Assembly: GCA_001303695.1 (NCBI GenBank)
Contig: LJUC01000011.1
Location: forward strand, 1 to 32,052
DNA from: Phycisphaerae bacterium SM23_30
GTDB lineage: Bacteria; Planctomycetota; Phycisphaerae; Sedimentisphaerales; SM23-30
Reading direction: 5' to 3'
Length of the DNA: 32,052 nt
The translations under genes and the position numbers were made by a program. The notes under the pieces were generated by a model. The model had not been told where the DNA came from. It saw only the letters and a list, made by a program, of their open reading frames with translations, and searched no databases. How positions within the stretch are numbered: the stretch's first letter is position 1; every line of letters starts with the position of its first letter. Of the stretch, positions 1 to 32,052 are shown piece by piece.

Positions 1-501
1 GGTGTCGCCGATGGAGAAGGATTCGCCGGACTGGGTGTAGCCGTATTCGGCGGCCAAATCGGCGATGCACTTGATCGCCTGGCGGGCGGTTTTGCATCGT
101 TGCAGGGCGAGGGTGATCAGGTCGGCGTAATGCAGGCCCTGGGGGTCGTTGAGGCCGCGGCGGCCGCCGAAGGTGGTTTCGCCGATGGCTAATTGATGCT
201 CGTTCATGTGTCCGATGCCGTTGGAGGCCAGAACCGCATAGGTGTGGGGCACCTGCTTGACCTGCACGCCGCGGGCCCGCATTTCCGGATAGGTAACAAA
301 AGTCCCCGGTTCATGATCGCCGCCGGGGAGGAAGGCAAGATGGGACGGGAAAGAGGCATCGCAGGTGTAGCAGATGGTGACCGAGCCGGTTTTGGAGGCG
401 CCTTTGGTGATTATCAAATTAGTGCAGGCGGAAGCGACGGGTCCTGGGGTTAATAGGGTGATCAGTAATAAAACCATTAGCATTGAGGTTCGTTTTTTCA
501 T
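1..501 (-). CDS. Secreted C69-family dipeptidase, partial (C-terminus beyond window)
   Basis: This frame is open from an ATG at 499-501 to the window edge, giving 167 codons of a C69 (PepD-like) N-terminal-nucleophile dipeptidase. It has a good ribosome site (GGAAAGGA) just upstream. Residues 1-25 are a signal peptide (MKKRTSMLMV..., ending ASA). The next residue, Cys26, begins CTNLIITKGAS, which matches the catalytic N-terminal Cys of the family. Further motifs are NGIGHMNEHQLAIGETTFGG and SFSIGDT. The protein is a close paralogue of the neighbouring dipeptidase (554-2032) and lies 52 bp downstream of it in the same orientation, so it is a tandem duplicate in one operon. It should cut dipeptides outside the cytoplasm. 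The catalytic core beyond residue 167 cannot be judged. Confidence 0.88.
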   Translation of the reverse strand, partial: MKKRTSMLMVLLLITLLTPGPVASACTNLIITKGASKTGSVTICYTCDASFPSHLAFLPGGDHEPGTFVTYPEMRARGVQVKQVPHTYAVLASNGIGHMNEHQLAIGETTFGGRRGLNDPQGLHYADLITLALQRCKTARQAIKCIADLAAEYGYTQSGESFSIGDT

Positions 502-553
502 TTTTTTTCCTTTCCTTTATGAGCTGAAGTTTTGCAGAAGCCCTGTTGTAAGG

Positions 554-2032
554 TTATCTTCTTTTGTCGTTATATTTGACGAAGAGGCTTTCGGCCAATT
601 TTCGCCAATTTTTAATTACGTCGTTACCGCTATCGACGGTGTATTTGGTAAGGAATGGGCGGGCGTTTTGGGGATCACTTTTATAGAGGGCGAGGGCCTG
701 TTTTTCGATTTCGGGCTGCCGGTTATAAAAATTTTGTTCGATTTCGCTTTGGGTTTTCCGGATATCAACTTTCATTTCGGAATAGCGCATGTTGGCGTAG
801 TTGGCGACGAAATTGATGGCCCACCAAGCGGAATCCCAGGAGAATTCTCTGGTATTGCCGACGGTGTAGGGTTCGGGGATTTCGGTGGTGCCGCAGTAGA
901 TGGGGGTGTAGCAGGAGAAATAGGTGTCGTCGGGCGAGTACCAGCAGATGCCGCCGATATGGTCGGGTAGGGAGTCACGGGATTGGGTGATAATGGAGAA
1001 GGCGGTGTTAACGGTGGAGATGGCACGTTCGCGGCGGTGATTAGGGCAGCCGAATTTGCCGGCTTCGGGACCTTTGGTCATATCGAACTCGGTGCCTTCG
1101 TAGTGGTCGCGCAGGAGATCATAGACGTCGAGCATGGAAAGTTTTTTATCGGGTTTGACGCTGAGAGGATAGCGTGGGGCGTCCTCGACGCCGCGGGCGT
1201 AATCAGGGGAAAGGTTGAGTGAGGGAGCAGCGCGGCGGAGCATGCTCCAGACGCGCTGGGCACAGCTTTTTTTGGTGCCGGCCGAGGCCGGATGATAGGC
1301 GTCGCTGTAGTTAAAGGGTTTGCCGGAATCGGGATCGTAAAAGCCCTGATCCACGGCAAAAGAGATAACGTCCTGGGAATACATGCAGTTTTCGGGGTCA
1401 TGGAGGGGGAATTCGGTGATGCGGGACTGGTTGGCGTGGCAGGAGACATGGCCGTCGGGGATGCGGAGAGCGACCCAGACGATGCCTTTTTTATCGGGGC
1501 CGTTGCCGATAAGTTCCATGATCCAGGCTTCCCTGGTGTCGCCGATGGAGAGCGATTCGCCGGAGGCGCGATAGCCGTACTCGGCGGCTAAATCGGCGAT
1601 GCATTTGATCGCCTGACGAGCAGTCTTACAGCGCTGCAGGGCCAGGGTCATAAGTTCGCCGTAGCTGAGGCCGGTTTTATTGCCGATACCGCGGCGGCCG
1701 CCGAAAGTGGTCTCGCCGATGGCCAACTGATATTCGTTCATGTGGCCGATGCCGTTGGAATGCAAAGTGGCATAGGTATTGGGGACCTGTTTGACCGGAA
1801 CGCGGGGCTTAAAACTGGGATAATCCACCAGGCCGCCCGGTGCGTGTTTACCGGCGGGCAGCCAGTGCAGTTTGGAGGCAAAACCGGCGTCACAGGTATA
1901 GCAGATGGTAACCGAACCGGTCCTGGAGGCACCTCTGGTGATAATCAAATTGGTGCAGGCCGAGGACATAGTTGTAAGCGCTAATACCCAGAAACATAGC
2001 CAAATGGTTGGAGACAATATTTTCTTATTCAT
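554..2032 (-). CDS. Secreted C69-family dipeptidase
   Basis: A 492-residue C69 (PepD-like) dipeptidase of the Ntn-hydrolase fold, about the usual family length. I chose the ATG at 2030-2032 because AAAGGAG lies 6 nt upstream. An ATG five codons earlier overlaps the yedE stop as ATGA and is possible. Residues 1-25 form a signal peptide ending SSA, and Cys26 of CTNLIITRGAS is the expected nucleophile. Other family signatures are NGIGHMNEYQLAIGETTFGG, SLSIGDTREAWIMELIG, VWVALRIPDG and the C-terminal CWYSPDDTYFSCYTPIYCG. It should hydrolyse dipeptides in the periplasm or outside the cell. It follows hutHUI-yedE and precedes a paralogue, which suggests that peptide scavenging feeds amino-acid catabolism. 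The substrate range is not visible. Confidence 0.92.
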   Translation of the reverse strand: MNKKILSPTIWLCFWVLALTTMSSACTNLIITRGASRTGSVTICYTCDAGFASKLHWLPAGKHAPGGLVDYPSFKPRVPVKQVPNTYATLHSNGIGHMNEYQLAIGETTFGGRRGIGNKTGLSYGELMTLALQRCKTARQAIKCIADLAAEYGYRASGESLSIGDTREAWIMELIGNGPDKKGIVWVALRIPDGHVSCHANQSRITEFPLHDPENCMYSQDVISFAVDQGFYDPDSGKPFNYSDAYHPASAGTKKSCAQRVWSMLRRAAPSLNLSPDYARGVEDAPRYPLSVKPDKKLSMLDVYDLLRDHYEGTEFDMTKGPEAGKFGCPNHRRERAISTVNTAFSIITQSRDSLPDHIGGICWYSPDDTYFSCYTPIYCGTTEIPEPYTVGNTREFSWDSAWWAINFVANYANMRYSEMKVDIRKTQSEIEQNFYNRQPEIEKQALALYKSDPQNARPFLTKYTVDSGNDVIKNWRKLAESLFVKYNDKRR

Positions 2033-2043
2033 GTTTTCTCCTT

Positions 2044-3138
2044 TCATAATTTTAAGATGGAATAAGAATCAGTTTTTTTTCTATTTACCAGAGCGATCGA
2101 GCAGCATATTATCAAACTCACTATGACGGCAAATTTACTTTGGATGGGGACTCCCTGAGGAGAGGCGGCCAAACCCAAATTATGGGCCAGGGCAGCTCCA
2201 ATAATCATTCCCAGTACCGATATAGCTGAATCGGTATTGCCTTGACCAGTGAGTATAAGTTGGCGCATGGGGCAACCACCCAGCATAAAAGAACCCAGTC
2301 CCACTAAGACCATGGACAGAAAATTCCATAGATGAATCGTATGGGCGATGGGTTGTGGTTTAAATCCCAAAGAGAATGCTCCGGTGACAAGATTACCTAT
2401 CAGGGCGGCCAGAAAGACAGCTATTAAAGCAAAGGTAAGATAAGGATTTTTGCCCCGAAATATATTTAAGAAGCCGCCCACAAAGCACAAGCGGGTGGGC
2501 TGCATGGCGAAACCGGCGATCAGTCCTGCTGCAAGGGCCACGATTATAGGCGCCTGCATGGCGCCGGGCCCGGTTTGGCTGAAATAAACGGGCCCGTTCT
2601 CTCCGACGGAGCTATACTTGGCGCCCAGTAATAAGGCCAATAAAACTACCATAAGTATGGGTAGGATCCATCCATTCATAGTGGGTTGTTTAACAGCGGC
2701 ATTAGGGTTGGAGCCGGTTTTGCTAAAAAAGGCTCCCATTAATACGCCGCATAAGAAGCCTGCCGAACCTAACAGGGCGTTTAGGTCGCCGCCGGCCAGG
2801 CGCAGCACCATGCGGGTGGAGCAACCAAGGAAAACCAGGGTCCCCACCATAACCATCATTCCCAGAATAAAGCGTATCAAGGGGGAAGATCCGCCTTCTG
2901 CCTTAAATTTTCCCAAGATCAACGCGGCGGCAAAGGAACCCAAGACCAGTCCTATGATTTCAGGGCGAATATACTGGAGCGTCCGGGCCTGATGCAAACC
3001 GAGGGCGCCGGCGATATCTCTTTCAAAACAGGCGATGCAGAATCCCATGTTGGGGGGATTGCCCCACTGGACCAGCAGCACCGACAAGAGGCCTATCAAT
3101 GCCCCGGTGATGATGATAAACATTTTATCTTTGTTCAT
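2044..3138 (-). CDS. yedE: YedE/YeeE-type selenium or sulfur transporter
   Basis: A polytopic membrane protein of the YedE family (putative selenium transporter, related to YeeE/TsuA thiosulfate transporters), with about nine to ten hydrophobic segments. Recognisable family motifs are GNPPNMGFCIACFERDIAG, LGCSTRMVLRLAGGD, MQPTRLCFVGG and GGCPMRQLILTGQGNTDS, which carry the conserved cysteines thought to handle reduced sulfur or selenium. The ATG at 3138 gives 364 residues. A GTG at 3153 in frame would add five and is also possible. The gene lies 27 bp after hutI and its TGA overlaps an in-frame ATG of the dipeptidase gene, so it is co-transcribed with the hut genes. YedE is often found with TusA/YedF-type or selenium genes. 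None is seen here, so the substrate is uncertain. Confidence 0.88.
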   Translation of the reverse strand: MNKDKMFIIITGALIGLLSVLLVQWGNPPNMGFCIACFERDIAGALGLHQARTLQYIRPEIIGLVLGSFAAALILGKFKAEGGSSPLIRFILGMMVMVGTLVFLGCSTRMVLRLAGGDLNALLGSAGFLCGVLMGAFFSKTGSNPNAAVKQPTMNGWILPILMVVLLALLLGAKYSSVGENGPVYFSQTGPGAMQAPIIVALAAGLIAGFAMQPTRLCFVGGFLNIFRGKNPYLTFALIAVFLAALIGNLVTGAFSLGFKPQPIAHTIHLWNFLSMVLVGLGSFMLGGCPMRQLILTGQGNTDSAISVLGMIIGAALAHNLGLAASPQGVPIQSKFAVIVSLIICCSIALVNRKKTDSYSILKL

Positions 3139-3165
3139 GACAAAAATTTTCACCCCAATGGCAAC

Positions 3166-4383
3166 TTAAATTAACTTACCATTTTTTATAACCGTTTCGA
3201 CGCGGTTGGAGCCGAAGCGGTAAGGGATATAATTGTAATGGGGTGCGTCGAGGATGATGATGTCGGCTTTTTTGCCGATTTCGAGGCTGCCGATCCGGCG
3301 GCCGCGATCGAGGGCGAAGGCGGCGTTGATGGTGGCGCAGTTGATGACCTCGGCGGGGAGCATTTTCATTTGCAGACAGGCCAGGGTCATAATCAGCTGC
3401 ATATTGTCGCAGGGGCAGGAGCCGGGGTTGAAATCGGTCGCCAGGGCCAGGGCCGCGCCGCGTTGGATCATTTTCCGGGCGGGGGGGTATTTATCGCCCA
3501 TGAGGTAGAGCACGACGCCCGGCAGCAGGACGCCGATGGTGTCGGATTGAGCCAGTCGATCAATGCCTTCGTCGGAGATGCAATCGAGGTGATCGGCGCT
3601 GACGGCGTTTAACTCGGCGGCCAGTTCGGCGCCGCCGAGGGTGTTCATCTGCTCGGCGTGAATTTTGATTTTATAGCCCAACTGCCGGGCGGTTTTGAGG
3701 ATCTGGCGGGATTCCTGGAGGGTAAAGGCGGCTTCTTCGCAGAAGATGTCGCAGAATTCGGCGTGGGGTTTGAATTTTTCCAGCGAATGGAGCAGTTCAT
3801 TGATATATTGGGGTTTAGTTTTTTCTTTGGGGACGGCATGGGCGCCGAGATAGGTTTTAACCACGTCGATGGGATGCCGCTGATGGGCCTGTTGGGCTAC
3901 TTCGAGGATTTTCAATTCGTCTTCGTCGGTCAGGCCGTAGCCGGATTTGATCTCCACCGTGGTTGTGCCGTAAGCGAGCATCCGGTGGAGGCGTTTCAGG
4001 GTGATTTCGAGCAGTTGTTCTTTGGAGGCGGCGCGGGTTTTTTTGACGGTATCAAGGATACCGCCGCCGGCTTTGAGGATATCGAGATAGGAATCACCCT
4101 GCAGCTTTCGGACAAAATCATCATGCCGGCTGCCGGCAAAGACCGTATGGGTGTGGCAATCGACCAAACCGGGCATAACCACCTTACCGGCGGCGTCGAT
4201 GATCTGTCGGGCTTTGGGATTTACTTCACGGGAGGGGCCCACAAAGGTGATTTTGTCATTTTGGGCGGCAAGGGCGCCGTTTTCTATGATGCCGAGTTCT
4301 TTGAGGTCACGGCCTCTTTTGGGTTTGTCGGTGCGACAGGTGATTAGCTGGGCGGCGTTTTTGATGAGGAGGTCGGCGGTCAT
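3166..4383 (-). CDS. hutI: Imidazolonepropionase
   Basis: A 405-residue cytoplasmic metal-dependent amidohydrolase that opens imidazolone-5-propionate to N-formimino-L-glutamate, the third step of histidine degradation. The metal ligands H77 and H79 lie in PGLVDCHTHTVFAGSR. The substrate-binding and catalytic stretches CDIFCEEAAF, IHAEQMNTLGGAELAAE, SADHLD and ATDFNPGSCPCDNM are intact. The C-terminus ADIIILDAPHYNYIPYRFG is typical of the family. The length matches the family (about 400). The ATG sits 2 nt after the hutU stop, which indicates translational coupling. No hutG or formiminotransferase gene is in view to complete the path to glutamate. It may lie elsewhere, or beyond the left edge. 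Confidence 0.97.
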   Translation of the reverse strand: MTADLLIKNAAQLITCRTDKPKRGRDLKELGIIENGALAAQNDKITFVGPSREVNPKARQIIDAAGKVVMPGLVDCHTHTVFAGSRHDDFVRKLQGDSYLDILKAGGGILDTVKKTRAASKEQLLEITLKRLHRMLAYGTTTVEIKSGYGLTDEDELKILEVAQQAHQRHPIDVVKTYLGAHAVPKEKTKPQYINELLHSLEKFKPHAEFCDIFCEEAAFTLQESRQILKTARQLGYKIKIHAEQMNTLGGAELAAELNAVSADHLDCISDEGIDRLAQSDTIGVLLPGVVLYLMGDKYPPARKMIQRGAALALATDFNPGSCPCDNMQLIMTLACLQMKMLPAEVINCATINAAFALDRGRRIGSLEIGKKADIIILDAPHYNYIPYRFGSNRVETVIKNGKLI

Positions 4384-4385
4384 GA

Positions 4386-6074
4386 TTATTTGAGCCAGGG
4401 GATTTTGAGTTTTTTTTGTCGGGCGATCGCCAGGGCGGTTTCATAGCCGGCGTCGGCGTGGCGCATGATGCCGATACCCGGGTCGAAGGTCAGGACGCGC
4501 TGGAGGCGTTGTTCTTTTTCTTTTTCGCCGGTGGCGACGATGACCATGCCGGCGTGGCTGCTGTAGCCGATGCCGACGCCCCCGCCGTTGTGTACGGAGA
4601 CCCAGTCGGCGCCGCAGGCGACGTTTCCCATGGCGTTAAGGTAGGGCCAGTCGGCGATGGCATCGCTGCCGTCTTTCATGCCTTCGGTTTCGCGGTTAGG
4701 CGAGGCCACGCTGCCGCAGTCCAGGTGGTCGCGGCCGATGACGATGGGGGCCTTGACCTCACCGGAGGCCACCAGTATGTTGATGATTTTGCTGAATTGG
4801 GCCCGCTCGCCGTAGCCCAGCCAGCAGACGCGGGCGGGCAGGCCGATAAAGGGCACTTTCTGCTGGGCCTTGGTGATCCAGCGGTGCAGCATCTTATCAT
4901 CAGGAAACATTTCCAGCAGGGCCTTATCGATTTTGAGTATGTCTTCGGGTTCGCCGGATAATGCCGCCCAGCGGAAAGGGCCCTTACCCCGGCAAAAAAG
5001 GGGTCTGATATAAGCGGGCACAAACCCCGGGTAAAGAAAGTTGCCCTTATCGTCTCTGATTTTTGCCCCGGCCACTTCCGCCTGGCCCCTTAGATTATTG
5101 CCATAGTCAAAACAAATCGCGCCGCGGTCCTGCATTTGGAGGATGGCATGGACGTGTTTGGCAATCGAGGCGAGGGCTTCTTTTTTGAACCGGGCGGGAT
5201 TTTGGTCTCGGAGTTGGAGTTTTTCCTGCAGATTACCTTCGGGATAATAATAGAGTAAATCGTGAGCTGAGGTTTGATCGGTGATGACGTCGGGGGTGAT
5301 GTTTCTTTTAACCAGTTCGTCGGCCACGGTGGCGATATTGCCCACCAGGCCCACCGAGAGGGGTTTTTGATTATTTTGGGCTTTTTCGACCTGGGCGAGG
5401 GCGTCGTCGAGATTATGGCAGATGAGGTCGCAATAGCCCTCATCAACTTTCTGCTGCACCCGCTCTTCAAACACCTCCACGATCAGGGCCGCGCCCTGGT
5501 TCATGGTAACGGCCAGGGGTTGGGCGCCCGACATATTTCCCAGGCCGGCGGTGAGGACGAATTTTCCTTTGAGGTCGCCGCCGAAATGGGCGTCGGCCAG
5601 GGCGGCAAAGGTTTCGTAGGTCCCCTGCAGAATCCCCTGGGTAGCGATGTAAATCCAACTGCCGGCGGTCATCTGGCCGTACATGGTGAGGCCCATCTGG
5701 TCATACCTGTCGAAATTTTCCTGGGTGCTCCAATGGGGGACGATATTAGCATTGGCCATTAAAATCCGCGGGGCATAGGGATAGGTTTTGACGACGCCGA
5801 CGGCTTTTCCTGATTGAATCAGGAGGGTTTCGTCGGGTTCGAGTTGTTTCAAGGCTTTTACGATGTTATGGTACTCGCGCCAGTTGCGGACGGCCCGGCC
5901 GGCGCCGCCATAGACGATCAGTTCGTCCGGGATCAGGGCCAGGTCGGGATCGAGGTTATTCTCCAGCATCCGGAGGGCGGCTTCGGCTTCCCAGGTCTTG
6001 CATCTCAATTCGGTACCCCGGGCCGCTTTGACGGGTGCGGGGGGTTTTTGGTCCATGTACATAGGTCGGGTCAT
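4386..6074 (-). CDS. hutU: Urocanate hydratase
   Basis: A 562-residue urocanase, the NAD+-dependent cytoplasmic enzyme that hydrates urocanate to imidazolone-5-propionate, the second step of histidine degradation. Family signatures run along the whole length: [15 protein letters not shown] near the N-terminus, [40 protein letters not shown] (NAD-binding region), [17 protein letters not shown] and [18 protein letters not shown]. Cys417 in [14 protein letters not shown] sits where the catalytic cysteine of the family is expected (about 410 in the Pseudomonas enzyme). The start ATG overlaps the hutH TGA as ATGA. I see no truncation or frameshift. Confidence 0.98.
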
Positions 6075-7621
6075 TGCAGTCTCCCTATTTGATTTTCGAC
6101 GGCCTGCAATATTTCGCCGCTCCTTATCATCTCCCTGACCATGTCCATATGGGGATACATCACCTTATCTTCGGCGAGATAAGGTACTTTTTTTCTCATG
6201 GTCTGGTGGATTACCTTTACCCCGCGGCCCAAAGGGGTTTCCCGGAGAAAATCGAGGGCCTGGCCGGCACAGAGCATTTCAATGGCTAAGACGTGCTCCA
6301 CGTTATCTTTTATTTCACGGGCTTTGCGGGCGGAGATGGTTCCCATGCTCACGTGATCTTCCTGGTTGCCGGAGGTGGGAATCGAATCGACCGAGGCCGG
6401 ATGCGCCAGCACCTTGTTTTCCGATACCAGAGCGGCGGCGGTGTACTGGGTGATCATGAACCCGGAATTGATGCCGCCCTGCTCGATCAGGAAGCCGGGC
6501 AGGTGTTGGCGGACCATAGGATTGATGAGCCGATCGATCCTTCTTTCGGAGATGTTGGCGATTTCACAAAGGCAAATAGCCAATAAATCCATCGCCACCG
6601 CAATGGGTTGGCCGTGAAAATTACCGCAGGATAAAAATTCCTCCGTTTCGGGAAAGACCAGAGGATTGTCGGTGACGGAGTTGCATTCGACGGTTACCAC
6701 TTTGCGTACGTGTTCGAGGGTATCGCGTGAGGCCCCGTGCACGGGGGGAGTGCAGCGGAGCGAATAAGCGTCCTGACCGCGGTCGGGCACGGCGGTATCC
6801 CGTCCCTGGAGCAGGGTTCTGAGGTTGGCGGCGCTTTTAATTTGACCGGGGTGGGGTCTAAGAAGATGGATTCTTTCGTCAAAGGCCTTATCGACGCCTT
6901 TTAAGGCGTCGATAGTCATGGCGGCGACGATGTCGGCGGTTTTGACCAGCACTTCCGCGTCGTAAACGGTCATGGCCGCTATGGCGGTCATGACCTGGGT
7001 GCCGTTAATCAGGGCCAGGCCTTCCTTGGCGTCCAGTTCAATCGGTTCGATGCCGGCTTTTTTCATGGCCTCGGCGCCGCGGAGCAGTCGGCCCCGGTAA
7101 TAGGCCTGGCCTTCGCCGATCAACACCAGGGTTAAATGGGCCAGGGGCACCAGGTCGCCGGAGGCGCCGACCGAGCCCTTCTGGCGGATATAGGGGTGAA
7201 CGCCGGCGTTTAACATGTCGATTAAGGTCTGAACCGTTCTTAGGCGAATGCCGCAATGACCGCTGGCGAGGGTATTGGCCCTTAACAGCATGATGGCTCT
7301 GACGATCTCTTCGGAGAAGGGTTCGCCCACGCCGATGGCATGGCTGATAATCAGGTTTCTCTGGAGTTTTTTTACTTCATCGGGCAGAACCACTTTGTCG
7401 CTGAAGGCGCCAAAACCGGTGGTGACGCCATATACTATTCGTTCCTGCTGGATAACTTTTTTTACCGCTTCTTCTCCTTTTTTTATGTTAGCGACGGCTT
7501 GGGGGGCGAGGACGACTTTTGCGTTATGGCGGGCCCCTTTGACAATATCTTCTATGGTGAGGGATTGGGCGTCGATCACCACGGCGGGGAGAGAATCAGC
7601 GGGGCGATTGGATTCGATCAT
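6071..7621 (-). CDS. hutH: Histidine ammonia-lyase
   Basis: A 516-residue histidase that deaminates L-histidine to urocanate and ammonia in the cytoplasm, the entry step of the pathway. The Ala-Ser-Gly triad that cyclises to the MIO electrophile is residues 153-155 ([14 protein letters not shown]). The active-site tyrosine loop is [13 protein letters not shown] (63-75). Other conserved blocks are [28 protein letters not shown] and [13 protein letters not shown]. The ATG at 7619-7621 has AGGA 8 nt upstream. It is the first protein gene of the minus-strand run and sits 66 bp downstream of tRNA-Arg on the same strand. No HutC/HutP-type regulator or clear operator is visible. Confidence 0.98.
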
Positions 7622-7661
7622 TTGTTGTTCCTGAAATTATTGGGGGGGCTAAGCGCCCGCC

Positions 7662-7678
7662 CTCCAGCCAACCTGGAG
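7662..7678 (-). other. Small hairpin just downstream of tRNA-Arg
   Basis: On the minus strand CTCCAG, five loop bases, then CTGGAG form a perfect 6-bp stem starting 9 nt after the mature tRNA 3' end. No T-run follows, so it is not a convincing intrinsic terminator. It may mark 3' processing of a tRNA-hut transcript, or be incidental. Confidence 0.35.
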
Positions 7679-7687
7679 TTAATGAAG

Positions 7688-7760
<73 letters not shown>

Positions 7761-7841
7761 CCGTGGCGCTCTGGTTATTTGAGCAGCTTCGATACTGAAA
7801 GGCTAACGACGAAGCGTCAATTTGTCAAGCACTGGGCACGA

Positions 7842-8981
7842 TTAATACCGGGGCAGCATTTTTTTGACGATTTGGGCGACTTTGGCGGCGGCGCCGGGTT
7901 GGGTAATGGGTTTTACCAGTTTTTGCAGGTTGAGGCGGATCTGCCGGAGGGCTTTTTCGTCGGCCAAGAGGGCCAAGGCTTTTTCGGCCACCTGATCCTC
8001 CTGGCGGTAAAAAGGCATGTATTCGGGCACTAACTCTTTTTGGGCTAATATGTTAACCAACGAGAGGTATTTAATCTTCACCACCCATCGGCCCACCAGG
8101 TGCCATTGCAGGGGATGAACGTAATATAAGATGATCATGGGGCAATTTTGCACCGCCACTTGCAGGGTTGAAGTTCCCGAAGCCACCAGGGCCAGATCGG
8201 CGTGCCGCACGGCGGCCTCGATGCTGGTGGGGCGGATGTCAATATTGAGATCAGGATCAGCGTTTCTGCGCATGGTTTCTGCTTTACTTTCATCGGGGGC
8301 GCAACTGACAAAGCGGGCCCGGGGATATTTTTTGCGGATGGCGTCGGCGATTTGCTGCATCGACGGCCACAGGTGTTTGATTTCGTGAGCGCGGGAGCCG
8401 GGCAAAAGGGCCACCAGGGGAAAATTCAACTCGTCCGTGGGCGTCGGCTCGAGGGCTTCAAACTGCCGATCATCGTCGAATAAGGGATGCCCCACATACA
8501 CGGCGCGGATGCCGCGTTCTGTAAACCATTGCTGTTCAAAAGGTAATATACACGCCACTTGATTGGTCCATTTACGCAGTTTTTTGATCCGCCAGCTTCC
8601 CCAGGCCCAGAGCTGCGGGGCGATATAATAAAGCACCGGTATGTCGAGCCGGCGGGCGGCCTTGGCGACGTGAAAATTCCAGGCCGGTGAGTCCACCACC
8701 ACTACCAGGTCGGGCCGCTGTCGGAGAAAGTGTTTTTTTAGACGTCGCAGCAGTTGGTAATAAAACCCGAATCCGCCGACGGCATGGGCCAGCATGGCGC
8801 TTCTTTCGACCAGGTTTTCTAACAGTTGACAACCCTCATCGGCCATCGCCTTACCCCCCAGACCCACGAAACGAAGGTCTTGGGCCTCGATTTTTAGGCG
8901 CCGAATCAGCCGGGCCGTGTGGGCGTCGGCACTGACATCGGCCACGCTGAAGAAAATGGTCCGTTTGTTCTCCAGAATCAT
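7842..8981 (-). CDS. lpxB: Lipid-A-disaccharide synthase
   Basis: A 379-residue GT19 family enzyme. It joins UDP-2,3-diacylglucosamine and lipid X to form the lipid A disaccharide at the inner membrane, so the organism should make a lipid A type outer membrane. Recognised signatures are VVVVDSPAWNFHVAK, YYIAPQLWAWGSWRIKK, LPGSRAHEIKHLWP, VASGTSTLQVAVQNCPM and SLVNILAQKELVPEYM. The length is normal (about 380). One oddity is that the N-terminal donor-site motif, normally GExSGD, reads ADVSADAH at residues 14-21. The gene is followed by tRNA-Arg 81 bp downstream and is divergent from the DUF1080 fusion gene at 9217. No other lpx genes are near. Identity is secure, but the altered N-terminal motif leaves activity slightly open. 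Confidence 0.93.
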   Translation of the reverse strand: MILENKRTIFFSVADVSADAHTARLIRRLKIEAQDLRFVGLGGKAMADEGCQLLENLVERSAMLAHAVGGFGFYYQLLRRLKKHFLRQRPDLVVVVDSPAWNFHVAKAARRLDIPVLYYIAPQLWAWGSWRIKKLRKWTNQVACILPFEQQWFTERGIRAVYVGHPLFDDDRQFEALEPTPTDELNFPLVALLPGSRAHEIKHLWPSMQQIADAIRKKYPRARFVSCAPDESKAETMRRNADPDLNIDIRPTSIEAAVRHADLALVASGTSTLQVAVQNCPMIILYYVHPLQWHLVGRWVVKIKYLSLVNILAQKELVPEYMPFYRQEDQVAEKALALLADEKALRQIRLNLQKLVKPITQPGAAAKVAQIVKKMLPRY

Positions 8982-9114
8982 ATCCGATATGCAATCATTT
9001 TAGGCTAGACTTGTCAAGATTTCACTGTCAGCGGTCGTAGAGATGCAAGATTACGTCGGGGGCCGGCGGGGCGGGGCTTTGTCCGCTTTTGTCTTATATC
9101 GAGGGAGAGTTCAG

Positions 9115-9142
9115 TTGACAGGGGGGATTTTATAGCAATAAT
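9115..9142 (+). promoter_or_regulatory. Candidate sigma70-type promoter for the DUF1080 fusion gene
   Basis: A perfect TTGACA (9115-9120), a 16-nt spacer and AATAAT (9137-9142) lie in the gap between the divergent lpxB and 9217 genes. This implies a leader of about 70 nt before the start codon. The match is by eye only, and promoter rules in Planctomycetota are poorly known. Confidence 0.45.
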
Positions 9143-9216
9143 GACGGGTATCTGAGAATGGAGAAAAAATTGACCTGTCGAAACTTTTTATAATATTTTC
9201 AGAACAGGAGGCAAAA

Positions 9217-11250
9217 ATGAACAACTGGGCGACCGCAGTAATATTGTTTTTGTTGGTGGGTTTTTCATGTTCGGCAGGGTCGGGTCAATTGCTACCGCTA
9301 AGCAGCCATCCGGATACCCAGGGCTGGCAGGATCTTTTAGCGGAGGATTTATCGAACTGCCAGTTCCGGGAGGAGACCTGGGTGCTGGAGGAGGGAGTAT
9401 TGACCCGTAAAGGCGGGGATTATATCTGGACCAAGGACAGGTACGGCGATTTTATCCTCGATCTGGAATATAAGCTGGAAAAAGGCGCCAACAGCGGGGT
9501 GTTTGTGAGGACCGGCAGCATACGCAACTGGCTCAATACGGCCATTGAGGTTCAAATTCACGATACTACGGACGGGACGAAATACGGCATGTGCGGGGCG
9601 ATTTACGACTGTCTGGCGCCGACCAAAGATGTGACCAAACCCGCCGGACAGTGGAATCGCCTGACGATCACCTGCAAGAAAAACAAGATCTACGTATTAA
9701 TGAACGGGGCGCAGATTATCGATATGGACCTGGACATGTGGACCGAAGCCGGTCGCAATCCGGACGGGACGAAGAATAAATTCCGCACGGCGTATCGGGA
9801 TATGTCGCGGGAAGGTCATATCGGCTTTCAGGATCACGGCGATCCGGTGTGGTTTCGCTATATCAAGATAAAGCCGCTGCCCGAAGGGATCGTGGAGCAT
9901 CCCGATACGGATTATTACGACGGCTGGCGTTTGGCGACCCAGGCCTATTCTTTCAATCGTTATACGTTTTTCGAGGCCATTGATAAGACGGCCGCGCTGG
10001 GCCTGGACCGGATCGAGGCCTATCCCGGCCAGCGTTTAAGCCCGGAACACCCCGGGGCGGGCATGGTGCACACCATGTCAGCCGATCTGCGCCGGGCCGT
10101 CAAAGAGAAATTAAAAGACGCCGGGATTAAGTTAATCAATTACGGCGTGGTAAGCCTGCCCAATGACGAAGCCCGCTGCCGAGAGGTGTTTGATTTCGCC
10201 CGCGAGATGGGAATCGAAACGATCGTATCGGAGCCCCCGGAAGAGGCCTTCGAGATGATAGACAAGCTGTGCCAGGAATACCGGATCAAAGTGGCGATCC
10301 ACAACCATCCCCGGCCGTCACATTATTGGAATCCGGAGACGGTACTGAAAGCGTGCGCGGGGCGGAGCAAATGGATCGGGGCCTGCGCCGACACCGGCCA
10401 CTGGGTGCGCTCGGATCTGGATCCTCTAGAGTGTTTGAAAAAATTAGAAGGCCGTATTATCAGTCTGCATTTCAAGGAGATCGACGAGGGGCACGATGTA
10501 ATCTGGGGAACGGGACCAAACCGGGCGACAGCACTGCTGGAGGAGCTGCACCGTCAGAAGTTCAGAGGCGTCTTCTCCATTGAGTATGAATATCACTGGA
10601 CCACCTCGCTGCCGGAGATACGCGGCTGCGTGGAGTACTTTAACGAGGCGGGCGGCAAATTGAATCCGACGGGCTGGCGCGATCTGATTAAGCCGGATAT
10701 GTCCAACTGCGTGTATAAGGAGGGCGGCTGGACCTATAAAGAAGGAGAACTCTCGGTCGAAGAGCACCGGGGCGATTTCTTTATCAAGGAGAAATTCGGC
10801 GATTTTATCCTCGATGTGGAATTTAAGGTTCCTCCCCAAGGCAACAGCGGAGTGGTGATCCGCTCCGGGGTGATCGGCAATACCGATGACTGGCTGCATG
10901 AGGCGATTGAGGTGCAAGTATATGATACTTACGGCAGGGCGGTGAACAAGAACTGCTGCGGCTCGATTTACGATTGTCTGGCGCCGAGCAAGAACATGGC
11001 CAAGCCGGCGGGCCAGTGGAATCATTTCACCATTACCTGCATAGACAACAAGATTTATATCGTGATGAACGGGGAGCAGATTATCGATATGGACCTGGAT
11101 CTATGGACCGTGCCCGGCCGCAATCCGGACGGCGGCAAAAACAAGTTCAAAAAGGCCTACAAGGACATGGCCCGCACCGGTTATATCGGCTTCCAGGAAC
11201 ACGGCGATGAGGTTTGGTATCGGAATCTGAAGATCAAACCCCTGCAGTAA
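9217..11250 (+). CDS. Secreted DUF1080-TIM barrel-DUF1080 fusion (3-keto-glycoside/sugar-active)
   Basis: A 677-residue secreted protein with three domains. After a signal peptide (about residues 1-23) comes a DUF1080 (3-keto-disaccharide hydrolase, concanavalin-like) domain at about 35-226. A xylose-isomerase-like sugar isomerase/epimerase TIM barrel follows at about 231-481, with likely metal-site residues in SEPPEEAFE, AIHNHPRP, CADTGHW, LHFKE and FSIEYEYHW. A second DUF1080 domain spans about 485-677. The two DUF1080 copies are clearly duplicates: both hold YDCLAP(T/S)K, KPAGQWN, NGxQIIDMDLD and GRNPDG. AGGAGG lies 5 nt before the ATG. DUF1080 proteins are linked to cleavage of 3-oxidised glycosides; the substrate here is inferred, not shown. 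The serine-hydrolase lipoprotein follows 38 bp downstream. Confidence 0.88.
   Translation: MNNWATAVILFLLVGFSCSAGSGQLLPLSSHPDTQGWQDLLAEDLSNCQFREETWVLEEGVLTRKGGDYIWTKDRYGDFILDLEYKLEKGANSGVFVRTGSIRNWLNTAIEVQIHDTTDGTKYGMCGAIYDCLAPTKDVTKPAGQWNRLTITCKKNKIYVLMNGAQIIDMDLDMWTEAGRNPDGTKNKFRTAYRDMSREGHIGFQDHGDPVWFRYIKIKPLPEGIVEHPDTDYYDGWRLATQAYSFNRYTFFEAIDKTAALGLDRIEAYPGQRLSPEHPGAGMVHTMSADLRRAVKEKLKDAGIKLINYGVVSLPNDEARCREVFDFAREMGIETIVSEPPEEAFEMIDKLCQEYRIKVAIHNHPRPSHYWNPETVLKACAGRSKWIGACADTGHWVRSDLDPLECLKKLEGRIISLHFKEIDEGHDVIWGTGPNRATALLEELHRQKFRGVFSIEYEYHWTTSLPEIRGCVEYFNEAGGKLNPTGWRDLIKPDMSNCVYKEGGWTYKEGELSVEEHRGDFFIKEKFGDFILDVEFKVPPQGNSGVVIRSGVIGNTDDWLHEAIEVQVYDTYGRAVNKNCCGSIYDCLAPSKNMAKPAGQWNHFTITCIDNKIYIVMNGEQIIDMDLDLWTVPGRNPDGGKNKFKKAYKDMARTGYIGFQEHGDEVWYRNLKIKPLQ
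9711..11099 (+). repeat. 24-nt exact in-frame repeat marking the duplicated DUF1080 domains
   Basis: The same 24 bases occur at 9711-9734 and 11076-11099, starting GCAGATTATCGATATGG. The two copies are 1365 nt (455 codons) apart and in the same frame. They encode the core QIIDMDLD strand of both DUF1080 domains. This supports an internal gene duplication, or gene conversion, rather than two separately acquired domains. Confidence 0.85.
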
Positions 11251-11288
11251 GGGTTTTATATTTTGGTCCCATTTTTTAGGAGAATGAG

Positions 11289-12386
11289 ATGTCTATAAAA
11301 ACTTTGCCCAGGAGAAGGAAGGTTCGGCGCGGGGAATTTGGGTTTTTGGCGCTTCTTTTAATCATGTTTATGCTGCCCTCGTGCGTGACCATGCCGGTTT
11401 ATCCGGAGGCCGAATGGGAGCGGATCGAGGATCCCGAGGCGGTCGGATTTTCCCCGGAAGGGCTGGACGCCCTGCGCGATCATCTTGCGGAGCTGCCCTC
11501 CACCGGTCTGGTGGTGGCGGTGGACGGTCGGATCCTCTTTGAGAACGGCGATATTGCCGATACCAGTTATATCGCTTCGGTGCGTAAGAGCGTGCTGGCC
11601 ATGCTTTACGGCAATTACGTTGCAGACGGGACCATTGATTTAGATAAGACGCTGGCCGATCTTAACATAAGCGACCACGGCGGGCTGAGCGATCAGGAAA
11701 GAGAAGCGACCATAGCCGATCTATTAGGGGCGCGTTCGGGGGTTTACCATCCGGCCTCGAACAGCGGCGACAATCTGGCGGACGCTCCGCCCCGCAATTC
11801 GCAAAGGCACGGTGAATATTTCCTTTACAGCAACTGGGATTTTAACTGTCTCGGTTTTATCTTCGAGCAGGAGACGAGTAGAAATATCTACGACGCTTTG
11901 CAAACCGACCTGGTGGATAAGATCGGGATGCAGGATTTCGACCGTTCCACCCATCGGAAATCCGGTAATCTGGAGCGTTCGTTGTACCCGGCCTATCACA
12001 TGAACCTGTCGGCCCGCGACCTGGCACGTCTCGGATTGCTTATGATGCGGGAGGGGAAATGGGAGAAGGAACAGGTTGTTCCCAAGAGCTGGGCCAAGAG
12101 GATATCCAGCGTCGTTACGCCGCTGGAAGAAATGAATCCCGAACGGATGAGAAACGGCCGGCTGGGTTACGGGTACCTCTGGTGGATATTCGACGGACCG
12201 GAGGCGGTCGGTCCCTACCAAGGGGCCTATACGGGTATCGGCGCCGGGGGGCAGTATCTGACGGTTTTCCCCAAGCTGAAGATGGTGGTCGCGCACAAGA
12301 ACGACCGGGGACAAAACCGGCGTTCTCTCTCGCGGGATCAATATTATTCCATCCTGCAAAAGATACTGGAGGCGCGAAAGGAATAG
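11289..12386 (+). CDS. Serine hydrolase lipoprotein, beta-lactamase/DD-peptidase fold
   Basis: A 365-residue protein of the PF00144 (class C beta-lactamase-like) family. A positively charged start, a hydrophobic stretch (17-29) and LPSC (29-32) make a lipoprotein signal with Cys32 as lipid site. The catalytic SxxK is S97-V-R-K100 in SYIASVRKSVLAM. The YxN motif is Y180-S-N182 in EYFLYSNWDFNCLG. The C-terminal glycine-rich element GIGAGGQYLTVFP replaces the usual KTG. GGAG lies upstream of the ATG. It follows the DUF1080 fusion gene by 38 bp. Members of this family act as esterases, peptidases or carbohydrate esterases; the sequence does not decide between them. Periplasmic action anchored to a membrane is likely. 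Confidence 0.88.
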   Translation: MSIKTLPRRRKVRRGEFGFLALLLIMFMLPSCVTMPVYPEAEWERIEDPEAVGFSPEGLDALRDHLAELPSTGLVVAVDGRILFENGDIADTSYIASVRKSVLAMLYGNYVADGTIDLDKTLADLNISDHGGLSDQEREATIADLLGARSGVYHPASNSGDNLADAPPRNSQRHGEYFLYSNWDFNCLGFIFEQETSRNIYDALQTDLVDKIGMQDFDRSTHRKSGNLERSLYPAYHMNLSARDLARLGLLMMREGKWEKEQVVPKSWAKRISSVVTPLEEMNPERMRNGRLGYGYLWWIFDGPEAVGPYQGAYTGIGAGGQYLTVFPKLKMVVAHKNDRGQNRRSLSRDQYYSILQKILEARKE

Positions 12387-12542
12387 AAAAAGGGGAAGTT
12401 CTTTTCTCCCTCGATGGGCGCGGCCCTTAAACCTGTTTTTCGGGTTAAAAGATTCCTGCAAAATTGAAGTTAGGCATACTTGAAGAAGAAAAAATTATTA
12501 TATTTATTTTTTCTTTTCAAAGGGCAATAATTTGAAGGCGGC

Positions 12543-12620
12543 AGGGGCGCGGGGGAGGGGTCGGGTATTATTTTAATGCATTGATATATAAGCACTTATA
12601 AAGTGCAAGGGGCGCGGGGG
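12543..12620 (+). repeat. Pair of 13-nt direct repeats, AGGGGCGCGGGGG
   Basis: AGGGGCGCGGGGG occurs at 12543-12555 and again at 12608-12620, exactly 65 nt apart start to start (about six helical turns). Both copies are in the intergenic region, and the second ends one base before the gTATAAT box. They could be binding sites or chance G-rich tracts. Confidence 0.55.
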
Positions 12621-12627
12621 GTATAAT
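12592..12627 (+). promoter_or_regulatory. Palindrome plus perfect TATAAT upstream of the oxidoreductase gene
   Basis: GCACTT-ATA-AAGTGC (12592-12606) is a perfect inverted repeat. A perfect TATAAT follows at 12622-12627. There is no good -35 hexamer at 16-18 nt, and the palindrome covers the place where one would be. That is the pattern of an activator- or repressor-controlled promoter, but regulation is inference only. The start codon at 12767 would leave a leader of about 130 nt. Confidence 0.4.
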
Positions 12628-12766
12628 TTTCTTGCCAGAGGGGGGCAATAGGGTAAAAATAGTTAAAGACAGATAGGTTGTAAGTGTCTGTCGATGTGGA
12701 AGATAAGGATTAATTTAATGTTGCGGCGCCTGTTAGAGGCGAGATTTGGATTTGAGGAAACTAAGG

Positions 12767-14146
12767 ATGAATAAAGGAAAAGGTGAGAAATCCAAGATGG
12801 ATCGGCGGGACTTTTTGCGTTCCACGACGGCGGCAGGGGCGTCATTGGTATTGACGCCGGTGGTTTTCAGCCAAGGCCCCCAGGATAAAGCGGAGGAGAT
12901 CAATGTGGCCCTTTTGGGAGCGGGTCGGCAGGGTCAGACGTTGTTAGAAGCGTGTCATAATATTCCCGGCGTGCGTTTTCGGGCGGTGTGCGACATCTGG
13001 ACCCAGTACAATCAACGGATTGCGGCGGGTCGGCTCAACGCCCGTTACAAATTACAGGGATATGATCCGGTCAACACTTATGAGGATTACCGGGCGATGC
13101 TGGACAAGGAAAAGGACCTCGACGCGGTGATAGTGTCCACCCCCGACTTTTGCCACGCCGAACACACCATCGCCTGTCTGCGGGCGGGCAAGCACGTCTA
13201 TTGCGAAAAGGAGATGTCGAACACCCTGGAGGGCGCCCGGGCCATGGTGAGGGCCGCAAAAGAAACCGGTAAACTGCTGCAAATCGGTCATCAGAGGCGG
13301 AGCAGTCCGCGTTATCTTTTCGCTCTTAACCGGATTATCAAAGAAACCGGAATTTTAGGCAGGATCACTGCGGTTAACGGCCAATGGAACCGCAGCAAAT
13401 CGGCCTGCGGCGAGCTGGAGGTGGCCAAACGATACTATATTGATGAAGCCCTGCTGCAAAATTACGGCTATGAGTCGATGAAACATTTTCTTAACTGGCG
13501 TCTGTTTAAGGGGCTGGGGGGCGGTCCCATCGTCGATCTGGGCTCCCACCAGATCGATATTTATAACTGGTTTCTGGGGGCGCTGCCCAAATCGGTGCTG
13601 GCCGGGGGAGGGGTGGATTACTGGAGTGACTGGGAATGGTATGACAATGTGATGGCGATTTACGAATACGACACCGCCGACGGGCCGGTGCGGGCCTTTT
13701 ATCAAACTTTGACCACCAGCGGCAGCCGGGGATACTTCGAGAACTTTATGGGCGACCAGGGCACCCTCGATATCTCCGAGCACAAAGCGGCGGTCTATCG
13801 TGAGGTGTATTTGCTGAAGGATGCCTGGGACGAGTGGGTCAAGAAAGGTTATTTAACCGAGCCGGCGGACAAGGAATTGGAAGTGGCCGTCAAAGAAGAG
13901 GGGGCCGAATTAAACGTGGCCGAGTCGCCGCCGCCGCCGAGGTATGATTTTACGGTGATGCTGGACAAACCCTTCCATCAGCCCCACCTGGAAAACTTCT
14001 TCGATGCCGTTGGGGGCAGGGGCCATCTCAACTGCCCGCCGGAGGTCGGCTATGAAACCGCCGTGACGGTGCTGAAGGTGAATGACGCCGTGGCGGCCGG
14101 GGAGAAATTGGAATTTAAGCCGGACGAATTTAAGGTGGAGGGGTAA
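12767..14146 (+). CDS. Tat-exported Gfo/Idh/MocA family oxidoreductase
   Basis: A 459-residue NAD(P)-type sugar dehydrogenase. The ATG at 12767 has GAGGA 8 nt upstream. A TTG seven codons earlier is less likely, and an ATG at 12797 just before the Tat motif is possible. Residues 12-19 (DRRDFLRS) with the hydrophobic stretch after them form a twin-arginine signal, so the folded, cofactor-loaded enzyme is exported. The Rossmann motif GAGRQG is at 51-56, the catalytic-type EK is E147-K148 (CEKEMS), and DLGSHQIDIYNWFLG is the usual C-terminal domain helix. The family oxidises or isomerises sugars with tightly bound NAD(H). It heads the run with the haem protein and DUF1080 genes, which suggests carbohydrate 3-oxidation in the periplasm. 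The substrate is unknown. Confidence 0.9.
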   Translation: MNKGKGEKSKMDRRDFLRSTTAAGASLVLTPVVFSQGPQDKAEEINVALLGAGRQGQTLLEACHNIPGVRFRAVCDIWTQYNQRIAAGRLNARYKLQGYDPVNTYEDYRAMLDKEKDLDAVIVSTPDFCHAEHTIACLRAGKHVYCEKEMSNTLEGARAMVRAAKETGKLLQIGHQRRSSPRYLFALNRIIKETGILGRITAVNGQWNRSKSACGELEVAKRYYIDEALLQNYGYESMKHFLNWRLFKGLGGGPIVDLGSHQIDIYNWFLGALPKSVLAGGGVDYWSDWEWYDNVMAIYEYDTADGPVRAFYQTLTTSGSRGYFENFMGDQGTLDISEHKAAVYREVYLLKDAWDEWVKKGYLTEPADKELEVAVKEEGAELNVAESPPPPRYDFTVMLDKPFHQPHLENFFDAVGGRGHLNCPPEVGYETAVTVLKVNDAVAAGEKLEFKPDEFKVEG

Positions 14147-14170
14147 ATCAGAGACTGGGTAGATAAATAG

Positions 14171-16102
14171 ATGCAAGCGAGTCGGAGGCCAATACACTTT
14201 GCCGGTTTGGTGCTTTTGGCTTTAGCGGCGGCAGGGGCCGCCCAGAGCCAGAAACAAGAAAAAGAGATGCTGGGGGACGGCAATGACGGCAATCGGGCGG
14301 TACCGGTTCACCTGATGGAGTTGCTGGTTCAGGTCTTCGCAGGGGAAGATCCCGAGAAGATAGACCCCCTCGAAGAGCCGGCCCTGCCCTTTTCTTTGCG
14401 CCATACGTGCAGCGAGTGTCACACCTACGAATTCGTCCAGAGCGGCTGGCATTTTAATTCATCTCAAGCAGAGATTAAGCCCGGTCGTCGGGGCGAGTGT
14501 TGGGTCTGGGCGGATGCCGTCACCCGCACGGTGCTTCCGATCTCGGGTCGCGGCTGGCCCGGGACGTACCAGCCCCAAAAGGTAGGGCTGAGCGCCTGGC
14601 GGATGATTAAACTCTTCGGCCGGCACATGCCCGGCGGCGATTACGGCCAGATATATGGAGAACAGTTGGAGGGTCTGGATCGACTGACAGTCTCGGGTGA
14701 GTTTGAGATTAACTGTTTGGCCTGTCATAACGCCGATCGCCGACAGGACCAGAGCGAAGCGGCCCTGCAGGTGATGCGGGAGAACTTCCGGTGGGTACCC
14801 GCCGCCGCCAGCGGGCTCGCCCAGGTGACGGGGATGGCTTCCACGTTACCCGCCGCCTATGATGTTTTTATGGGATTACCCCCGGATAATACCGGCCAGC
14901 AGCCGCCGTCAGTGCATTACGACATGAGCAGATTTGATCGGGAAAATCGGGTATTTTTTGATATAGTAAGGCGGGTGCCGAACAACCGCTGTTATTTCTG
15001 TCATTCGACGCAGGTGCTGGGCATGGATCAGTTCAACGAATGGCGGCGGGACGAGGACGTGCATATCACGGCCGGTTTGATGTGCGTGGATTGTCATCGA
15101 CACGGGGTCGATCACATGATGGTTCGCGGCTATGAGGGCGAAGAAAGGTCCAGCACCCCGCCGACGGTTTTGTCTCTCACCTGCCGCGGATGCCATCTGC
15201 CGGAGGATGATAACGGCGCAGAGTCCCAAACCGGAATCGGCAGGCTGGGGGCCCCTCGGCCCAGGCACCGGGGGATACCGCTGGTTCATTTTGATAAGCT
15301 GACGTGTACGGCCTGTCACAGCGGGCTGAGGCCCGGCGATCAGACCGGCCTGGTGCGCACGCCCCGAATACATCGATTGGGGCTGCACGGCGTGCATCGT
15401 CAGGATTACATGCTGCCCCATGTGCAGACGCCGGTATTTGTCAGGAATTCCGAAGGTAAAATTGAACCGACCAAATTGATCTGGCCGGCGTTCTGGGGTC
15501 TGATGAAAGACCAGGAGATAACACCGCTGGACGTGGAAGTGGTCAAAGAAAAAGCGGGTGAGATTCTCAATACCGAAACCGCCGAGAGGCGAGACGATTG
15601 GCCTGTTTTGACCGAAGAGCAGATAGCCGGAACTCTGCCATTGCTGGGAGAGTTGGACGATCATTCCGAAGCGGTTTATATTGCAGGCGGGAAATTGTAT
15701 CGCTTGGATGAGCGGGGTGAGATTGTGGCCGCCGAACACGAGGCAGCCCGGCCTTATAGCTGGCCGGTGGCTCATGACGTCAGGGGAGTGCAGCAATCGC
15801 TGGGCTATAACGGCCGCTGCACCGACTGCCACAACACGGATTCTGCGATTTTCTTTGGCAAAGTGGCGGTGGATACGCCGGTACAAGGCCAGGAAGGCGG
15901 CCTGAAATATATGTATGAAATGGAGGGCGAAGACGGCACCTACTGGCGGATGTTCAATGCTTCGTTTGTCTTTCGTTCGTTCCTGAAAACGGTCGGACTG
16001 ACGGTCTGCGGGGTTATATCGGCAATATTACTGCTTTTCGCTCTGGCAGGGCTCAAACGGGTATTATCGATTTTTGGTCCGGAGGTTACAGAGGAAAAAT
16101 AG
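14171..16102 (+). CDS. Seven-haem cytochrome c, membrane-anchored
   Basis: A 643-residue periplasmic multihaem protein. Residues about 8-25 form a signal peptide. Seven CxxCH haem-attachment motifs begin at Cys80, 182, 274, 305, 338, 379 and 550 (CSECH, CLACH, CYFCH, CVDCH, CRGCH, CTACH, CTDCH). Many extra histidines between 294 and 417 could be distal ligands. A transmembrane helix at about 605-628 anchors the C-terminus, with a short cytoplasmic tail. No cataloged enzyme signature is evident, so electron transfer is more likely than a known reductase. The start has a weak ribosome site and lies 24 nt after the oxidoreductase stop. The next gene, a small membrane protein, starts directly after the TAG. 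The pair looks like an electron conduit between quinone pool and periplasm. Confidence 0.9.
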   Translation: MQASRRPIHFAGLVLLALAAAGAAQSQKQEKEMLGDGNDGNRAVPVHLMELLVQVFAGEDPEKIDPLEEPALPFSLRHTCSECHTYEFVQSGWHFNSSQAEIKPGRRGECWVWADAVTRTVLPISGRGWPGTYQPQKVGLSAWRMIKLFGRHMPGGDYGQIYGEQLEGLDRLTVSGEFEINCLACHNADRRQDQSEAALQVMRENFRWVPAAASGLAQVTGMASTLPAAYDVFMGLPPDNTGQQPPSVHYDMSRFDRENRVFFDIVRRVPNNRCYFCHSTQVLGMDQFNEWRRDEDVHITAGLMCVDCHRHGVDHMMVRGYEGEERSSTPPTVLSLTCRGCHLPEDDNGAESQTGIGRLGAPRPRHRGIPLVHFDKLTCTACHSGLRPGDQTGLVRTPRIHRLGLHGVHRQDYMLPHVQTPVFVRNSEGKIEPTKLIWPAFWGLMKDQEITPLDVEVVKEKAGEILNTETAERRDDWPVLTEEQIAGTLPLLGELDDHSEAVYIAGGKLYRLDERGEIVAAEHEAARPYSWPVAHDVRGVQQSLGYNGRCTDCHNTDSAIFFGKVAVDTPVQGQEGGLKYMYEMEGEDGTYWRMFNASFVFRSFLKTVGLTVCGVISAILLLFALAGLKRVLSIFGPEVTEEK

Positions 16103-16639
16103 ATGTTTCGCATACTGGCGGCTATAGGTATCGGGGGGGCCCTGGCGGGGGCGGCGGCGGGCTACTACGTGCAGAAAAGATCACCGACCGAAAAGAGGCC
16201 CGGTAAGCCCTTTGCAAACAGGATTCAGGGCCTTGAGGGGCTGATTTACATCGTGACAGGTTTGAGCATTTTTGGTTTAGCATTTACGGGTTTTTGGGCG
16301 GCCCTCATAAGAGGCCAGGCCAATACGCGGTATCTGCTGGTAGTGCACTGCACTTTGGCGCCGATTTTCTGTTTAAGTTTGGCGGCGACTCTGGTATTTT
16401 GTGCCCAGAGGTATAAATTTGATAAAAGCGATTGGCGCGGCGTTCTGCGGGCGAGCGGCTGGCGCAAGGTTTGTTTTTGGGTGCTGATGGCCGCGGCTTT
16501 GCCGGTGATACTGTCGATGGTGCTGAGTATGCTGCCGCTTTGGGGGACTGTGGGCCAGGAGTTTTTGTATCAAGTGCACCGGGGCAGCACCTTGATACTG
16601 ACCATGGCGGCCATTGGTTTTATTGGTTTATCAAGATAA
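16103..16639 (+). CDS. Small membrane protein, putative b-type cytochrome partner
   Basis: A 178-residue protein with about five hydrophobic segments (near 4-22, 47-67, 78-100, 122-147 and 160-177). Two histidines sit at helix ends on the sequence (His82 in LLVVHCTLAP and His159 in YQVHRGSTLIL), which would suit axial ligands of a b haem, as in cytochrome b561 or DUF4405-like proteins. I do not recognise a specific family. The ATG follows the cytochrome c stop with no gap, with GAGGAAAA as ribosome site inside that gene. The most likely role is quinol dehydrogenase or anchor for the seven-haem protein. A larger out-of-frame reading from 16432 overlaps it, and its upstream part is not coding. 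Confidence 0.72.
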   Translation: MFRILAAIGIGGALAGAAAGYYVQKRSPTEKRPGKPFANRIQGLEGLIYIVTGLSIFGLAFTGFWAALIRGQANTRYLLVVHCTLAPIFCLSLAATLVFCAQRYKFDKSDWRGVLRASGWRKVCFWVLMAAALPVILSMVLSMLPLWGTVGQEFLYQVHRGSTLILTMAAIGFIGLSR

Positions 16640-16662
16640 TTATACCTCCGGGAGAAGATACG

Positions 16663-17427
16663 ATGCAAAGGCTGATAATGATCGTAAACGTAGTGATTTT
16701 AGCATGGCTGGTCTTGTTGTTGATAATGCCATCTTGCCAGGAGGACAAGCCGGCGCCGGCGTATGAAACACACCAACAAGAAAAGTCCTTGGAGCCCGCT
16801 GCGGCCAGACTGAATGCGCCGCCGGAGGGTTTTACGGCGTTGTTTAACGGCAAGGACCTGAGCGGCTGGAAAGGTTTGGCGGCTGATCCTGTGAAACGGG
16901 CCCGGATGAATCCGGCGGAACTGGCGGCGGAGCAGGAAAAAGCGGACGCCAAGATGCGCGAAAACTGGAGAGTTGAGGAGGGGGTATTAGTATTCGACGG
17001 GCAGGGCGATAGTTTATGCACCCTGAAGGACTACGAGGATTTCGAGCTGCTGGTCGATTGGAAGATCCAAGCCGAAGGCGACAGCGGCATTTATCTGAGG
17101 GGCAGCCCTCAGGTGCAGATCTGGGACCCGGCCCAATGGCCGCAGGGATCGGGCGGGTTATACAATAACCAGAAGCCCGAAAATCCCAGCGATCCTCTGG
17201 TGTGTGCGGATAACCCGATTGGCCAGTGGAACACTTTTCGCATCAAGATGATCGGCGAACGGGTGACGGTGCACCTTAACGAGGTGCTGGTGGTTGACAA
17301 CGTGGTCATGGAAAATTACTGGGAAAGGGATAAACCTATATACCCCACCGGGCAGATCGAACTGCAGTCGCATAATTCGCCTTTATATTTTAGAAACATA
17401 TTCATCCGTGAAATACCCCGGGGGTGA
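16663..17427 (+). CDS. DUF1080 (3-keto-disaccharide hydrolase) lipoprotein
   Basis: A 254-residue lipoprotein. GGGAG precedes the ATG at 16663; the reading frame is open much further upstream but only overlaps the previous gene. The hydrophobic residues 5-22 and MPSC give lipidated Cys25. The single DUF1080 domain spans about 55-254, with the typical opening GFTALFNGKDLSGWKG, the middle FELLVDWKIQAEGDSGIYLRG, and the ends GQWNTFRIKMIGERVTVHLN and GQIELQSHNSPLYFRNIFI. It is of the classical single-domain type, unlike the diverged double copies in the 9217 gene. The family is tied to cleavage of 3-keto-glycosides. It lies 23 bp after the membrane protein and is probably the hydrolase or lyase partner of the exported oxidoreductase. 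Confidence 0.9.
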   Translation: MQRLIMIVNVVILAWLVLLLIMPSCQEDKPAPAYETHQQEKSLEPAAARLNAPPEGFTALFNGKDLSGWKGLAADPVKRARMNPAELAAEQEKADAKMRENWRVEEGVLVFDGQGDSLCTLKDYEDFELLVDWKIQAEGDSGIYLRGSPQVQIWDPAQWPQGSGGLYNNQKPENPSDPLVCADNPIGQWNTFRIKMIGERVTVHLNEVLVVDNVVMENYWERDKPIYPTGQIELQSHNSPLYFRNIFIREIPRG

Positions 17428-17439
17428 AAAATTTGCCGT

Positions 17440-17467
17440 TTGAGAAATAAAGATTTTGTGATATGAT
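17440..17467 (+). promoter_or_regulatory. Candidate sigma70-type promoter with extended -10
   Basis: TTGAGA (17440-17445), a 16-nt spacer and TATGAT (17462-17467) preceded by TGA (extended -10 TGn). Both hexamers are 5 of 6 to consensus. It lies in the 100-bp gap before the 17528 gene and would give the downstream three-gene unit its own start. Seen by eye only. Confidence 0.45.
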
Positions 17468-17527
17468 GTTTAATATGGCGTTGTAAAGGCAATTATCGAA
17501 TGGCCCAGGCCGGAGAAAGGTTAAATA

Positions 17528-18484
17528 ATGCATAATATTCTAAAATGGCACTTATCACTGGCGACGGTTTTGCTGCTGGCAGGTTTGGCGACGATGCCGT
17601 CATGTAAAAAATCAGAGCCCGGCGGCGCTGCGGAGAAAGAGGGAACATCGGACGAATTATTACAGGAATCCGAGAGTCATGCGGATCAAGCCCGGGGAGA
17701 AGCACAATCAGAAAGGGCGGAAGAATTGATCCGGCGGGCGGAAGAAGAAGCAGCGAAGACCCTGGATGAGGCCCTGCAGAAGCTGCAGGAGTTAGAGGCC
17801 CAGAAGAAGCAGGCCGAAGAAGAGATTAAAAAGGATTTAATCCAGCAGACCGAAAAAAACCTCTCGCCCCCCGTAGAAAAGCCGACGGAAGATCTGGTGC
17901 CGCTGGAGATAGAGCTGCCGCGGCCGATGTTTGTGGGCACGCCTCCCAACACCAAGATCGACCGGGTGGAAAATCCGCTGGGGAAGCCTCGGCCGCCGCT
18001 GCCGGTGCCGGAAGGCACGGTAAACGCATCCAAAGGAAAACCCGTCACCAGCAGTGACGAAAATCCCATTATCGGCGACCTGGACCAGATCACCGACGGC
18101 GACAAGGAGGGCATCGACGGCAACTGGGTGGAACTGATGTACGGCGTTCAATGGGTGCAGATCGATTTACAGGACAGCTACGAGATTTATGCGGTGGTGT
18201 TCTGGCATTTTCACATGCAGCCCTGGGTATTTCGCGACGTGGTGGTTCAGGTGTCCGAGGATGCCGATTTTATTAACGCGACCACGCTGTTTAACAATGA
18301 CTACGATAACTCGTCCGGCCTGGGGGCCGGTGAAGATCTGCATTACGTTGAGACCAGCGAGGGCAAGCTGGTGGAGGGCAAAGGGACCCGGGCGCGTTAC
18401 GTCAGGCTGTACAGCAACGGCAACACCGAGAACGATTCCAATCAATATATCGAAGTGGAAGTGTACGGCAAACCGACCAAATGA
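17528..18484 (+). CDS. Lipoprotein with coiled coil and discoidin-like (F5/8 type C) domain
   Basis: A 318-residue lipoprotein, with AAAGG 7 nt before the ATG. Hydrophobic residues 9-22 and MPSC give lipidated Cys26. Residues about 44-110 are highly charged, rich in Glu, Lys and Gln, and fit a long coiled coil (EEAAKTLDEALQKLQELEAQ). A proline-rich linker follows, then a galactose-binding, F5/8 type C-like beta-sandwich at about 175-315, with ITDGDKEG, WVQIDLQDSYEIYAVVFWH and RARYVRLYSNG. Such domains usually bind carbohydrate or surface polymers. It looks like a stalked surface-binding protein. Its stop overlaps the next start as ATGA. The true ligand is unknown. Confidence 0.85.
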   Translation: MHNILKWHLSLATVLLLAGLATMPSCKKSEPGGAAEKEGTSDELLQESESHADQARGEAQSERAEELIRRAEEEAAKTLDEALQKLQELEAQKKQAEEEIKKDLIQQTEKNLSPPVEKPTEDLVPLEIELPRPMFVGTPPNTKIDRVENPLGKPRPPLPVPEGTVNASKGKPVTSSDENPIIGDLDQITDGDKEGIDGNWVELMYGVQWVQIDLQDSYEIYAVVFWHFHMQPWVFRDVVVQVSEDADFINATTLFNNDYDNSSGLGAGEDLHYVETSEGKLVEGKGTRARYVRLYSNGNTENDSNQYIEVEVYGKPTK

Positions 18485-20043
18485 AGCGCTGCTTAATCAT
18501 TTGCGCTGTCGTTTTGGCTGCGGCGTCGGCTCTGGCCCTGCGCCTGCCGCAATTAGCGCTGCGTCCCATGCACACCGACGAGGCGGTGCACGCCGTCAAA
18601 TTCGGCGAACTGCTGGAGGAGGGGCGATACCGTTACGATCCTTACGAATATCACGGACCTACGCTTTATTATTTTACGCTGCTTTCAGCCTGGTTGAGTT
18701 CGGCCGAAAATTTTAGCGAAGTAACCGAGGTTACTCTGCGCATTATTCCGGTCATATTCGGCGTGGGTACGGTGGTGCTCTTATTACTACTGGCCGACGG
18801 TTTGGGCCGCGGCGCCGCGATAGGGGGGGCGCTATTGACAGCCATATCGCCGGCGATGGTTTTTTACAGTCGCTACTACATTCACGAAACCCTGCTGGTG
18901 TTCTTTGGCTTTTTGGTAATCGCCGCCGCCTGGCGTTATAGTCGGAGCGGATCAACAGGCTGGCTCTTATTAGCCGGCGCCGGCGTCGGCCTCATGCACG
19001 CCACCAAGGAAACCTGCATCATCGCTTTTAGCGCCATGTTCGCCGCCTTGCTGATCGTTAAAATACTAAATCGTGTTCCGGGCCAAAAAGGACCTCCGGA
19101 TAAATCAGCCATCAAAGTTAAAACCAAACCCCTTATCGCGGCTTTAATCGCGGCGCTTTTGGTGTCATTTACTTTATTTTCCTCCTTTTTCACCCACCTG
19201 AGCGGACCCTGGGATTCCCTCGCCGCCTACTGCGCTTACTTTCACCGTGCCGACACCGCCGTGGGCCACCATCACCCCTGGTACTATTACCTTAAAATGC
19301 TGATATTCACTAAAAATGACCTGGGCCCCTGGTGGAGCGAAGGGCTGATCGTGATTCTATCGATGGCGGGGTTGTGCGCCGCTGTGATCGGTAAAGGAGC
19401 GGCAAAAAGCAATATTCGCCTGCTGCGTTTTTTGGTCTTCTATACCTTGATAATGACAGCGGCATACTCGATCATCCCATACAAAACTCCCTGGTGCCTG
19501 CTGGGATTTTGGCACGGGATGATTATTCTGGCGGGTGTGGGAGCAGCGGCGCTGGTGAGAATGATGCCGTTTATAGCGGGCAGAGCAGCAATTTGCCTGT
19601 TGCTGATAGCCGGCGTTGCTCAATTGACATACCAGTCGTACCGGGTGAGCTTTCGTTTCTTCGACGACCCACGGAATCCTTATGTGTACGCCCACACAAT
19701 TAGCGATACGGTGCGGTTAGCAAAGTTAATACAAGATACGGCCTCTGCTCATCCGGCGGGAAATAATATACCGATAAAAGTTATTGCTGAACCTGACAAC
19801 TATTGGCCTTTGCCCTGGTATTTCCGCCGCTTCGGCCGCGTCGGGTACTGGCACGAACGGCCCGCGCAGATTCAGGCGCCGATTGTCATCGCTTCGGATT
19901 CTCTCCGGCCGCCGGTCGAAAAAAATCTTCCCGGCGCTTATCATTACGAAATTTTCGGACTTCGGCCAAACGTAATTTTGCATGTTTACATTCAAAAAGA
20001 CCTGTGGGATGCTTATCTCAAAAGTAAACGAAATCCCCGATGA
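18481..20043 (+). CDS. Agl23-like (TIGR03663) polytopic membrane protein, GT39-type
   Basis: A 520-residue integral membrane protein with about ten hydrophobic helices. The N-terminal loop carries RPMHTDEAVHAVKFGELLEEG, with D33-E34 as the acidic pair typical of lipid-linked GT-C sugar transferases. YRYDPYEYHGPTLYYFTL is the hallmark of the TIGR03663 group (flippase activity-associated protein Agl23). The C-terminal part, about 405-520, is soluble and includes IKVIAEPDNYWPLPWYFRR. By family it should act in transfer or flipping of lipid-linked sugars for surface glycans, though the exact reaction is not settled. The ATG overlaps the previous stop as ATGA, and its own TGA overlaps the apbE start the same way. 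Confidence 0.85.
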   Translation: MKRCLIICAVVLAAASALALRLPQLALRPMHTDEAVHAVKFGELLEEGRYRYDPYEYHGPTLYYFTLLSAWLSSAENFSEVTEVTLRIIPVIFGVGTVVLLLLLADGLGRGAAIGGALLTAISPAMVFYSRYYIHETLLVFFGFLVIAAAWRYSRSGSTGWLLLAGAGVGLMHATKETCIIAFSAMFAALLIVKILNRVPGQKGPPDKSAIKVKTKPLIAALIAALLVSFTLFSSFFTHLSGPWDSLAAYCAYFHRADTAVGHHHPWYYYLKMLIFTKNDLGPWWSEGLIVILSMAGLCAAVIGKGAAKSNIRLLRFLVFYTLIMTAAYSIIPYKTPWCLLGFWHGMIILAGVGAAALVRMMPFIAGRAAICLLLIAGVAQLTYQSYRVSFRFFDDPRNPYVYAHTISDTVRLAKLIQDTASAHPAGNNIPIKVIAEPDNYWPLPWYFRRFGRVGYWHERPAQIQAPIVIASDSLRPPVEKNLPGAYHYEIFGLRPNVILHVYIQKDLWDAYLKSKRNPR

Positions 20044-20999
20044 ACCAAGACGCTGATAAATTTTCCCTTCTCGACGATAGTGCGATCAAGCTCCCCCTGC
20101 ATCGTTTTGCTCACGAGGCCATGAACACTATTTTCGGCGTCTCCGTTTTAGGCGGCAAGATTGAATATGCCCAATCGGCGGCCCGCGCCGCCTTCGAGGA
20201 AGTGGACCGTCTCGAACGTTTGTTGAGCCGCTTTATCGAGGGCAGCGACGTCTGGCGGATTAATCATCTTGAGGCGGGTCACTGGGCGCCGGTGAGCACT
20301 GATACGCTCCGTTGCCTGCAGCTGGCAGAGGGAATATGCGATGAAACAAACGGGGCGTTTGATATAAGCATCGGTCGGCTTTTGACCTATTGGCGTAAAT
20401 CGAACCGCCCGGTCGATCGCGACGGCGTACGGGCATTCAACGAAGCAGCGGTGCGAACGGGGATGGAACTGCTTCAAATCAGCGAAAGGGCCTGTGGGGT
20501 GGGCGTTAAGGCCCGGGGGGTGCAAATCGATCTGGGGGGCATCGGCAAAGGCTACGCTGTCGATCGGATGATGGAACTGCTGCGGGAATGGGATATGGGA
20601 ACCATCCTGACCCATGGCGGTCAGAGTACGGTAAGGGCTACAGGTTCGATTTGCGACCATAAAGGTTGGCCTTTAACGTTGCGCAATCCGGAAAAGCCGT
20701 CGGAGGTATGGGTGAGATTTGATTTACGGGATCAGTCATTAAGCGCCTCGGGCCGGCTGATTCAGGGAGAACACATTGTCGATCCGCGCACCTGCGAGCC
20801 CGCGCGCGGCAAAGTCCGCGTGTGGGTTCTGGCGAAATCAGCCGCTCTTTCCGACGCTGTCTCTACCGCCTTTATGGTCATGTCGCCCGACGAAATAGAA
20901 CAATACTGTCAAAACCATAAAGACGTCGGCACTATCCTGGCCTCGACCACCTCAGAAGGATGCCAAATGCGGCATATGGGGGCGGATTTCACTAAATGA
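20040..20999 (+). CDS. apbE: FAD:protein FMN transferase, ApbE family
   Basis: A 319-residue ApbE-type enzyme, which moves FMN from FAD onto Ser or Thr of target flavoproteins. It shows the family core: EAMNTIFGVSVLG, EEVDRLERLLSRF, GAFDISIGRLLTYWR, QIDLGGIGKGYAVDRM (163-177), HGGQSTVRATG, HIVDPRTCEPA (245-255) and SDAVSTAFMVM, where D272 and T276 should bind Mg2+. There is no signal peptide or lipobox, unlike many periplasmic ApbE proteins, so it looks cytoplasmic as encoded. The start overlaps the previous stop (ATGA). No target with the Dxx(S/T)GAT flavinylation motif is in the window, so its substrate lies elsewhere. Link with the nearby cytochromes is only a guess. Confidence 0.93.
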   Translation: MNQDADKFSLLDDSAIKLPLHRFAHEAMNTIFGVSVLGGKIEYAQSAARAAFEEVDRLERLLSRFIEGSDVWRINHLEAGHWAPVSTDTLRCLQLAEGICDETNGAFDISIGRLLTYWRKSNRPVDRDGVRAFNEAAVRTGMELLQISERACGVGVKARGVQIDLGGIGKGYAVDRMMELLREWDMGTILTHGGQSTVRATGSICDHKGWPLTLRNPEKPSEVWVRFDLRDQSLSASGRLIQGEHIVDPRTCEPARGKVRVWVLAKSAALSDAVSTAFMVMSPDEIEQYCQNHKDVGTILASTTSEGCQMRHMGADFTK

Positions 21000-21024
21000 A
21001 AAAACAGAGATAGACAGATAAACG

Positions 21025-21744
21025 TTAATTTCTTAAAGCGCGTTTCAAGGCTATCAAATCCAACATACTACGAACCGACGCTGATAAAAAGCGAAAGCGC
21101 GTGTCGCGGTCACTGCGCCATTCAAGGGGAAACTCGATTATTCGATATCCCCGTTTTTGCGCCCGCAGAATGATTTCCACGTCGAACATAAACCTCTCAG
21201 AGAGGCACCGGGCATAAAGCTCCCGCGCCACTGCGCCGCGATACATCTTGAAGCCGCACTGACTGTCGGTGATATGGGGCGGGATGCCGATAAAATGAAC
21301 CGCCAGCCGGCGAAAAAGGCGCGAGCTAATGCGGCGGTGGAAAAAATGCCGGTGGACGACGACGCTTTGCGGCAATTTTCTCGAGCCGTGGGCGATTTCG
21401 CATAAGCCGCTGCGTAAAAGTTCCAGACCCCGCAGGGCAAACCGATAGGGTACGCAGAGTCCGCTGTCGGCGAACATCACATAATCGCCGGTGCTTTGTT
21501 TAATACCGCTGCGGACGGCATATCCTTTACCCTTGTGAGGTTTTAGACGAATAACTTTTTTTACTATCCCCGCCGGAACAGGAACCTTCTGCGCGACGGG
21601 ACTCGTTCGGTCGCCGCTGCCGTCATCGACCACAAGGATCTCGCCGGATAATTTGTTTTCTTTGAGGAAAGCTGCGGCGGCGTCTATATCATGCCCGATC
21701 TTCCTGGCTTCGTTATATGCCGGTATGACAATTGAAAGGTCCAT
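21025..21744 (-). CDS. Family 2 glycosyltransferase (polyprenyl/dolichyl-phosphate type)
   Basis: A 239-residue GT-A fold glycosyltransferase, similar to dolichyl-phosphate glucosyl/mannosyl transferases but without C-terminal membrane helices. It shows SIVIPAYNEARKI at the start, VVDDGSGDRT (D40, D41), KGKGYAVRSGIKQSTGDYVMFADSG, DSQCGFKMYRG and FMFDVEIILRAQKRGYRI. The metal-site DxD, usually DAD, reads D93-S-G here, an atypical form. Its ATG overlaps the stop of the outer-membrane factor gene as TAATG, so it is translationally coupled to the export operon. It ends 25 bp from the convergent apbE gene with no visible terminator. A lipid-linked sugar donor product is inferred from the family. 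Confidence 0.88.
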   Translation of the reverse strand: MDLSIVIPAYNEARKIGHDIDAAAAFLKENKLSGEILVVDDGSGDRTSPVAQKVPVPAGIVKKVIRLKPHKGKGYAVRSGIKQSTGDYVMFADSGLCVPYRFALRGLELLRSGLCEIAHGSRKLPQSVVVHRHFFHRRISSRLFRRLAVHFIGIPPHITDSQCGFKMYRGAVARELYARCLSERFMFDVEIILRAQKRGYRIIEFPLEWRSDRDTRFRFLSASVRSMLDLIALKRALRN

Positions 21745-23408
21745 TATTTTTCAATATCAAGGCTTTCAAACTCTGTTTCCCATTCCACTCGCGTCGCCGT
21801 CAACAAGGCCCCCGTCGCGTAGGCCAGGTCAACTTGAGAAATCTGATACTCCGTCAAGGCCCGGATCTCGGCCGACCGGGCATTGGCGTAACCGGCTTGG
21901 GCGTTGAGCAGGTCGTAAGAAATCGACCGGCCCAGATCGAAGAGCCGCTGCTCGGCCTGCAGGGTTCGCAAGGCCAGGATAACACTCTGGCGGCTGGCGG
22001 CTACCCGCTGCCAGTTCGCTTCCATCTGATCCACCGCGTCCAGAACCTCCTTTTTAATCATTGCTTCTCTACGTTCCTTGCTGGCCAAGCGCTGCAGCCG
22101 TTGTAATTGCGCCTGGCGCAGACGCGCCTCGGCCGCTTTATTACCCAAAGGCACCTGTACCGTCAGACCAAGAGTGTGATCGACAAAGCGGTTCCGCCAG
22201 ACCAAATCATAGGAATCATCCAACTCGGCCCCTAAGCCGTTGATATTGTAGGTATAACTAAGCGACACCAGCGGCAGGGCGGCATTTTTAAAGTAATCAA
22301 TGCTATCGGCGTCCTGAAGCAGCTGCAGCTCCAGTTCCAGCAATTCCATGCGATTTTGCAGGGCATAATCCACCAGGCGCGAAGTATCTATCTGATATCG
22401 AAGGGGATTAGGTTGGGTGGCGGAAAAAAGTATCGTCGGAGTCTCAATATCGAGCCCCGTCTCGTTGAGTATCTGCTTCAAATAACGCTCCCGGTCCCGG
22501 ACCTGATTCTGGGCCAGGATAATACTTTCCAGAGACTGGGCGGCGGCGTTATCGGCGCGGACGACGTCAATTTCGGCGGCTTGGCCGACTTTCAGTTTGC
22601 GGCGGGCGCTTTCGGATAGTTCCACCGCCAGATCATACTCCTGCTTGCGCACCTCCAACTCCCGCCGGGCCGCATATAAACGCCAATAAACTCGATCCAC
22701 ATCCGCCAATACTGAAATTACCTGCAGCTTGGTCCGGGCTTTGGTCGTCTCCGATCCATAATGCGCCACCCGAAGCGAATATTCGTTGGCGCTAATACCG
22801 CCGCCGCGCAGTAACGGCTGATTAACAGCAACGGAAAAATCGGTCATATATGATGTTGCCAGTAGGGAAAATTCCTGGTCGGTTTCCGACCGGTAAAAAG
22901 GATGCCTGAGCGTTATTTGACCGCCGGTCCGCAGAGGAATCTGGACCTGAAAATTGGCGCTGAGCGACTCACTCTGCGAGGCATCCATAGCCCGCGATAA
23001 TATGGGAGAGTCGGTTTTACTAAAATATATATTGGTTAAGGCCAAAGGTTCAAAGAGGGCCCGGGCTTCGGCGATGCCTTCTTCAGAAAGCCGGGGATTG
23101 AACATTTGAACTTTAAGGTCGAGATTATTTTCCAGGGCCATCGCCCGGCATTGCTCAATGGTTAAGGATATTTCCTCCGCGGCGGGCGCCTTGGGGCGAA
23201 GAATGGCATTGGGATCATATGGTTTCACCGGCTCGGGCGCCGGGGGCAAGGCCAACGCCTCGATACGGTCAACCCGTTGGGCCGGTACTTTTATACCCTC
23301 CAAATTCTTGGAGCTTAAGGGATAATCACAACCCGAGGTTAACCAGACCACCCCGAAAGATGCGACCACGATTTGCCAAGTCTTTTTGATTAGTTTTTTT
23401 TTATTCAT
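21744..23408 (-). CDS. TolC-like outer-membrane efflux lipoprotein
   Basis: A 554-residue outer-membrane factor. The ATG at 23406-23408 has GAGG about 9 nt upstream and overlaps the end of the permease gene by 8 nt. An earlier in-frame start at 23432 would precede a poor signal. The N-terminus MNKKKLIKK, a hydrophobic stretch and LTSGC give a lipoprotein signal with Cys27. Two long helical OEP (PF02321) repeats follow: the first around LTIEQCRAMALENNLDLKVQ to AEIDVVRADNAAAQSLESI, the second around VDYALQNRMELLELELQL to FDLGRSISYDLLNAQAGYAN. It should form the trimeric channel of the tripartite pump encoded upstream. Length is slightly above TolC (about 470). Confidence 0.92.
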   Translation of the reverse strand: MNKKKLIKKTWQIVVASFGVVWLTSGCDYPLSSKNLEGIKVPAQRVDRIEALALPPAPEPVKPYDPNAILRPKAPAAEEISLTIEQCRAMALENNLDLKVQMFNPRLSEEGIAEARALFEPLALTNIYFSKTDSPILSRAMDASQSESLSANFQVQIPLRTGGQITLRHPFYRSETDQEFSLLATSYMTDFSVAVNQPLLRGGGISANEYSLRVAHYGSETTKARTKLQVISVLADVDRVYWRLYAARRELEVRKQEYDLAVELSESARRKLKVGQAAEIDVVRADNAAAQSLESIILAQNQVRDRERYLKQILNETGLDIETPTILFSATQPNPLRYQIDTSRLVDYALQNRMELLELELQLLQDADSIDYFKNAALPLVSLSYTYNINGLGAELDDSYDLVWRNRFVDHTLGLTVQVPLGNKAAEARLRQAQLQRLQRLASKERREAMIKKEVLDAVDQMEANWQRVAASRQSVILALRTLQAEQRLFDLGRSISYDLLNAQAGYANARSAEIRALTEYQISQVDLAYATGALLTATRVEWETEFESLDIEK

Positions 23409-24669
23409 GTCTAAGAGCCTCAATCGGATCAAGTAAAGCGGCCTTTACCGCCGGCAGAAAGCCGAATACCACTCCCACAAAGGCCGAAAAGCCGAAGGCC
23501 AATGCTACGGCCCAGAGGGGAATAAATATCGCACCCAAATCAACCCCGAAAGCGGTGGACACGATCCAGGTTATTAATAAAATAAAACCCTGTCCCACGG
23601 CAATTCCTATCAGACCGCCCAAAAGACACAACATCACCGCTTCCACCAGAAATTGCAGCAGAATCGCCGAGGGCTTGGCCCCCACCGCCTTGCGCAGACC
23701 GATCTCGCGGGTCCGCTCCGAGACCGAAACCAGCATAATATTCATGATCCCCACCCCGCCCACCAATAAAGAAATACCTACCAGACAACTGGCGATGGCG
23801 GTAAAAACCACGACGATATTATTGAACGCTTGCACTCCCTCTTCCGACGCCCGCAGCCGAAAGGTATCCGGTTCCCCGGGATTGAGCCGGCGAATCTGAC
23901 GCATGAAAAATCGCAATTCCGCCTGGGCCTGCGGTGAAAGTTCGGGGGTACTGCTGTTGGCCAGCACCGTCATCATGGGTTTCCATATCTTCCACGCCGT
24001 TTCAAAGGGGATAAACACCTCGGCAAATTCCAGATCAATATCAAAAAGCGTCGGCGCCTTGACCACCCCTACAATCCGAAAGGAACGCCCTCCGACAAAT
24101 ATGCTCTGACCGATGCAATCACGATCCAACCGCAGCTCATCCCGAACTTCCTCGTTGATCAAACACACCTGCCAGGCCTGCTCCTGATCGATCGCCGAAA
24201 ACGGGCGGCCTAATTCAATCTTGCGGTTTTGAATATTATGCCAGGAAGGATTTATCCCAAAAACACTGCAATTATCAATCGACCTTTCCTCGAAGCGGAC
24301 CTTATGCGCGGTTTGGGTCAAAAAGGTGTAAGTATCGACGGAGGGGCAAGCTTCCAAAAGACCGTCGAAATCCTTGGGTTCAAATTGAATCTTATGCATC
24401 ATGGCATAGCGATACGGCCCCTCCCTCGGTCGATAAGGATAAATATTTATGTTTTTAGAACTCTCTAGTGTTTCAATCTCACTGAGCACCTTGGTTTGAA
24501 GACCGGTAATGGACGCAATCACCGTCGTTACCGCCGATACCCCGATGAATATCCCGATCGTCGTCAAAATCGAACGGACTTTATGCGCCCATATCTGCCC
24601 CAGCGCCAACGCCGCACTCTGAAATATCAGGCTCATCAGAGATAAGGGCAGAGTAAATAACTTCCTCAT
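23401..24669 (-). CDS. MacB/FtsX-type ABC transporter permease
   Basis: A 422-residue permease of the MacB type without its ATPase domain. There is one N-terminal transmembrane helix (about 12-45, IWAHKVRSILTTIGIFIGVSAV), a periplasmic MacB_PCD domain to about 285, then three helices near 292-320, 340-375 and 385-412. The motif SLLVGGVGIMNIMLVSVSERTREIGLRKAVGA is diagnostic, and the C-terminus PAVKAALLDPIEALRHE is typical. MacB-type pumps do not pass substrate through the membrane but drive the periplasmic adaptor and TolC channel mechanically. The start overlaps the ATPase gene stop by 4 nt. Substrate (drug, peptide, lipid) cannot be told. Confidence 0.95.
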   Translation of the reverse strand: MRKLFTLPLSLMSLIFQSAALALGQIWAHKVRSILTTIGIFIGVSAVTTVIASITGLQTKVLSEIETLESSKNINIYPYRPREGPYRYAMMHKIQFEPKDFDGLLEACPSVDTYTFLTQTAHKVRFEERSIDNCSVFGINPSWHNIQNRKIELGRPFSAIDQEQAWQVCLINEEVRDELRLDRDCIGQSIFVGGRSFRIVGVVKAPTLFDIDLEFAEVFIPFETAWKIWKPMMTVLANSSTPELSPQAQAELRFFMRQIRRLNPGEPDTFRLRASEEGVQAFNNIVVVFTAIASCLVGISLLVGGVGIMNIMLVSVSERTREIGLRKAVGAKPSAILLQFLVEAVMLCLLGGLIGIAVGQGFILLITWIVSTAFGVDLGAIFIPLWAVALAFGFSAFVGVVFGFLPAVKAALLDPIEALRHE

Positions 24670-25364
24670 GATGAATCCTCCCGCCGGGGTATTTCATCCG
24701 AGTATATCTTACCGTCGCGCATGCGGACAATACGTTTGGCATGCCGGGCCACGTGTTCTTCATGAGTCACGATGATTATGGTCTGGCCTTCCCGATGGAG
24801 CTGATCAAAAAGGATCATGATGCCCTCGCTGGTCTTACTATCGAGGTTGCCCGTCGGTTCGTCCGCCAAAAGGATGCGAGGCTGATTGACCAAAGCGCGG
24901 GCGATGGCGACGCGCTGTTTTTCACCGCCGGATAATTGGTTGGGGCGATGCTTGATTCTATCGCCCAGTCCCACCCGCTCCAGGGCCGCTTTGGCCAGCC
25001 TGCGGCGGGACCAGATCCCCACCTCGCTGTTGTAGATCAAAGGCAGCTCCACGTTTTTCAGGGCGCTTTGCCGCGGTAAAAGCTCAAACGTTTGAAACAC
25101 AAAACCGATTTGCCGATTGCGTATCTGGGCCAACGGCGTGGACCCGAGCCGACTGACGATCTTGTCGCTCAATTTATAGACGCCGGCGGTGGGCCGATCC
25201 AGACAGCCCAGCAGGTTCATCATCGTGCTCTTGCCCGATCCGGAGGCCCCCATCACTGCTACGTACTCATTGTCGGATACCTCCAGGTCCACCCCGTCCA
25301 TGGCCCGTATCCGCTCCACCCCCACCTTATATATCTTTCTTACCTTTTCCAGTTGTATGAGCAT
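24666..25364 (-). CDS. MacB/LolD-type ABC transporter ATPase
   Basis: A 232-residue nucleotide-binding subunit of the LolD/MacB group. Walker A GASGSGKST is at 39-47, the Q-loop Gln91 is in VFQTFELLP, the signature LSGGEKQR begins at 144, Walker B ILLADEP is at 164-170, and the switch His201 is in IIVTHEEHVARHA. It powers the permease encoded next to it, with which it overlaps by ATGA. It lies 43 bp after the adaptor gene. All catalytic residues are intact. Confidence 0.96.
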   Translation of the reverse strand: MLIQLEKVRKIYKVGVERIRAMDGVDLEVSDNEYVAVMGASGSGKSTMMNLLGCLDRPTAGVYKLSDKIVSRLGSTPLAQIRNRQIGFVFQTFELLPRQSALKNVELPLIYNSEVGIWSRRRLAKAALERVGLGDRIKHRPNQLSGGEKQRVAIARALVNQPRILLADEPTGNLDSKTSEGIMILFDQLHREGQTIIIVTHEEHVARHAKRIVRMRDGKIYSDEIPRREDSS

Positions 25365-25407
25365 ATTGTAATATTTTTACTCCCCGGGAGTATTTTTTCG
25401 GATGGCA

Positions 25408-26850
25408 TTAGCGATCTCTGCGCCGGCGTTCTCGATCAACCTGAGCACGTCGTTTTGCCGCTTCTAATATTTTATCCTCCGCCCGCCGGCTGGCCATCAC
25501 TTCCTCCTCGGTCATTTGGCGTTCATCTTTAACCTTCAACTTGTGCTGCAGACCTTCCAGTATCTTGTCTGGGCCTATGATGATTTGATCTTCATCGGTG
25601 ATCCCCGAGAGAATGATGGTATGGGTGGCGTCGCTTTTGCCGAATTTCACCGGGGTGGCGATAGCTTCGCCGTCGATAATGCGATACACTACCACCGCGA
25701 ATACCTTGGTGGTGTCAATATTCGGATTATCCTCCCGAATTTCTAAAGGCAACTCGTCGATCTCCCGATCCAGCACCGCCTTGCTGGGGACGCGTAATTC
25801 ATTTTGGTGGGTCTTAATCTCGATATCGACATCGGCGGTCAGGCCGGAAAATATCTCCATGTCCTGGTTGTCCAGCAGGATCTTGGCTTCAAAATATTTT
25901 TCCCCCACCCGGGGGTTGGCCGCCGGCGCCAAGGCCGTCGTCGCCACCACCCCCTCGAAAACCCGATCGGGCCAGGCCTGGATATGCACTTTAGCCTGCT
26001 GGCCGACTTTTATCTTCCCGATGTCCGCCTCATCCACCTGGGCCACCAGCATCATCTGTGACAGATCCGCCACTTCCATTATCATCGTGCCCGGATTATA
26101 AAGAGAGCCGGTGGCCATTTCCCCGGCTTTGGATATGGCGCGAGTAATGATGCCGTTCATAGGCGCGGTTAAGATAGTGTATTTAATCTGCTCCTTCTTT
26201 TGGATAATTCCCGCATCCGCCGCCTCCAGATCGAGTTTTGCCGCCTCCAGGTTCTGTTGGTCGGCTTTTAATGATAATTCGGATGCCATCAGTTGGGCCC
26301 TGAGGTTCTGGACATTGCTTCGTTGCTGTTCTACTTCCGTCTGTTTGACATCCCCGGTTTTTAGCAGGATTTCATTCCGCTTCAATTCGCGTTCGGCCTG
26401 CTCCAGGACGGCCCGGTCGCCCTTGAGCCTTTCTTTTCGGCTTTCCAGATTGATCCGAGAAATCTCGATCCGCGCCGCCTGGGCCTCGTAACGAATGGTC
26501 GCCGCCCGTAAATCCGCTTCCAGATCCTTGGAATCCAGGCGCGCCAGAACCGAAGGCGGAATCGGAGGAACCGCGTTGGGATCGCCTTTGGTGACCCGAT
26601 CGCCTTCCTTAAAGGGCAACTCCACGATCTGGGCCGTAATCTTCGACCTGATTTCCACTTTGCGGATGGGCTCCACCTCCCCCGGAGCGGTTATGACCTC
26701 GATCAGATCGCCCCGCTGTGGATTTTCCACGCGAACCGCCAGCGACATGCCCCCGGCCAAACCCCCTCTTATCTGAACAACTGCCACCACTCCGCCGATG
26801 ATAATGGCGGTAGCAAAGAAGGTAACGAGGATAGCGATGAATATTTTCAT
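25408..26850 (-). CDS. HlyD/MacA-type membrane-fusion adaptor
   Basis: A 480-residue periplasmic adaptor. Residues 3-25 form an N-terminal membrane anchor. A barrel-sandwich (lipoyl) half follows (VITAPGEVEPIRKVEIRSKI... ELPFKEGDRVTKGD), then a long coiled-coil hairpin at about 105-225 rich in Glu, Gln and Leu, and the second lipoyl half (TAPMNGIITRAISKAGEMATG). Beta-barrel and membrane-proximal domains complete it (VAQVDEADIGKIKVGQQAKVHIQAWP and later). The C-terminal 35 residues are highly charged and end in RERRRRDR. As first gene of the adaptor-ATPase-permease-channel run, it should join the MacB-like permease to the outer-membrane factor. Confidence 0.93.
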   Translation of the reverse strand: MKIFIAILVTFFATAIIIGGVVAVVQIRGGLAGGMSLAVRVENPQRGDLIEVITAPGEVEPIRKVEIRSKITAQIVELPFKEGDRVTKGDPNAVPPIPPSVLARLDSKDLEADLRAATIRYEAQAARIEISRINLESRKERLKGDRAVLEQAERELKRNEILLKTGDVKQTEVEQQRSNVQNLRAQLMASELSLKADQQNLEAAKLDLEAADAGIIQKKEQIKYTILTAPMNGIITRAISKAGEMATGSLYNPGTMIMEVADLSQMMLVAQVDEADIGKIKVGQQAKVHIQAWPDRVFEGVVATTALAPAANPRVGEKYFEAKILLDNQDMEIFSGLTADVDIEIKTHQNELRVPSKAVLDREIDELPLEIREDNPNIDTTKVFAVVVYRIIDGEAIATPVKFGKSDATHTIILSGITDEDQIIIGPDKILEGLQHKLKVKDERQMTEEEVMASRRAEDKILEAAKRRAQVDRERRRRDR

Positions 26851-26933
26851 AGGTTATTCCGTTGGTATGTTTTTAGTACCGGTTTTTGGTTAAGGAGTTA
26901 GGAGCCATATTTTTTTCAGTTATACAGACTTAT

Positions 26934-26962
26934 ATTCTATATATATAGTTAGTCGTAATCAA
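26934..26962 (-). promoter_or_regulatory. Candidate promoter of the export operon
   Basis: On the minus strand TTGATT (26962-26957), a 17-nt spacer and TAGAAT (26939-26934) lie about 85 nt upstream of the adaptor start. The spacer overlaps a perfect 12-bp palindrome CTATATATATAG (26937-26948). The rest of the 274-bp gap (26851-27124) is AT-rich and holds no credible gene. Visual match only. Confidence 0.4.
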
Positions 26963-27124
26963 GGACGATTATTTCGGGGAAAATATATCAAAGAAAAAGA
27001 AAAATTCTGGGGAATATAGGAGATTTTTTTGAATCTTGAATGATACAACGGGCGGGTCAGGAGGTTAAATCACGGCCGAGACAGCCACGGCGCCCAAAGC
27101 AGGCGCATTAAGTATAAATTCTTA

Positions 27125-29692
27125 TTAGAGTATGCGGATTACCAGGTCGTCGAAATTGCTAAAGGCCAGGATGTCGTCAAGGTTGCGGGCTTTGATGGTA
27201 AGATTGTCATCCTTATAGGTAATGGACTGAAACAGGTGGGCAGCGATGCCGAATTCTACACCGTCGTTGTCAGTCTGGGCGTAGCCCACGGAGACAGGGC
27301 CGAGGTTATAAGCGGCGATATTGGCGGCCCGGAGCCAGATGTTTTCTGTTTTTATGCCTTTGATTTTTACAGCGGCGATGGAGGCCTGGGCGTTAAATTG
27401 GGTGTCGGAGGCGGGTAAACCCGTCACGCTGCCATCGACACCGGCGTAGATATTGCTATCAAGTATCCGGCCGGAAGCGACCTTGCCGATATGCCCCAAA
27501 GAACGGATTTCCACATTTTCCATTGTTCCTTTGACGATCAATTTGCCTAAGGTCTTGAGTTTGGGATTATCGGGATCGAGCGGCTGGGTCAGGTTCACGA
27601 CGGCATCGGTGTAGTTTCCTTTGACGGAGATAGCTTTAATGGAGAGGGCATTAATATGGCCGGCGGCGTCTGATTTGGTTGACAAGCCAGCGAGATTGCC
27701 GGTGAAGACAGCGGACCAATCATCATCGATATCAAAGGCTGATATTTTGCCGCCGCTGCCGTCGATGTTCCACGTTCCGCCGGTGATAGAACCTTTAACC
27801 TTAACATTGCCGAGGGTTTTGGGCGCCGAATCATCGGTGAGGGTTAGGTCGGCGGCGAAGTTTTGTCTGGCGATGAGCTTTTTTAACCAGGGACCGGTAA
27901 TGGTATCCGGGTTGGGGTCGTTATCCTGCCAATTATTGACCGTCAACGATTTGAGGGGAGTATCGGAATTAAAAGTAAGGTCGGTTACATTGTTAAATTT
28001 AGCGCTCAGGGTGCTGGCGGGTAAATCGGGGCCGCCGATAGTGATCTGGCGTTGATCGGCGACGTCATTGAGTCGGAGGGTTTGCAAGCCGCCGGTCACG
28101 GTCAGGTCGCCGGTGAGGTTGACCTTTTTGGCCTTTATATTCCTGGCGGAGCCGTTGATCGTGATGTTGTTGACTTCGATCAGGCCCTCGGCGCCGCCCG
28201 TGGCCTTGAAGGACAGGGAGGTACTCGGAGAAGTATTATCGAGAGTGATTTGATCGATCGAGGCGCCGACGCCGCCGGCGACGACGATTTTAGCGCCCAC
28301 TTGCCGGGAGGCGAGAGATTCGCCGAGGAAAACAATGCTGCCGACACCTGATTTCAGCTTGACGGCGGCGGCGGTCTGGTCGGGATCGGAAAAAGTTACG
28401 GTGGAGGCGATACCGTCGCCCAAAGTGACGATGATGCCCTCATCGTCGTCAATGTTTACGGTGGCGGCAGTGGCGGCGCCAAACTGATACTCGATGTCAG
28501 CCAAGAGGGTAAGGGTAACGGTTTCGCGTCCTTCAATATCATCGTCGTCGATGGGGGTGACGGTGATGGCGGTGGAGGAAGCTCCCATGGGAATCACCGC
28601 CGATGTGGCGAGAGTATTATAGTCGCTGCCGTTTTGAGCGGTTCCCCTGATGAGATAATTCACCGTTAGCGGGGTATCCGTAGCACCGGTGCGGGTCAGG
28701 GTGAAGGTTCCGATGTCGGTTTGTTTTTCGGCGGCGCTGGGGTCGTCGGCGGTGATGGAAACTTCGGGAAGCCCGCTGACGTCATTTAAGCCGAAGTTTA
28801 CGATGCCGGCCGGTTCAGAAGAGATGAAATCAATCTCGATGTTGGCGTCATCGACGACCACGGCGGAGCTGCTGATATCGGTAAAATCATCCCCGGAGGC
28901 CATGACGACGTAAGCGCCGGGCGTAACGGGCAAGGACCAGCCCCCGGCGGCATTGGTAACGGTGGAGGGGCCCTGGTCGGTGGAAATGGTCACTCCTGAA
29001 ATTCCCTCGTGGCGGTCGAACATTTGGTTACTGTTGAGATCATTAAAAATCACGCCGGTAAGAAACAAATCGGCGGGATTAACGTAGGCGGTATGAACGG
29101 TCCAGTAGTCACTAAACCGGGCGGAATCGGTAACGGCATAACCGGCGCCGATTTCGCGGTGCTGCTGCCAGAAGGCGTCCATGGCGAGCAAGTGTCGGCG
29201 ATGACCGGCGCCGGGAACGCCGATGTCCTCGATAAATAATTTTAAGACCTTCGCGGCGGTGTCCGGGGCTACGTTACCAATTCCGGCGGCAATCGATTCA
29301 ATCTGGTTGCTGTCTGGGCCAAAGGGCAAATTATAACCGGCATCGAGGGCCATTTTATTGGGCCAATCGCCGGTGACCTCACTTTGATGGCCGAAATAAT
29401 TGTTAGCAGCCATTTCTTCAGAATGGAATTCGGCCGAATCGAACAACAGATCATTAACGGCCAAAGGAGGCTGGGGATCGACCCCGGCGAGGCTTACCGA
29501 AAGCTCGGCCTCGGTTTCGTAGGTCTGCGGGTTGCTGCGGGCCCGGTTAAGAAGGTAAACGAATAATTGCTCCTCAGACGTTATTGACAGTAAAATTCTG
29601 GGTTCCAACGCTTCCAGCCTCAAGAGGCGCCGGGCGTGGTTAGAACTCGCGGCAGAAGCGGATCGTTGGTTTTTAAGAGATTTACTTATCAT
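27125..29692 (-). CDS. LEPR-XLL secreted protein with CAP, SdrD-B-like and Calx-beta domains
   Basis: An 855-residue surface or secreted protein. The N-terminus carries RRLLRLEALEPRILLS (21-36), the LEPR-XLL motif known from secreted planctomycete proteins. A CAP/SCP-like domain follows at about 38-205, with LNRARSNPQTY, FHSEEMAANNYFGHQS (H90, H102) and GAGHRRHLLAM. Next is a Cna-B/SdrD-B-like domain at 211-297 (GVIFNDLNSNQMFDRHEGISG) and a Calx-beta domain at about 310-418 (TFTLTRTGATDTPLTVNY). The last 430 residues are repetitive short beta-strands with patterns like LKSLTVNNW and KLIVKGTMENVEIRSLG, resembling a beta-solenoid. AAGGA lies 9 nt before the ATG. It is divergent from another LEPR-type protein. 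Function is unknown. Confidence 0.85.
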   Translation of the reverse strand: MISKSLKNQRSASAASSNHARRLLRLEALEPRILLSITSEEQLFVYLLNRARSNPQTYETEAELSVSLAGVDPQPPLAVNDLLFDSAEFHSEEMAANNYFGHQSEVTGDWPNKMALDAGYNLPFGPDSNQIESIAAGIGNVAPDTAAKVLKLFIEDIGVPGAGHRRHLLAMDAFWQQHREIGAGYAVTDSARFSDYWTVHTAYVNPADLFLTGVIFNDLNSNQMFDRHEGISGVTISTDQGPSTVTNAAGGWSLPVTPGAYVVMASGDDFTDISSSAVVVDDANIEIDFISSEPAGIVNFGLNDVSGLPEVSITADDPSAAEKQTDIGTFTLTRTGATDTPLTVNYLIRGTAQNGSDYNTLATSAVIPMGASSTAITVTPIDDDDIEGRETVTLTLLADIEYQFGAATAATVNIDDDEGIIVTLGDGIASTVTFSDPDQTAAAVKLKSGVGSIVFLGESLASRQVGAKIVVAGGVGASIDQITLDNTSPSTSLSFKATGGAEGLIEVNNITINGSARNIKAKKVNLTGDLTVTGGLQTLRLNDVADQRQITIGGPDLPASTLSAKFNNVTDLTFNSDTPLKSLTVNNWQDNDPNPDTITGPWLKKLIARQNFAADLTLTDDSAPKTLGNVKVKGSITGGTWNIDGSGGKISAFDIDDDWSAVFTGNLAGLSTKSDAAGHINALSIKAISVKGNYTDAVVNLTQPLDPDNPKLKTLGKLIVKGTMENVEIRSLGHIGKVASGRILDSNIYAGVDGSVTGLPASDTQFNAQASIAAVKIKGIKTENIWLRAANIAAYNLGPVSVGYAQTDNDGVEFGIAAHLFQSITYKDDNLTIKARNLDDILAFSNFDDLVIRIL

Positions 29693-30085
29693 AGTGGTTA
29701 TCCTTTGTATTTCTGTTTATTACGGCTGTATTTCAAACTACCCCTGACAGCACTTCTTATAGAAATAAAACCTGGAATCGGCTTTGTCAAACATGATTTT
29801 ATCGAACTTTCATGTAACACCAAAGGGGCACATCGTCCGATAATCGGTCATAAATATTTAACCATTAATCTACGATGAAAATATATGTATTTACAACCGA
29901 TAAAATTGCGTCACACGGCACTGTCGGCGTCGATCCGGGTTATGCTGGAGACTATCTTTTTGTCTTAATCACCCTAATCCCAAATATCCCTGACTATTGC
30001 TAAAATGCGGATTTTTTATGCCCGATAAACATCCCAGAGACATACATTGGGATAGTATGCGCTGTGGTATGCGTCATGGAGTGTT
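29693..30085. other. Divergent intergenic region between the two LEPR-type genes
   Basis: 393 bp with no credible gene, AT-rich, holding the control regions of both neighbours. On the minus strand a perfect TTGACA (29790-29785) is followed after 17 nt by a weak TATTTC (29767-29762), a possible promoter of the CAP gene. TCCCA(11)TGGGA at about 30031-30051 is a small inverted repeat before the plus-strand gene. No shared long repeat or clear operator is visible. Confidence 0.5.
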
Positions 30086-32052
30086 ATGAAATCAATAAAA
30101 TTGATTGTGGAACCATTGGAAAGACGGCTGCTGTTGGCGGCGCCGATTAAGCCTTTTGATCTGGATCTGCTGGCGGCCGGCGACAGCGGTTCGAGCGACA
30201 GTGATGATATTACCAACATCAGTGACGGCGTCATAGAACTGATTGCCGAAACGGACAGCACCGTGGCGGTCTATAATGCCGGCTGCCTGGGCGACGCCGC
30301 CGGCCAGGATGATACGCTTTTCTATGAAACCGGCGGTTCGGTAACCATCGAGGCGGAAAAGGGTACTATCACGTTCCCCATGGAAATTAAAAGTGGAACC
30401 GCTGATTATCAGGGTACCGGTTACATCGAAGATAAGGACGCTACCTCTGGCCATCCCGAAAATGGCGGCACCGCCGCCTACATCTTTTATATAACCACGG
30501 CAGGCGACTATTATGTGCATGGGCGCGTCTATTTTGACAATAGTGACCGAAATTCATTTTTTGTTAATATAGACGATCAATGGGATATTGGAGAAAATGG
30601 ACCGGGGCTGTGGAGCGACACTCTTGGTGCGTGGCATTTCGCCACCGCCACGACTCAGGTCAATCAAGCCGAGGTTCAAACGTGGCATTTGACGGTGGGC
30701 TGGCACACGCTGGAGATTCACGGACGGGAAAAAAGATCCAAGCTCGATCGTTTTGTGATCAGCACTAACGGGGCGGCTCCGGGAGACCCGGGAGGCGCCG
30801 AGAGCGTCACTTACGAAACCTACCAATATACTTTTGGAGCGGGTGAGCTTATCGGTTCGGCGTACGGGACGGTGAACAATATAAAGGTCACGGCGGAAAA
30901 CCTTGACGGCACCTCTGATTTTTCCGACCCCCTGGCCATTACGTATGATAATGCCACTATTACACCCGGGGGCACGGAGCTGGAGACGAGTAGTGATACC
31001 GGCGACAGCAACACCGATAATCTGACTAATGACACCACGGCAACCTTTAGCGGAGGAGCCGGCAGCGTCGAGTCGAACGCCGCGGTATATCTGCGCGTCG
31101 GGGCCGTCAATAAACGAAATACCACAGCCGACGCCGACGGCTCATACTCGGTAACCCTGGAGGCGGGTGATCTGGCCGAGGGGGCTAATGCGGTGGATAT
31201 TTATTATGTGGATGCCGCCGGCAACAGCTCCGCCGATTCGGCCGACGCGACCGTGACGCTGGACACTATAGCCAATGCCCCGGCGGTCGCTCCCGACCTG
31301 GCGGCGGGATCGGATACCGGATTAGATAACGGCGATGATTACACCAATGATACCACGCCGACATTCACCGGCGCTGCTGGAGCGGTGGAAGACAATTCAA
31401 CGGTGTGGCTGCGGGTAGGCGGGGTTAATAAACAGTCGGTGTCGGCAGCCGCTGACGGTTCGTATTCGATCACCTTGGCGGAGGGAATTCTGACCGAAGG
31501 GGATAATGTAGTTGATATTATTTATATCGACCCGGCGGGCAATACCTCGGGCGATTCTGCCAACCTGACCGTTACGCTTGATACCGTCTCGGATGAACCG
31601 GCGGCGCCGGATTTGACCAGCAATGCCACCCATGATACCGGTGCCAGCCAGGTTGATAATATAACCAACAATAAGAACTGCGAGATTACAGGTGCGGCGG
31701 TTGCTAACGGAACCGTGCATATTAGAGTCAACGGCGTCGAGGCGGCCGCGGTGGGCAGTGACGGGGGGGGCAACTGGTCTTACGATTTCATAGATGGTGA
31801 TCTTGCCGAAGGCGCTAACAACGTTAACGTCACGGCGGAGGACAGCCTGGGTAATCCGGAAAGCGCCTACAGCGGCAGTTTGATTATCGTCCTTGACACC
31901 ATTCTGGCCACGCCGGCGGCGCCGGATTTACGGGCGGTGAGTGATACGGGTTTTTCTAATACGGATAACATCACCGGTGACGATGCGGCCTGGTTTGACG
32001 GCTACGCCGAGCCGGGTTCGACGGTGCAGATATTTGTGGGGGCGGCGGGCAA
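30086..32052 (+). CDS. Large secreted Ig-like repeat protein, partial (3' end beyond window)
   Basis: An open frame from an ATG at 30086 (GGAG 4 nt upstream) to the window end, at least 655 residues, with no stop. The N-terminus MKSIKLIVEPLERRLLLAAP is a variant of the LEPR-XLL sorting-like motif. Residues about 70-230 form a beta-sandwich, CBM-like region (GDYYVHGRVYFDNSDRNSFF, then HTLEIHGREKRSKLDRFVIS). From about 303 on come tandem bacterial Ig-like repeats of 103-107 residues, each opening like SDTGxSNTDNxTNDTT and closing AGNxS...VTLDT. It is rich in Asp, Gly, Ala and Thr and nearly free of Cys, as in adhesins. It may be much longer. A role in adhesion or surface layers is inferred. Confidence 0.88.
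   Translation, partial: MKSIKLIVEPLERRLLLAAPIKPFDLDLLAAGDSGSSDSDDITNISDGVIELIAETDSTVAVYNAGCLGDAAGQDDTLFYETGGSVTIEAEKGTITFPMEIKSGTADYQGTGYIEDKDATSGHPENGGTAAYIFYITTAGDYYVHGRVYFDNSDRNSFFVNIDDQWDIGENGPGLWSDTLGAWHFATATTQVNQAEVQTWHLTVGWHTLEIHGREKRSKLDRFVISTNGAAPGDPGGAESVTYETYQYTFGAGELIGSAYGTVNNIKVTAENLDGTSDFSDPLAITYDNATITPGGTELETSSDTGDSNTDNLTNDTTATFSGGAGSVESNAAVYLRVGAVNKRNTTADADGSYSVTLEAGDLAEGANAVDIYYVDAAGNSSADSADATVTLDTIANAPAVAPDLAAGSDTGLDNGDDYTNDTTPTFTGAAGAVEDNSTVWLRVGGVNKQSVSAAADGSYSITLAEGILTEGDNVVDIIYIDPAGNTSGDSANLTVTLDTVSDEPAAPDLTSNATHDTGASQVDNITNNKNCEITGAAVANGTVHIRVNGVEAAAVGSDGGGNWSYDFIDGDLAEGANNVNVTAEDSLGNPESAYSGSLIIVLDTILATPAAPDLRAVSDTGFSNTDNITGDDAAWFDGYAEPGSTVQIFVGAAG
30992..32052 (+). repeat. 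Tandem Ig-like domain repeats (three full, one cut)
   Basis: Units start near 30992 (SDTGDSNTDN), 31310 (SDTGLDNGDD), 31631 (HDTGASQVDN) and 31940 (SDTGFSNTDN), with periods of 318, 321 and 309 nt, all multiples of three. The repeats agree well at protein level but have diverged at DNA level, so they are old duplications. The fourth is cut by the window end. Confidence 0.85.

Follow-up and report, generated by a model that had tools for sequence, protein, structure and literature searches.

Among the described systems that most resemble the locus reported here is the Bacteroides pathway of glycoside 3-oxidation, BT2157-BT2160 (Nasseri et al. 2024, Nature 631:199, as cited in PMC13273386). In Agrobacterium, the flavoenzyme GlycDH oxidises glycosides at C3 with artificial electron acceptors, and the products are then cleaved by sugar-isomerase-like enzymes (PMC10628242). 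Outside the cytosol, electron transfer systems flavinylated by ApbE have been described (PMC8238504, PMC11334425), the main texts of which mention neither Gfo nor Planctomycetes. The former of these papers also describes cytochrome/flavin substitution in respiratory enzymes, and it interprets partial Nqr/Rnf systems as a path by which cytosolic NAD(P)H supplies an extracytosolic flavin with electrons (PMC8238504).

The window analysed here is a stretch of 32,052 nucleotides from Phycisphaerae bacterium SM23_30 (contig LJUC01000011.1), and it carries a gene cluster that shares parts with each of these systems. As in the Bacteroides pathway, Gfo/Idh/MocA dehydrogenases are found alongside DUF1080 enzymes. 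The best NCBIfam family for the dehydrogenase of the window (hereafter Gfo) is in fact that of the Bacteroides BT_2158 glycoside 3-dehydrogenase (NF058561), but the match, of 88.7 bits, does not reach the cut-off of 750, and the BT2157-BT2160 cluster is not known to encode an ApbE, a multihaem cytochrome or an anchor like FdnI. The likeness to the Agrobacterium GlycDH operon and to the glucoside 3-dehydrogenases of the LacABC type would lie in the oxidation at C3 followed by cleavage. LacABC relies on a flavoprotein of the GMC type together with a cytochrome c, whereas the window pairs a dehydrogenase of the Gfo/Idh/MocA family with a cytochrome of seven haems, which also sets it apart from GlycDH. 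A small membrane protein of the cluster is kin, in fold and in sequence, to FdnI, the gamma subunit of formate dehydrogenase-N, although its partner is the heptahaem cytochrome and not an iron-sulfur subunit. The presence of an ApbE gene in the cluster, and the interchange of cytochrome and flavin modules between genomes, recall the ApbE-flavinylated systems; however, neither an FMN_bind domain nor the usual [ST]GA[ST] acceptor site occurs in the core proteins of the window cluster. Finally, the glucose-fructose oxidoreductase of Zymomonas is an exported enzyme of the Gfo/Idh/MocA family and a solved relative of the window Gfo, and it is not known to need a cytochrome partner.

The module is real, widely conserved and undescribed in the open papers that we searched. 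An earlier sequence-only reading of the window had seen in it a possible undescribed respiratory glycan-degrading system; the link to quinones and the membership of DUF1080 have turned out weaker than claimed. If electrons do pass between Gfo and the haems, the large Gfo family, whose sugar chemistry relies on bound NAD(P), would have a branch that works in an extracytoplasmic electron transport chain. This would offer a new view of sugar oxidation and redox balance in uncultured Planctomycetota and their relatives, one order of which has been described as strictly fermentative, and it makes testable the question of which electron acceptor serves in cells seemingly unable to make menaquinone.

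A conserved trio of genes

Four adjacent genes were the starting point of the analysis:

12767-14146, + strand: Tat-exported Gfo/Idh/MocA oxidoreductase (reading frame, Pfam/NCBIfam, alignment and orthologue motifs)
14171-16102, + strand: heptahaem cytochrome c (seven CxxCH motifs, N-terminal signal peptide, C-terminal membrane helix)
16103-16639, + strand: five-helix membrane protein, an FdnI-like cytochrome b relative akin to PF01292 (model, profiles and alignment)
16663-17427, + strand: lipoprotein of the DUF1080 (3-keto-disaccharide hydrolase) family (PF06439, E=6.2e-44)

Reading frames, Pfam matches and motifs confirm the identities first proposed for these genes, their common strand and the gaps of 24, 0 and 23 bp between them. 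A scan of GTDB species genomes yielded 256 confirmed relatives of the cytochrome, and the best 80 of these were taken as the locus set. Gfo lies directly upstream of the cytochrome in 73 of the 75 loci where this was testable, and the small membrane gene directly downstream of it in 70 of 74. The Gfo-cytochrome-membrane gene trio is a strongly conserved order, far beyond chance, and the idea that the exported oxidoreductase comes with a multihaem cytochrome of its own and with a b-type-like anchor is supported. The cytochrome and the membrane protein are even read in one frame in L003/L031 and L009/L039, and probably also in L107. We considered whether the adjacency could be a mere effect of the many Gfo copies in these genomes (from 19 domain matches in the window's own genome to more than 100 first-look candidates) and rejected it: the adjacent copies belong almost without exception to one clade and share about 45-65% identity with the window Gfo, against about 25-35% for other copies nearby, and a single protein among the 19 matches of the own genome belongs to the module clade.

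Of 148 related genomes, most of them from the order of the window organism, 98 carry the cytochrome, which is thus present in 52 of 83 genera, while a phylum-wide sample gave it in 35 of 294 genomes, some of them merely weak partial matches. By the labels that submitters gave to these MAGs, the best 80 of the 256 relatives fall in about eight phyla, namely Planctomycetota, Verrucomicrobiota, Calditrichota, KSB1, Omnitrophota, Bacteroidota/Ignavibacteriota, Deferribacterota and Acidobacteriota. In a cytochrome tree made by a quick method and rooted at its midpoint, the eight rows from Verrucomicrobiota group together as a single clade that branches among Planctomycetota, as does Omnitrophota, so the module has probably moved between phyla. 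Across the 148 genomes, the cytochrome was counted in 96 (two weak matches of the 98 were left out), the module-type Gfo in 105, and a protein with an F5/8 type C domain (F5/8C), whose gene lies further downstream in the window, in 109. Cytochrome and Gfo coincide in 92 genomes, Gfo and F5/8C in 103, and cytochrome and F5/8C in 95, that is, in all the cytochrome genomes but one (Fisher p <1e-19 for these co-occurrences, with shared ancestry ignored).

Proteins of the trio

The domains of the window Gfo assign it to the Gfo/Idh/MocA family, both the Rossmann part (PF01408, E=2.7e-21) and the C-terminal part (PF22725 and PF02894, which also exceed their Pfam cut-offs) being matched. A GxGxxG motif is visible in the alignment, and the catalytic EK and DxGxHxxD motifs appear as EKEM in 64 of 65 orthologues and as DLGSHQ[IV]D in 63 of 65. 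The twin-arginine signal reads RRDF in the window, and a strict RRxF motif is present in 62 of the 65 full-length relatives; TIGR01409 exceeds its cut-off for this signal, and the Pfam TAT_signal profile falls slightly under its own. The closest solved kin are the DgpA enzymes, whose substrates are glycosides, and glucose-fructose and aldose-aldose oxidoreductases are also found among the solved relatives.

Nearly all members of the cytochrome family keep the seven CxxCH motifs. Eight further histidines are invariant among 57 sequences, so that bis-His ligation is possible for all seven haems, an arrangement that would fit electron transfer and not catalysis. In the AlphaFold2 model, residues 589-635 form the C-terminal helix and residues 288-365 have a pLDDT below 50; Foldseek gave no match with this model. 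The one match among solved proteins is to NrfA, and it is so short and weak that we rejected the cytochrome as a relative of nitrite reductases. No match over the whole protein to NrfA/NrfH or to any other multihaem enzyme was found by sequence or by fold, the haem core being poorly modelled.

The small membrane protein is modelled by AlphaFold2 as five long helices, with a mean pLDDT of 89. The profile of its family finds E. coli FdnI (E=4.6e-8), which is also the top Foldseek match of the model (prob 1.00, E 0.035), and PF01292 is matched by 41 of 50 relatives with E<=0.05, though not by the window protein. His82, kept in 49 of 50 relatives, and His159, kept in all 50, align with FdnI His57 and His155, which we take to be the ligands of haem bP. 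The position of FdnI His18 is mostly occupied by Tyr or Phe in the family, and that of His169 is a histidine in just 29 of the 50 relatives. The four histidines for two haems b, as in FdnI and PF01292 proteins, were not found in the family, where His82/His159 is the sole conserved pair, and therefore one haem b, not two, is to be expected, probably near the periplasmic face. From these alignments, the protein is classified as an FdnI-type cytochrome b of reduced size with a single conserved His pair.

A conserved unit that reaches beyond the DUF1080 gene

With 150.7 bits against a gathering score of 26.8, the DUF1080 lipoprotein is a clear member of PF06439. Its place is another matter. The sequence-only reading had named conserved synteny of all four families as a check. 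A four-gene respiratory glycan-degrading unit, with DUF1080 as a fixed partner and with electrons entering the quinone pool, is an explanation that we find very doubtful. Relatives of DUF1080 do occur somewhere in 51 of the 80 loci, in many of them close ahead of Gfo, which speaks for this explanation; a place no more than 2.5 kb beyond the cytochrome gene, however, is kept in 1 of 65 loci. The synteny is thus that of the trio, DUF1080 was rejected as a fixed fourth gene, and the window copy is a local addition outside the conserved order. Close orthologues of this lipoprotein (68-75%) are encoded in L031, L033, L070 and L094.

The constant partners are other genes instead. The module had been thought to end at 17427, which is too early at the 3' end, since the run of + strand genes continues to 20999:

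17528-18484, + strand: lipoprotein-like protein with an F5/8 type C (galactose-binding) domain, a core partner (Pfam)
18481-20043, + strand: Agl23-like membrane protein of the PMT family (TIGR03663, profile match)
20040-20999, + strand: ApbE-family FAD:protein FMN transferase with no signal peptide (PF02424, E=8.7e-50)

Among 37 loci with long flanks, F5/8C is present in 30, the PMT gene in 28, ApbE in 29, and the three together in 28. The conserved unit reaches 20999 and adds F5/8C, PMT and ApbE to the trio, and these partners go along with Gfo and the cytochrome through the 148 relatives. Its layout varies to some extent: the Verrucomicrobiota loci have the F5/8C-PMT-ApbE block upstream of Gfo and not downstream, L121 has ApbE inserted between the Gfo and cytochrome genes, and L056 and L077 have ApbE after the trio, where F5/8C and PMT were not seen. 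The window ApbE carries the conserved motifs DLGGIGKGYAVD, HIVDPRT and DAVST, and the stand-alone ApbE proteins, judged by eye, have no signal peptide. The PMT and ApbE genes of the window overlap by 4 bp, and in six loci (L042, L048, L064, L065, L066 and L081) they are read as a single frame, which joins a glycosyltransferase-like protein to a flavin transferase.

Upstream of the trio, one more gene of the window is a probable pathway neighbour:

9217-11250, + strand: DUF1080 - AP_endonuc_2 - DUF1080 protein (domain matches; in relatives frequently right before Gfo)

This protein unites two families that are tied to the 3-keto pathway.

Loci with a different electron-transfer partner

Thirteen of the 148 genomes hold a module-type Gfo and no heptahaem cytochrome. 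In L117 (genome G056; 7483-11037, minus strand), the module-type Gfo is followed, in one run, by a 370-aa octahaem cytochrome and a module-type ApbE, and no FdnI-like anchor is present in this run. In L129 (genome G089), Gfo heads an operon with two Rnf-Nqr subunits, an NqrF-like protein, an NqrB/RnfD protein and a fusion (5422-6690, minus strand) of F5/8C to an NqrC-like FMN_bind domain with the site DGITGASKTT; NqrA is absent from the operon, which is followed by MFS, F5/8C and PMT genes. Each replacement is a single case among the 148 genomes and stands on a single MAG contig, and together they support a redox link of Gfo. They also match the pattern of cytochrome/flavin substitution already described (PMC8238504). 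An octahaem protein in L118 was considered as another replacement and rejected, as no relative of Gfo adjoins it. In L122-L126 and L130, on the other hand, no haem or Nqr gene adjoins Gfo, which speaks against a redox partner at its side being strictly necessary, and Gfo can apparently do without one; Gfo relatives of this sort mostly keep F5/8C.

Loci of this last kind, several of which have Gfo, F5/8C and ApbE with no haem or Nqr gene beside Gfo, are what would be expected if Gfo were self-contained, oxidising one sugar and reducing another with its bound NAD(P), while the cytochrome pair served another step of the same pathway and the linkage reflected nothing but pathway membership. Such chemistry has precedent in the glucose-fructose and aldose-aldose oxidoreductases among the solved relatives, and it sits well with core proteins that have no usual flavin site. 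Nevertheless, the Gfo-cytochrome adjacency is near-absolute across phyla, and L117 and L129 place a different electron-transfer system beside the same Gfo, so we rate the self-contained enzyme as a serious but rather improbable alternative. The proposed electron exchange between Gfo and the haems has good support from gene context.

A possible route for the electrons

We therefore hold, with moderate confidence, that the module encodes a periplasmic glycoside dehydrogenase that exchanges electrons through a dedicated haem relay. The Tat-exported Gfo would most likely be a glycoside (C3) dehydrogenase that keeps its nicotinamide cofactor firmly bound, and reducing equivalents would pass between it and the membrane-tethered heptahaem cytochrome c, itself paired in the membrane with the one-haem FdnI-type cytochrome b. 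The keto-glycoside would be cleaved by the DUF1080 or AP_endonuc_2-type enzymes encoded nearby, and the F5/8C lipoprotein, the Agl23-like protein and ApbE could be accessory or maturation parts.

NADH normally requires a flavin to feed one-electron carriers, and direct reduction of haems by NAD(P)H is not usual. The presence of ApbE suggests that a flavin participates, and this flavin would bridge the two-electron step and the one-electron step. A core protein with the usual flavin site was looked for and rejected, there being no [ST]GA[ST] among the core families, and in G005, a relative that carries the module and has only one match to ApbE, no FMN_bind protein was found genome-wide. Given the fusion of F5/8C to FMN_bind in L129, the first candidates for a flavin acceptor would be the F5/8C protein and the Tat-exported Gfo. 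A full chain of this type, where the signal-less ApbE flavinylates one of these two module proteins at a non-canonical site while it is still in the cytoplasm, and electrons from extracytoplasmic sugar oxidation run from NAD through a covalently bound flavin and haem to a non-quinone acceptor in supposedly fermentative bacteria without menaquinone, is an unlikely proposal.

As for the partner in the membrane, electrons had been supposed to go to or come from the quinone pool, which now looks doubtful. Among 16 genomes, the window's own and that of one relative, G005, gave matches to MqnA/MqnD, and none gave MenD above its cut-off. Neither set of markers was found in 12 of 14 carriers of the module, ten of them at least 96% complete, which tells against the four-gene respiratory unit outlined above, even if the MqnA/MqnD matches in the window's own genome agree with it. 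Menaquinone may be the final acceptor in the window organism; most relatives tested seem to have neither of the two known menaquinone routes, so another acceptor would be needed there. The 12 carriers in which these markers were not found are G015, G033, G103 and nine others, G015 and G033 being single-contig genomes with 99% completeness. A genome survey has described the Sedimentisphaerales as strictly fermentative and devoid of an electron transport chain (PMC11266412).

Many carriers look fermentative and lack menaquinone markers, which would also suit a flow in the opposite direction, in which a membrane donor reduces the haems, or the Nqr-like complex of L129, and the exported Gfo passes the electrons on to a keto-sugar or a similar compound that serves fermenting cells as a sink. 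The Nqr/Rnf scheme of the flavinylated systems (PMC8238504), together with the Nqr-like set beside Gfo in L129, points the same way, and this set could deliver electrons outward. We nonetheless regard the reverse flow as decidedly unlikely. The nearest characterised kin of Gfo are glycoside 3-dehydrogenases, and the nearest solved ones act on glycosides; with families that cleave keto-glycosides next door in many loci, this fits oxidation first. Sugar oxidation, the haems carrying the electrons away, is thus the more likely direction for the periplasmic dehydrogenase and its relay.

Other genes around the module

Beyond the 3' end of the conserved unit, the window carries one gene that converges with ApbE:

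21025-21744, minus strand: family 2 glycosyltransferase, convergent with ApbE (family in 23 loci of the set)

In these 23 loci it is mostly found in the same place and orientation as in the window. Near Gfo, 31 of the 80 loci, L067 (8619-10010) among them, encode a permease of some 460 aa with a weak match to PF02133, which was not seen in the window; it is a possible transporter of the sugar or of its product.
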